In this document: one piece after another, positions 1-64,000 of the stretch
Layout: each line of letters begins with the position of its first letter
How positions within the stretch are numbered: the stretch's first letter is position 1
Source of the DNA: Clitopilus passeckerianus
Taxonomy: Eukaryota; Basidiomycota; Agaricomycetes; Agaricales; Entolomataceae
Direction of reading: 5' to 3'
DNA: 64,000 nucleotides
NCBI GenBank assembly: GCA_944990035.1
Contig: CALYLX010000144.1
Span: forward strand, 512,971 to 576,970
Program-made: the position numbers and the translations under genes
The notes under the pieces: generated by a model
Database searches by the model: none
Seen by the model: only the letters and a program-made list of their open reading frames with translations
Told to the model about the DNA's origin: nothing

Positions 1-364
1 TTTCCCCACCACTTCGATCACGTTGGTCACGGCGTCTTTCCTTCCTCAAAAGTTATGGAGTAAAGACCTGTAAAGACAAGTAACAGCCCAGTCGACTGTC
101 GTGTACTTCAATAGACTGCGTCGTTGTAGTATTTGCCGTCATAGGCAAGAATAGCTCCAGTTGGCGATTGATGTAGCTAATTGTGTCATCCGGAGTTGGT
201 CATGCAATGATACAGAACAACACATGGGGATTGATTCCATCAGCACCTTTCCTATCACAACAGTCATGATGCTTTCAGTGCATGAACGTGCTGCTGCCTA
301 TTTCAGGATATCCTATTAGAAGCCATGGTTTGCAGGGTCTTATCGCGACATCTCTTCTTTCTGC
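1..364. other. Upstream region of the MFS transporter gene
   Basis: I see no convincing coding sequence here. It precedes the transporter start codon at 365 and presumably holds its promoter and 5' untranslated region. A gene ending just left of the window cannot be excluded. Confidence 0.4.
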
Positions 365-2342
365 ATGTCGACCCATCGCGACGATGAAGAGGCCCCTCTA
401 CTTTCCGATGGTCCATCTCACTCTGGTGCCGAATTGGCGCTTTCTTGGTTCCAAATAGCAGTCGTCCTTCTCTTGCAGCTAGCCGATCATATCGTTGGCC
501 AGGTTCTGAACCCTTTCATTCCGGCAGTACGTATGAAATAGGCTTATCCTACAATCCGTACCCTAACATTTGATTCTAGCTTGTTGGAAGCCTCGAAATT
601 ACGCACGGAGAAGAGAGTAAAGTCAGCGTTTATGTCGGAATTCTGGTAGGTCCATCGTTCCTTGGTTGCCTCCGCAGTTCCTAAATATTTGGCCCAGCAA
701 TCCTTATATTTCGTCTCCACGACATTGACGACGTTATTCTGGAGCCGAGCCTCGGATAGGCTGGGTAGAAAACCTATCCTGCTATGCGGAATGTTCGCAT
801 CTGTGATATCAATGCTTGGAATTGGCCTCACTAGAGGTTATTGGTGGCTCGTTGTCAGGTGCGAAATATGGCGTTTACTGCTAGATTGTCTCGGTACTGA
901 TGATATATCTGACAGTCGGTGTATTAACGGTGCATTTAGTACGTGCCGCCCCTTTCTATGTCCCTCATAGGACTGTACTCAGTCTCACCTAGACGGGAAC
1001 GTTGGTGTAATCAAAAGGTGAGGTCACTGCGGGTCGGACTAGGGAACTCGATTTCATTTCTGAGGATACACAGCCTGATGGGAGAAGTAACGACGAATTC
1101 AGACAAACTAGCGCAGGTACGTCGTCCGCCTTGCATCACCGAAGGAGGATCCGTGAACATTCTCTCTAGCTTTACTCTCTCCTGCCCATTGCGTGGGCGA
1201 CTACCGGCACAGTTCGTCTTTCTTCGCAGTTACTACAACTACTCGTCCTAAAGCCATCTTCCAGGTTGGCCCTCTGATTGGAGGTTATCTCTCCTCTCCA
1301 GTTGAGCGGTTTCCCGAAACATTTGGCTCCTCGATATTTCTCGCGGAATATCCTTACTTCTTGCCATGTGCAGTAACAGCCGCGTACATAATGTTCGCCT
1401 GGCTGGTTACTCTGGTGTTTCTGCGCGAGACACTCAAGTATAGGGTGTCTTTCTCCACCTGGCTTGGGCTTGGTCGTGTTTTTGGAAGGCCACAAATCCA
1501 CTCTGGCTCCCACACCGAACCACCTCTGGGTGCACAAGCGTCGCATTCTACTGTCTCTGAATCGGAAAGGCCACTTCCAATGATTGAGCTACTCCGTAAC
1601 TCACGGGTTCTTCTGGCAGCCCTAAACTATGCCTGCCTCTGCCTCACCCAGTCATCACTGAACAACTTCCAACCCGTCCAATTCGCTACCTCGATCGAAA
1701 ACGGAGGCATGGGATTCGATCCACCATTAATCGGCAAAATCCTTTCCACGTACGGTTTCATGAACGGCGTCCTTCAGCTTCTTCTGTTTGCCCGAATACA
1801 TAAGTATCTTGGGTCGAAGAGGTTCTTCGTATGCGGTGTATCATGCGCGATCCCGATGATCGTGTCCTTCCCCCTGGCGAACTATCTCATCAGGACATAT
1901 GGTCATGGACTTGGCGTTTGGATCGTTATATACGTGCAGGTTCTCGCTAAGATAGGGGTGAGCATGTCATACGGTGAGTTATTCGTCCAAATTTCCGTCG
2001 TCTTGGGACAAACTGACTATTTCTTTCTAATAGGCGCGCTGTTCATTCTGATTGTCGCTGCTGCACCCAATCATGCTTCGCTTGGCGCTACAAACGGTCT
2101 TTGTTTAGTGAGCCCTTGTTGTATTGACAATCATGCAGTCATCGTACTTACACCATCTTCAGACCACAGGGAGTTTGATGCGAGCTGTTGGGCCCACAAT
2201 GACGAACACCCTTTTCTCCCTATCAATGAAAACTGGAATATTGGGAGGAAACCTGGTATATGTGTTTCTTCTGGTCCTAGTCGCTGTCTGTCTTACGACA
2301 GCGTCTGCATTGCCGGAAGAACTCTGGAAGAAAAAGGAATGA
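365..2342 (+). CDS. Major facilitator superfamily transporter (fungal multidrug/ZIF-like)
   Basis: Plasma or vacuolar membrane transporter; the substrate cannot be told from sequence. The start is placed at 365 (MSTHRDDEEAPLL), followed by a first membrane segment ending NPFIPA. Removing about eight short introns gives a continuous frame: VYVGIL, QSLYFVSTTLTTLFWSR, the MFS signature SDRLGRKP (around 740-775), RCINDGNVGVIK, LMGEVTTNSDKLAQ, YSLLPIAWATTGT and VGPLIGGYLSSP. The C-terminal half has further hydrophobic segments and ATNGLC followed by MRAVGPTMTNTLFSLS, as in the basidiomycete DHA-type family. The frame ends KKKE and TGA at 2342. No break is seen. The family assignment is firm; the transported compound is unknown. 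Confidence 0.88.
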
Positions 2343-2472
2343 AATGCGTAGCTCGTCGGCGGCCTTGACAAGGTTTCACGCTTCCATACCATAACGTAGA
2401 TCTATTTAAGCTTTTCAGTGGGACCACCTAATGTTCGAGTCACGTAGCTGAAGCACATAGCTTTCTCAGCAA

Positions 2473-2519
2473 AAGCCTCAAAAGGCTTCTTGGGCGCCGG
2501 GGACAGCCCCCGGCCCAGT
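2473..2519. repeat. Two adjacent small hairpins, one GC-rich
   Basis: The first hairpin pairs aagcc with ggctt (about 2475-2488). The second pairs gccgggg with ccccggc around an acag loop (about 2496-2513), with partial pairing beyond it. They lie just downstream of the MFS gene and stand out as GC-rich in AT-rich surroundings. They could be a 3' UTR structure or a transposon-end relic. Confidence 0.35.
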
Positions 2520-2740
2520 GTATGTGTCTTGACCGCAGTCGGGGTCATGTATTGCGGCCAAAGTGATCGTCTATGTAGTCATATATATATAAGCGGACTG
2601 ACTGGCACTCTTCCGGAATAAGACGTCTACTATGTTAGCTAGTGACACCATACTTCTGGTTCTTGTAACGCCTGAGATAGAGAAATCAAACCACTACGCA
2701 ATCGCCGCCCAACCCTCTTCATACGAGGTATATATTATGT

Positions 2741-3490
2741 CCACGTTCGGTCTTTCGTAGCTTTTACCAAGCACACCTCCGACAGGATGCCCTCCGCTCG
2801 GCCCGGGAACTTCTGGGGCAATATCTTCGAGATCCTGAAGCAGAGTTGGTTCTCCGTTCTAGTGCCAGGAATAAGAACAACGAATGGATCCGGGCTGATA
2901 TCAGCCCGAAAACGTGGTATCATGCTATTCTTCGAGATCCAAGAGAAATTGGAGTCTTTGGGAAGGTCTAGTCACTGACGCCGGAGGGGAAACGTTGGCC
3001 TGTCGGTCCGATTGCACTCACCTAGGCCAGATGCTCTGGGTTTACTCCCCGGTTGAACTGGTCGGAAAAGGTTGATTTGACTGATCCACATAGAACAATC
3101 ATAATAGATCGGCCAAAAAGCTTCCAAGTTGGTTATTTCTATTCGTGCGTGAAGCTACTCTAACGACTGTTCTTGGGCTGTTCTCCAGGCTGCCGCGGAG
3201 ACGGTAAGGAAGCTTGTGAGTGCAATGTTTAATAGCAACATTAGCGCAAATCATTCGCTCCAGAAAGGTGAGCAACTAGTTCGACCAGCTCTCAGATGCT
3301 GAGCGAAATCTAGTCAAGTTTGTTGCATTCCACAACCCAAATCTATCCAGCTGGGACGAGTTCCCCCCGGAAGCCTACGGGAAAGATGATGCATGGAAGC
3401 AGACCGTTCCGCCTCCGGGTGGTATCCTGGGTGCCATATTTGACTGCGGAGATCTACGAAAAACCGAGGCGCCAAAATTTGGATAGATTA
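2741..3490 (+). pseudogene. Relic of an unrecognised protein-coding gene
   Basis: Two coding-like patches remain. At about 2757-2967 one frame reads FYQAHLRQDALRSAREL and later NNEWIRADISPKTWYHAIL before a stop. At about 3290-3486 a frame reads SDAERNLVKFVAFHNP and then PPEAYGKDDAWKQTVPPPGG. Their composition and phrasing look like real protein, but they are separated by stops and frame changes and I see no start. They may be exons of one decayed gene or two fragments. I do not recognise the family with confidence. Confidence 0.35.
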
Positions 3491-3662
3491 CCTACAAGTA
3501 GATCGGAATGTTATTTCAGCATTCTGAGAAGTGACGATTTGGTCACTCTACCTTAACTGCAATTCGGTAAATCAAACCGTGATTATTCGCACAAGCCGAT
3601 GGAATGTAAGGAAATGGTTGAGGGCTTTAATATTGATGGAGGAGTAGGCACGGACATTCGTG

Positions 3663-3717
3663 ACTGGCCTGGTACTCACAAACGGGTACTCACAACCTTT
3701 GTGTGTACCAGGCCAGT
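3663..3717. repeat. Foldback: 20-bp inverted repeat with 15-nt loop
   Basis: The left arm (3663-3682, starting actggcctgg) and right arm (3698-3717, ending ccaggccagt) are reverse complements except at one position. The unit would form a long hairpin in RNA or DNA. It sits in a gene-poor stretch between a relic gene and the metallothionein gene. Candidates are a miniature foldback element or a hairpin RNA source. Confidence 0.7.
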
Positions 3718-4573
3718 TAAGCCTAGCCTACATAAAAACAGTCAGACTCGCCTTCTCCTGAACCCAGCCGCCTACTGTGTCAGGAAAAGTCACCATGCTT
3801 CTCGTTCTCATCCAGTAAGCAGGCCCAATTATTCAGATCTCATAAGCCGTACTGAACAGTTCGCTCAAGTTCGTCGTCTTCCCAGCCTAAAGCTGTCAAG
3901 CTCAGTCACCCCCGGGGCACATCTCGAGTCCAAAGATTTCGATCACTGGCAAGTTTGGAACTGGAGGAGATTCCAGATGGAGGCGGACAGCGGGGAAAAG
4001 GCCTTGGTATTGTTCATATTATCCTCTGGTGGCGGCCTTACAGGCAACTCGGCTCACGTTCATTGGTGCTCCAGAAAATCGCTCGTTTTCTCGTACATTC
4101 CACGCCTGACTCACGGTGACAGCAAAAAGCACAGCAATGCTTAGCGTTGTGTCTCCATCAAATCCCTCAACAGCAACGTGTGCTCGATGCTCCGCGCCGA
4201 CTCCCCATATCTTACAGCATCTGTTCTCCAACAATTCCCTCATTTCAGGGTCCCTTGCGCTGCCGAGCCGTTGACTGTCAGTCAGTCAGACGTCTCCCCG
4301 TTCGAGAGATTATTTGGGGCAGCCACAAGGCCCCATTATCCAGTAAAATCCCTGAGAAATGACACCTGCCGCGCCGCAACCCCAGCCTGAGGTAGCATTG
4401 AATAGAAACCGAAGCCCGAAGACAAGGAAAGGCCTGGAAAGGCCCGTCGGCTAGATAAAGTTCGTAATCTTTTCCATCATTCCACCCAAATGGGGACGGA
4501 TCAGGTGATCTGATGTATAATTCCCTTGATTGATTTTGGAGATGGAAACAGATGTAAATAGACCTCGAAGAAT
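3718..4573. other. Gene-poor stretch upstream of the metallothionein gene
   Basis: Only chance open frames are seen. The last few hundred bases presumably include the metallothionein promoter. A short gtcagtcagtcag run lies near 4276-4288. I could not identify a convincing metal-response element by eye. Confidence 0.3.
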
Positions 4574-4581
4574 GCATAAAA
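4574..4581 (+). promoter_or_regulatory. TATA-like element of the metallothionein gene
   Basis: GCATAAAA lies about 85 bases before the ATG at 4664, a plausible core-promoter distance for a fungal gene with a short leader. Confidence 0.45.
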
Positions 4582-4663
4582 GGACGATGGAGTTGGGGTA
4601 GAAGTCCTCAGGCAATCGTCTCTTCCCAATCAACTACTACCTCTTAACTCGATTCGAACAAAC

Positions 4664-4890
4664 ATGCAGGCGGTACGCTTCTGCTCTTCTCGTCGTGCCT
4701 GCACCTGGACTGACTGAACCTTTGCTTTCACTCAACAGATCTTCGAGCCCCTCGTTAACAACGGCTGTGGAAACGCCAGCTGCAGCTGCGGCGATAGGTG
4801 TGTATATACGTCGTACAGAGGTTCACTTCATCTGACTTTCTCATCAGCTGTGGATGCGCTGAAGGTGCATGCAAGTGCGGCCAGAAGTAA
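4664..4890 (+). CDS. Copper-type metallothionein, 36 aa, three exons
   Basis: Cytosolic metal-binding peptide that buffers copper by thiolate clusters. Exons are 4664-4672, 4739-4797 and 4848-4890, joined across clean GT-AG introns. The product is 36 residues, starting MQAIFEPLVNNG and ending CKCGQK. It has seven cysteines spaced C-x4-C-x-C-x3-C-x-C-x4-C-x-C, which is the layout of the small seven-cysteine fungal copper thioneins (Neurospora and Agaricus type). The first exon encodes only three residues. The gene is far below usual size cut-offs and would be missed by automatic ORF calling. The family call rests on cysteine spacing and is strong. Confidence 0.9.
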
Positions 4891-5897
4891 ATACGCGCTG
4901 CCTTCCTCCCAGAATCACCATACAGCCGACCCCGTTCCCTGTTCGCAATGGTCTATGCCTATGTATAACATCATTGTATAATAACCTGTACAAAACAACA
5001 TGAAATATTTTTGTCTGCGTCTCTACCTGTGTGATATTCATCCCTATCTGAGCCCATAATATTCTCAGAATCATCACGGTATGTCGGCGGATTCCTCTGC
5101 CACAACAATATATGTTACGAGAACAAGCGCCTTCTGTACCTTGAAATCAGCCACCTCGAGAACGTTTGTAGAATAGACAACAGCAGCTGACCCTATTCCT
5201 GTCAATCCGATATGGCACATGGCCTAGATTCCACCAATTCGAGCCATCGGACCGATGGATCAAGTGAGATCAAGTGGCAGCATGACGGCAGAGTATCAAA
5301 GAAGTCGTCCACGTTTGGCTCCAGTAGCTATTGTGCCATTCAATCGTCCCGCGAACCGGCGGAAGACGTGCGCTGAATCCGAGTGGCTTTTGGTGGCAGA
5401 TGGGCTGCGGAAATGCGATAATCATAATTGTCCGACCCGGTAGTGGCGGATCTTGCGAAAGTAGAGTTCAGAGGCACATGGATGGGAAAAGGTATGACGT
5501 TTGGATTGAGGAAGTAGGATTGATTCTACTTCTGATATGGTGGAATATAAATGAATGTGAGGTATACATAGACATCTAATGTGATTGTAAGTTATGAAGA
5601 GTGAGCAAGGGAATAGGAAATGAATAAAAGGTCCGGGGGCTAGGGTCCAACCAGAAATAGTAAGGTAAAATGAAATGAAATCGGAATCGCATCGGCGGCA
5701 AGGAATTTGAAGGAACGTCAAATAAGCTTTGCCAAAAATCAAAGTCGAAATGGACGTGACGTTCAACAGTGCTCCTACAACTTCGAGCATCGCAGAAGCT
5801 TTCGTCCCCGCGCATATAGTCACACTTCCTTCGACCGTTATAAAGAGACAGTTTCCAGGTCGTAGCTTTCCATCCTCCCTTTCTATTCCTTCACCTC
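4891..5897. other. Intergenic region, no gene recognised
   Basis: It holds the 3' flank of the metallothionein gene and the 3' flank of the minus-strand gene that ends at 5898. The open frames present (up to about 160 codons) show no recognisable motif and overlap in all directions. Confidence 0.4.
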
Positions 5898-7481
5898 TCA
5901 TCGTCCCTCTCCCTCCTCACCACCTCCCCTCGTAGCAAGGAAAGCCCCACCCTTAGCCAGAATCGAATCTCCTCGATTCGGCCTAGGCCTCCCAAACCCC
6001 AAACCCGCAGATGGGAACTCCGACCCCTGGCTCTGTTCCCTCCTCACACCAGGGAACCCAGCAGAGGGGAACTGAGTGTCCGAGTCAGCGAAGCGTGAAC
6101 CAGGACTAGGTGAAGGCGCTGGGATATCTGCCTCCGTGAGACCTTGACTCCCGTCAAAGTCATCATCGTGGATGCCAACTTCCCCAAAGCTGAGCTTGCT
6201 GAAAGGCCCAGCTTGGCCCAAGTGAGGCGGTGGAGAGACGAGCCCGAATGTGACGGAGGTAGGTGAAGGGAGGGAGGGTGATTGGGACGTTGACGCGCTT
6301 GTGTTGGAGCGTGAGCGGGAGTCGCGGGATCCCGAGCCCGAGCCTGAGGTGGTGGATATGGATTTGAGTTTACTCCTGCCAGTGCTGCTGCTGTGGCTGC
6401 TTTTGCTCTTGGATGATTTGTGTTTCTTCAGTGGTGTTTGGCCGGGACCGGCGCCCGGGAGTAGCATACCAGGTGATGGGGGTGGTTGGAACCCTTGCCT
6501 TAGGTTGGGGTTAGGGAAACCGGGTGATATGGGAGTTGGAGCATCTGAGCGAGATGCAGATGTTCGAGATGCGGATGTTCGACTGCGTGAGTCGGATCCA
6601 GAGCGGGAACCACTGGCTGGATCTCTGCTTCGGCGTGCGTAGACTTGGCCGTCTAGGTCTGCTTCGTCTTCGTCGCCGTCGGGGCCGTCGTCTCTGTAGA
6701 CGGCATGACGTGTTGGTTTGGTGGGGGAAGTACGGCCAGCTGACACGAAAGGCCCGAAACCTTCAAAGGTCGGCATGCCTGGGTAGGGGTCCGCACCACT
6801 TCCCTGGAAGCCTTCGAATGCCTCTCCAGAGGCTTGTGAGCCCTCTTGCAAGGCTAACGCGAGTTTCTTCATTTCTCGTTTTTCTCGCCGCCTTGCTCTC
6901 CTTTCCGCCTTCTCTTCCTTCCGACGCCTCTCTTCCTCCTCCTGCGCTGCTTCACGGGCGGCTAAAGCACGCGTCATGGTGGAAGACGAACTGGTGAGAT
7001 TGGCAATTGAAGCTGAATCAAGAGGTGCAGCGTCCGAGTCAAACGTGGACCCAGAGGATGTCCTCGTCGCAGTAGGTACAGCCAATGCAGACGTAGATTC
7101 ATCATCTGATTCAGGCAGATGTATAGGCGGAGGAGCAGGTTTTCCAAAGAGGTCGTACCCAAACACAGTGATCCTCTTCGAGCTCCCCTTTTGCGTAGAT
7201 TTCTTTGACTTTTTCTTGGAACGACGGGTGGAACGGCCGGGGTTGGAGTGTAAGGACATGCGTTCTGCGTCAACGTCGGTGTCGGGATCTTGGAGGAGAC
7301 CTGCGAGTTCGTCTGGTCGTGCGCGGGGGATACGGTGCGCAGTTGGGTTGTGTGCATCTGGGTCTAGGAGGGAGTCTGTTGAGGCAGACGCGTTGGCGTT
7401 TGGTGAAGGGGATGTTATACATGGTAGACAGCTTGAGAAGGCGACGTGTAGAGTGTCAGACCAGGAGAATGCGGTAGTCAT
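5898..7481 (-). CDS. Serine/charge-rich protein of unknown function
   Basis: A single-exon frame of 527 codons from the ATG at 7481 (MTTAFSWSDTLHVAFSSC); an in-frame ATG at 7520 would add 13 residues. The protein is low in complexity: Ser/Pro-rich throughout, a basic stretch (STRRSKKKSKK) near residue 90, a conserved-looking island KRITVFGYDLFGKPAPPP after it, and a charged predicted coiled coil (EEEERRRKEEKAERRARRRE) near residue 185. The N-terminal CLPC pair could be lipidated. No enzymatic domain is visible. The strand bias of codons and the 1.6 kb open frame support a real gene. I do not recognise the family. Confidence 0.7.
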   Translation of the reverse strand: MTTAFSWSDTLHVAFSSCLPCITSPSPNANASASTDSLLDPDAHNPTAHRIPRARPDELAGLLQDPDTDVDAERMSLHSNPGRSTRRSKKKSKKSTQKGSSKRITVFGYDLFGKPAPPPIHLPESDDESTSALAVPTATRTSSGSTFDSDAAPLDSASIANLTSSSSTMTRALAAREAAQEEEERRRKEEKAERRARRREKREMKKLALALQEGSQASGEAFEGFQGSGADPYPGMPTFEGFGPFVSAGRTSPTKPTRHAVYRDDGPDGDEDEADLDGQVYARRSRDPASGSRSGSDSRSRTSASRTSASRSDAPTPISPGFPNPNLRQGFQPPPSPGMLLPGAGPGQTPLKKHKSSKSKSSHSSSTGRSKLKSISTTSGSGSGSRDSRSRSNTSASTSQSPSLPSPTSVTFGLVSPPPHLGQAGPFSKLSFGEVGIHDDDFDGSQGLTEADIPAPSPSPGSRFADSDTQFPSAGFPGVRREQSQGSEFPSAGLGFGRPRPNRGDSILAKGGAFLATRGGGEEGEGR

Positions 7482-7520
7482 GATGATGTGGTTTTTGGAT
7501 GGGTATGCAAGATATTCCAA

Positions 7521-7864
7521 ATATTTTTAATTTAGGTCGTGAATGGTTATCGTGAGCAGAGGGTATAGATGTTCTGGTACTTTCGAGGTATATTGTGCGA
7601 GTCGTCAGCCCGCGTAGATAGGAAAGATACAAGAAAGAAGAGGGACGAAGCTGGGGAAAGTGGACCAACTTTGCAGCCACGCGGCACGCAGTTCAGCACT
7701 TGATTCAAGTTGATTGGGGCGCGGGAAGGGAAATGGCGTTTGGCTACCGGATATGGCGACCTCCGGAAAATTACTCCGAGCACCCCCTTTTCACATGGAG
7801 ATGGTCCATTTGCACAAAGATACAGTTGAATTCTCCAAACGAATACTACTAGGGCAACATCTCC
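7521..7864. other. Intergenic region between two minus-strand genes
   Basis: It holds the promoter side of the Ser-rich gene and the 3' flank of the EZH2 gene. No gene is seen. Confidence 0.4.
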
Positions 7865-10800
7865 CTACTCGCTATACGTCTCATCACTAGAATGCTGATC
7901 CAACTCGTAAACCGCCTTCTCCACAGTAAAGCTCTGAGTGCTCATCTCGCTTGACTGGCTTATCACCGCCTCGGCCTGAACCGTCTGCTTTTGCTTCCCC
8001 TTCATGTTGTGCATGTTGCCCTTGGTCAGGGGCGCAGTCGGGGGAAGCGGTGGAGCGGGGACGGGTGCCGGAGCAGGTTTGTCTTGGGAGGGTTTCTTGA
8101 CTGAAGGTGAGATGGGTAGGGGTGGTTTTGATGGAGAGGCGGTGGTCGTGGCGGGATCGGCACCCTGCTGGGACTGGAAGAACTTGTCGCCGTAATTGAG
8201 GAAGAGTTCGGTGTCAGCTTTGAGATTGGCTACTATTGCTCTTAGTCAGTCTGTGTTTTTATTTCCAAGAATGCCAGTGTTGTATGAGGATATCAGAAAC
8301 GTACAAGCAAATATCCCGATGCGGTGTTCGCCGTTAACTAGCCTGACTATATTTCCGAAAATGAGCTCGATAACTTGTTACTGAGGAAAAGAGGAACAAA
8401 CCTCCTGCGTAGCAGTTCGGAACACTGTCATGATTGATAAACCTCGCTTCGTTCCCTGCTTTGGCACTGTCTATCGACAGAGTGGGGTCAACCTGGAAGA
8501 GGTAGGTTCGGTGACGATGTTCAGCGACGAAACTGAGCAGGTTTGGGAGAATATGGATCAGAAAACGTAATCATGCAACAAGGAGAAAACAGAACACACT
8601 CTCGACATAGGGTGGTTATTTGATATATCAGTTCGCCAGTGTATTCTAGCCAAGGAGGATTAGTGCTTTTGATGCAGTGGTGTGAAGGGAGGTGGTGGGT
8701 ACCAATGATAAAGTCGTCCTCTTGCACAGGTTCCATGATGAACAGGCCTAGACCCCATGTGCTTGTTCTAACTTCGGTTTGCTGTTTCAAAAATAGATCT
8801 CAGAAGTCGGAATTGGATGGAGGAGAGGGAGAGGGGGAACTAGAACCTTTCTGGCACCCCTTTGTATCGCGGAGTTCCTGCATACGTTCGCTTCTGCGTC
8901 TCTAGATTGTCCATCCATAGGTCAGTTTATGCAATGAAGGGATTGAATGATCGTGGGGGTACCTGGATTTACAACTCAAACAAAGCTCCGGGTCACATTC
9001 TCTATGTGCTTTGAAGCAAGGACAGTGGTTCGTCCTACATGTCCTCCTCAAGCTGTTCTTGGTTGTTGAGTGGTACTTGAGGTGTGCGCAGCGGCAGCCT
9101 TGCCAACGTCTGGCACCTGGTTGGTGAACGGGGTCGTTAGTCACAGTTCGAATGGGTATATGCGCACATTGCTAGGCAAGCAGGCGGAGGAGAAGACGTA
9201 CATTTCCTATCACAACGGCACCCTGATTCGCAATGTCCGTCATTCTGGAAGCAGGAGCAGTTGTTGGCTGCTGTACATGGACCTGGGTGTGAGCAGGGTG
9301 GTTGTCTTCCAAGAATTTCGTTAGTGGGAGAGGTTAACTGGCAGGAGGGAATATTTACGGGCTATATGCATTGGCATCATGATCTAGGAAAGGAAAGAGC
9401 GAGTTGTCAGTCAGCCAGGAAAAGGTATGTAAAGTGTAAAGTAATGTACCTATAAAATTCAACGTGGGGCCCCTCCTGTTTGGAGCTGGCTTCTCAGGTG
9501 CCTTGGAGTGGGGCTTCGAGCTGGACGCAATAGTCGAATCTGGAATGAGTTGTTGTCGGTGTTTGAAGACCTGCGGTAGCACTAGGATAAGCTCGTGGAG
9601 TGCGCATGCGAGGACAGGAGGAACTGTACCTCACGACAAGGTTTCCTGACGATAACAGCTAGATCGCAAGGCGTCGTGTCGGGAGAGTACCTCAATGCGA
9701 GGGTAAGCATGTCGAGGTCGTCGGTAGTCCATTGGGAGTATCTCTGTAGCGAGAGGTAGGAGATTGATCCTGGCCCGAGGAGGAAGCAGGTGCTGCTGCA
9801 TGGGGAAGTCACGGAGTGGGAGAGGGAGGAGCTTGGGAGGGTTGCGGGTACAGTGGGTGGTTGGGTGTGTTCGTATACTGTTTGTTGGACAAAGGTTAGA
9901 GCGTGTTCTGGGAGTCGCGGTGGGGAAACATACGATGTACAGGACAATATCCTGTCAGACAGTTCAGGTTGGTACAGAAGTCCTCGATGAGGGAGGATAG
10001 CTTGGTTGAAGGTGTTGAGAGGCTTGAAGCGTAACGGGGTTTAAATGGGAGGAGGTTTCGTCCCATTCGGGAAATTGGCTGGTTTTCTGTGGCTGGTAGC
10101 GGGTTCAAGCTCGAATCCGAAGAGAGCACAGGAGGCAAAGGCGGAATCCACGAAGGAAAGTCGTGTCGTTGAGAGTACTGAATGATATTGTCTGGCTCTG
10201 AAACCAAAAGCGAGTACTCAAACAACCCCGTATCTTCAACCTCTTGCAGCGTAACCAATCTCGACGCGAGAAGGGCATGCACAGCTGATATTGTTATAAC
10301 TCCTACTCAAGAAAGGTCAACATCTTCAACCTACGCGCACACACAAAGGTAAGAGAATACATACAGTCTGGATCCATGGGAGTTTCGCCCGACTGCCACT
10401 CTAACCACTTGTAGTCGCTGCAATGAAGGAGAAAGTCGAATCCTGGGTCATCTGCTAGTGGGATGAAAGGCATGTATTCCGAGTCGTCCCCGACGAAAAG
10501 ATTGCGATTCGTCGTGGTACACATCTCGTATGGTGGGCAGCCTTTCCATGGGTCAGTATTTATGGTACTGCTGGACAAAACCGTGGTGCTTGTCGGGGTG
10601 CTTTCATCCGAACCATCTGGATCCGAAATACATTCGAAGGAAGTAACGGTGAATGACGCGTCGCTTTCCGCGTCTTCGTCGTCGAGCTCATCGATTTGAG
10701 ATTCGACGGGTCTCCAGAGGTTGATTGGGGGCAATTCATCGCGGTCTGGGGAGGGCGTCGTGTGCAGAGATGATATTGTCGTTTTTGCATGGTTTTGTTC

Positions 10801-10902
10801 CCATTCGTAGAATGAGGCCCAATGTTTGTGGTATGTTAGCCTTGCAAGCGACGCTACTGCATCTTTGCGTGGTAGTGCTTGGCCCGGCGTTGACGTGGAC
10901 AT
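7865..10902 (-). CDS. EZH2: EZH2-type histone H3K27 methyltransferase (PRC2 catalytic subunit)
   Basis: Nuclear SET-domain enzyme expected to methylate histone H3 lysine 27 as part of Polycomb repressive complex 2. The start is at 10902 (MSTSTPGQALPRKD) and the stop at 7865. About eight exons are seen. The N-terminal half is acidic and weakly conserved, followed by a cysteine-bearing FCTNLNCLTGYCPVH segment. The CXC pre-SET region reads NNCSCFQNDGHCESGCRCD, WQGCRCAHLK and RTNHCPCFKAHRECDPELC (about 9300-8970). The SET domain reads WGLGLFIMEPVQEDDFI, EYTGELI, RFINHD, PNCYA, VNGEHRIGIFA and ELFLNYGDKFF (about 8770-8180). The tail after SET is about 90 residues and Pro/Ser-rich, longer than in animal EZH2. 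The order CXC then SET is diagnostic. The exact exon ends in the N-terminal half are less certain. Confidence 0.9.
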
Positions 10903-11454
10903 CGAGGTCGCTGTTTGAGACCAAGCTACACGCTGAAAGCGTGCCTGCTTGTCAATTCCATTTGATGATGGATTGAAACTGTCTCAATTTCTGGAAAAAC
11001 ACCAGTTTTTTACTGTTCAAAATTCATATAGTTTGTTTAAATGGCCGAAAAATCGATCCAATAACCAAAATTATAATCAAGTTACGCTGCTGGATCTTCT
11101 GTAATTTTGCGGCAATTTATTGGCTCATTGTGAATCATCAAGATACAATTGACGTTCAAAATCAGATAAAAGTTTCATTTCTGCGTCCTGCAGGCGTTTT
11201 CTCTTTTGAATGTTAAAACTAACTTTTGTTAGCTGTAGCGCCGTTTCTTGAGCGTACAAGCCTGTCCTCAGGCTGCCTGGAAGTCTGGGTCAATTGCTGA
11301 ATAAGCAGTTGTCCAGCCAATCAGAACGCGTCATTCAGTCCACGGACCCACCTGAGTCCAAGTCCGTGGCTTACCTAACTCCAGCCTCGCGTCAGCAAAC
11401 TTTTCGAGCAGAACGCCTTCAACGTTCACCACCACTTCTTCAACGACTATCACT
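10903..11454. other. Divergent promoter region between EZH2 and BRR2
   Basis: AT-rich, with no gene. It separates two divergently transcribed genes and presumably carries both promoters. Confidence 0.5.
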
Positions 11455-14400
11455 ATGTCAGGAGGCGGAGGAAAGCCTGATCTCTCAGGATACAACTATG
11501 GCGCCATCTCATCTTTGGTGCTAACCGCTGACAGGTCTGCACTTCCTCGACGCGACAAAGAGCCAGATGGCGCGCCCACCAGTTTGGTGGGGAGGATTGA
11601 CGTGAAGGAGATGGGGTCGAGGGTGCAGAGGCAGGCGCCGAAGGACTTGGATAAGAAGAAGAAGAAGGCGGCGGCGGATAAGGCTGACCAGCTGGAGAAG
11701 CAGGCAGCGACGAAGAAGAAGAGTGTTGGGTTCCAGAGTTATGCGGATATTCTGGAGGCGACGCAGGATGTTGAGGGGTTGACGTATCGGCCGAGGACAG
11801 CGGAGACGAAGGAAGTGTACGAGATGATCCTCAATACTGTGCATAGTGCACTTGGGGACCAGGCTCAGGATATCGTTCGGTCTGCTGCTGATGCGGTGCT
11901 GGAGACGTTGAAGAACGAGAATATGAAGGATTTCGACAAGAAGAAGGATATGGAGGAGATTCTGGGCAATATCAACGCGGAGACATTTGATGCTCTCGTC
12001 AGCTTGTCGAAGAAAATCACCGACTATGGCCAGGAGGACGAGGAGATGCAGGATCCAGACCAGGAGCGGAAGGAGGGCGAAATTGACGACGAAGTTGGTG
12101 TCGCTGTTGTCTTTGACGAAGAAGAGCAGGAGGAAGAGGACGAAGAAGGCTTCGAGGTTCGAGAAGAGTCAGACGACTCTGACGACGAGGCCGAGAACAG
12201 GCAAGACCAGGCTGAGCCCACTCCCGAGGGTGAAGCTGGCGACGAAGAACTTGTCATTGGAGGAGAATCCTCAAGAACCAAAAAGGCCAAGGCCGACCAA
12301 GACATCGTTTCCCCCCATTCCATTGACGCTTTCTGGGTGCAGAGACAAATCTCTGAAATTTATCCTGATCCTGTCACTGCTGCCGACAAAGCCTCGCAGG
12401 TGTTGTCGATTCTTGGCTCCGAATCCAACCTTCGTGACTGCGAGAATCAGCTCATGGACCTGTTCGAGTACCAGAGCTTCGGCGTCATTACGAAGTTCTT
12501 GAAGAACAGGGACGTCGTTGTCTGGTGCACCAAGCTCATGCGAAGTGATGCAGACGAGAGGGTCAATGTTGAGGTCGCGATGAGGGAGAAGGGCGTTGGG
12601 TGGATCCTCCGCGAGCTCGCTGGCGATCGTCAGGCCAAGTCGAAGGACTCGGATGACAAAATGGACGTTGACGAGGAACAGAAGCCTACCGTCCCCAAAA
12701 CCGCTACCCTTGCTCCTGGCTCGACTGTCCAGCCCAAGCGGACGGTTGACCTCGAATCTCTGGCTTTCTCGCAGGGTGGACACCTCATGACCAACAAGAA
12801 GTGCAAGCTGCCCGACGGGTCGTTCAAAAGGTCGAGAAAGGGCTTCGAGGAAATTCATGTCCCTGCACCCAAGCAGGTGCCTATCAAGGATGGCGAGCTC
12901 GTCATCATCAAGGAGTCTATGCCAGCCTGGGCCCAAGAGGCATTCACTGTACCCAAGCTGAACAGGGTGCAGAGTCGCTTGTTCCCAATTGCCTTTGGCT
13001 CTGATGAGCCTGTCCTGCTTTGTGCCCCCACGGGTGCTGGAAAGGTTAGTACTGCTCTTCACATGGCTATATGCGCGTTTTCTAATCGAACCTCTAGACA
13101 AACGTCGCTATGCTGACAATCCTACATGAACTTGGAAAGCACCGAGATGAGGAAACCGGCGAATTCGACCTGGACTCCTTCAAAATCGTCTACATTGCCC
13201 CCATGAAAGCCCTTGTCCAAGAAATGGTTGGCAACTTCTCCGCCCGCCTAAAACCCTACGGCATCAAAGTCGGAGAGCTCACGGGCGACTCGCAAATGAC
13301 GAAGCAACAGATCACCGAAACCCAGATCATCGTTACCACCCCCGAGAAGTGGGATGTCATTACTCGCAAGAGTACTGATACCAGCTACACGAACCTCGTC
13401 CGGCTCATCATCATTGATGAGATTCACTTACTGCACGACGAGCGTGGACCTGTGCTGGAGAGCGTCATTGCCAGGACGATCAGGAGGATGGAGCAGACGA
13501 ATGAATATGTTCGTCTTGTTGGCCTTTCCGCCACGTTGCCCAACTACCAAGACGTCGCCACCTTCCTCCGCGTTGATGAGAAGAAGGGCCTGTTCTACTT
13601 CGACTCCTCATACCGACCTTGCGGGCTTCAGCAACAGTTCATCGGTATCACCGAGAAGAAGGCCATCAAGAGGTACCAGGTGATGAACGAGGTCTGCTAC
13701 GAAAAGGTGCTTGATCAGGCTGGGAAGAACCAAACTCTTGTCTTCGTTCACTCGAGGAAGGAGACAGCCAAGACCGCAAAGTTCCTCAGGGATATGGCGA
13801 TGGAGAAGGAGACCATCGGGCAGTTCGTCAAACCTGACGGAGCTGTTAGGGAGATCCTCACCGAGGAGGCCAACAACGTCAAGGACAACAACCTCCGAGA
13901 CCTTCTTCCCTTCGGTTTCGGTATTCATCATGCTGGAATGACGAGGGAGGATAGGATGTTGGTGGAAGAACTCTTCGCTGATGGCTCGGTGCAAGTCCTC
14001 GTCTGCACGGCTACGCTTGCATGGGGTGTCAACCTTCCCGCCCATACCGTCATCATCAAGGGAACCCAGATCTACAACCCCGAAAAGGGCCGCTGGTGCG
14101 AACTGTCGAGTCAAGACGTTCTCCAGATGCTAGGACGTGCCGGACGACCGCAATATGATACCTTTGGAGAGGGCGTCATTATCACGAATCATTCGGAGCT
14201 ACAGTACTACCTGAGCCTGATGAACCAGCAGCTGCCGATTGAGAGTCAGTTCGTGGCGAAGTTGGCGGATAATTTGAATGCGGAGATCGTGCTTGGGACC
14301 ATTAGGAACAGGGACGAAGCGGTGCAGTGGTTGGGGTATACTTACCTGTACGTTTTATCAAAACCTTTCTTCCAGTTTCATACTAATCATTCGCCTCTCT

Positions 14401-17400
14401 TTAGATACGTTCGTATGCTCAGGTCACCGGGCGTCTACAGCGTCGGCGCAGACTACCAAGACGGCGACGATGCACTGGTTCAGAAGCGTGCAGATATCAT
14501 CCACTCCGCCGCCGTTCTCTTGGAGAAGTGTCAGCTCATCAAGTATGAAAGAGCCAGCGGCCGATTCCAGAGTCTGGAACTTGGTCGCATTGCATCGCAT
14601 TACTATATCACACATAGTTCGATGATGACCTATAACCAGCACTTGAGGCCTACGATGACGATGCTGGAGCTGTTCAGGGTGTTCGCACTCAGTAACGAGT
14701 TCAAGCTGCTTCCTGTACGTCGCCTCCCTTTGATGTCCAGACTTGCGCTCATGGAAGTTTTATTAGGTTCGTCAAGAGGAGAAGCTTGAACTTGCAAAGC
14801 TTCTGGAACGTGTCCCAATTCCTGTCAAGGAGAGCGTTGAGGAGCCCGCTGCCAAGATTAACGTTCTTCTTCAGGCTTTCATTTCTCAACTCAAGTTGGA
14901 TGGTATTTTTTTTTAACTCTCCTGTCCTTCGGCATGTGGCTGATTATCTATTTCAGGCTTTGTTCTTGTTGCTGATATGGTCTTCGTTCAGCAGTCTGCT
15001 GGTCGGTAAGTGCAAATTAAACAGTAATGCTTTCCACAGCTCACATCCCCATTCTAGTATTCTCCGCGCTATCTTCGAGATATGCCTCAGGCGTGGTTGG
15101 GCAGTACCTGCCAAGGCTGCCTTGGATATGTGCAAGATGGTCGAAAAACGTATGTGGGGTTCTATGACACCGCTCCGCCAATTCAAGGGTGTCCCGGGCG
15201 ACGTCATACGTAAGGCTGAAGGAAAGCAATTCGTAAGTGCCGTTGGCCAAATTTCTGAACAGCCGCTAACTCTATGGTTTTTAGCCTTGGTACAGATACT
15301 TCGATCTGGTGAGCAAGCCCCAACTTTCAAGTGATCTCGTATTAACTTCGCCTTTCAGTCCCCTCCCGAGATTGGTGAACTCATCGGTATCCAAAATGCT
15401 GGTCGCCTTGTCCATCGCCTGGTGCACAATTTCCCCAAACTACAGTACGTGCTCAGTCATATTTTCTTATACTGATGTTGAATCTGATTCTTTCATAGAC
15501 TTCAGGCGCAAGTTCAGCCCATCACGAGGTCATTATTGAGGATTGACCTTTCCATCATCCCTGACTTCCGATGGGACGAGAAGATCCACGGAGGTGCTGA
15601 GACATTCATCATTCTTGTCGAGGATGTTGACGGCGAGGTCATCCTGTTCCACGATACCTTCATCCTCCGCCAGAGATATGCCGAAGATGAGCATAACGTC
15701 TCAATTACTGTGCCGATGTTCGAGCCCGTCCCACCCAACTATTACATTTCTCTCATATCCGACCGTTGGCTGCACTCCGAGACCCGCCTCCCAATCTCTT
15801 TCAAGCATCTCATCCTTCCTGAGAAGTTCCCTCCTCCAACACCTCTCCTTGACTTGCAAGCTCTACCCATCTCTGCCCTACACAACAAGGAGTTCGAGCA
15901 GATCTACTCGTCGACCATTCAGTCGTTCAACAAGATCCAGACGCAGGTCTTCCAAGCCCTTTACACTTCCGACGAGAACATCTTCATTGGAGCACCAACC
16001 GGCAGTGGGAAGACCATTTGTGCCGAGTTTGCTCTCTTACGACTATGGAGCAAGCGTGACCAGCCTCGAGCAGTGTGCATTGAGCCGTACCAGGAGATGG
16101 TTGACCAACGTGTTGCAGAATGGAGAGCCAAGTTTGCGAACCTGCAAGGTGGCAAGGATATTGTCAGCCTCACTGGCGAGACAAGCGCTGATTTGCGCTT
16201 GTTGGAGAAGGGAGATGTCATCATTTGCACTCCTACTCAGGTATGTTTTATTCCCGTTTTGAAAGCTCGGATTATACTCACGATTGCAACAGTGGGATGT
16301 CATTTCGAGAAGATGGAGACAACGCAAGAACGTCCAGAACATCGGGCTGCTGATTGCCGATGAAATCCAGTTGGTTGGTGGAGAGGTTGGCCCGACATAC
16401 GAGGTCATCTTGTCGCGCACCCGATATGTCTCTGCTCAGACCGAGAAGAAAATCCGTATCGTTGCCTGCGGCGTGTCGTTGGCAAATGCCCGTGATCTCG
16501 GAGAATGGATAGGTGCTCCTTCCCATGCCATCTTCAACTTCTCACCTAGGTATGGGACCTTATCATATCCATTTTATCAGCTACTAATTCATACCTCAGC
16601 GCGCGTCCACTGGATATGGACATTCATCTACAATCCTTCCAAATTCCCCACTTCCCCTCGCTTATGATTGCGATGTCCAAGCCTGCCTACCTCGCCATCG
16701 TCGAGTATTCCCCAGCCAAACCCGTCATCGTGTTTGTGCCCTCAAGAAGGCAGTGCAGACTCACAGTCGATGACCTGCTCACGCATTGCTCTGCGGATGA
16801 AAATCCAGACCGCTTCCTCAATATCGAGCTCGATGACTTACAACCTCATTTGGACCATATCAAGGACCAAGGCCTCGTTGAGTGCCTTAAGCTTGGCATT
16901 GGCTACTTCCATGAGGCGCTGGACAAGCAAGACAAGCGTATTGTCCAACGTTTGTTTGAATCTGGTGCCATCCAAATTCTGGTCGCATCCAAGGTATTTA
17001 TATCCGAATTGTGCATCCCGTGCCTTGACTAAATCTATCTTCAGGATACTGCATGGAGTTTGCCGGTCGCCAGCTATATGGTCGTCATCATGGGTGTTCA
17101 ATCATATGAAGGCAAAGAGCACCGTTATATCGACTATCCTGTTATGGATGTGCTCCAGATGATGGGTCGTGCCTGCCGGCCGAAGGAGGATGAGCGTAGC
17201 CGTTGTGTCCTGATGTGCCAGCAGACGCGAAAGGACTTCTACAAGAAGTTCCTTGCGGAGGGTCTGCCCATCGAGTCCCATCTTCCTACCCATCTACTCC
17301 ACGATTATTTCCTGGCTGAAATTGCTGTCAAGACGATTGAGAACAAGCAAGATGCCATGGTGAGTTACGCTGGGTTCATATAACTGTCCCCAAGCTGACG

Positions 17401-18812
17401 TTTGCATCTCAGGACATTCTGACATGGACATACTTCTACCGACGTATGACTCAAAATCCCAACTACTACAACCTGCACAACGTCAGCCATCAACACCTGT
17501 CGGACCACTTGTCAGAGCTCGTCGAGAACACCCTCACCGACCTCGTCAACTCCAAGTGCATCACAATTGGTAGGTCCAACTCCTGCGCTTCCTTTATCCA
17601 GTACTGACCCTACCTGTGTAGAGGATGAAATGGATGTTTCTGCACTCAACCTCGGCATGATCGCTGCCTACTACAACATCTCATGTATGTATCAGCTTTC
17701 AACAGTCAGTTTTGTGTCAGGCTAAATGGGTATTTGCAGATGTCACCGTCGAGGTGTATACGTTGTCACTCAAGGAGAGGACCAAGCTCAAGGGTCTCCT
17801 CGAAGTTGTCTCATCATCGGCCGAGTTCGAATCCATTCCCATCCGCCGCCACGAAGATGTCCTTCTGCGTCGCATTTACGACCGTGTACCCGTCAAGCTA
17901 GATGCAGCTGACTTCGAAGCACCCCATTTCAAGACCTTCCTACTTCTCCAAGCACATTTCTCCCGGCTACAACTGCCTCCTGACCTTGCCGCAGACCAAG
18001 CTCTTGTCCTTGAGAAGGTTCTCAACCTCCTCTCGGCCTGTGTCGACGTCATGTCATCCAATGCGTGGCTCAACGCATTGGGTGCGATGGACTTGTCTCA
18101 GATGTGCGTCCAGGCAATGTGGGAGACGGATTCTCCGTTGAAACAGATTCCTCACTTCGAACCCGATGTAAGTGCTTGCGCCTCCATATCTATGATACAA
18201 CATCTCACTCGCTCCTGTAGGTTGTCAAGAGGTGCAAGGAGGCCAAGATTGAGTCTGTTTACGACATTATGGAAATGGAGGATGACCAGCGCAACAGCTT
18301 GCTCCAGATGACTCCCAGCCAAATGTATGTTTGTTCCTTTCTTTCGTCAAACCTTTTGCTGACCATGATGTTTCTAGGCGTGATGTTGCTATGTTCGTCA
18401 ACTCCTATCCAACTCTCGACATCACCCACGAGCTTGTCAAGGGAGAGTACACCGCTGGTTCTCCCATCGTCCTTCAAGTTGGCCTGTCACGTGATACCGA
18501 TGAAGACGATGAAGAAGGCGACGACCAAACCGTCGTTGCGCCATTCTATCCCAACAAAAGATGGCCAACTGGTGGTTGGTAGTTGGAGACTCTGCCAGCC
18601 GCCAACTGCTGGTCATCAAGCGCGTCACCGTCAACAAGAGCCTCGCCGTCAAGCTTGAATTCACCTTACCGAAAGGCACCCATTCACTGAAGCTCTACGT
18701 GATTTGCGATTCGTACATGGGCGCGGATCACGACATTGACATGGATCCTATTGATGTTGCAGAAGGCGAGGATAGTGATAGCGATGAAGACATGGAAAGT
18801 GATGAAGAGTAA
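11455..18812 (+). CDS. BRR2: Pre-mRNA-splicing helicase BRR2 (U5 snRNP 200 kDa), with a C-terminal frame break
   Basis: Spliceosomal Ski2-like ATPase that unwinds U4/U6. The start is [17 protein letters not shown]. An N-terminal charged region precedes two helicase cassettes. Cassette 1 has APTGAGKTNVAML (split by an intron at 13045), [20 protein letters not shown] and QMLGRAGRP, followed by its Sec63 region. Cassette 2 has [17 protein letters not shown] and QMMGRACRP, then a second Sec63 region with [15 protein letters not shown]. Around fifteen introns splice cleanly. Near the end, VVAPFYPNK should run on to WWLVVGD, but the frame shifts at the A-run 18556-18559. One extra A restores it, and the tail then ends [10 protein letters not shown] at 18812. 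A base-calling deletion is the likely cause, as the gene is essential. Confidence 0.95.
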
Positions 18813-18958
18813 TTTACGACCTGATATTTGCTCTGTTCTTACAAGCTCATTGTACTAATACGATGTCTGTATTCTAATTCATGATTGCAATTTAGTCTCT
18901 GTTCCTATATTGTCCGTGGTAATACCACAATGAGGTATTGGGTTCGTGCTCAAAGAGT

Positions 18959-20394
18959 TTAGAAGGTTGTAATGTCGCGCAGACTATCCGTTTCCAGTCG
19001 CCCGGCTTTGAGTTGCTTCAAATTCTTGCGGAGTTCTTTGAAAACCTCAACCTTCCCCTCTTTCTGTTGGCAGTTTGAGTATCCCAGAATCTTCCGAGAA
19101 ACAAAAACCATACCTGGATGGCTGTGACCTTCCCTTGTACGCTCGGTATAGCGTAGAAGACCGTTTCGCGGACTTCAGGCCCGTCAGCACATACAAATAC
19201 ACTTTCGGGAAGACGGCGAACCTTTCACTTTCCCTTCATGAACAACCTTGAAGGCCTGAATCCCAAGGCCGGATTTTGGGACTTTAGTTCCACGGGGCGT
19301 TTTCTGTATCTTCCATTAGCAACCTGATTTATGGTTCAAGTAACTGCTAACAACGAACGTATTTCTTGTTGATCGCTTTTTGGATATTATCCGCCATCAT
19401 GAGACCCGTGAAGCATACAATTCGTGGGCGATACTTGCAAACTTTGGCCAGAAGAGCTGGGAAGTTGGCTACCATGTCCTCTTTCGAAGGGTCTCGAAGC
19501 TAGAAATATGCAGACTCACGTGTGCGAAAATTTGGATCAAGTTGGGATAGGCTTACTGTGAAGACAGGGACAAGTTCCGTCTGAGGAAAAAGGGTCAGGA
19601 AGGGTTTAGGTCAGCGAAAAACATGCGACGTACTATACCGATACGGGATCGAAGGAGTGCACTCTCCTGGCTAGGCGAGAGTTCTGAGGAGGTAAGACCT
19701 AAATTTTGAAATAGTATCAGGTTCAGACTCTTTTAGTACTTCTGGAGGGAAAGTAACGTAATACCTGATCGGTGAAGACAATGCCAGAAATGATTAAGGG
19801 GGTTTCCAAAGTGGTGCCCAATTTCAAGAGACTTCTGTCCGGGGCTGCAGGAGTACATCGGTTAGTTTTAAAAGGCAGCATTGCAAAGTCAACACCCTCG
19901 TACCTAATATCACAGAATAAGACTAGTAATATCCAAGAAATGCGGCCATGAACATCTGAGGCAACACACACAAACAGGTCACAGCTTGCTCACCGTCTAA
20001 GTCATAGTCAATGACATCTGGAAGCACTTGTTCGTCCTCCTCATCCTCTGATGGGTCATTCGAATCTTCGTCCGATGGCTCGTCCTGGGCCTCAGCGTCT
20101 GAATCCTCGCTTGCCATGGTAGGGCTACTAATGTAGCTGGAGCGAGCATACGTCTTGCCTCGGATGGGTTTAGAGGTCGTGACTCTTGCATTCGGAAGAT
20201 TGGCTCTGGCACTGGGTTTCGAGTTACCATTGCTGCTTTTTACGCGTTTTCCACTGGTCAGAAATTGGATGCAACGTCAGCAAACGCGTCGCATGGGTAG
20301 AGGTGTCTTCCAGAACTCACTTCGGGGCTGCTTCAATCAACAAGTCTTCCTCCAGATCACTTTCATCCTTAGCCGTTGATTTACGTTTGGCCAT
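18959..20394 (-). CDS. TDG/MUG-family DNA glycosylase homologue 1, catalytic Asn replaced
   Basis: Member of the mismatch-specific uracil/thymine DNA glycosylase family. The start is MAKRKSTAKDESD at 20394 and the stop is at 18959. Exons give an acidic N-terminus (EDSDAEAQDEPSDED), PDVIDYDLD, a 19-nt micro-exon (19904-19922) encoding VLFCDI, then SPGQKSLEIGHHFGNPLNH and FWHCLHRSGLTSSELSP. Further on come LAKVCKYRPRIVCFTGL, ETVFYAIPSVQGKV and a short tail. In the family the first motif is normally GINPG, whose Asn is catalytic; here splicing yields DISPG. A second copy at 23188-24644 keeps GINPG. This copy may therefore be a non-catalytic DNA binder or have altered activity. The family call is strong; the effect of the substitution is inference. 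Confidence 0.85.
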
Positions 20395-20628
20395 ATTGCG
20401 CAAACTGCCTACTGGTGGTATCTGCTGTTGTGGGGAGCAGAAAGAGGCTTAATTTCAAATTTCCAATCCCTGGAGTCGGCGACATTAAACCGAATTTTAG
20501 CGAGACGCGTCGCGTGAACCCCATTTGGGCTGCCACTTTGACTCAGAAGGAATTAAGTATGACCGGGCCCCTTAGGCTGGCTGTTAACGTTCATCATGCG
20601 ACGCCCACATACTTTCAGCCTTAGTGAC

Positions 20629-22508
20629 ATGCTATCATGGAGAAAAATTTCGGGTCTCCTTGGCGCATCCTCTCCAACAAGAATCTGCTTTCTGACCCCA
20701 CGAAAGAGTCCACACCCCGTTCGATCTATTATTGCCTGGTCTAGGAAGGCCTCGACCTCAACACAAATACTGAAACCAGACGGACGCTGGCTATGGAATG
20801 ATGAACTTCGTGAGCATGGCCGAACGGTGCTCATCCTTGGAAACTGGAAGGCAGACTAATATTTATTCCTCAGAACGCCACTCACGAACCATTAGCGTTA
20901 ACTTGGATGCTGTAGCGGAAATTGCATGCGAGAAAATGTCAGCCAATCGGTGCGTCAGTATTGAAAATCTTGCGGAAGGTGACTAACGTTTAGCTTGCCG
21001 AATACAGTCTCTCATTAATCAGCCTGAGCAGGAGCATATAATAAGGTTTATTCCCTTACCCTGGAGACAGGAGACGAGCTTGTGGTTCGATTTCCTTGCA
21101 AACTGGTTGAAGACATGCATCTCGCCACTGCTAGTGAGGTCGCAACAATGGATTACTACCGCGAGGTCATCAAGCAGCCTGCACCAAAAGTCATTGCCTG
21201 GAGCTCAACCCCTGAACTAAAGCAGAAAGTTGGCTGGGACTTCATTTTGATGGAACGGATCAGGGGCGAGTCCCTCGCTGACCACTGGCATACAATCAAC
21301 TTTGAGCAGACAAGACCTGTCCTGAAAGATATAATCCTCAACCAGTACTATATTCTGCATCCGAACTTCTCTCAGATTGGAAGCATCTATTTCAAAGACG
21401 ATGTCGCCCCCCACCTCCAGGATCGGCCATTGTATCGAACTGCCTTTTCTGACTATCCCGATGAAGGCAGGTATCGCATTGGGCCTATAACTGACAGGCA
21501 GTTCTGGTTCAATGGAGAGCTGGGCGTGAACGATCTTTGTGGACCATGTACGTTTACATACCTCACTTGCAAATACCATGACCGTGACTCGTGACGACTT
21601 CAGGGAACGACATGGGATCTTTTCTTCAAGATATCTGCCAACTTGCTATCCGACGAGTGGAATATCAATGCAACAGGGCAAACATACGACACTCTAGCGC
21701 CAGCCTCAGCCTCTCTAGGCCGGAGGATTTCCCTGTCATTTGGAGACTTCTTGAAAAATGCCTCACGTTAGCGCCCTGCATACCTGATCTACTCCGAAAT
21801 CCTCAAGTCACCTTCCCGACCTTGTCACATCCCGATTTAAACAGGTCGAACATTCTTATCTCAACGTCCGACTACCGGGCTCAAGCCTATATCGATTGGC
21901 AAGGCGCCTCAGCGCTGCCCATTATGCAGGCAAATATAGTTCCTCAAGCGGTTCAGTACCAGGGCAGCTTCATAGAGATGCGTGGTCTCGACTTAGACAA
22001 GGATCCTTCTCTCCCCGAAAACTTGAAAGCCGAAGAGGTGGAACAAGCAAAACACGAGCTTCGACTTGCTAATCGTCAGCACCGCCTAATGCGGTTCCTA
22101 GCAGGACATTCTCCCCGCGTCTCAGCCGCTTGGGCAGATCCTTTCATTGTCCCTGTTCAAATGTTCTCTGATATCGTTCTACGTTCCTGGGCTGATGGAC
22201 CTGCCCCGCTGAAGAACTTTGTAAACGAACTCGTTTCCGCCTGGCCAGATGGCGTCCCTTGCCCCGTCATCCGGACTCGAGCACAGTTTTATGAAGAGGC
22301 GACTGAGTATGTGCATTTTATGCGTTTTCGCGATACTCAATTGGATCTTGTAGACAATCTCGGGTGGGGGGGTGATGGGTGGGTCTCTGATGCTGGTTAT
22401 CCTGATGCAAAGAGGTTATATGACGAGCTCAAGGAAAAGTGGTGCGACGAGGGGGCTGGTGCGCCATTCCCGTTCGATGATGGGATGTGGTGCTATTATC
22501 TAACGTAG
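20629..22508 (+). CDS. AIM9-like aminoglycoside-phosphotransferase-fold kinase
   Basis: Protein-kinase-like fold enzyme of the fungal AIM9/phosphotransferase family, usually mitochondrial; its substrate is unknown. The start at 20629 (MLSWRKISGLLGASSPTR) gives a basic, Ser-rich N-terminus resembling a mitochondrial presequence; an in-frame ATG at 20596 is the alternative. Exons then encode KPDGRWLWNDEL, SVNLDAVAEIACEKM and AYNKVYSLTLETGDELVVRF, then ATASEVATMDYYREV. The catalytic loop is HPDLNRSNIL (H-x-D-x4-N) and the metal-binding segment follows as YIDWQGAS. The frame ends DDGMWCYYLT at 22508. The gene lies between the two glycosylase copies and is divergent from copy 1, with about 230 bases between their start codons. 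No break is seen. Confidence 0.88.
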
Positions 22509-23187
22509 ATATCCCTGATTATATGTGTAACCAAGTTCATAAGACCAAAGACTCTCCACTCACTAACATATCACGATTTGCCAACATGGCCACCCGGAAG
22601 CTACCACGCTTTATAACCCTTTGTTGATAAGATATCATTAGTGAGAATCACTTTAATTTACTAGGTAGTGTGCAGATGTTGACCTCTGAATCAGTGTCAT
22701 GATTGGGAGTCGATCAATGCTACGTCTTCTGAACGCATCGGCTAATTCTCGACACCCTCCGCTCTGGTGCGTGCTTCGCACCACTCAGTCAGCTTGGGTC
22801 GACAGTCCGGATTGCAATTCCCAGTATCATTGTCGAAAAACACCTGGAAGGGGGCCTCAATCGGCTTATTATTGTGATCAACAGCAAGACACCAAACCTC
22901 GTAAAAGCCACGGTGGCGTCCGAGAGTCCGATCTAGTCAGGGCTCGCCAGGAGCTCACTGACTGGGAAGAATCTTTCATGATATCACATGTGATGTGTGG
23001 CTTACAGCCAATTTGGAGCCCCGGCACCGTTTTGAGCTCTTGTTTGATGGAAGGGAAGGTATAATTATAATTAGTGGTCTAATCTACTACGATAGAGGGC
23101 AACTGACGCTTAAGTACCCAAAGAAGTATTATATAACTTGAGAATAATATGGGGGAAATTTTGAAGATTACTGTACATTCTTTGCAA
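22509..23187. other. Intergenic region between convergent genes
   Basis: Convergent 3' flanks of the AIM9-like gene and glycosylase copy 2. An open frame at 22699-23064 shows no recognisable motif. Confidence 0.4.
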
Positions 23188-24644
23188 TCAGGGCGCAGAG
23201 ATGATGTTTAATCGAGAGGTGTCCAGATTTCCAGACTTCTGACTGTTGAGCAGCTGATGGAGGTCTTTGAAGATTGCCACTTTGCCGTCCCTCTAGTAGA
23301 TAATTAGGGTGAATAAACCCAGGTCCAAGTGACGAGTGAGATCTAAGCCTCACCTGAGGGACGCGAACTAGTCCGGATGTACTTGGGACGGCATAGAATA
23401 ATGTTTCGTGTCCACCTGAGGTTGCCATTAGCGAGAACGGTTTACGTAGAGAAGTTCCCCTGACCTTCAGGTAGCTCTTCACGAGTCCCATGGACCAACT
23501 TGTACGACTGCAGGCCAAGTCCCGATTTTGCTGGCTTTACGCCACTCGCTTTCTGTTATTAGTATACATCCTCCATCAGCCATGTCCTGGAGACAATGAA
23601 AACATGAATTGATGTACGTAGCGTTTGTTCATCTGAACCTGCACTATCCGGGCGTTATCTAAGCTCACGAAGCATAGAATACGAGGCCGATATCTGTCGA
23701 CTTTGGCGAGAAGCGTAGGTATGCCGTCAATTTTATCTTGGACCGACAGCTCACTCTCCTAAGCAGATGTCAGAGATAAGAGGACGTGTAGTAGTGGGGC
23801 TACCTAGATACTTACCTCGGAGGTTGGCCGATCGACAAGGTCCGTCTGAACATGGTTTCAGCTTTCCTCATAAGACATAGAAAGGCGATTGGTCACTCAC
23901 TATCCCAAGCCGAAATTGTCCAGGCAGCTCGAATTCTTCGGTTGGCGAAAGTTGTCTAGATGTAAAGCCTGTGATGTTCACTACTGTTTTGTTCTGAATA
24001 TGGCTTCGTGATAGATTGAGCACGCACCAGCCTGGTGGAGACAATACCAGAATTGGTTGGAGGCGTGTCCAAAATGGTGGCCTATCTCCGCCGACTTTCT
24101 TCCGGGACTTCAACGGGCATCAACACGAGAAGACATTAGATTCTGCTGAGGAGCACTTACTTGATTCCGCAAAAAAGGACTGTTATGAACGTCATGATTA
24201 GGGGCCAGGCGGCGTCGATGGCTTGATGGATTGACTTACTGTCCAAGTCAGAATCAATGACATCTTGGAGCTCTCGCAGATGTGCATATTTCTCTGGAGG
24301 TGCGTAACCTTCGGGGTTCTTTTGACTTTCGAGACCACAGATTTGGTAGAGGAAGCCTTCAGGGTGACTTTCTCATCGAGGTTGTCAACGTCTACCTTCG
24401 CCCTTGACTGGGCTACTCTTATTCGAGAGGAGCGGCGTTTTTCGTCAAGTTTTGTAGACCGCTGAGAATCATGTCCGAGTTTTCCATCGTCGTCAGAGCT
24501 AACTTTTGCCCGTTTTCTCGGGCTTGAGGCCAAGCCGGCGAAAGCGAATGAAGCAAGCGATGGTATCTGAATTTCGGCAGAAGACGTGTAGTTTTCTTCG
24601 GTTTTAAGTAGATCTTCTATGTCTCCTGCTGCGCGCTTTGACAT
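23188..24644 (-). CDS. TDG/MUG-family DNA glycosylase homologue 2 (GINPG retained, frame break)
   Basis: Paralogue of the copy at 18959-20394. The start is taken as MSKRAAGDIEDLLKTEE at 24644; an in-frame ATG at 24728 would add 28 residues. A basic linker follows, then PPEKYAHLRELQDVIDSDLD, which is in a different frame from the linker. One more base at the CC at 24308-24309 (G in the coding sense) joins the two as TPKGYAPPEKYA. Exons then give ILFCGIN joined to PGRKSAEIGHHFGHASN, then QFWYCLHQAG, FTSRQLSP, LAKVDRYRPRILCFVSL, ETLFYAVPSTSGLV and a tail ending LNIISAP at 23188. The catalytic Asn of GINPG is intact, its codon spanning an intron. The break is probably a sequence error, but a real frameshift is possible. 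Confidence 0.8.
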
Positions 24645-24903
24645 TTTGCTTGCCTGAAGTGAAAGGAGGCTGTTCTGAGGCTTTCCAAACGTCAAGACGA
24701 ACGAACCTTGGGAACCGAGACGCGCCATCGCGTCACACTAAATGGCGCTTAGTCAGCCCCAAGCGTCGGACCGGAATGTGCCGGGGACGTCAACCATTCT
24801 CCCGACTGCCGAGCATCGTTTTCCGTTTCCCTTGTTCTGCCACGATAATCTTGCAAAGTCAAAGATTTGGTGCGAGATCTCGATGACGGTACATGTAGAT
24901 GTG

Positions 24904-25535
24904 CTATAGGTGGGGTCTTTTAATATCGGATAGCTCGAGAATTCTGACAACCCTCTCTTCCAAAAGCCTCTGCTCCGACCCAAGCACCCGGAATGGGATC
25001 CTTAGGTCGTTCAGAATCTTCTTGAAGAGCTCGAAGCATTCGTTCTGCTTCTCAAGAAGCCGCACTCCATCATCCACCAGCCACTCAGGTACTGGCGTGA
25101 ACAACACAAAGACTGATTGTCGATAACCTGGTAGAGCGGCCTGAAATTCAGGCGACTCAACCAGGTGACCGAACCTTATCTGGCCCTCCGTAACGCTAGG
25201 CGCCTGGAGGACTGCGTAAACAATTGGGTCCACAGCCGAGCGGTCGCACAGCTGAATAGGACAGGCAATCCCTGCCTGTTCCTGCTCCAGGTGTGCTTTC
25301 ATGATTGCAACTTGCATTTGCAACGCACCCACGTCTTCACGTGTAAACCCATCACGAGCCATGACCTCGCGAGCGACTTCCTTCACCACTGCTGAGCCGC
25401 TAAGGCCTAGCGCTTTGCTCAGTGCATTACACGTGGTTGTCTTTCCGGTCGACTATGAAGTTCCGTCGATATTTAGTACAGATTGAGTAGGGGAACGCTC
25501 ACTGATGGACCAACGAGGAAGATCTGCTTTCTCAT
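24904..25535 (-). CDS. Small P-loop NTPase (AAA_28-like ATP-binding protein)
   Basis: Two exons. Exon 1 starts MRKQIFLVGPS at 25535; the intron (ending about 25456) splices it to STGKTTTCNALSKALG, making a Walker A loop GPSSTGKTT. The rest (VVKEVAREVMARDGF, then DRSAVDPIVYAVL) fits the NadR/Ttd14-like AAA_28 family, in which DRS-x-x-D is the Walker B-like region. The protein is about 190 residues and ends DIKRPHL. Its substrate is unknown; related proteins are viewed as nucleotide or nicotinamide-type kinases, which is inference only. It is divergent from the RdRP-helicase gene, with about 150 bases between the start codons. Confidence 0.75.
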
Positions 25536-25687
25536 GATTTTGGGGGGCATCGGACCTCTCAGGCCCTTGGCCTTTATATAGGCTTGTCAAATCAAATTTG
25601 CTTTTCTGCAAGCGCTCAAGAACTCTCATGTAAGCATTTTTGTTCTCGTGGTACACTGCGGCCTCCTAATTCTTCTCAGGTCCCATT

Positions 25688-28600
25688 ATGGCACCTTACG
25701 TCCTCCAGCAGAGCCCGACGAAGGATGATACTTCGTGGCGCTATTCAGTCCCTCCAACGGCCCTAGTTCCTCCCAAGAATCGCCCAACACTAGGAAAGAT
25801 GATCCTCTTTACCGCAGAACAAATTACCATCCAGATGGCCCCACTCCCAGCAAACCGCATCTTACGCGGTGACGACCCATCGAAGTTCATCCTTTTGTCC
25901 TTTGGTGGCCTGCGATTTCCTGGATCAACTCTTCGTGACATGTCAGATTACATTGCACGGCTGCTGAAGGCCGGTATTTTCCTGAACAATGTGCAATATC
26001 GGTTTTATCACCACAGCAATAGCCAACTGGTATGTTCTTGCTCTCGCTAATCGTTGACGACGACTAATGATTCATGAAGCGTGGCAGATCATGCTTTGTA
26101 CGTGAAGCAAACTCAGACGAAGAGCTTGATCGTAAAATCTACGCCCTGGGAGATTTTGGGAACATTATGAACGCGGCAAAACGTGAGGTTCTTAAGAGAC
26201 CCAACTTTGTACGATCTGCTTACCTCAAAAGTGCAGGTGCCAAACGTATTGGGTTATTGTTTTCCGAGGCGCAGCTGGATTGCGAGTTAGACCCAGGGTA
26301 CATTGAGGACATCGACGATATCAAAGAGGGAGATGAACTCTTCTCAGACGGATGTGGTCTCATCTCGAAGAGGCTTGCGGTTCAGCTTAGTCGATCGAAG
26401 AAGATCATTCTGAGAGGAGTACGATATACGCCGACTATTTATCAGATCAGGCAAGTCCTACTTTGACGAAGAGATACATGTGCTTACCTCCAATTCTGAT
26501 TGGTAGGTATCTTGGTTACAAAGGAGTTCTGATGCTCCACCCTGAACTGAATGGTTCCGACAAACCGCTAGCACAGTTTCGGAAGAGTATGAAGAAATTC
26601 AAGACGACTCAAGATTGGACCTTTTCAGTCGTCAATTTCTCCAAACCTTATACCTTTGGTCGCCTCAACAACGATGTTATGGTTCTTCTCTCGAGCCTTG
26701 GTATCACCGACGAAAAACTCAGGGCAAAGCAGCAAGAGTATTTTGACTGGATTCGAGCAGCCTCCGTCGACGCTATCAAGGCTGTCGATTTCCTCTGCGC
26801 ATTGCAAAACTACGACCTGGCAGAAAGGGTCCTACTTGATGGACTCGACGATCCAACAGTCAAGGAGAAAGTGCGAAAAGTACAACTATCCGAAGTATCC
26901 AGCTTCAAGAGCGACAAGGGGCGGCCAAAGTCAAGAACATTTGTTCGGGACTCTCGTCGACTCTTTGGAGTCTGCGACCCTTATGGTGTTCTCAAAGAAG
27001 GCGAAGTCCACATTCGCATCACAGTCGGTCGAAAAGGTGCTGCTACGCCTATACATGGCGATGTTCTTGTGGTCCGCAACCCCTGCCTTCATCCAGGTAA
27101 TCGTCGCTCTCAGCTTTGAACATCCGACAAGCCTGTTAACTGATATCCAATAGGGGACTGCTTGAAGCTTCGTGCAGTTCATAATAACCGCCTCAACCAT
27201 CTTGTCGACTGTATTGTGTTTGCCTCCGTAGCTCGCCCCGGACATCATTCCGCTCCATCAATGTCAAGCGGCGGAGACCTTGATGGTACGATATCTTTCC
27301 GAAAACCGACGCATTCTAATCAATAGGCAGGTGACGAGTATTTCGTGTGTTGGGACAAGGACCTAGTGCCTACACGGGTAGTGGAGGTGAGAAGCTACTC
27401 CATGCTAACGTTGTCAAATTGACAGATATTTTTCCAGTCTTATGACTATCCCCCGAATAAAGAACAGAGGCCCGTCAAACTTGAACGGTCTCATCTGATA
27501 GACCACTTCGCAATGTACAGCGGGGCAGGGTAGGTGGCATTCATACGCCCACGACAGCTTATTGAAATGTCTCTCCTTCTAGAGTTGCAAGGGTTGCATC
27601 CCTGCACGCGAAATGGGTCCGCGCGAGCCCCAAAGGTGCTCTTAGTCCCGAGTGTCAAGAGCTCAACGCGCTTCATTCCCAATGCGTTGACGGTGCGAGA
27701 GTCAAGATTCCAGATCGGCTTACAAAACTGCCTGAGCTACCAGGGGACTCAGATCCTTTCATTCTCGACGTTCTGGAGAATGATAGGGCAGAATTCGCTG
27801 AAGCTTTCATAAGCGAAAACGTAACTCTCGAGGTGGTGTCGTCCATGAATGCTGGTGGTGGAGAGCATCTCCTACGTGGATTGCTACAAAGCGAACAGAG
27901 CTCATTATCGGAATTCGAGATGTTCAATCTCGCAAACGCCCTCGCAAGGCGTCTCTCTCTCGACGCGTCATCATTCCTCCCCTACCTCGACATGTCAGCC
28001 TTGACTGCCCAGCAAAAGCATGCCCTCAGCCTTTCCCTCGGTTTGGAGAGAAGAGAGCACCCCATTATCTGGAATTCTCTTCTTCGTTCGGACATTCTTC
28101 GGTCTCAGGATCTTTACCAACGGGCTTTGAATCAACCATTCTCTATTCAGCGACTTTATTCGTCAAAGCAGCAAGGACTTTATACCTTTTTCGAGTTTCT
28201 TCGAATGGCGACCCAGGAATACACCAGGAAGTTACTGGTCCTCCAAGTAAGTTCCTCATTCTTTTGATGCAATCAAGCAAGCTCAGTCCCTGAAGACAAC
28301 AGCACACTTCTCTATTGGGATCTTTATGCGTGGTCCTATGCCCTGGGATGAAGACACGGATGTCGGGCATAATGTTGTCGTTTGCTCATTCATGCCTTAT
28401 ACGGCGTCCGACATCCCAGGCTATCGGCCATGTACCAAAGATTATCGCCTCCATCTTGGAGATAACAACTTTCAGTTGTATAACAAGCAACAGAGCGACA
28501 CATTCGTCTTCATCAACCATGCACCTCGTGCGTCTAGTTCGGAGATTGCTGTGAGCATCGCTGTACAGAAGATATCCGCAACTGTACAACGGGTACGTTT

Positions 28601-31600
28601 CACCTCTGTTCCGACGTACCTACTCTAACATCTTTAATTCCTAGCAAGTTGGAAGGCTAAGAATGGCACCAGTGATTGCTTTAGAATTGCACGTCGTGTC
28701 CAATCGAGATAGGGAAGCGCATCAGCTATTTGACCTCTGGTTTGACCAGTATGTGACGCAAGTAGAGGTTGATGCGCACTGAGCTGACGATGCATTGCTG
28801 CCAGTGTACCTACCGAGGAATTTGTTAAACGTCTGGCTCGACGACCTGAACCGTACACGAGAAATGATATCCATAATGTCGACTGGTCAAAGGAGGATCG
28901 CCGTGCCTTACAAGGCTCATTCTTTCAACTACCTGATCTCGTCAACACAGATGGCATTAGCCACAGCACACCTCCAGTGAACGAACTTGATCCCAGAAGC
29001 TGGCCACAGCCGGGGATCAAGTGGAGCAATGGCAGAGGCATGATGAACAGAGCATGTCGCGACACCTCGCCACCAAAACGTCCTCGGAAATTGATGAAAT
29101 CATGGAATTTGCCCTGGAACATAATGCGGAAGAGGAGATCTTCATGATATTTCATCATATAGCGTCCACCCCGTCTGTCGATCTTTCTATCCTTACCGAG
29201 TGGGTCGAGAGATACCCTGCCCTCGTCTTCTCCCTCATCAAGATCTATCCGCCGACAGATAACTCTTCTCTCCCTCCAGCATTGCGGGAATCAGGTCACG
29301 TTGTCATTCGAAATCTTATTCGGTGCGCGAACGCACTTGGGTTTACGGTGTTGTCCACTTTGGAGAAGATTTCGAAGTCTATCCAGGGGCTGGAGGCTGC
29401 CCAATACTATGATCTTCTGATGCTCGTCTCGATGAGTGTTCGGTCTCAAGAGGTGGCCCGGGAGCTTCTACTTGTTCTCAACGATTTTCGAATTGACGAG
29501 TCCGATGGCCCTCTGTCCCCTACCGCAAAATATGGCAACAAACTCGCGCTATCAATTGCATTCGAGCGGGCTGAAGAGGCAGCTGACGAATGCCCTTGCG
29601 ATGACTCTGGGCGACCGAAAAAGCAGAGAGCTGCCCCATCGCAGGTAAAGCTGCGCTGGGTGCCGGAAAAAAGGACACAGGTTATTGCCGAATATCGAGT
29701 TGATACTCGCCCATCTGCTCGGCTTCACTCTCATGTCCGACTTCAGGCTGCATCAAAGCCTACCAATCAATGGGCTCAGCCTGTAGTTCTTGACGGACTG
29801 GTTGTCGTCGCTTCGAAAGGAGAATTTAGGATTGAACTCATGCATAATCCCCCTCCGGAAATGGAAGAGATGGACTGGACCATGTTTAACGCTGGGAGCA
29901 TTGGTGAGAATACTTCCTGCCCGCTTCTATGCTAGCGCTGAGAGAGTGATGCCTTAGCTACCTCAAGGGCAATGATGGACGCACTCCAGCGCCTGATTAC
30001 CGAACGATCTGGTTGTTGCAGATTTCACGGTGTCATCACTGGAGAGGTCGTTGCGACAGAGGATATCAGCGCCGCAGAAGCGAGAACGGGTGCAAATCTG
30101 GATACATCGGGCCCTTCCAATTATGGTGGCTTGAACGCAAGTCAAATTGATGCCGTCCGCTCTTGCAGTGCACCACTTTCGTTGATTTGGGGTCCTCCTG
30201 GTATGACCTTCTAGAGCGTTACTTGTAGGACTTTCTAATCTTCGGGCACAAGGTACTGGCAAGACTACCGTGGTAGTGCAGATCTTGCGGGTCCTGCTGA
30301 AGGACGCTGTTACTGATGGTACAAAGATACTGATGTCAGCGTCTACCCACAATGGTGAGCCAACGTTGTCACTCATCTCAACCATTAGCACTGACTAGGG
30401 TGTCCAGCTGTCGACAATGTCCTTGAACGGTTCCTCAAGTTGAATGAGACAGAAGAACTCCTCACAGACCAGCAAATTCTTCGTGTGGCTACGGATCAAT
30501 CCAAGGTTCATGAATCCTTACGAAGTTATACGATTGATGCTCGCGTTGGTGGTGACTTGAATGAGAATAATCACCTTGCTAAAAAAGCGCGGAGCGGGTT
30601 GAAAACGCCATCCTTGTATTCACGACTTGCGCAGGTAGGAACGCTCCGATTTGTGCACGGAACACGTACTTATTTGTACCCCCAGGAGCCGGCCTTGGGA
30701 CCCTTCGGAAGCAAGACTTCGATATAGCTATCATTGATGAGGCTTCACAAATAACTGAGCCGACTGCTCTCATCCCACTCGTCAAGGGCATTAAGAAGGC
30801 GGTGATGGTAGGAGATCAGTATGTCACCCTACCCTCGAGTTTTACTTGGCTGTTTTTATTGACAAGTTACCAGCGTACAACTGCGACCTACAGTCCGGAA
30901 AATGGGGCGGGTTCTCGAACTGGACGTGTCTCTCTTGGAGAGAATCTATACACGCCTCGATCACCCTGATCTACGCAAAACAATGCTTGATGTGCAATAC
31001 CGGTCTCCGAGAGAACTCATGACGTTTCCGTCGCAAGAGTTCTACGAAGGGCGCCTCGGTACTGGCCTTCAGAACAGTGCGCAAATCCTCAGTGTTTTGA
31101 GTGCATCAGCATTCCCCTGGCCACGTACGGGAGATACGGCGAAGCCAACGGTTTTCATACCTTGTGCTTCCGAAGAGGACATGGGAGGGATGTCGAAAAG
31201 CAACCTAGGACAGGTTGAATTGATGCAGCATATTCTACCACTGCTCCGAAAAGAAGTCCCAGGTACCGAAGAGGACATGGTAGAGCGGCTGAAGGAACTC
31301 AAGATTACTATCCTCTCACCCTACACCAAGCAGATACAGGCCCTCCGTAGTCGTGTTCCCAACACACCATGCTACACCATCGATTCCTTCCAAGGCAGAG
31401 AAAGCGACATCATCATCTTCACCTCTGTCCGCTGCAATCCTGATCTGGATATTGGTTTTCTGGAGGATGCGAGACGACTGAATGTGATGTGGACGCGAGC
31501 CCGGATTGCCCTGATCATTATTGGAGACCGCCTGACCCTCTCAAGTAGCGAACTTTGGAAGCGGGCCCTAGCTGCTTGCAACGAGGTTACAATTAAATTG

Positions 31601-31618
31601 CCTACACCAACGTCCTGA
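25688..31618 (+). CDS. RNA-dependent RNA polymerase fused to an SF1 (UPF1/Hrr1-like) helicase
   Basis: A single long gene of about sixteen exons with no frame break. The N-terminal part (from MAPYVLQQSPTKDDTSWRY) is an eukaryotic RNAi-type RdRP: NRILRGDDPSKFILLSFGG, YRFYHHSNSQLRGRSCF, IYALGDFGNIMNAAKRE, HGDVLVVRNPCLHPGD, and the catalytic loop GGDLDGDEYFVCWD (about 27262-27350), whose DLDGD is split by an intron. The usual long N-terminal extension of RdRPs is absent. A helical middle region follows, then RLHSHVRLQAASK and VVLDGLVVVASKGEF. The C-terminal helicase has GLNASQIDAVRS, motif I GPPGTGKTTVV, motif II IIDEASQITEP, motif III VGDHVQLRPTV, SFQGRESDIIIFTSV and LNVMWTRARIALI. It should make and remodel double-stranded RNA for small-RNA silencing. 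Both domains are unmistakable; splicing supports one polypeptide, though cDNA would prove it. Confidence 0.9.
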
Positions 31619-31913
31619 CGGAGGTATCTGTGTATCCTATTTGTGTATTTCGCGATGTATTTCATGATTTTCCCGAATATGATGTGATTCCTCTGAACTG
31701 GATGGCACTGGTCGAACTCCCACATAAAGGCATGGCACTCCGGTTGGCGACTAGACTGCTTGGCGGATCATTAACAAGTTAACCCTCATAAACTCGCCAC
31801 TCTATGTTTGCCCAACGCATTCGAGGAAACATGGATTCTACGCCATACATTGAAGAATTTACCAAGTCATACATCACGAAAACTATACACTAATAAGAGG
31901 AGAGCTATTGCAA
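31619..31913. other. Convergent 3' flanks
   Basis: A short stretch between the ends of the RdRP-helicase gene and the first BTB gene. No gene is seen. Confidence 0.4.
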
Positions 31914-32862
31914 TTAAGTTGGCGAAAAGCCTGAAGGATTTTCGTAGAACAAGGTGGTTAGTGTCAACAAGTTCTCGGAAGAATTGAATTTTGGAGAAAC
32001 TAACATTGTACGACTTCTCGGCTGCTTGCGTAGACTCATTGACATGTCGTCTAGGTTGCCGCCGTCGTCCAGGCCTGCAAGGTCGGGGAAGATCTTCTCG
32101 ATAAAATGAGTAACCTCTGGTGGTATTTTGCCTTCAGTGTGAGAACTGTGGGCCACTTCAACGGTGCGGATGTTGGACCTGTTCGATAGTTGCGCTTGAC
32201 AATATCGAAAGCCACTGAGGTGATCCTGTAGCGAGATGATCTTCATACCGAGGTCTTGGCCAAGTCGGTCAAGCTCGTCACTGGTTAGACCCTCTCTTTC
32301 TGATAGTAGGAAGAGCCCACGATACCACCACCGCTTAACATGGTATTTCCGTCCCCAAGAGACAAATTCAAGAGCATCCAAATCAACCTTGTCGAGTTCC
32401 TTGATCGCACGATGTCGAACTTCTCCCAATCCCCACATCGTAGCGAGTTCTAGCACGGACAACCATTGAGATTGAGTGAGAGACTCTCCTCCAAGCCGCC
32501 TGACAGTAACCGTGTCAACGACCTTTGAAAATGCATAAACAAACATCTACCCACAATGGCGAGACGACTCTCAAAAGTTGGCGGAAATCGCATGCCTTTA
32601 CATTTTCCAAGCGATGGCGTTGGTTCTTGGACTGGTCAAGAGACGCGCCTGAGAGATTGAAGAGCTCTTGGAAGAACGGCGATTCCTCGAAGGGGTGCGC
32701 GGGGACCCGGAAGAGGGTATCCTCCACCTATGTATGGCAATGTTAGCACGTCTCTCCTTACATTACTTGGTTGAGCTCGAAGCGCACAATAAAGCAAGCG
32801 TTGTCGAAAAAATGATTCTTGTCTCGGGTATAACGGGAAAGATCAATATGATCTGAATTCAT
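31914..32862 (-). CDS. BTB/POZ-domain protein A
   Basis: Three exons. Exon 1 starts MNSDHIDLSRYTRDKN at 32862 and continues CFIVRFELNQ. Exon 2 begins VEDTLFRVPAHPFEESPFF and includes ACDFRQLLRVVSPLW. Exon 3 has QWLSVLELATMWGLGEVRHR and AIKELDKVD, ending SGFSPT at 31914. The F-x-V-x2-HxFE, DFRQLLRV and LATMW landmarks are those of the large basidiomycete BTB family, whose members probably act in protein-protein interaction or as cullin-3 adaptors. It is the first of four such genes here, all on the minus strand. Function is inferred from the family only. Confidence 0.8.
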
Positions 32863-33691
32863 CTTTGCCGGTCAGAGAACGCGGGGAGATGAGTATGCAG
32901 CGTTGGTCGAAGCTACAAGACTGATAGCTTGGGCCAAATCTGCAGACTCAAAGCTGCGGGGTGAAGAAGTCGAGCTGTGTCCATACTTATACAGTCGAAT
33001 TTCAATCAATTCGAATGTGGTGTGACATGGGACATGCTGTTCGAATTTTTGTTTTGGAAGATCTTCCATTTTAGGGTGAGCTGCGCCCCTTTTATGGTGA
33101 CTGATTTCAATTTATCAGCCTAATCTGCACGATTTTGGATCCAAATTGTGTTTGTGGCGTGGGATGGGTATGGCGTTTCGAACAAATCGGACCTTTATGA
33201 CCAATTGACGTTCGAATTGGTTAAAATTCTACATTTCTGCATCTGTAAGCCTGACAACAAGAGGCGCCCAGGAACGCAAGAAGTCAAGAAAGAAGCCCCG
33301 AATGGCGCAACGTGTAGCTGGGATCTACGCTGCTTACTTCCAGTTCTTCGAACACGCACCCTCGCAGCACCTCGCCTCGGATTGAACCAGATTTACTCCC
33401 GGCCATGCGTCAAGTCCACGTGGAATTGCTAACATATACGGTCGCAGAAGCGCAGGTGTCGGCGCAGTCCAAACACCCTGCTGAGCTCCTGCGTGATTGT
33501 ATCTGGTATGGGTTGACGCCTCACTAATCTGGTCGTCCTCATGGTCGTCGGTCTTGTAAAGCATGGAGTCGGACAATAATCCGGTTTTATTGATCGTGTT
33601 CGTCTACGCAAAGTCACTAGCCATTTACAGGGTACTGTCAAAGGTGGGGTACAAGAATTACAAGAAAGAACGGCAGTCTCTGATAAGAGAG
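32863..33691. other. Spacer between BTB genes A and B
   Basis: No convincing gene. Short AT-rich patches with repeated attcgaa-like words (32995-33230) are present. Open frames at 33334-33641 lack any recognisable motif. Confidence 0.35.
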
Positions 33692-34574
33692 CTACTTTGG
33701 CTTTGCACTCTCTCGTTTACTACCGCTCCCGCCGCTACCTCCAGTCGTCCCGTTCTCCTGACTAGCGCTCGACGACATGTTGGAGGCGTCGACGAGCTCG
33801 GGGAAGATCTTATCAATAAACATATCAATCTCCGCCTTCGACAACTCTTCCTTCGTAGCGGAGGATCCTGCCTTCGACGCTCGTTGCTTGAAGCCCGAAA
33901 CGTGTCCTTGAAGTGAAATGACCTTGAAGGTTGTTGGTTTTCCAATTTTGTCCATCCACTCGTCCTTAAATTCGTTCTTCTCCACGAGTAGGCGTAGAGC
34001 CGGTCTGATCCACTCTTTGACGAGGTAGTCTTGAGCCAGAGCGAGGCGACTGATCCCGTTCAGTGGCAAATCTTCAAGCGCCTTGATAGCAAGTTGTCGA
34101 ACCTTTCCGAACTCCCAAGTTGTCGCCAGTTTAAGGACCGCAATCCATTGTGGAGGGGTGAGTTTTTCGTCCTCGAAATGCCTACACCTAAGGTTAAAAC
34201 ACAGGACAATAAAGCTGAATTCAGAGTTGACAAACCTCGGATAAAGAACTCGAAGGAATTGGCGGAAATCTTGGACGTCTATATCTGGAAGACGGTGAAG
34301 GGATTCTCCTTAGTGACGTGGTTGGCGGAGCTTGTGGCCACGGGGCTACCGGGGAGCCCAAACATATCTCTGAACTTTGTCGAACCCTCCTCAAAATGGT
34401 GCCGAGGCAGCCTGAAGATCACATTTCCGACCTGTAGGATAGCGGAGTTTAGTGCCGCTAGCGAATGGGCGTGAACAGCTCGTTGACCTACCAGGAAGTA
34501 AACATCTTCAAAAAGAAGAATTCGTCCTTTTTGCAGGCCGACAGGTCTTCAGAAAAATTCGTGTTGTTGGACAT
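33692..34574 (-). CDS. BTB/POZ-domain protein B (frame break in exon 1)
   Basis: The start is MSNNTNFSEDLSACKKDEFF at 34574. By comparison with BTB protein C, exon 1 should continue FFEDVYFLV, but the A-run 34510-34514 (T-run in the coding sense) appears one base short, so the frame slips to LKMFTSW and a stop. One more T restores it. Later exons give VIFRLPRHHFEEGSTKFRDM, PDIDVQDFRQFLRVLYPR, WIAVLKLATTWEFGKVRQ and AIKALEDL, ending GSKRESAKPK at 33692. The C-terminal region shared with protein C includes VISLQGHVSG and IDKIFPELV. It is clearly a paralogue of C. The break is probably a sequencing error. Confidence 0.78.
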
Positions 34575-35019
34575 TTGAAAGAGGTGAGAGTAGTATTGTG
34601 ACATAAAACCGTTCTCGCTCTCCCCCAAGTATTTATAATAGTCAACCATGGCAGGGATCGATATGGGTACAGGGATAGCAGGATAATGTCTTGTAAAATT
34701 TCCCAAGAAGTTGCGTTGCCGCTCAGAAACAATGTACCGGCTTCGGCAGCGCTTCCTTTAGTGAGGCATGTTCATCAAGAAGCCTGGGCGAGAATTCCAG
34801 CATTGAATGAGGCTGATCCTGGTCTTGAGATCGATTCTGGATTCTGACTTCCGAGGAGGTCAGTGCCATGCATCGTAGAAGACAATTACCACACAACGTA
34901 CCGGAGGGGTTTCGCGAATCATAAAGCAATGTTAATCCACAGTGACAGTCAGGAGAAGGGTTTGAACGTCGTACAATGACACAACACTGGATTCAGAAAT
35001 AGGAAGGTAGTGATAACTC
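34575..35019. other. Spacer between BTB B and nucleotidyltransferase-like gene 1
   Basis: No gene recognised; it presumably holds the BTB-B promoter and the 3' flank of the neighbour. Confidence 0.35.
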
Positions 35020-35805
35020 CTAGTACCTGTACGATACAATGCCATTCCCGGTAGACGAGTTTCGTGTTGTAAACCCCAACGCAGCCCACGGCGCGGCCAT
35101 CTGCGGATGATGCATAACATACTGGTGAACGCGTTCCTGGGATTCTTCGTGGAGCCACTCAGGTGCATAATAATCCTGGAATGGTCTTCGTGCTAAACGA
35201 TGAAGTGTAAGGTGGAGGAATTCAGCAATATCTATCTCATCAACATGTATTTTCGCCCGGTACCAAGATCTCAAGTCGTTCTTGTGATCTACCCAGCCTC
35301 GCAGCTTGAGCAGCAGCAGGATCACCTGGGGCATAACGGGAAGATCAACATTGTTTGGTAGCCGTACGATGAATTCTTCTGGAAGCAATGGGATACTGAG
35401 AAACCCGGGTTGCAGGATATCCACCTTGCAGGCACGGTATCGGTTCGGTAAGGGTGGCCATTGGAACGTGTACCAAAGGACATTCCAACCCGCACCTGGC
35501 GTCACCGAGGGAACAAGGAAGAAGTTCTGATCAAAAGTAGTGAGGAGGTGCTTGACTTGTTCTGCGCCATACGAGGGATCCATGATTGCTACATCAACAT
35601 CCTTCGAGGAGTAGGTGTAAGTATCATGCATTCAAGTTGATTGTAAAAGGCGTACGTTGGGTTGGCGATTCCGCATGCCCCAGACATACCATGCAACACT
35701 CCCGAATAAGCAGGCCTTAATCTCGGAATGGCTGAGAATACTGATAGTGTGGCTTGCCACATAGCGAACCTCAGCGAGGGTGACACCGTGGCGATTCAGC
35801 ATCAT
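35020..35805 (-). CDS. Nucleotidyltransferase-fold protein 1
   Basis: Two exons. Exon 1 starts MMLNRHGVTLAEVRYVASH at 35805 and carries KACLFGSVAWYVWGMRNRQP. After an intron, exon 2 starts DVDVAIMDPSYGAEQ and continues FFLVPSVTPGAGWNVLW, KVDILQPG, LLLLKLRGWVDH and PEWLHEESQERV, ending GIVSYRY. The LFGS helix-turn motif followed by DVDV matches the core of nucleotidyltransferase-fold proteins (hG[GS] and the metal-binding D-x-D). This subfamily is common in mushrooms and has no known substrate. It is paralogous to the gene at 39776-40506, where the second motif reads DVDLVV. Confidence 0.72.
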
Positions 35806-36511
35806 CCTCTCTTGTCTGCGAAGCTGTCACTGGACAAGATAGAAGGATTGGCAGCAATCATTTTCAGAATTCGGGTATGAAGTGGAGGAGGTTCTTGTCC
35901 TAACGGAGCCGAACATTGACCCAAAGTAACAATTAGATAATTATATAATAAATCCGACAGTAATAGTACTAATACACTCCATTTATGGGGAGACTGAAGA
36001 TCATGGCCTTATCTGAAGGTTCGCATACGCCAGATTGCGGCCCTCACGACATCTGTGTTCATTCATCAAGCAATGGCATTTCATTGCTATGCAATTCCAG
36101 AAACCAAATGGCTGGAGGCCTCGAGAAGCACAAGTGGAACGAAGGAGAGAAATACAGGATTCAAACTACGCACTTCTTGTCCCCCCAGAACCCAGAACGT
36201 GGGCTGGTTACGAGCCTACAAGACGAGGTGCTTACACGTCAAGCCACGTGTAGTTCAATCATAGACCCAGTCATGAAATATCTTCTGCCATCGTCAAAAT
36301 AACCGCGACGTGAAACCCGCAGTGGTTGTATCTGGCGAGTGTGTCGGTATAGTTGTGAGGTAGGATCTCAAACATACCATGCATTACGGTCACATATTCC
36401 GGAAGATGAAGCAACAATCAAAGCTATATTGAAGATTTTGGCGATAGATTTACAGGAGATAACGAGAAAGGATCGAAAACGACGGGAAAGACTCGGACTC
36501 GACGCGATAAT
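35806..36511. other. Spacer between nucleotidyltransferase-like gene 1 and BTB C
   Basis: Several overlapping open frames at 35985-36302 in three frames (one containing KQWHFIAMQFQKPNGW) may be a relic of coding sequence, but no start, splice pattern or known motif can be defended. Confidence 0.3.
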
Positions 36512-37408
36512 CTACTTTGTCTTTGAATCAGGTCGCTTGGTGGCGTTACCATTATTGCTCGTAGCCCCATTCTCCTGAGAGCCCTTTTGAGCTGGGACCG
36601 CGGCCTCGACCAGCTCTGGGAACACCTTGTCGATGAAAGCGTCGATCTCGGCGATGGAGATGTCGTCTTTCTGGGTGGCTCCGACCTTGGGACCTCGTGG
36701 GTGCTTGTAACCAGCTACATGGCCCTGCAGCGATATGACCTTATGAGTTGTTGGCGTGCCGATTTTGTCCATCCACTCCGCTTTGAATTCTTGTTTCTCC
36801 GCGATGACACGTAAAGCAGGCCGCATCCATTCTTTGATATGGTAGTCCTGGGCGAGGGAAAGGCGGGCGATGGGGCCGATAGTCATGTCTTGAAGAGCCT
36901 TGATGGCGAGCTCCTTGACTTTGGCAAAGCCCCAGGTAGTGGAGAGTTTGAGAACTGCGATCCACTGCTGGCCGTTCAGTTTCTCAGCCTCAAAGTGTCT
37001 AGAGTGGAGACAAGATGTGAGTGGAAGTCAATGGCTGAGTAGTGCGCTGGAAGGCTCGCCTCGGATAGAGAACACGTAGGAACTGTCGGAACTCATCGAG
37101 ATCGATACCGGGAAGTCGGTGCATAGGATTTTCTTTGGCGATATTGTCGGTCGGATTGGACACCCTTGGGCTACCGGGTAAGCAGAACATATCCCTAAAG
37201 CGCTCAGAGCCTTCTTCAAAGTGGTGGCGCGGAAGACGAAACACAGTATCGGCAACCTAACATTCGTGGATGAGTTGGCACTGCCTAGGGAGAGGCTTCA
37301 ATCTGAAGGCAAACTTACGACGAAGTAGACATCCTCGAAGAAGAAGAATTCATCCTTCTTGCATAGTCCAAATTCACCTCCTCTTGGTAGTGTCATTCCG
37401 GTGGCCAT
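36512..37408 (-). CDS. BTB/POZ-domain protein C
   Basis: Three exons. Exon 1 starts MATGMTLPRGGEFGLCKKDE at 37408 and continues FFFFEDVYFV. Exon 2 has VADTVFRLPRHHFEEGSERF and GIDLDEFRQFLRVLYPR. Exon 3 has WIAVLKLSTTWGFAKVKEL and IARLSLAQDYHIKEWMRPAL, ending ATKRPDSKTK at 36512. It is closest to BTB protein B, sharing the exon pattern, the CKKDEFFFF start and the C-terminal VISLQGHV and IDKVFPELV segments. Intact copy, useful as the reference for the break in B. Likely an adaptor in protein-protein interaction, by family only. Confidence 0.82.
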
Positions 37409-38517
37409 AAAAAAGGAGTATGTGGCGGATGAGAGAGAACAGTGGGACGATCTCAAGGGAAGGGATCTTTGCTTTGTGTCTTGTGAGCGTTCTCTTTAAA
37501 AGCCGCAGGTTCGTTGGGCGAAGGCGTGTTTTGCGGACACTGCAGCTGGAAGCGTATATCTAGCGCTGAGGGAAAGCGCAGCAGTCCAAATCTTCCACGC
37601 AGAAGATCCTGAGACGTAATTGGTACTGGCATTTGTCTAAGGGCATCTACTGTTCGCTAGCCATGCGTCAGTGCTTCAAGTCCGCGTGCAATCCAGAAAG
37701 AATGAGTCCTGGTGCAATGGGAAAGTGAGGTCTATCCAAAGAACTAGATTATTTGTCAACCTAGGGCGCTTAAAAGAAACCCCGACTTACGTGCATGTGC
37801 TTCGATGGTATGACATGAAGAACAATTTCGGAATCGTAAAGAATTCAATCTGCGTTGAGTCCTTGGATCATAACAGGAAGAAATGCATTTCAACCCAATG
37901 TCCATCATTGCGAGTTCAGCAGATCATCTAGCCTGCAGCGGGCTGCCCGTTGAGCATGCGTTTGTGCGACTTCATTTTCAGACGAATTTGGGAGTATGAG
38001 CATGAGGCAGAGATTGCAGAAGGAGCCAAATCTTTCTGGTTTCTGTACCTCCCTTTGGATTGCGGTAGTTGCTGTTGAGCAATGCGCTTGAAGAAGGCGT
38101 TTCAGGAAAAGAATATCATTTCAAGAAGAGTAAAGAAGAGTGGCCTCGTTGGAGAAAGGCCAACTTTGCGTGGCCGAATGGCCTGATCCGGAAAACCGAA
38201 GTTGCCAAACCCGGAAAGACGCGCTCGGGCGCTAAGTACAAAGACTACGACCTTCCCAATGCACGTTCCAATCTATTGACGTTCCTGTCGCCTATGCCTT
38301 GAAGGAATTGCTGAAGATGCGAAGCTACGACTAGTCGTGCATTGTTTGAAGGCGACAAGACTCAGACTGTGAACCCCATGCCATTTGAATCCGATTACAG
38401 AGTGATACTGATTTACGACACAGACAGAAAAATATGTTTGTGGTAACGTTATGAAAGATTATGACACCGGATTAAGGGTAGAGAATGGGTTCAAGGAGTA
38501 AGAACGGCAGCGAGACG
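37409..38517. other. Spacer between BTB C and BTB D
   Basis: No gene supported. An open frame at 38069-38302 (containing EEWPRWRKANFAWPNG) looks protein-like and may be a fragment of a lost gene. Confidence 0.3.
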
Positions 38518-39387
38518 CTAGCCTGGGGGTTTGGCCCCGAATGAGAAACTACTAAACAGAGGTCGTGCAGTAGTATCCACCTCGGGGAATATCTTTCCAA
38601 TGAATTTATCAATGTAATCGGGCCTTGGGGGCGGGTTCGGGGCAAACGAGAAGATGGATGCTGGTTTGGGTGGCTCGGGTGGCTCGGCTGCTTTTACTTC
38701 GTCCGTCTTCTCCTTGTAGCCAGAAACGTATCCTTGGAAGAGCGACACTCTCATGCTAAGCGAAAACCCCAGCCGTGTACTTTCGCCTTCTGTGAGAGCT
38801 GTATGGCTGGCGAGGCGCCGCAATGCAGTATACCACCAGCGATCAACCTTATAGTCATGGGCCAATGTCAGTAACGTAGGTCCATCAATGTGGATCCTTT
38901 CAAGCTCCCGTATTGCGGTCGCGCGGACTCTGTCGAATTCCCACATCGTGGCTAGCTTCAACACTGAACTCCACTGGGGGACTCCAAGAGTTTCACGCTC
39001 GTAGTTCCTGTTACACGGCCCAAGAGACGACATAAGTTTGCGTTTGTGAAGCATTCTGAAATCGTTCATGACTTGCCTCGGATAGAGTACACGCAGGAGT
39101 TGGCGAAAATCATCGGCCTTGATTCCTTCAAGCTGGATAGGTTTTTCCTTCTTCACGCCGTCTGAGACGGAATCTTCTCCCGCGGGCAGCCGGAACATAT
39201 CTTGGAACACTGAAGATTCCTGCTCGAAGTGGTGCTTAGGCACCCTGAACATTGTTCGTTCAACCTAGGTGACGACGTCAGATGGTGATCCAGAAACTGA
39301 TGTTTGCAAACGTACCAGAAAATGGACATCCTCAAAGTAATACTCGCCATCCTGCTTGCAGGATAACAAGTCAAGTGGTTGCGCCAT
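38518..39387 (-). CDS. BTB/POZ-domain protein D
   Basis: Three exons. Exon 1 starts MAQPLDLLSCKQDGEYYFED at 39387 and continues VHFLV. Exon 2 has VERTMFRVPKHHFEQESSVF and GIKADDFRQLLRVLYPR. Exon 3 has WSSVLKLATMWEFDRVRATA and LTLAHDYKVDRWWYTALRRL, ending FSFGAKPPG at 38518. It shows the same landmarks as proteins A, B and C and is intact. A proline-rich stretch (EPPEPPKPASIFSF) lies before the C-terminal IDKFIGKIFPE segment, which is shared by the family here. Confidence 0.82.
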
Positions 39388-39775
39388 GTTTCATGCAGCT
39401 TGGGTATGTCAGCCGAGAGTGTCTGTGTAGAAGAATGTTACCCTGTAACCAAGAGATTGTCGTGGGCCATCCACGTGGCAAAGGCGCCCAACCAGCAGCT
39501 GACCACACTCATGGTCGTCTCAAAAAGGTTGGTTCCTCAAAATCGTGATGTTGAGAGGTAAATTTCATACGCTTATGGCCCGTGGGTCGAAGTCAGCGGT
39601 ATTTCATAGGCAGGACCCACAGAGGATCGCTTTGAGAAAAGCTCGGCCTTTCCGATTTCCGAAAGCCGAACCAGTGCTAGCGAGCGCTAAAGAAATAAGC
39701 GCTAGTCGTTCGCTTCACAAAACGAGGGGTATAAACATGTCAAAGTAAATAGAAAGCATACAGTATATGACGCGC
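39388..39775. other. Spacer between BTB D and nucleotidyltransferase-like gene 2
   Basis: No gene seen; presumably holds the BTB D promoter. Confidence 0.35.
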
Positions 39776-40506
39776 TCAGTAGGAGTCAGAATCGAAGTCC
39801 TCAGCATCTATATCGGATACATCGAACCCTAGTTCAGCCCATTTCCCGGCAGAGTCAGGAATCGTATCGATAAACCTCTCGATTCGTTCCATACTCTCGT
39901 CAACAAACCACTCGGGTAGGTTCTGATCACTTAAATGCGCATCATAGTGGTGTATAGCCAAGTCCAACATCTCATCCAGGTCCGCCTCATCCACCCAGGT
40001 CTTCTCTTGCATCCTACGCCGATGATCGTCCATGTGGTCTGTCCAGCCTCTTAGCTTCAGTAAGAGGAGAGTAATCAGGGGCACGACAGGAAGGTCTTCA
40101 TTGCCCTCGATGCGAACAAGTTCTTCAGGCCACAGATAAGGGATGCTGAGAAGGCCGGGCACGAGGATGTCGACTTTACAGGTCCAATCATCCTCTGCGT
40201 GCCGGAACCAAAGAACGCGGTAGTCAGCGTTAGGGTTTCTCGAGGGAACAAGGTAGAATTCAGAGCTTGAGGACACAAGGAGTTCCTTGATTGATTCTGG
40301 TTCCCATTCCTCGTCCATCACAACGAGGTCGACATCCTAGAAACACGTTCACTCAATCTGCTGACGCCGAGTAGAAGGAACCTTACATTTGGTTCCCGAC
40401 GCTGCATCCCATACACGCTGCATGCAGCACTGCCAAATAGGCATACATCCAGGCCGTTCGCTTCCAGAATCTCAATCGCCACCCTCGCTGCTTCAAGGAC
40501 ACTCAT
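39776..40506 (-). CDS. Nucleotidyltransferase-fold protein 2
   Basis: Two exons. Exon 1 starts MSVLEAARVAIEILEANGLD and carries CLFGSAACSVYGMQRREPN; exon 2 begins DVDLVVMDEEWEPESIKELL, continues EFYLVPSRNPNADYRVLWF, CKVDILVPG, LLLLKLRGWTDHMDDHRRRM and PEWFVDESMERIERF, and ends DAEDFDSDSY. LFGSAAC plus DVDLV are the nucleotidyltransferase-fold signatures. The exon boundary is at the same place as in the copy at 35020-35805, showing common origin. The true start could lie slightly upstream, as some family members have a longer N-terminus. Substrate unknown. Confidence 0.75.
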
Positions 40507-40829
40507 ACCGGTCGAGGCGGAGGAGACGTGGTGATAGAAGTCAACAATGGTAACCCGTTGGGCGCCTACTGAACATCAGGATTGTGGCGCTGGCGCGCTC
40601 AGGCTTCTGAGCCACAGATTCTAGTAGATGATCTATCTATGGAGTCCATCTGTTGTCAATGAGTTACAAGGCATCGAGAGTCTTTGGACCCACTGCCGTC
40701 GAAATCAACTTGGATGACCAATAGAAATGGAACCGCGAGTAGCGAGGGTTTGGCGAAGAACGTTAATATTTGATAACTATTAGAATTACAAACATGGTGT
40801 CGATTAAGTGAAATTCAGTCCAGGCCGTG
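40507..40829. other. Spacer upstream of nucleotidyltransferase-like gene 2
   Basis: No gene seen. Confidence 0.35.
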
Positions 40830-40860
40830 CTCATGCCGACTTGTTCTGCTCGAGGAATCC
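40830..40860 (-). pseudogene. Remnant of a glutathione S-transferase 3' end
   Basis: On the minus strand this stretch resembles the last codons of the intact GST at 44697-45576 (ending FLQQNKTA), with stop codon TGA in the same place and about 27 of 30 bases identical. Weaker similarity continues about 20 bases downstream of the stop. The rest of the gene is gone. It suggests a second GST once lay beside the UstYa-like gene. Confidence 0.5.
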
Positions 40861-40914
40861 TGAACCACAGATTTGAGCAATCACCTCCGGCGAGCTGATT
40901 ATGAATGGATGCCA

Positions 40915-42000
40915 CTAATAGATAACAGCAGGTGGAGGTAGGTCATCTTCAACATAGGTTTTGATGTCAATGTATTTGTCGATATGCCTCTCGCCTGCCC
41001 AAGCTCGAACCTTCTCAAAATTCTTACACATATGGGGGTACTCGAGGCGAGGTCTAACCACGAGGTCCTTAGGGTCCCATTGCCAGAAAACAATAGATGG
41101 GTCTGAGTGGCACCTAACGCAACAAAATAAACGATGAATATTTGATATAGGGATGGGACGGGAGGAAGGAAGGCGCTCACATTACGTATTGCCTAATGGA
41201 ATCGATACAATGGGAGATGTGCTCGGGGGCAAACTCCTCTTCGGGGTCATCGAGGAGTTGGTCGTAACGATCTCGACGGAGAGCTTGCCTGACTTTATTC
41301 TGGAAGGTCTATCAATATCTCATCCGGTGGACAGTTGGTACACTAGCTTACCACGCAGTGAAGTTGATGGAATACGTCGAGTTGAGCGATGTAGTACCCA
41401 GGGAACTCCTTGATTGGCCATGTTCTGTTAGGCAAGAGAGCAGCTTCACTTCTGGGAATCTTCATCATCGTAACTAGGTCGAGGTTTTTGCTATAAAGAG
41501 GAGTAAAACGAGCTGAGTACATAAACTCACGATTGTACAAGTCCTGCCACGCTTGATCAGACTCGTCAGAGTATTCTTGGTATATTGTCTTCTTGTAAAA
41601 TCCGTCGTCAAAAACTTTGATTTGGTCCTCCAGAATCTCGTTTGCCGGAGCTATAAAGGTACTTAATCAATAATTGGAAGAATTGGCGAAGGATTGTCCT
41701 ACAATAAAGTTGGAGCCGTGTGCTACTCCCAGTGGCTCGGCAAGTCGCAACTAGTTGGTCGTAGGCAGAACTTGAGCTCCGGAAAGCCAGAAGAAGTAAG
41801 ATGAGCCCAATCGCCTGCACGGCGATAATAGCAAGAAAGATAATATCTTTCTTGATGCCGAAGTGTCTTTTCTTGAGTGAATGAGTCTCGTAGCCGTTGA
41901 AGCCATGTTGTTCGCAATGGCATTCTCTGTGAGGCTCTCCAGTAGGTGACTCGAGGTCAACAGCCATCAGAGGCAGATATCCTTCAGACTTGTCGCTCAT
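40915..42000 (-). CDS. UstYa-like (DUF3328) oxidase 1
   Basis: Membrane-anchored oxidase of the family that modifies fungal ribosomal peptides (ustiloxin, asperipin, phomopsin type). The start is MSDKSEGYLPLMAVDLE at 42000. An N-terminal cytosolic tail of about 50 residues precedes a membrane segment (DIIFLAIIAVQAIGLILLL). Later exons give PANEILEDQIKVFDDGFYKK, AWQDLYN, IPRSEAALLPNRTWP, then the family signatures DVFHQLHCV and HISHCIDSIRQYVM, CHSDPSIVFWQWDP and RPRLEYPHMCKNFEKVRAW, ending PPPAVIY. Both HxxHC and HCxD elements are intact. One point is unclear: after DLYN a 40-nt GT-AG stretch can be read either as 13 extra codons or as an intron; the intron reading would need one more A in the following A-run. 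Its start faces the repeat-peptide gene at 43153. Confidence 0.88.
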
Positions 42001-43152
42001 AGTCGTGGGGCGAGACAAAGACCGCAAAGTGTGGTGAACAATCCCTATTACAAGGAGGGTTCGTTGTGAGCAAGACGTCGGAGTCATCAAGCCAGTGGCG
42101 ATTCGGATCATCCTAGTTCGGCTGTTCTTCAACGACAGCGAAAATTGTACATGGACCAGATGCGAAGAGAAGACGTAGCATTCAAACCTTCCCCAATCTG
42201 AGGGAAACATGATGGAAAGGAGGCTACGTAAACTAACGATGATCTGAAGGGACTGGGACCAGGAAAGGAAAGGGTATTTGATCCGGCACCCAACAAGTTG
42301 GACCGGCGTTTGTCTTCTCCGACGCGCCTCACCATGACCACCTCCTTCAACTGACTCGAGTTTGAGAGATCAAAAGTGCCCTAATGTGCGCGAACTATTG
42401 TAGCAGGGATCTTGATTTTGCCTGAACTCTCACTAAAACCTCTAGTACGATTTCTGGGGCAAAAACGCTGTGCATAATCACGCATGGAACGCCAGCAACG
42501 ATGCTTATTCTACATGAACACCAGCATACTCGCTAAAGCTGATTACATGGGTACTAGGTCAAACGAAGTGTAGTGGTGGCGGCGGCTTATTGAGAAAGAT
42601 GCACAAGGCGCTCCCGCTAGTCTCTTAAAATATCTCAGCTATTTCCGAAGAACTGAAACGTCGCACCTTGGACAGCAGGATTGGATTTCTGATGTCTCAA
42701 TCTTCGGATAGGTTTTCCAGGTTTCCTTCTGCGCAGGGAGCTATACGTATGGCTGGATTGAACATATCTGCCTCCGGATCATCCATGGTCAAGCACAGGT
42801 GGTAAGAATCGAATGTCTGAGTTGTGCTTTCCTTCCGCTAGGTATGCCGAGAATGACTCCCATTAATTTCGAGTCGGAGGGCTCCACATCAGGCGATTCT
42901 ACTGTTTCTATTCGGCCTGGAGCGCACGCCGCTGTACTACTGACAAACGGAATGGTAGTCTTGCAAATCCTCTGAACCGACCACGTGCGAAGTGGTCCGA
43001 GGCCATTGCGATTGTAGATGAGCTAGCAAGTCCTAACTTGACTTACAAAGTCCCCGGACCAGTATAAATACAGGTGCCAGTTTTCTACAGACGACACCGC
43101 AGTAAAGTGGTATTTCGAGAACAAGCCTCTCTCTCATCAGAACCCTACGACA
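42001..43152. other. Divergent intergenic region between UstYa 1 and the repeat-peptide gene
   Basis: About 1.15 kb without a supported gene, separating the two divergent start codons. It presumably carries the promoters of both the oxidase and its probable precursor, which would allow joint regulation. Confidence 0.5.
43063..43070 (+). promoter_or_regulatory. TATA box of the repeat-peptide precursor gene
   Basis: TATAAATA lies 83 bases before the ATG at 43153, a strong core-promoter match expected of a highly expressed small secreted-protein gene. Confidence 0.65.
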
Positions 43153-44000
43153 ATGAAATTCTCCATCGCTCTTATTCAACTCGCCCTTGTTGCCTTCGGT
43201 GCCCAAGCAGCGCCGGTCGACGCGGGGACCTTTGGTACTGGTTAGTCTTCGTTCATTACGGCAGGTGTCAGTTATTGACACGCAGTTCACTGTCTAGAAC
43301 GTCGTGGGAGGCTGCCAGCGCCGATTCAGATGCCACTTTCCATCGTTCATCCAACGGCGGATGGTACTACGGCAAGCGCGATGAGGCTGCCGTTGCCGAC
43401 TCTGATGCTACCTTCCATCGCTCCTCCAACGGCGGATGGTACTATGGCAAGCGTGAGGAGGCTACCGGCGCTGACTCCGATGCTACTTTCCATCGCTCGT
43501 CTAATGGTGGATGGTACTACGGTAAACGTGATGAGGCTGCCGTTGCCGACTCGGACGCTACTTTCCATCGCTCTTCTAATGGCGGGTGGTACTATGGCAA
43601 GCGTGGCGAAGCTGCCGTTGCCGACTCAGACGCCACCTTCCATCGCTCCTCTAACGGTGGATGGTATTACGGCAAGCGCGACGAGGCTGCTGTTGCCGAC
43701 TCCGATGCTACTTTCCATCGTTCATCCAACGGTGGATGGTACTATGGCAAACGTGAGGAGGCTACCAGCGCCGACTCCGATGCTACTTTCCACCGGTCGT
43801 CTAACGGTGGATGGTACTACGGCAAGCGTGATGAGACTGCTGTTGCCGACTCTGACGCCACCTTCCATCGCTCCTCCAATGGCGGGTGGTACTACGGCAA
43901 ACGTGAGGAGGCTGCTACTGCCGACTCTGATGCCACTTTCCATCGCTCCTCTAATGGCGGATGGTACTACGGCAAGCGTGAGGAGGCTTCCAACGCCTAA
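43153..44000 (+). CDS. Secreted Kex2-processed repeat precursor with nine identical core peptides (candidate RiPP precursor)
   Basis: The start MKFSIALIQLALVAFGAQA is a signal peptide; APVDAGTFGT follows, then an intron (about 43230-43299). The second exon is nine 25-residue units, each containing the invariant core DSDATFHRSSNGGWYYGKR, then EEASNA and a stop. Spacers vary: DEAAVA, EEATGA, GEAAVA, EEATSA, DETAVA, EEAATA. Each KR is a Kex2 site, so cleavage would release up to nine near-identical peptides ending WYYG. The reading frame from exon 1 into the first unit works only if one base is missing at 43306-43308; the restored join reads RREEAASA, matching the other units. The neighbouring UstYa-like gene makes a cyclised, dikaritin-like product likely. 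An unmodified secreted signal or antimicrobial peptide is the alternative. Confidence 0.85.
43305..43979 (+). repeat. Nine tandem 75-bp coding repeats
   Basis: Nine direct repeats of 75 bases in frame. The 19-residue core is identical in all nine, while many third codon positions differ between units. This pattern shows selection on the peptide rather than recent duplication alone. Confidence 0.95.
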
Positions 44001-44696
44001 GACAACGTGTTCTTTTCCCCGCCTGATACATACATGCATAGGCTTCCCGGAATGATCAGAGCCATTCTTCTGTTAGCTATTTGTCCTTCCCCATTCAACC
44101 TTACCGAACTAAATTCCCTTTCCGTTTCGGATTTCTTTCTTTTCTTTACGCCGTTTACGAGCCTGCTTGATCGATTGTTGTACTACTATTCAAACGAATA
44201 CATTGACGAATACTGTTTTCCATCTATCAACCTGCGTGACATGAGGCTCTTGGAGTGGATTACCTCACGGTGAAGTAAACAAGAGATAGATTTAATTAAC
44301 TGGATTCAGTCCTTCAACAGTTTCCGGACGACTGCGCTGCCCCTCGCGCCTGTTCAACAGCACTGTTACTCGGCGACATGCCTGCGAGGTCCTCACACAA
44401 CACATTTTCAAGTCTACATTTTGGAACAGTCTATCTCCTGCGTGGACCTTGCTTCGCCTTAGTAGGAAAGAGCGGAGGAGAAATGGATGGTGGGGACAGC
44501 CGGGAAGGTGTAGAAACGACGACGAACTTGAAGAACCGTTTATTTGCCTCGAGTGCTTTGACGATTAGATCTTTGATGTCCCCAACGGTTGACCATGATC
44601 GGAGGAAAAAGTAAACAAACTGTCGTGTTTCAAAAGTTATAAATACAAGCATGTTCAGAACTGTCGATATAACGAAATTTCAGCCATGCCTATTAC
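44001..44696. other. Convergent 3' flanks of the precursor and GST genes
   Basis: No gene supported. Open frames in this stretch are short and without motifs. Confidence 0.4.
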
Positions 44697-45576
44697 TCAT
44701 GCCGTCTTGTTCTGCTGGAGGAAGCTGGCAATACACTCTTCAGTCCTGGGCCTCACGATATCCTGAACGGGAGGTTTGAGTAAGGACATTAATCAAAGAA
44801 TATCAGCGCGGCGGTACTAACATCTTTCCAGGTCTTCTTGACACTCTCACGAGAGGTAACGTCGTCGAAGTACTTGCGGTAACGAGCAAACTTAGGATCG
44901 GTCTCAATCGTCTTGAGAGTCTCCAACGAGGCGGGGATAAACTTCCCGAGGACCTCAAGGCCGAGTTTGAGGCGAAGCAAGAACGGTGCAGCCGCGATGT
45001 CAGCCAAAGTGAACTGCTTTCCGATGGCGTATCCTTCAGCCGGGAGGAGAGCTTGAATTTTTTCCACGCCAGTCAGAACGCCGTCGAGATTCTGCTTAAG
45101 GAGAGCGCCAATATAGGCAGGGACGAGGACATCGGATACCTGCGACACGAAGAAGCGAGCCTCGGCGCGTTCTATAGGATCGGTGGGGAGAAGAGCGCCA
45201 TTTGACAAGTCGTTGACAAGGTCGACGACGACGAGGGATTCAGCTATTTTCTTGGTGTCGGGAGACGGGTCGGCGGGATCAGCTTGGGGACCGATCGCGA
45301 TTGCTGGTACCTGTATGGCAAGTTGACATTAGTGTTCGGTCACGCAAGACCTTTGCGGGGGTACCTTGCTAGCCGGGTTGACCTTAGGGGCATACCACTC
45401 TGGTTTGTTTTGGAGGTCAATCTCGTAGCGAGTGAATTCGAGACCAGTCTCTGCGAGAGCAATTTCGGCCTGATTTCGACGTTATTCAAGCACGGTGCCG
45501 GACAAAGTGTCTTAGAACGTACCCTATGAGCGAAGGGGCATCCAATGTTGGTGTAGAGGGTGAGTTGCTGGACCAT
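44697..45576 (-). CDS. Glutathione S-transferase (omega-like, thioredoxin-fold CPFA motif)
   Basis: Cytosolic enzyme conjugating or reducing with glutathione. Exon 1 starts MVQQLTLYTNIGCPFAHRV at 45576; the CPFA cysteine is the omega-class nucleophile. The next exon gives AEIALAETGLEFTRYEIDLQ and KPEWYAPKVNPASK, then VPAIAIGP and ESLVVVDLVNDL (glutathione-binding region). The helical C-terminal domain includes ARFFVSQVSDVLVPAYIGAL and KQFTLADIAAAPFLLRLKLG. The last exon ends ECIASFLQQNKTA at 44697. Intact, about 245 residues. It is next to the repeat-peptide gene; whether it belongs to that pathway or is general detoxification is unknown, but a GST relic also lies beside the UstYa gene. Confidence 0.88.
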
Positions 45577-46348
45577 TGTAAGGGATTACTCGTATAGGTT
45601 CTGAGGGAGAAATCCAGATTGATCCTCTTTCTTATAGCTCATCTCTATCCCTGTACGGTACACCGTGGACGAATTGCGACATTTCTATTGATGATCAAGC
45701 AACGCTTCAGTCAGCAGCCTGCTGACGACGCCATACGGCAGACATTGAGCTGAGAAATCCAGAGATAGTTATCAACGGTGAGCTGGCATAGTTTAAGAGA
45801 AACAAGAGGTCCTGCAAGTTGTGCAGATGGTAGTCCGGAACCTCGAGGACTGTTTGAAACGAGCTCTCCTGCAAGATCGGCAAGCGCTAAAGAGTTCTTG
45901 CTGAACGGGCAAGGCCGGCTAGAGTCCCACACGATATGGATGTGGTCATTCTGCTGACGCGATAAGCCCAGACGCGTCGCGTCAATAATCGCGTGACAGT
46001 TCTTATTTCCGATTTCCGGAGGAGTTTTCGTTGCGAACGGCGTGGGAAGTACTTGCTGCTGTGGAACCATAGCTCCTGACCGTTCATCACCATGAGCAGC
46101 CACTCCCTTGACTTGGACGACGACCATAATAGCCAAGACAGCAATGTTATCTGCTGCTACTAGAATGCGGCTGTACCTTGATGTCTTGGTCAAGCCAAGC
46201 CTGATACAGCGACCCCAGCGAAGGGTGTTCAGGTTGGCGCACGTTTGTCCATATCGAGTATGACTCGAAGGCTAAGGCTCCGTATGTCTGGCTTATCAGG
46301 AACCGTCTAAGTAACTACACCTCTATATCCACTACTGCTGTGACTTCT
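45577..46348. other. Intergenic stretch with one unexplained open frame
   Basis: A minus-strand frame of 160 codons at 45711-46193 has no recognisable domain, and alternative frames overlap it. I do not call it a gene. Confidence 0.3.
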
Positions 46349-47378
46349 ATGGAACCAAGCTCGATCAATGGCACCTTCAAACGCTCTGGACCTCCAAACC
46401 CAGCATGGACCTGGGGCCAGAAAGTTGAGGCCACTCCAGAAGGACAGGAATGGATGGAAGGCGCCAAGAGCGGCTGGACAACAATAGATGCTTCTTCTGA
46501 AGATCCAAAGTACGTGAAATAGGTTATGCCTCTGGTTTGGTGCCGACATATCAGCGCAGGCAAATGTACGCACTTCTGGGAGTGGGGTCGTGCCACGGCC
46601 TGTTGCCTTCGTCTCCTCGATATCAGAGGATGGAGTATGCAATCTTGCACCTTTCAGGTAACTGAAGCGTGTACCTCACAAGCAAAATATGAATCCTGAT
46701 TTCTCTCCCAAGTTGGTTCAACCAGGTGTCGACCAACCCTCCCGTTATATCGATCTCCGTAACCAAAGGGTCTGCATCTCAGCCAGTCAAGGATACAGCT
46801 AGGAATATCAAGAGCACCAAGGGCTTTGTAGTTCATATCATCAGTGAACCGTGGCTCAGGCAAGCCAACTCTTGCGGGATCGACGCGCCTGCGGACGTGA
46901 GTGAATGGGACATTAGCGGCTTGACGAAGGAACCAAGTGTACGTTATTCTTCCGATGATCTCAGAGTCTGCCGAGAGGTTCTCACAGTGAGATTATAGGC
47001 CCATGTCAAGGCGCCTAGAGTTCGAGAAAGTGCTTTCAGCATGGAATGCGAAGTTAGTCGCTCCTCCTCGCCATCAGTTGTTGCTAACTGGTTCCATAGC
47101 TGCTGCAAGCGATAGACGTTCACGAGCCTGGGACTTCGAATGTGGCAACCACACTGATTCTGGGCACAGTCAAGTGCGTCCACGCAAGGAACGATTGCCT
47201 CAACGCGAGAGGCACCTTTGACCCCGAGAAGCTCAAGCCAATTGCACGCCTCGGTGGTATAACCTTCACAACAGTGACACAGGCGATGGATCTCGTAAGG
47301 CCAAGTTGGAAGAAGGATGGGAAAAGCGTACAGGAGTTTCTGGGGCGAGGTCAGGCGAACGGTGGAGAGGGTGAATAG
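46349..47378 (+). CDS. Flavin-reductase-like FMN-binding split-barrel protein (frame break)
   Basis: Member of the DIM6/NTAB flavoprotein oxidoreductase family. Exon 1 starts MEPSSINGTFKRSGPPNPAW and runs to SSEDPK. Exon 2 starts QMYALLGVG and should continue VVPRPVAFVSSISEDGVCNL, but the G-run 46584-46587 appears one base short and the frame slips; one more G repairs it. Then come WFNQVSTNPPVISISVTKG, KGFVVHIISEPWLRQANSC, the short exon AHVKAPRVRESAFSMECE, and ATTLILGTVKCVHARND, ending GQANGGEGE at 47378. The VPRPVAFVSS and ISEPW segments are typical FMN-pocket elements. The family call is good; the reaction is not known. Confidence 0.82.
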
Positions 47379-48787
47379 ATGAAGCTGTGCTGAATTACAG
47401 GCATCAGGGGTATCTATTCTTTCAGAAGTCAACAATCTAATTGGAATTAGAACTTCGTCTTCTTTGGCTAGAAGTATTCCCATCCCCAGTCCCAGTCCCA
47501 CGCATGCATGTATGAACCATGGTAGCGGCGCGACGTTTGCCATTCTCACTTGTCGCATGACCATGATCTTACGACTCACTAATGTTCTGTCAGTCATCTT
47601 GTGCAAATCCTGACTCCTCTTCGCACCCGAGTGCTTCCATTCCGAATCTTCGAGAAACGGACAACCCTTCTGGACGCGCGAATCTGTCATCATCCAAACA
47701 ACAAAAATGGAAACGTCAGTGGCACCAAGCCTAGCTCCAGCTCATTAGCGATATCGAACATCAAGCGACACAACTGAACTGAACCCACACTGGCATGCCC
47801 GCCTGAACGACCATGGAATTTGAAGTTTCCTTATTGCGACGTCATTTTTGCGGAAAGTGACGAGTACTATGATGTACGGAAGTCTATTTATTATCCAGAT
47901 ATAGCGTTGCGTGGAGAATTGACGGACTATCTTGATGGATGCCTTGATTGGGTAGGGTTTACGCTGTGTGGCGGAAACACAGGGTTCTGGGCATTTCGGT
48001 CCTGCTTGCAGGAGTATCTTTGATTATCTAGCCGGAGTAAGCTATGAGCGAATCATTCGTGGATTGGAAACACTCCGTTTCTCGCTCTAAGGCACGCGTT
48101 TCGACGAGCGGTAATCAATAGAAGCTGAGCAGGTCGTCGGTCGCTCCAATGTCAGCATACAAAACCACGTTTACCACGCATAGGACCATGTCAAAGCCTC
48201 AATCACACTGCGTGTCGTAGAGTTTTTAACATGTGCTTGACATGCACCACTTCGAGCACCGCAGACGTATTGATGGGGCACCTACTCTATTAGAACAGGA
48301 GCCGATGCCTTGCCACTGTAGCATCGGCAGCTCGGTCATCCAAGATCAACCTTTCATTCCCGCTCACACGACTTACCCTCAGTTCGAAGAGGACTGGGAA
48401 AATCACTTCTAACCTGGCGCCCTATTGAAGCCGGTTAGATTGTCAGTTCTGAGACTCGGTCTCGGGGTATCCCCTGAACGGCGAAGGAAGACGTTGGCGG
48501 GAACTTTACTTTTAGATATCGCGATCTGTAAAGAAGAAGATTGGAATTGGAGAGACCCTTAATACTAGACAGCGCGTAGGGGACGTTGAAAGGCGTCCGT
48601 GTTGGGATCTGTGAACCCATGTCTGTTTTTGGATAGGCGATTCCGAGCCAGGTCCCGTTTGGGTTTCGTTCTGTGGAAGTGCGGTGCAACATTGCCCCTC
48701 GTGGTCCGCACATGCCGATGAGGTAACTAATGCTATAAATTACAGGGCCCTTCGAGGAGTGATCGAGTTCTTGCCTCCGACAACCCT
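47379..48787. other. Gene-poor stretch
   Basis: No supported gene in about 1.4 kb. An open frame of 67 codons at 47820-48023 is the longest without overlap, and carries no known motif. Confidence 0.3.
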
Positions 48788-49349
48788 TTGTTGTCGTCTA
48801 TCGTGACTTCCACCTATATAATGTCCCTTGTGTACCTCAAACCACACACAATACTGCCCAGCATGCCCTCCGCTACCAGCATATCCTGCAGTATGGCCAA
48901 CTACTGCCTACCACCACCACCTAAAGTGACCCATGGTCACCTTGCGCTTGCACGGATAAAAGATGACGTCTGTCTGGTCCAAGGTGAGTTCAGGTACCTT
49001 CCAGCACTCGAAAACAGTGCTAACCATCTCACCAGTCTCATCGGACACACCTGCCTCTGCGTTGACCGCAGTAGACGTCAACATTTTCCGACACGAATTC
49101 ATTACTATCTTTCGCCTTTCAGAGACAAAGAGCATACACCCCTGCGACATCTCGATCATCGAAAACATAGATGACTATCAAGCACGTTATGAAGAGGACA
49201 GTGGGACCGTATATTTGACGAAGGAACTCATCTGTCGCATGCAACACCTCTCACGAAAACTTCAAGTCCTCAAACAAAAATCATCGCCATCACCACCAAC
49301 CAGGAGAACGCGACCGTCACGGTGGAGTGGTCAGTTTACTTCACGGTAG
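48788..49349 (+). CDS. Small two-exon gene of unknown function
   Basis: Exon 1 runs to KDDVCLVQ at about 48984; a 52-nt GT-AG intron joins it in frame to SSDTPASALTAVDVNIFRHE. The second exon continues FITIFRLSETKSIHPCDISI, YEEDSGTVYLTKELICRM and LSRKLQVLKQKS, ending WSGQFTSR at 49349. The start may be the ATG at 48788 or a later one (MPSATSISC). Clean splicing and natural composition argue for a real gene of about 170 residues. I do not recognise the family. Confidence 0.5.
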
Positions 49350-50174
49350 CGACGGGTACTCGGATGATGTTTGGCGGAGGCGAGTCTGCGCAGAACGGAG
49401 TCTGGATCCGATCATGGCGTTAGTCGGAAGTTCGGTCACTTCCTCGATTGTTTTGGATGGGCACATGGGGCAGATTTATCATCTTCATCTTGTACACTAG
49501 TGCATTATCACCGTTGTATTTTTATTGCATCTTCTATGGGGAAATGAAGGAGTCTATCAGGAATAGCCTTGATCTAGCCTGAGAAACCTAGCTAGCCTGG
49601 TTTGGCGAAGTAGTTCCGTATAACGGTGAGAAGCGGGAAGCCTCAAGATTATGATGGCTACTGGTACGAATCTTTCCAAGAGTCAATATGGAGCTGAGCA
49701 TGTATGACAGCACCTCACCGAGAGTACATAGGAGCAAGATCGTTCACGCAATGTCGGGCACGAGGGCAGTCCTCCGGCTAACGCGCCGGTTCTCCGGACT
49801 CTCGAGCGTTCTTGAGTAACATTGACAACCAACCTCGTTCTCGTCTGATTTTCATTCAATTGGTCGCCTCGAAGCTGCTACACGAGGTTTACCACACCAA
49901 TAACAACCAACTAGTCGTTTTTGCGGCTTCGGGGTCGAAAATCGTTTGGTAACTCGCTGTCAAATAACCCCTGTCTGAACCGCGGGACGAAATTTACCTC
50001 TACCTTGCTTTGCCATGTGGTGTATCGTAAAATACCGTTAATCCGTCCACGAGCAAGACGACTGGGGTGCTGAGAACTATGGCGTAGTGCCCTTTAGCGA
50101 GAATAGAGTGATCAACTCTGCTAGCTCCAACCTTGATAACGACCTCCCACATAACTTGAGCGAGCTATATCCCT
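49350..50174. other. Upstream region of the NCS1 permease gene
   Basis: No gene seen in about 0.8 kb; presumably includes the permease promoter. Confidence 0.35.
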
Positions 50175-52379
50175 ATGGATGAGAAGCGTCTTTCATCGCT
50201 ACCCTCTTCTGCCGATGAGTGCGAAAAGGCAAGAAAACACTAGAAGTGGCTCATACGGGCCCGGCTTATGGCCGAGTTACCCAGTTTTTACTTCGTTGGG
50301 GAGTAGAGACACATGGGTATGAATCCATGATCTTTCCGGCCGTGGACCTTCACTGATCATGCCCTACTAGGATTGGTCCAATACCCGAGAAAGACAGGAC
50401 TGACAAGCGCCTGTACCAGATGTTTTTGTCTGGTTTTCAGCCAACATCAACGTGCTAGCTTTCAGTACAGGCTCGGCAGGGCCAGCCTTCTTCGGGCTTG
50501 GAATTCGCCATTCGCTGGTCATCATCCTCATTGTCGATATCATGTGCGTTATTCCCAGGCGGACTCACCCTATATTCTATACCTAATGGCATTCCTACTT
50601 TGTTTACGCAGAGCATGTGCCATTCCCGCAGTTTTGTGAGTCCTGACAAGCCTTGGCCACTCCACCTCATGCTCAGATTGCTTCGAAATGGTGTGCAGTG
50701 CTGTATTCGGACCTAAACTTGGCACGAGGGGTATGGTACAAGCGAGGTTCTCTTGGGGGTAAGCATGCACTTGTCATGCTCACTATTGGTGATAAAGTTC
50801 CGCAGTGGCTGAGCAGGTGATCTTCACAGCTATTTTGGGTCGATCATCCCGGCTGTCTTGAATGTGTTTTCAATGCAAGGGTTCCTGATCCTGAATTGCA
50901 TCATTGGGGTCAGACGCTGGCCTCGGTTTCTCACAAACTTGATACAACGGCTGGTATTGTGATCATTGGCGTCCTGTCACTGATAGTGAGTCTATGTAGC
51001 CCATAATCGTGCATCCTTCCCTCAGCTGTGGCTACAGGTCACTTTCTTTGGCTACCGGGTCGTACACCTGTAAGCCTCTCTTCGCTCGGCCGGTTCCTGA
51101 TCTTGACATTTCATACAGGTACGAAAGCATAGCCTGGATTCCAAATGTCATTACCTTCATTATTATGCTCGGCATTGGTGGCAAGCACCTACACGCCTCA
51201 GATTACCCCACCGTACCATCTCCACCAGCCGCCTCAATACTTTCATTTGCCACTTTTGTAGCGTCCTCCGTCATAAGCTGGTGTACCATGACCCCTGATT
51301 ATGGTGTCTATCACGATGCTAAGGCTTCCAGGTCGGTCTTCTTCCGTTATCTCGTACGCTACGTACGGAGGACGCTGATTCGGTATCTTTTCCTGTGTTA
51401 ATTTCCCCATCTGTAATATTCAACTTGACAGCACTAGAATCTTCGCGTATAACTATTTTGGTTTCTTCACTGCTAGTGTGAGCAATTCAATTTTCGCCAC
51501 GGCGTTATCTTTGTCGCCTGCTAATCAAGATGCCTGCTTCTGACAGATAAGCACTCACATGATCGGAGCTGCCTTTGCTGCTGCTGCAGTTAACGTCCCA
51601 GCTTGGCAGGATGGCTTCGAAGGCGGCACGAACGTCGGAGGCCTCATTTCCGGAGTTCTTTCTCCTGCAGGAGGGTTTGGGAGGTTTCTCGTGGTTATTG
51701 TATCTCTGAGCATTCCGTCGGCCTGTGCGCCTACGATGTACACATTTGGTGAGCAGGATCCGTCATGTGACACTTCCTATCAATCCAGAGCTAACTGGGG
51801 ACCTGATTGCAGGAACGAGCTTCATGTCAATCGCGCCTATTTTCGCGAAGGTACCCAGATACGTATTCGCCGTGATTTCGGAGGCCATGTAGGTAGATCC
51901 AATACATTAAGTAACATACTCTAATTTCTGCCTGGATAGCCTGATCCCTGTCGCTATTGTCGGTGCAAAACGGTTTTATGGAACGCTGGTCAACATTCTG
52001 AGTAGGTGTTCACGAATCTTTATGCGCCCTGGCTGCAGCTCATCCTCTTCGTACCAGGTATAATTGGTTATTGGTCGACTTCGTTTGCAGCCATTGTCTT
52101 GATGGAGCATTTCGTCTTTCGGCGCTCCAGATTCAGCTCTTACGAGGTCTTCCTACAATGGGATAGCCCTCGAAAGCTGCCCCTCGGGGTCGCCGCAGTG
52201 GTAGCTTTCTCTTGCTCATTTGGCATTATCATCCCCTCGATGTCCCAGGTTTGGTATGTTGGCCCTCTACCAGAGAAGGGGGGACTGGGGATATTGGAGT
52301 GTTGACTGGGTTTGCAGTGGCAAGCGGGACTTACCTTATAACCAGGTGGTTGGAGAAGAGGTTGAGTGCAGGACGGTAA
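50175..52379 (+). CDS. NCS1-family purine/cytosine permease, with four apparent single-base gaps
   Basis: Plasma-membrane nucleobase:cation symporter (Fcy2 type). The start MDEKRLSSLPSSADECEK lies at 50175. Exon pieces read RWGVETHGIGPIPEKDRTD, WFSANINVLAFSTGSAGPAF, FGPKLGTRGMVQARFSWG, YFGSIIPAVLNVFSMQGFL, YESIAWIPNVITFIIMLG, SWCTMTPDYGVYHDAKAS, LSIPSACAPTMYTFGTSF and VPRYVFAVISEA, then GYWSTSFAAIVLMEHFVFRR and GIIIPSMSQVWYVGPL. These cover the whole family in order, so little is missing. The frame slips at 50224-50227 (A4), 50423-50427 (T5), 50906-50909 (G4) and 52278-52283 (G6), each mended by one more base. No nonsense or splice damage is seen. Sequence error is more likely than a dead gene, but four in one gene leaves doubt. 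Confidence 0.82.
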
Positions 52380-52863
52380 TCTCGTTCTTTTCGTCGACAT
52401 TATCCATTGTTTCTAGCATTCTAGTGGATACGAAAGCTACAACTGAGTCTCTAAGGTTTGAAAGTTGAATATGTTTACCTGGCTACTATCAATGTATTGT
52501 ATAAGAAGGAGGAACTTCCACCATCCGTACCCCGCTGTCTTGGTGATGGACGACCTGTTCGAGCGGTTGACGCCGGTTGGGGCCTCGGGCCTATGGCTTG
52601 TTATGGGCTGTCGTCCTTTATCATTGGGCTGCCAGGAGCACCGGTCGAAGAAGATGCACTGTTTGTCCAATCCTGGCTGTATTGGTCAACCGGTGCGTGC
52701 TTCCTGAGCGGCTGTGGACCTGCGAGAAATCCCGGATTGATAACACGAGGGGAATAGAGTTATCGTCGTTGTCGGTCGCTTGCGTAGAGTAAGGAGTAGG
52801 GATCAGGTCATTGTGGCTTCCGGAAGCGGGGGTAGAGTTAACATCTATCATTTTCGACTTGCG
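52380..52863. other. Stretch downstream of the permease
   Basis: The minus strand of this stretch keeps an open frame that continues the neighbouring membrane protein past its stop codon (to about 52621). Otherwise no gene is seen. Confidence 0.35.
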
Positions 52864-54000
52864 TCAGCTTCTCCAGAACAGAAGTGCAAGCACTAGAGAG
52901 ATGAGAAATAACCCAGCCAGAACACCTCCAACAATGGGACCAACTGGGGCCTTTCGGGATGAAGAAGTGGAAGGGCCGCCGGAGCCTGTCGGGTCAGGCA
53001 ATGTGCTGGACGTGCTTGAAGACTCGCTAAGAAGCGTGTTATTGGTGATATAGAAAGAGTCGAGAAGCAATGGTGAATGGCTTGAATCGCCTAGGTAGGT
53101 GACAACCAAGGTATGTTGTGTTGCTGGAAGCTCTGGTGTGGTGAAAAATGTTACCCTATTCTCGGGGACCGAGCCTGGAGCTGCAGCTGGGAGCGTGAGG
53201 TTGACTGGGTCGCTACCGTCGATCGAGTAACTGTATAGACCAGGCTTGGAACCACTCGACCATATAATACCACCGCGCCAGGTCAGCCTTTTACCTGAAT
53301 ATAATATTAGAATTGGGTTGCCGGTCGTTGATCAGAAAAAGGATGGTATGGGTTGGGTAACCTGCCGATAACTTACCTGTCCAGTTGAAACGCAAGGTAT
53401 CACCAAACGTCTGGGTACCCTGGAAAACCTGGTTGTCTACGTTATAAGAATGCCAGCCACTTCCGTATTGGATCCCTTCGTAGTCTTTATAGATGTATAG
53501 AGTTGCATTGTTGAGGGACACCGCCGGTGATGGGAGAAATCGGATAGCATCGAACCAGAGGGTTTGTCCATGTGTCGTAGCTTGAACAATGAGCGTATGA
53601 GTTCCGACGGTAAGACTATTATCTCGACACATCTGGTAGCCGCTTCCTGGCCATGATGTATTGTGGCTTGCTGGAATCTGGTGACCGTCAATGAAGCAGT
53701 CCCAATATACGGCAGGCGCATCAGCAACGGGTATAGTTCCCAGCACCCACACAGCGCTGCCTGCACAGGAAAACAGTCCAAAGTCAGAAACGATGAATGT
53801 TCGAGCGAGGAAGTACCTTGAAACGTGAATGAGAACTTGCTCCCATTGACCGTTGTTCCATGAAGACTTTGTTGAAACGGCGGACCGCTATGGCCCACCT
53901 GGTCGAAATCGTGGCCATTATTGACGGACCAATTGTCGCTATACTGGATCTGGTTTATATCGGTATCGTCCACAACAACCCATTGTCTTTTGGAAGGCAT
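52864..54000 (-). CDS. Single-pass membrane protein with two sandwich-like ectodomain repeats
   Basis: A common basidiomycete architecture of unknown function. It starts MPSKRQWVVVDDTDINQIQY at 54000. The first domain includes FQQSLHGTTVNGSKFSFTFQ, WVLGTIPVADAPAVYWDCFI, TVGTHTLIVQATTHG and WFDAIRFLP. The second repeats this plan: GIQYGSGWHSYN, FGDTLRFNWTGK and a YSYSIDGSDPVNLTLP strand, then QHTLVVTYLGD and LLLDSFYITN. A Ser-rich stalk precedes the membrane span APVGPIVGGVLAGLFLISLV. The frame stops at TGA right after LLFWRS (52864), yet the same frame stays open for 77 more codons resembling a cytosolic tail. No signal peptide is obvious. It may bind sugars at the wall, by fold similarity only. 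Confidence 0.7.
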
Positions 54001-55012
54001 TGAGGAGATTTTACTTCGTCGGGAGGACAACCAATATCATTATTATTTCGCTTTTCGTATGCCGGATGCATGCAGGGCCTGCTGATTTGGTCCCTAATCG
54101 CATGACCGCGCCAAGCCAGTCTAGTCAGCGAGTTATGACCAATGTAACAAATGCTCGGCTCGAATGGTTCACAGGGTGACAATGGGAGTCGAAATTATCA
54201 CAAGGGTCATTTCTGAGGCTAACAGGATAGGAATTGGTCGATTTCTAGGCGTGACAAAGATTGGCCCTTCATGAGTGACATAGCGTGACTCGCGCATCTC
54301 CCTTTCATTCCTCGTCCGAACTGGAAGAAATCACATTCGATAGGTGATAAGTGTGAAATAATTACGAGGTTGTCAACTGCCGAAGACCACAAACAGGATT
54401 CATAGGTGATAGGCAGCCAATTAGGATCGACCACCGATTGACTGGTCTCGGGTTGAGGCAATCCAAAGGATTCAAGCATCTTGAAGGCACCCACTTAGAA
54501 GCGGGCTACCACGCACTCAGAACCAGTGATAGGTTGGATAGCTTGATCAATACGACCCCCATGAAGCGGCGAACAATTCATATCCAGAAGCCACAGAACT
54601 GGACATCTAAGTTCCTGAAGGTTGGCTCTGCCAGACCTTAGCATGAATCAAGGGAAACCTGTTAAGTACATATCACCTGCAAACTGTTCGGCGGATCGTC
54701 GCGACAGATGAACAGAAATCGCGTCGTCGTCGTTGAGCGTTGAAGCCCCGTGGTTTATCCGCAATTTGTTGATCGTCGTTAATGAACAAAATCGCGGATC
54801 AGTCGGTCAATGGCTGAAATGTGTCTACATTGTGGCTGAGGGCTTGTCATGGATATCACCAGATGTCACTGTCATCCATCCTTTCATGACAATGTACAGC
54901 CTAAACGAGGAAGAGAACTACCATGTCGTATCGCTTAACAATGCAGGCCAAAAATTGTAAGGTGGAACATAAGATACATGGTGCAAGACCCTGATACAGA
55001 GCAGGAGTCGGA
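54001..55012. other. Gene-poor stretch with relic-like sequence
   Basis: No gene supported. An open frame at 54733-54960 ends in a stretch that recurs in degraded form at about 56376-56461. Confidence 0.35.
54883..54960 (+). repeat. Left copy of a diverged ~78-bp direct repeat
   Basis: Resembles 56376-56461 at roughly three quarters of positions, including the words gtcgtatcg and aacgagg. It translates as MYSLNEEENYHVVSLNNAG followed by a stop; the right copy carries a stop in the same frame. Confidence 0.6.
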
Positions 55013-55720
55013 TTATTGCTCAAGCGCAGCACAGGATTGGTAGATTTCCTCGGCAACTGCACGCAAACTCCTCTCCCCCCTGTTCATCCAGAACCTCGCA
55101 GTTCCAACGATCTTCTGGGGCCGTATCATTGACAACTCTTGGATTGCGCTCAACAAGAGGCGGTTGGATCTCATGCTCCCCATTACCTGATGGCTAATGA
55201 TAGAAGCAGAGCCTGGTGCCGATCGCACTCACCCCATGCAGAGTTGGAATGGGGCAGCTGCCTGATTCCCATTCATCAATAACGAGTTGAGAACTCAGAG
55301 ATCATCGAACAATGTAGCTTACCCCTCAGATCTGCTATTCGCTTCCTCATCTGCTCGTCGGCCTTCTGACGGGTGGATATATATTGAAGTTCCGCAGGAT
55401 CTCTGAGATCCAAAATAAAGACTGGCCTGTTTCCAAGCAGAACCTCACGTCAGGAAAAAATCGGCCGATTTTGATGAATCGGATTTCTGATACAGCGGGC
55501 AGACTGTGAAATCCGTATCCTCAGGGAAGAGTGAGTAGAGAAGTTTATTATAGGGGCCATGGTATTCGTTCTGGCGTGAGTTGGGAGAACGAGGGCTGGT
55601 TAAGGACTTTTGGGACCAAGGCACTGCTGAAGAAACGAGAAGTGTGACGCCCACAAAGAAATATCCACAAATGACAACAATAACACCAACACCAACAGAA
55701 CGAGGAGGCACCCTCACCAC
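55013..55720 (-). CDS. Possible small membrane-anchored protein of unknown function
   Basis: The frame starting MVRVPPRSVGVGVIVVICGY at 55720 has one hydrophobic segment (VIVVICGYFFVGVTLLVSS) near the N-terminus, then EYHGPYNKLLYSLFPEDTDF. A second patch in another frame reads REVLLGNRPVFILDLRDPAE and QKADEQMRKRIADLRG (coiled-coil-like); after introns it continues MRSNRLLLSAIQELSMIRPQ and RFWMNRGERSLRAVAEEIYQ, ending AALEQ at 55013. The junction near 55450 does not splice cleanly as given, so a missing base or a mis-set intron is likely. I do not recognise the family. Confidence 0.4.
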
Positions 55721-56472
55721 GATTTTGTCTCACCTCGTTTGTAATTTCGTGGCATTATCGGCATACCGAAAGCTACCCAGTGCGTGTGAGGAAGGGCTAA
55801 AAGCCGGTGATGGGTAAGCAACCTTCAGGACGTCAAGTAATACGAAGCGCGAAGTATTCATCCTAGTAGGAGGTTGAGAACTGAAAACTACGTTCCATCA
55901 TAATGCTAGCCAGGCGATGGGTCGACGACGGGTCAAGATACAGCTACCAGCATTGACCCGCTTCGCGCCAGTGACTCTTTCGTGGAGGTTAATCGCTGCT
56001 CCTCGAATTATACACCAAGCTTGAACGTTTGAATCCCCGACAAGACGCCAAAAACTTCAAGGTATCCTGGCAGAGAAATCTGATTTCCCTTCTCGTTCTA
56101 ATACAAAATTATCTGTGGTGACCCCGGACTCTGGACTATGTCGATATGTCTTGATTATACTAGGCGCAGGAGATGCCAGTCGTGGAGACAACTGCAAAGT
56201 TGGACAAACGGCGCTATAAATGGGAGCCTGAATTATTTTCGTGATGGAATAATCGAGCTCACTCCAACCTGCCGGAAGTGTAGGGGTAGAGACCGTGAAG
56301 TGGTCCATTAGATATCTGGGGCTCCTGCATCTCAATGTTCAAGGTCTATTTTGAGATCATTAGGCATGATTTCGTTTCATTCGTGATAATGTACAACCTC
56401 AACGAGGTACAGAACTAACATGTCGTATCGTGTGTAACAATGGAATGGTCCAAAAGTCGTAACGTAAAGTCA
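55721..56472. other. Intergenic region
   Basis: No gene seen, apart from the right copy of the direct repeat. Confidence 0.35.
56376..56461 (+). repeat. Right copy of a diverged ~78-bp direct repeat
   Basis: Degraded copy of 54883-54960. The two copies bracket the small membrane-protein gene, about 1.5 kb apart, and suggest a local duplication or insertion. Confidence 0.6.
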
Positions 56473-58103
56473 TCAAAACGTGAGTATCAGATCCTTCAAC
56501 GACCCCTCCTTACTCGCACTGGCGTCATCCAGCGTCCGTACCTCCAACCCCAACCCCTTCAGCTCCTTCTCAAGATCCTGCACCCAGCCATAATGTGTCC
56601 TCACCGCCACAACCGTAACCTTCTGCATCGCAGCCGCCCTTTGTTCCACCTTGACAGACTTCGCTCTATACGCCCGTGACCGGACGACAGACGAAACCCG
56701 TATAGCCCCCGACTGCTGCATGGTTCCCAATTTGAGCGAGATGAGCTTTGGGACGAGTGGCGTTGTACCATCCTTGGGTGTAGCGGGGAGGCATAGGCCC
56801 TCGGCGAGCCGGTCGACTTGCCAAGGGGCGGTGAAGTCGCAGTCGAGGGATTGGAGGTTGGGTGCGGATGTCAAGCTTTCGACGATTGTCTTTGCCTGAA
56901 TGGGTGCGGATTTGAACCTCAGGTGGTGGAGGTTTGGAGATTGTGCAAGGAAGGGTTTGAGGATGGTGGGGACGAAGTTGCCAGGGTGTGTGTTGTCAGT
57001 GTTGCTCTCGATAGCGAGGGATGTAAGGGAGGGTAGGGAGATGGTGGAGAGGAGGTTTGTGAGGACGTGGTCACCGCAGAAAGGGTTGAAGATCAGTCCG
57101 AACTCTTGTATTGAGCTTGAAGTTATTCGTCTCCTCAATGAGGTGGAGGTAGTGGCTCTGTCGTTAGGTAGATCAACGAGAACGTTGAGCGTCTGAAGAT
57201 TGGAGCACAGATCCAGAAGATGCGAGATTGAGTGAGCAGTGCATCGGATGGAGAGCGATGTGAGAGTGGTCCATGGAAGATTGTAGGGGTTGGTGTAGGC
57301 TATCGTTGGCTCAGCGTTGAAACCCTCTGCATTGTCCTCCTCGAAAGGTTGAGGGATGAAATCCGAATATGAGGATGAAATCAATACAAGGTCGCGTATC
57401 TCGCTCCCTGACGTCTTCGCCACCGCTGTGGGGATGTCACAATTCAAAGATTCAGTCCCACCGCTGAAGGTCATGCGTAGGAACTGCCGAATGGCAGGAA
57501 CGACGTCATATCTGTCTTTATCCAGGACTTCCAGCTTACACCATCGGCGTTGATGGGACATAATCAGTGGAATGTAAGCGTCGAGCTCATCTCTACGAGT
57601 GTAGGCGCTAGGGCTGTGGCGAGATGGCGGTTTAGCTGTGCCAAACTGGAGTTGAACGTGAAGTGGGGTGAATGGATGTGTCTGCAGGTATGTCTGCAGT
57701 GAGTCAAACTTGCTGGGAGTGGTGGATGTTGAAGCAATGGGCTCCTTGAGAGGAAGTGTGATACGTGTTGACAGGTCGAATGTTCCGACGGCGACGTCTC
57801 GCCAGACTTTGCAGACCCGACCTAGCCACAGCGTAGGAGCACGCTCATAGGGTGCTTCTGCCTGAGGAGCAGTAGAGTACGAGAAGATTCTCTCGAGAAT
57901 TTCAGGCGGCAGCTGTCGGATAGGCGCTAGAGAGCACGACAGAGTGCAGTCGACGTCTCGTCCTCGTGTTCTCCATTTGCAACGAGACTGCGCAGTTCCT
58001 GCGCTGCGAGTGAATCTGGCACGTATCGAGCGCGTAGGAGGTCAACCAGGTGGGCTTTCCTGTACGCCCGCAACTGATCTGCCGGTAAATTTGCAGACTG
58101 CAT
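56473..58103 (-). CDS. F-box / leucine-rich-repeat protein (one apparent missing base)
   Basis: Probable substrate adaptor of an SCF ubiquitin ligase. The start MQSANLPADQLRAYRKAHLV lies at 58103. The F-box core LAPIRQLPPEILERIFSYS follows and then LWLGRVCKVWRDVAVGTFD. The long C-terminal part has irregular leucine-rich repeats: LTSLSIRCTAHSISHLLDL, LQTLNVLVDL, SLPSLTSLAIESN, SPNLHHLRFKSAPIQ and APNLQSLDCDF, ending SLKDLILTF at 56473. The N-terminal piece and the F-box are in different frames; one more base near 57953 joins them (DET then VDCTLSCS). The rest is one uninterrupted exon. Typical of the very large F-box families of mushrooms. Confidence 0.78.
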
Positions 58104-58508
58104 CTAGGGCGGGAGACAGGTAGATTTAAGCTTTGATAGTCCGAATGATCTCCATAAAAACATACCGTTTCGTGTTTCGTGTCGTTGCAGTTTATGTCCT
58201 CAACGTTGTCGGTGTCGAAGAAGAGGTAAAGGATGAAGGCAGAAGATTTCCAAGTGGCATGATATATGTATGATGGTAATTAAGCCTAACTTTCCCTCGT
58301 GGAAGCCACCCTTGCCGGCGGCCGTTGTTCCTGCAAATTTTCTCCTAAAAGGTGAAAACGATGATCAGATCCTCGCTTCGCGGAGTTATTCCGCACACGT
58401 GATGTCATGTGCCTCAGTTCGGCAAATACCGATCACTGCAGTTGAACATTCGCTCGATGTCGACCACGACGTTAAACGCGTCGACGACGACGACGACCAG
58501 TCATTACG
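58104..58508. other. Divergent promoter region between F-box and SEH1 genes
   Basis: No gene seen. A short cgacgacgacgacg run occurs near 58483-58497. Confidence 0.4.
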
Positions 58509-60548
58509 ATGATTCAAACTGGGCTTATATCTGATGCTCACAGCGACCTGGTAACAGACGCAGCTTACAACTACTACGGCTTGAGATTGGCTACTTGCGG
58601 TTTGGATCAGAGGTATGTCCAGTAGAAGGCTTGGTTTCTATTCGCCTAACGGACAATTGGTTTTCACACAAAAGGATAAAGATATGGCAGCTGGACGAAG
58701 GAACTGGTAAATGGAATGCCGAGGATAATTGGAGGGTACGCCACCCCCGTTACGCTCCAAAGCACCACCAATTAACCTAAATGTCTTCAATTACAGGCGC
58801 ATGATGCACCAATATCCAAAATCTCCTGGGCTCATCCTGAGTTCGGTACAATCATTGCATCTGCATCGTATGATCGTACAGTCAAGATATGGGAGCAGAC
58901 AATACACACACCATCAGGTTCCTCCGAAGCAACTCAGCAAGTGAACGGAAGCACCGGCCTGCCGCCGCAGGCAAATCCATCAGGCTCGCGTTGGGTTGAG
59001 AGGGCAGTTCTCACAGATGCACGGGGAACTGTACGATCTGTTGAATTCGCTCCCCATCACTTTGGGCTTAAACTCGTAAGTACTGCCTCCCAAGTCTCTC
59101 ATTCAGGGACGTGTATTAACTCCAGCTGGAAGGCTGCCATCTCATCGGATAACTTCCTCCGCATCTACGAATGCTTAGATCAACAACCTGCTCTATCAGA
59201 ATGGCAGACCCTACACGAAATTGACATCTACTCCCTACCTCCACCGCGGAAGTATACTTCTTCCACAGCATCCGGCAGCCACTCCCATTCGAGGACGCAA
59301 ACTGTCGCACTGAGCACACCCACGCAGACGGGGCAGACGTTCAATAACGATTCCGCATCTCTCGTTACCCAGGCATTACAGCAAAGTGCCGGCGGCCCGG
59401 GCGCTCAAAATATCATCTCTGGCCCTCCGTTGGGTGGTTCTGGCGCAGGACCCGCCGCAGGAAAGTCAACCGGGGGCGGCATAGGCAATAGAGAAGCCGA
59501 CGGTGGCTGGTGCGTGTCATGGTGCAAAGATCCATACTGGGGCGAAGTCCTCGCTGCCGGATCCGGTACTTCGGGAATCATTAAGGTAATAAATATATCC
59601 CGCCGCACCTATAGAAGAAACACGTCATTGACAAGAGGTCCCTTCCGTAGATTGTACAATTATCGCCTTCACATCGGCCGACGTCCCACCTGTTCCTAGA
59701 TCCGACTCCAAAAGGGCTACTTACTGGTGGTGGTGATTCTGCCACCCGAGAGCGGGCGTCTCAAGGTGACCTGGGGGATAGCACTTCGAACCTTGGAGCT
59801 TCTCTGACGGCTGATAATGCTCCGAATGGACCGCCCACCTATTCTGTGACGACAGTGTCGTGGGCACCTTCTTGTGGCCGGTCGTACCATCTCGTCGCCA
59901 CTGGCGGAAGGGATGGTAGGGTTAGGATATGGAAGGTTAAACCTGGGGATGAACTCGATCAAGACGATGATGGGAGTAAGGCAGATGATGGAGAGGCACA
60001 GGACTCGGAAGAGGGAAATGGACCGCTGGTATAGTCGCTGATTTTGACCATCATAAGTCAGTCCTTTCACTTTGTTCACGTAACACAGTTTTTGACGCCT
60101 CCTTCTCTGAATATAGGTCCGCCATTGGGAGAGTAGAATGGAACATTACTGGGTAAGTAATTCTGTTCAGTCTCTCACGAATGGTTCTAATCAGAGTGTT
60201 TGTAGCACTGTTCTCTCGTCGGCTGGTAACGATGGACGCATGCGTCTGTGGAAAGCCACCTCGGGTGGGAATGTCTGGAGGCCGGCTGGAAGCATTGGAG
60301 TCGAGCAGGAGATACCGGAGGGTGAACCTGGCGCACAAAACCAAGGTGGTGGCGCTGGGGGAAGGACGTTGAAATGGAAGGCTGAAACGGACCCAGGGTG
60401 GAAGTTTTGCAGTCGGATGGGATATCTTCCGGCTGTCTGGTCGAATCAACCACGTCGTTGTCACTTACATGGATTGTCGCGAATGCAGATTAGCGTCCTT
60501 GTGCGAATGTCTTGTGGAAAGTCAAGAAACTTGTTCATTGGTTTGTGA
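58509..60548 (+). CDS. SEH1: Nucleoporin SEH1 (WD40 propeller), one apparent missing base
   Basis: WD40 subunit of the Nup84/Nup107 nuclear-pore complex, and in fungi also of the SEA/GATOR complex. It starts MIQTGLISDAHSDLVTDAAY at 58509. Spliced exons read YYGLRLATCGLDQRIKIWQL, AHDAPISKISWAHPEFGTI and IIASASYDRTVKIWEQ, then RGTVRSVEFAPHHFGLKL, AAISSDNFLRIYECLDQ, WCVSWCKDPYWGEVLAAGSG and VATGGRDGRVRIWKV. Near 60011-60015 the frame slips; one more G gives KWTAGIVADFDHHK and then SAIGRVEWNITG and TVLSSAGNDGRMRLWKATSG. The tail from WRPAGSIGVEQEI is Gly-rich and the stop is set at 60548, less certain than the rest. The Gly/Ser-rich insert in the middle (about 59330-59500) is longer than in yeast Seh1. 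Confidence 0.87.
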
Positions 60549-60909
60549 TAGCAATCCCTTGACCAATGCTCATTTCCTGGTGGCTGTGCCTCTATCAAAG
60601 AGATGCCAGTGAGCCGCAGTCTTCCATTGGCTAACCTTGCTCGGGGCCTGGTCGACATAGCGGGGACAATTCCACACCTGCACAAGTCAACTCACGACGT
60701 CGACCGATTAAGTCGATCCTGCCCTCAAGTGTGGGCCCCAACGAGCTGTTCTCAATATTGGAGGCAATGATTCCACCAGATGAGCAGGCTGAAAACGTAT
60801 GCCAGTCATCTTCGTTTGGATCAGAAGCCGGGGTTCGTTCAAAGATGATTCGGTAATGGTCTCCATCCGTACAGGAAATGAATTGAAAGTCTCAAGACAT
60901 ATGTGTTTA
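60549..60909. other. Convergent 3' flanks
   Basis: No supported gene. A frame reading ANLARGLVDIAGTIPHL near 60630-60680 is short and without context. Confidence 0.3.
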
Positions 60910-61776
60910 CTAGGCGATTATCTCCTTCTTCACCATGGACCGTATGCAACGCGGCCGCCGACTGGGACCGTCATCACCGCGTGTTGACGGGAATGAAAGC
61001 AGCATCGCCGTGTTGCTCTACGAGGAATCACCTGAGTGACTTGTTCCAAGGGTTTCGGGGACACTTACCACTTCGCGAGGACCATAAGTCGTACACCTAC
61101 GGGGATGAAAGCGGCATCGCCAGTATTGCTCTATTGAAATCAGAGTCGCTAAGAGACCTAGTGCTTTGAATTTTCAGCTTGTAACTTACGACTTCACGGG
61201 GACCATAAGTTGTCTTGCCAGCACGGGAATAAATGCGGCGTCGCCAGTATTGCTCTGATGGAAACCAGAGTCTCTGAGCAGCCTAGTTCGTGAAGCTTCC
61301 AAATGGGCACTTACGACTTCACGAGGACCATAGGTTGTACGCCCACCGACTGGGATGAATGCAGCATCGCCAGTATTGCTCTATGTTAAACCATGATAAT
61401 GAGCGTAAATTTCTTATAAGGTTATAATGGTCACGGACAACTTCACGAGGACCATATGTGGTCCGACCACCGACGGGAATAAACGCGGCATCGCCAACAT
61501 TACTCTGAAGACCACTCCCTGTGAGCATCCCGTTTCGAAGAATTTCCCGAGGACCACTTACAACTTCGCGGGGACCATAGGTCGTCCGGCCACCCACAGG
61601 GACAAATGCTACATCGCCGACGTTGGTCACCTCACGAGCGTCCTACAGATCGGAAACGTCAGCATCTGGCCCCACAAGAGCAATGGCAAAAGGCTGACAT
61701 TCAATGCAGTCGGGGCCGCAGTGACGGTATAGAGAAAGAGAGTCACAAGCGAGGTAAGGATGGCTGCAGTCTTCAT
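60910..61776 (-). CDS. Secreted repeat precursor 2, one repeat per exon (candidate RiPP precursor)
   Basis: Exon 1 (61699-61776) encodes the signal peptide MKTAAILTSLVTLFLYTVTA and APTALN. Exon 2 (61562-61642) encodes DAREVTNVGDVAFVPVGG and RTTYGPREV. Exons 3 and 4 (61439-61504; 61315-61380) each encode exactly one 22-residue unit starting SNVGDAAFIP or SNTGDAAFIP and ending TTYGPREV, all phase 0. Three further exon-like units (61190-61254; 61069-61130; up to 61017) are 1 or 4 bases short or degenerate, so the frame as given would fail in the fifth unit; the stop at 60910 is tentative. Every unit begins after R-E-V, which suggests cleavage at a single Arg rather than KR. The next UstYa-like gene lies about 2 kb away. 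Confidence 0.75.
61069..61642 (-). repeat. Tandem exon-intron repeats of precursor 2
   Basis: Five clearly homologous exons (81, 66, 66, 65 and 62 nt), each flanked by its own GT-AG intron of about 58-60 nt; a sixth degenerate copy follows to about 60930. The introns are less alike than the exons. Confidence 0.85.
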
Positions 61777-62755
61777 AATTGACTCTTGTTGATTAGAGAA
61801 ACGGGTTTCTGAGTGTAAAAAGCCTAGAGACTCTGGTATTTAAGCCGTTGATGTTCCTCCCTCACGACCCACTTTCCGAGTCAAATCGCAAAGACTTGAT
61901 ATGTGGACTTCGTAGCAGAGATGCAAAATTGGACCCGTGATATTAGGATTGTGATAAGAGCCGGACCAAGACGTCAGTTGACGACGATATGAGGATATAC
62001 AATGCCTTCTATCAGGACTGAATGGTTCAAAACAATTTAAGATACCTCCACTGTACCGCAAGGTCAAAATTCTTGGCAATCTAATTCAAATCTAATTTTA
62101 GCTCGAAGCAGCCCGGAGCAGCCGGAAAGTATACCAAAGAGGATCCTATTCATAAGGAGGCGAAGATTTTCCATGGACTTTTGGCGCAGAGGTAGGAAAG
62201 CGACAAGGAAGGACCAGACTATTGTGACTTGATCTCATTCGGTTCGGAAGATGCTGAGTACCATACGGAGCTCAAACGCAGCTATTAGAGGCGTTCCGCA
62301 AGTTGAGCTGCCAATCCACAAGTTCCTTTGCGCTAGGATGAAGACCACGAGAATTGCCCAGATCGGCAAGATACCTCTCGACCCGGATGTTTCAGGATGC
62401 GGGATATTTGGTCACACGGCAGTGCTCGACCTATATTGACCCAGTCGCTGCGTGCATGACCTGATATGCACCGAATGGAAGACCAACCTGAGTAGGCGCA
62501 ACGCAGACGGACCCTAATAAAACGGAAGAGAAATAGACGCCGCCAATTCATTCCGAGCGTGACAAAACTCTGGAGCCATCAGTGAACACGCTTGGTTCGG
62601 CAAGTTAAGATCTGTTCATGTGGAATTGGTTTATTTCCCCCCTGATCAGTACCTCGGTCAAGCAGAACTCGATCATCAATTCAGAGCAACTGGGCTGTCC
62701 GACAAAATTTAACAACAATGATTACATGACCGAAGTACGTGAATTTTAGTCGGCC
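61777..62755. other. Intergenic region
   Basis: Promoter side of precursor 2 and 3' flank of the secreted four-cysteine peptide gene. No gene is seen in the central part. Confidence 0.4.
61837..61843 (-). promoter_or_regulatory. TATA-like element of precursor 2
   Basis: TTAAATA on the minus strand, about 60 bases before the ATG at 61776. Confidence 0.45.
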
Positions 62756-63063
62756 CTAACCTCCCACCACCCAGTATACAAACCCATCGGCACAGTAGCA
62801 ACTTTGTGGTCGGAGGAAATTCAGGCGTAAATCATAGGTTACGTATGCTTAATTGAAATAGAAACTCACGTCCATGGCTGTTTTGAGTAATCGTATGCAC
62901 CGTTGCCATGCCCCGATTCGAGGCAACCTTGGTTGCAAAAGTAGTTAGGATCAACCAGGGTTCTTTTATTGATCGTGGCTAGTTCTTCGATAGGACTGAG
63001 TCCAGGAGCACCAGAGACGATTGAAATAAGGGTTGGAGCGAGGGTGATAGGGAGCAACTTCAT
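62756..63063 (-). CDS. Small secreted four-cysteine peptide with a Kex2 site
   Basis: Two exons. Exon 1 starts MKLLPITLAPTLISIVSGAP, a signal peptide, then LSPIEELATINKR, a propeptide ending in a Kex2 dibasic site. The mature part starts TLVDPNYFCNQGCLESGHG and continues AYDYSKQPW; after a GT-AG intron of about 65 nt it ends TCYCADGFVYWVVGG at 62756. It has four cysteines, C-x3-C and C-x-C, the same spacing as the inner disulfides of CS-alpha-beta defensins, but lacks the third disulfide. It could be a defensin-like antimicrobial, an effector or a signalling peptide. Total about 80 residues. It lies between repeat precursor 2 and the second UstYa-like gene. Confidence 0.7.
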
Positions 63064-63718
63064 GATTGATAAAGGACTGGTGAGCAGTGTGTGGCGAGGT
63101 AGTGATGGTTGACTGTTGATAGTTCTCCCACTTTTACTAGACCTTTTATACTGTAGGATTATGGTGAAGGAACGTACATACGCAAGCCAATAGAATTACT
63201 CGGAGGGGCGACGAGAGCTTACCGGTGCTACACTCTACTCCACTCCCCCTCGATTTTCATCGACTGAATGACACCGGTGAGATGAATATTAAGTTTTACG
63301 CACGTTCCTACCACAAGAGGGTTTACCGGGAATTCTAGAGGAAAGTAATACATGCACAGAGAATCAAACAAAATTGGCTGTGACGCCACTCATCGAAAAC
63401 AATGCAGAAGCCGCCTATTAGCGGCTACGCTCTGCTACCCGTGGGCCATTGGATTATGGGCAGTCTGTGGTGGGTTATCCCCCAGTCCGAAAGAATTGGT
63501 CGCCCGTAGGCTATTTGGCGGGACGATATGTCATTGGTGCACCCGAAGCTGTGATCTGCAGTAAATGGCTGGAGAAATTTGAAATTGGTACCTCGTTCTC
63601 GAGCGACAGGTTCTTCCATGACAAGTTACCGTGGTATTTCTCGATAGAAAAGATAAAATACAAAGCTCGTTCCCTGTGGTGACGAGAAATGTCATTGAAA
63701 TGTACAGACGGTCTGCCC
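63064..63718. other. Intergenic region
   Basis: Promoter of the small peptide gene on the left and 3' flank of UstYa 2 on the right. No gene seen; open frames here lack motifs. Confidence 0.4.
63142..63150 (-). promoter_or_regulatory. TATA box of the secreted peptide gene
   Basis: TATAAAAGG on the minus strand, about 80 bases before the ATG at 63063. Confidence 0.6.
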
Positions 63719-64000
63719 CTAGTATATGATAGGCGGGACTGGGAGGTCATCCTCCACGTATTCCGTCGCATTGATATAATGGTCGATATAGCGCTGCTGT
63801 GACCATTCGCGAATCTGGTCGAAGTTCTTGCACATGTGTGGATAATCGAGACGTGGTCCAACCCTCCGGATTCATCACTCCATTGCCAAGGGACGACAGC
63901 AGTATCGGCATGGCACCTATCAGCAAAATTATGAGGCTATACAGGTCAAATATGAGAAGGTCTTACATCACGTATTGGCGAATGACCAACCCTAAATCAC
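63719..64000 (-). CDS. UstYa-like (DUF3328) oxidase 2, C-terminal part, cut by window edge
   Basis: The gene enters from the right edge. Visible exons read VIRQYVM, then after an intron CHADTAVVPWQW, and finally GPRLDYPHMCKNFDQIREWS and the tail ending PVPPIIY at 63719. This matches the last third of UstYa-like oxidase 1 (CHSDPSIVFWQW, RPRLEYPHMCKNF, PPPAVIY). Between WQW and GPRLDYPHM the frame slips at the C-run 63862-63864 (G-run in the coding sense); one more base repairs it. The two HxxHC-type metal-site elements lie outside the window. Its nearest characterised-looking partner is repeat precursor 2. Confidence 0.8.

Follow-up and report, generated by a model that had tools for sequence, protein, structure and literature searches.

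UstYa-precursor cassettes with unrelated cores in Clitopilus passeckerianus, a predicted family of dikaritin-like RiPPs

Closest described systems

In the dikaritins, a DUF3328 oxidase carrying two HxxHC motifs accompanies a Kex2-processed repeat protein (KEP) precursor and has been described as the enzyme that defines the class (PMC12048977). DUF3328 enzymes have been described as dicopper oxidases that form side-chain bonds, for example the Tyr-O to Phe ether of asperipin-2a (PMC12186524). The asperipin-2a system has a single DUF3328 gene (PMC7329392), and the same would hold for the cassette described here. Tyr is the oxidatively cross-linked core residue in ustiloxin, phomopsin, and asperipin-2a.

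The pairing of a precursor with a DUF3328 gene is already known in basidiomycetes from genome mining, in which DUF3328 genes accompanied 1758 of 7878 KEPs overall and 103 of 1680 in Basidiomycota (Umemura 2020, PMC7329392). The first-pass annotation of this DNA, which spoke of a probable new basidiomycete RiPP locus, was thus overstated as a claim for a new kind. In the same survey, DUF3328 was found with 17 of 76 pheromone-like basidiomycete KEPs, beside 8 of the 12 members of the multicopy type S-5 (Sistotremastrum), and in 4 of 7 cases of type P-3 (Fonsecaea, Cladophialophora, Galerina, Psilocybe, and Coprinellus), where Trp is accompanied by Pro. Pleurotus ostreatus has 16 UstYa genes, 6 of which are developmentally expressed (PMC8893723). 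No characterized UstYa-made basidiomycete peptide was found in the literature searched, which covers few subscription journals.

The present locus resembles the basidiomycete KEPs of Umemura 2020 (PMC7329392) in its signal peptide, its Kex2-separated repeats, and the position of DUF3328, which is most often the next gene. The two were set beside each other by description and not by repeat sequence, and this core or species may be among those surveyed. What differs, and what is added here, is the co-duplication of whole cassettes with core replacement within one genome, together with codon-level evidence of selection on the peptide itself.

The locus also shares features with linear KEP peptides described from Agaricomycetes (Vogt et al. 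2022, PMC9769878), as well as with ascomycete alpha-pheromone precursors, in which KR is followed by acidic/Ala dipeptides. Trp stands at or near the core C terminus here as in those linear peptides, some of which end in W. In contrast to the linear products of that study, each cassette precursor here is tied to a UstYa gene, one decayed leader copy apart; the terms "DUF3328" and "UstYa" do not occur in its main text.

With the ascomycete dikaritins (ustiloxin, phomopsin, asperipin-2a, and victorin), the locus shares a KEP precursor and a double-HxxHC DUF3328 oxidase, and to judge from the sequence both testable marks of the class are present. The locus differs in that Trp, not Tyr, is constant across four cassettes and in its acidic/Ala, STE13-like spacers. 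The cores may also be longer, with perhaps 11 to 18 residues, whereas dikaritin cores are shorter than this. Cycloamanide/MSDIN and borosin systems, which use either a short precursor processed by a cytosolic oligopeptidase or an N-methyltransferase fused to the precursor, do not fit: the precursor of this locus consists of KR repeats behind a signal-like leader and carries no fused domain of this kind. Neither a tyrosinase nor a methyltransferase domain was detected among the 30 window open reading frames scanned with Pfam.

The gene pair and selection on the core

The window, i.e., the whole stretch of 64,000 nucleotides that was analyzed, forms the terminal part of contig C141, one of 160 contigs in an assembly of 64.8 Mb. 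A UstYa/DUF3328 gene and a Kex2-type repeat precursor gene are divergent in this window, with 1152 bp between their start codons (Table 1). This arrangement had been proposed from the letters alone, as had nine identical cores with KR sites, and both descriptions hold: DATFHRSSNGGWYYG followed by KR is present in all nine units.

Table 1. Positions of the locus features in the window and of the cassette loci in the assembly (C, contig)
Feature	Position	Strand	Description or basis
UstYa/DUF3328 oxidase gene, CDS and stop	42000..40915	-	285 aa, five exons; Pfam PF11807, splice model, motifs
UstYa exons	42000-41703, 41650-41531, 41473-41352, 41299-41181, 41113-40918; stop 40917-40915	-	splice model
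Divergent promoter region, 1152 bp	42001..43152	.	both ends conserved in sister cassettes; TATAAATACAG at 43063-43073
Precursor exon 1	43153..43240	+	signal-peptide-like leader MKFSIALIQLALVAFGAQA / APVDAGTFGT
Precursor intron, 57 nt	43241..43297	+	same position and phase in seven spliced precursors (55 nt in one)
Precursor exon 2, array and stop	43298..44000	+	frame broken at its start in the window copy; intact in C93 and C142
Nine 75-nt units	43308..43982	+	variable acidic/Ala spacer, then invariant ADSDATFHRSSNGGWYYG and Kex2-type KR
Cassette, window locus	this locus		core TFHRSSNGGWYYG
Cassette, 90k locus	C93:87-90k with C142:88-91k		core IVFLPQSV/IGGWAPG
Cassette, 96k locus	C93:94-97k with C142:94-97k		core FLYNWGA and variants; three units only, mutually unlike
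Cassette, C74 locus	C74:295-298k		core GFRLGSPAGWSIGPP; first unit FFDFDPVDGWDFLPS

The UstYa protein has a single strongly hydrophobic segment from about residue 53 and carries both HxxHC motifs, HQLHC at residue 175 and HISHC at residue 207. Pfam PF11807 matched two earlier splice models of 288 and 304 aa with E values of 7.8e-41 and 3.8e-40, respectively. These models were replaced by the 285-aa model, which departs from them in intron 2 only; its 57-nt intron 2 agrees with the paralogues. The six top-scoring database relatives are metagenome proteins, and the best named ones come from Gymnopilus, Flagelloscypha, Mycena, Schizophyllum, and Coprinopsis, all of which we take to be Agaricales. 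The best-scoring of these, from Gymnopilus dilepis, shares 44% identity, and ascomycete relatives rank lower in the match list. A sequence search of solved structures with UstYa returned two matches to an unrelated protein (E = 0.68 and 0.85), neither of them significant.

The precursor begins with a leader, MKFSIALIQLALVAFGAQA-AP, that has a hydrophobic core, is signal-like by reading of the letters, and is kept in nine places in the genome. The units lie inside a tandem array at positions 43303 to 43988. A strict scan for KR repeats gave no match in the window outside positions 43000 to 44100 and none in 20 windows shuffled by 3-mers. Searched against 5.8 billion proteins, the 263-aa precursor had no homologue at E ≤ 0.001 among 146 candidates, and for a family profile of five rows none of the 8000 best candidates reached E ≤ 10. 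Protein sets of this type can easily lack short genes that contain introns. Pfam families matched the precursor as well. The match to LINC-PINT (E = 6.1e-10; 40.1 bits against a cutoff of 27) was rejected as a repeat artifact, as were all six such families, because no stretch passes on its own in any of them.

Both the core and the enzyme are under purifying selection. The 17-residue block DATFHRSSNGGWYYGKR shows no amino acid change over nine units, yet synonymous variation is present at 15 of its 17 codons. For this block, pS was 0.616 and pN was 0.000, while the spacer, in which four positions vary in amino acids, had a pS of 0.448 and a pN of 0.113. The chance that all 15 variable core sites are synonymous is about 1.7e-10 if the sites are treated as independent. 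In the array of the same locus on contig C142, whose units are rearranged relative to those of the window, eight of the nine units differ from one another at 15 core sites, and every one of these differences is synonymous; the ninth unit has replacements and was excluded from this count. In the 90k cassette on C142, with five units, the seven variable core sites are all synonymous. In the eight-unit 90k array on C93, the core constraint is less strict, since one of five variable core sites is a codon with a V/I replacement. What is conserved is thus the peptide and not the DNA. For UstYa, dN/dS was 0.155 between the two alleles of the window locus and ranged from 0.059 to 0.238 over the 21 pairs of seven cassette copies.

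Cassettes with unrelated cores in one genome

The unit of UstYa gene, promoter, and precursor, the latter with its conserved leader, intron, and spacer, was found at four loci with unrelated cores (Table 1). All four share the leader, a phase-1 intron, an ERRGEA junction, and a KREEAxKAD-like spacer, and the sequence between the two genes shows homology across the loci at both of its ends. The UstYa sequences from the seven cassette copies group together in a single clade (SH-aLRT 97), which nests in a clade of all 21 modeled copies of the genome (SH-aLRT 94). These values come from a quick tree with SH-aLRT support and no bootstrap, built on 56 rows (the 21 genome copies and 35 of 40 database matches). 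The shared precursor features, the homologous promoter ends, and the single UstYa clade together show that enzyme, promoter, and precursor were duplicated as one unit while the cores were replaced. Because the pair recurs as a co-duplicated cassette, the functional link between UstYa and the precursor is much stronger than a single adjacency would suggest. The GST gene at 44.7 to 45.6 kb was rejected as a cluster member; neither this gene nor the left-hand neighbor, the two neighbors tested, was found at the sister loci within the 10 kb examined.

A search of the genome with the leader gave nine places at E ≤ 4.6e-4, corresponding to five loci after haplotypes and a twice-assembled contig were collapsed. 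The first-pass annotation would have been weakened by relatives of the precursor with no UstYa gene nearby. In this genome, a head-to-head UstYa gene is present at eight of the nine places. The ninth, at C93:97.9k, is apparently a decayed copy: it encodes only one core, VFVYLPHGWANP, lacks its own UstYa gene, and lies about 1.1 kb from a convergent UstYa gene. The UstYa gene of the C74 cassette also looks decayed, with no ATG at the common start position and a stop or lost residues in its spliced models.

Searches with the repeats pointed to the same loci. All 19 matches to three repeat units (E ≤ 10) were at UstYa loci. The KR-(D/E)-E-A codon pattern occurs at 115 sites, compared with 39 for the reversed control, and 40 of the 100 sites listed lie in UstYa-linked arrays. 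Among the sites listed, all three haplotype-collapsed loci with at least three evenly spaced sites are UstYa linked (this one, C93:87k/C142:88k, and C74).

Two further pairing types were detected. At C93:174-176k/C142:187-188k, a precursor with IFFYNWGEE is divergent from UstYa, and on C26/C123 a precursor with QRGIYWP lies on the same strand as UstYa. A repeat precursor was present at 11 of the 20 UstYa regions examined (from 29 listed outside the window), or at 6 of 10 UstYa loci once haplotypes were collapsed by place, core, and tree. No convincing repeat precursor was found at the other four collapsed loci (eight regions: 59/67k, 188/201k, 147/761k, and 75/816k), and none at eight short loci, of about 3.3 kb each, of another UstYa group. 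One UstYa region (L046) begins inside the UstYa gene at a contig end; it is the same locus as that of the window, with the precursor side beyond the contig. Of the 21 modeled UstYa copies of the genome, 20 retain both HxxHC motifs, and two of these 20 carry a stop in the model. Related copies of the pair in this genome encode dissimilar peptides, which suggests that the predicted family of modified peptides is diversifying.

Trp is present in every unit of the four cassettes. Tyr occurs in all units at the window locus, in some units only of the 96k cassette, and in none of the 90k (FLPQSV/IGGWAPG) and C74 (GFRLGSPAGWSIGPP) cassettes. The window core has adjacent Tyr-Tyr and a Trp, which are candidates for an oxidative side-chain cross-link. 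Because Tyr is missing from the cores of two cassettes, the Tyr-Tyr or Tyr-ether cross-linking that had been suggested for the window core is unlikely to be the chemistry common to the four, and Trp could be the common target of the cassette enzymes. The repeated units of the two other precursor types also contain Trp, except for the last unit at C142:188k; the C93:176k/C142:188k precursor has, in both haplotypes, a nonrepeated KR-bounded segment without Trp. The presence of Trp is suggestive and not proof, since linear peptides ending in W have been found and KEPs that lack DUF3328 often contain Trp as well (24.5% of repeats, compared with 20.5% in KEPs with DUF3328; Umemura 2020, PMC7329392). 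With conserved leaders, spacers, promoters, and enzymes and different cores, the cassettes form a natural experiment in which the substrate tolerance of DUF3328 enzymes and the choice between Tyr and Trp are directly testable.

Predicted product and competing explanations

Our main reading, to which we assign a probability of roughly 0.7, is that each cassette copy makes a secreted, Kex2-released, oxidatively modified dikaritin-like RiPP. The first-pass annotation's proposal of a probable RiPP is strengthened by the recurrence of the pair as a co-duplicated cassette, and the cassette family is a real and selected one in which modification is predicted. The leader would take the precursor into the secretory pathway, where a membrane-anchored UstYa enzyme with both HxxHC motifs may oxidize or cross-link an aromatic residue of each core. 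The candidate residue is Trp, which, unlike Tyr, every unit of the four cassettes contains. Kex2 would then cut after KR, a putative Kex1 would trim KR, and an STE13-like or other aminopeptidase may trim the acidic/Ala spacer, releasing for secretion peptide copies that end in GGWYYG and may have 11 to 18 residues. Kex2-type P_proprotein domains occur at two places on C125, consistent with the cleavage step, and DPPIV_N domains occur on C115, C114, and C8.

A more tentative extension is that the cassettes represent a basidiomycete branch of the dikaritins, duplicating as a unit and swapping cores around an invariant Trp, and that UstYa is a copper-dependent enzyme that oxidizes or cross-links Trp promiscuously. 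If this is true, one genome makes a set of different peptides, modified or bridged at Trp, on a single enzyme chassis.

It is unlikely, in our view, that the precursor instead yields linear, alpha-pheromone-like signaling or defense peptides, with UstYa making no cross-link and acting elsewhere or adding a small oxidation. The KR-E-E-A-x-K-A-D spacer does resemble STE13-type precursors, and basidiomycete repeat proteins with an STE13-type signature and a C-terminal Trp have been described (PMC9769878; PMC6339444). Those peptides from repeat proteins of C. cinerea, L. edodes, and Pleurotus that have been detected were linear and minimally modified (PMC9769878), and the precursors of toxic cyclic peptides in ascomycetes are said to lack the alpha-pheromone-type spacer signature (PMC6339444). 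However, the STE13 pattern of in-phase X-Ala/X-Pro dipeptides after KR is matched imperfectly at this locus: the spacer after KR reads KR-(D/E/G)E-A(A/T)-(V/G/S/T)A-DS-DA, in which only some dipeptides are X-Ala in phase. The duplication of UstYa together with promoter and precursor, the purifying selection on the enzyme, and the near-complete retention of both HxxHC motifs also argue against linear peptides.

The reading frame of the window copy raises the question of whether the locus is dead on one haplotype. Once the conserved 57-nt intron is removed from the window letters, the exon for the signal peptide and the array do not share a reading frame, as would be seen in a true null allele. 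Joining the two exons directly in the frame of these letters yields no array, and alternative splice sites, checked by eye, were rejected, since the sister precursors retain this intron intact. Contig C93 aligns to the window with 99.86% identity over 9903 positions, with no mismatches and 11 gaps, at each of which a short run of bases or a simple repeat differs in length. Contig C142, at 89.6% identity, is taken as the other haplotype. On both contigs the leader is in frame with the array and a 263-aa precursor is encoded, so that the signal peptide leading into the array, as first described, stands for C93 and C142 and not for the window letters. Since C93 differs from the window by 11 run-length changes only, and since the C142 haplotype is in frame as well, the frame break is most likely a run-length assembly error of C141. 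Core constraint is also not relaxed in the window array, nor in C142 apart from its ninth unit. A null allele is therefore very improbable.

A chance neighborhood or hitchhiking of two unrelated genes can be dismissed almost entirely: UstYa can occur without a precursor, as at the four loci where none was detected, but the pair stands head to head in four co-duplicated cassettes, recurs as a fifth, divergent pair and a sixth, same-strand pair, and is not accompanied at the sister loci, within the 10 kb examined, by either of the other neighbors tested.

Solo leader and UstYa genes outside the cassette

On contig C93, a solo copy of the precursor leader is followed by one core only, which contains Trp, and has no head-to-head UstYa gene. 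This locus looks like a decayed cassette. Another KREEA-type scrap, also with Trp, was observed at C93:99.6k. No precursor was found around the UstYa genes at C142:201k (region L038) and C94:75k (region L042). These copies show signs of decay: one HxxHC Cys is replaced in one haplotype, and another model carries an internal stop. Around the second UstYa gene at the window edge, no repeat precursor was found in the extracted flanks of either haplotype.

Features in the window and on related contigs
Feature	Position	Strand	Remarks
Solo leader	C93:97852-97941 (L031 6853-6942)	minus
Second UstYa gene, partial	window 63722-64000	minus	truncated by window end; counterparts C93:59k, C142:67k
Diverged duplicate pairs, left of cassette	window 33785-34410 + 36602-37235; 35059-35601 + 39779-40336		65% DNA; 43% protein
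Minisatellite	window 61058-61508		period ~124-125 nt

Other KR-E-E-A-like patterns and assembly quality

Among the matches listed in the genome pattern scan, at least two KR-E-E-A-like codon-pattern sites were located at C83:268068-268138 and at least eight, unevenly spaced, at C94:131405-139483. The genome-wide UstYa search gave no match near either group. These groups could represent other repeat precursors or chance. The end of contig C141, which contains the window, differs from C93 by 11 run-length changes over 9.9 kb, and the two appear to be a single sequence that was assembled twice. Run-length errors may also be present in other gene models of the assembly.

Duplicated and repeated DNA in the window

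The period of the minisatellite is not a multiple of three, indicating that it is not a Kex2 repeat gene. No Pfam family was detected in the four ORFs scanned in the duplicated stretches left of the cassette. Separately, a short segment past the UstYa 3' end (40798-40857) shows 79% similarity to one that follows the GST gene at its 3' side (44662-44723).
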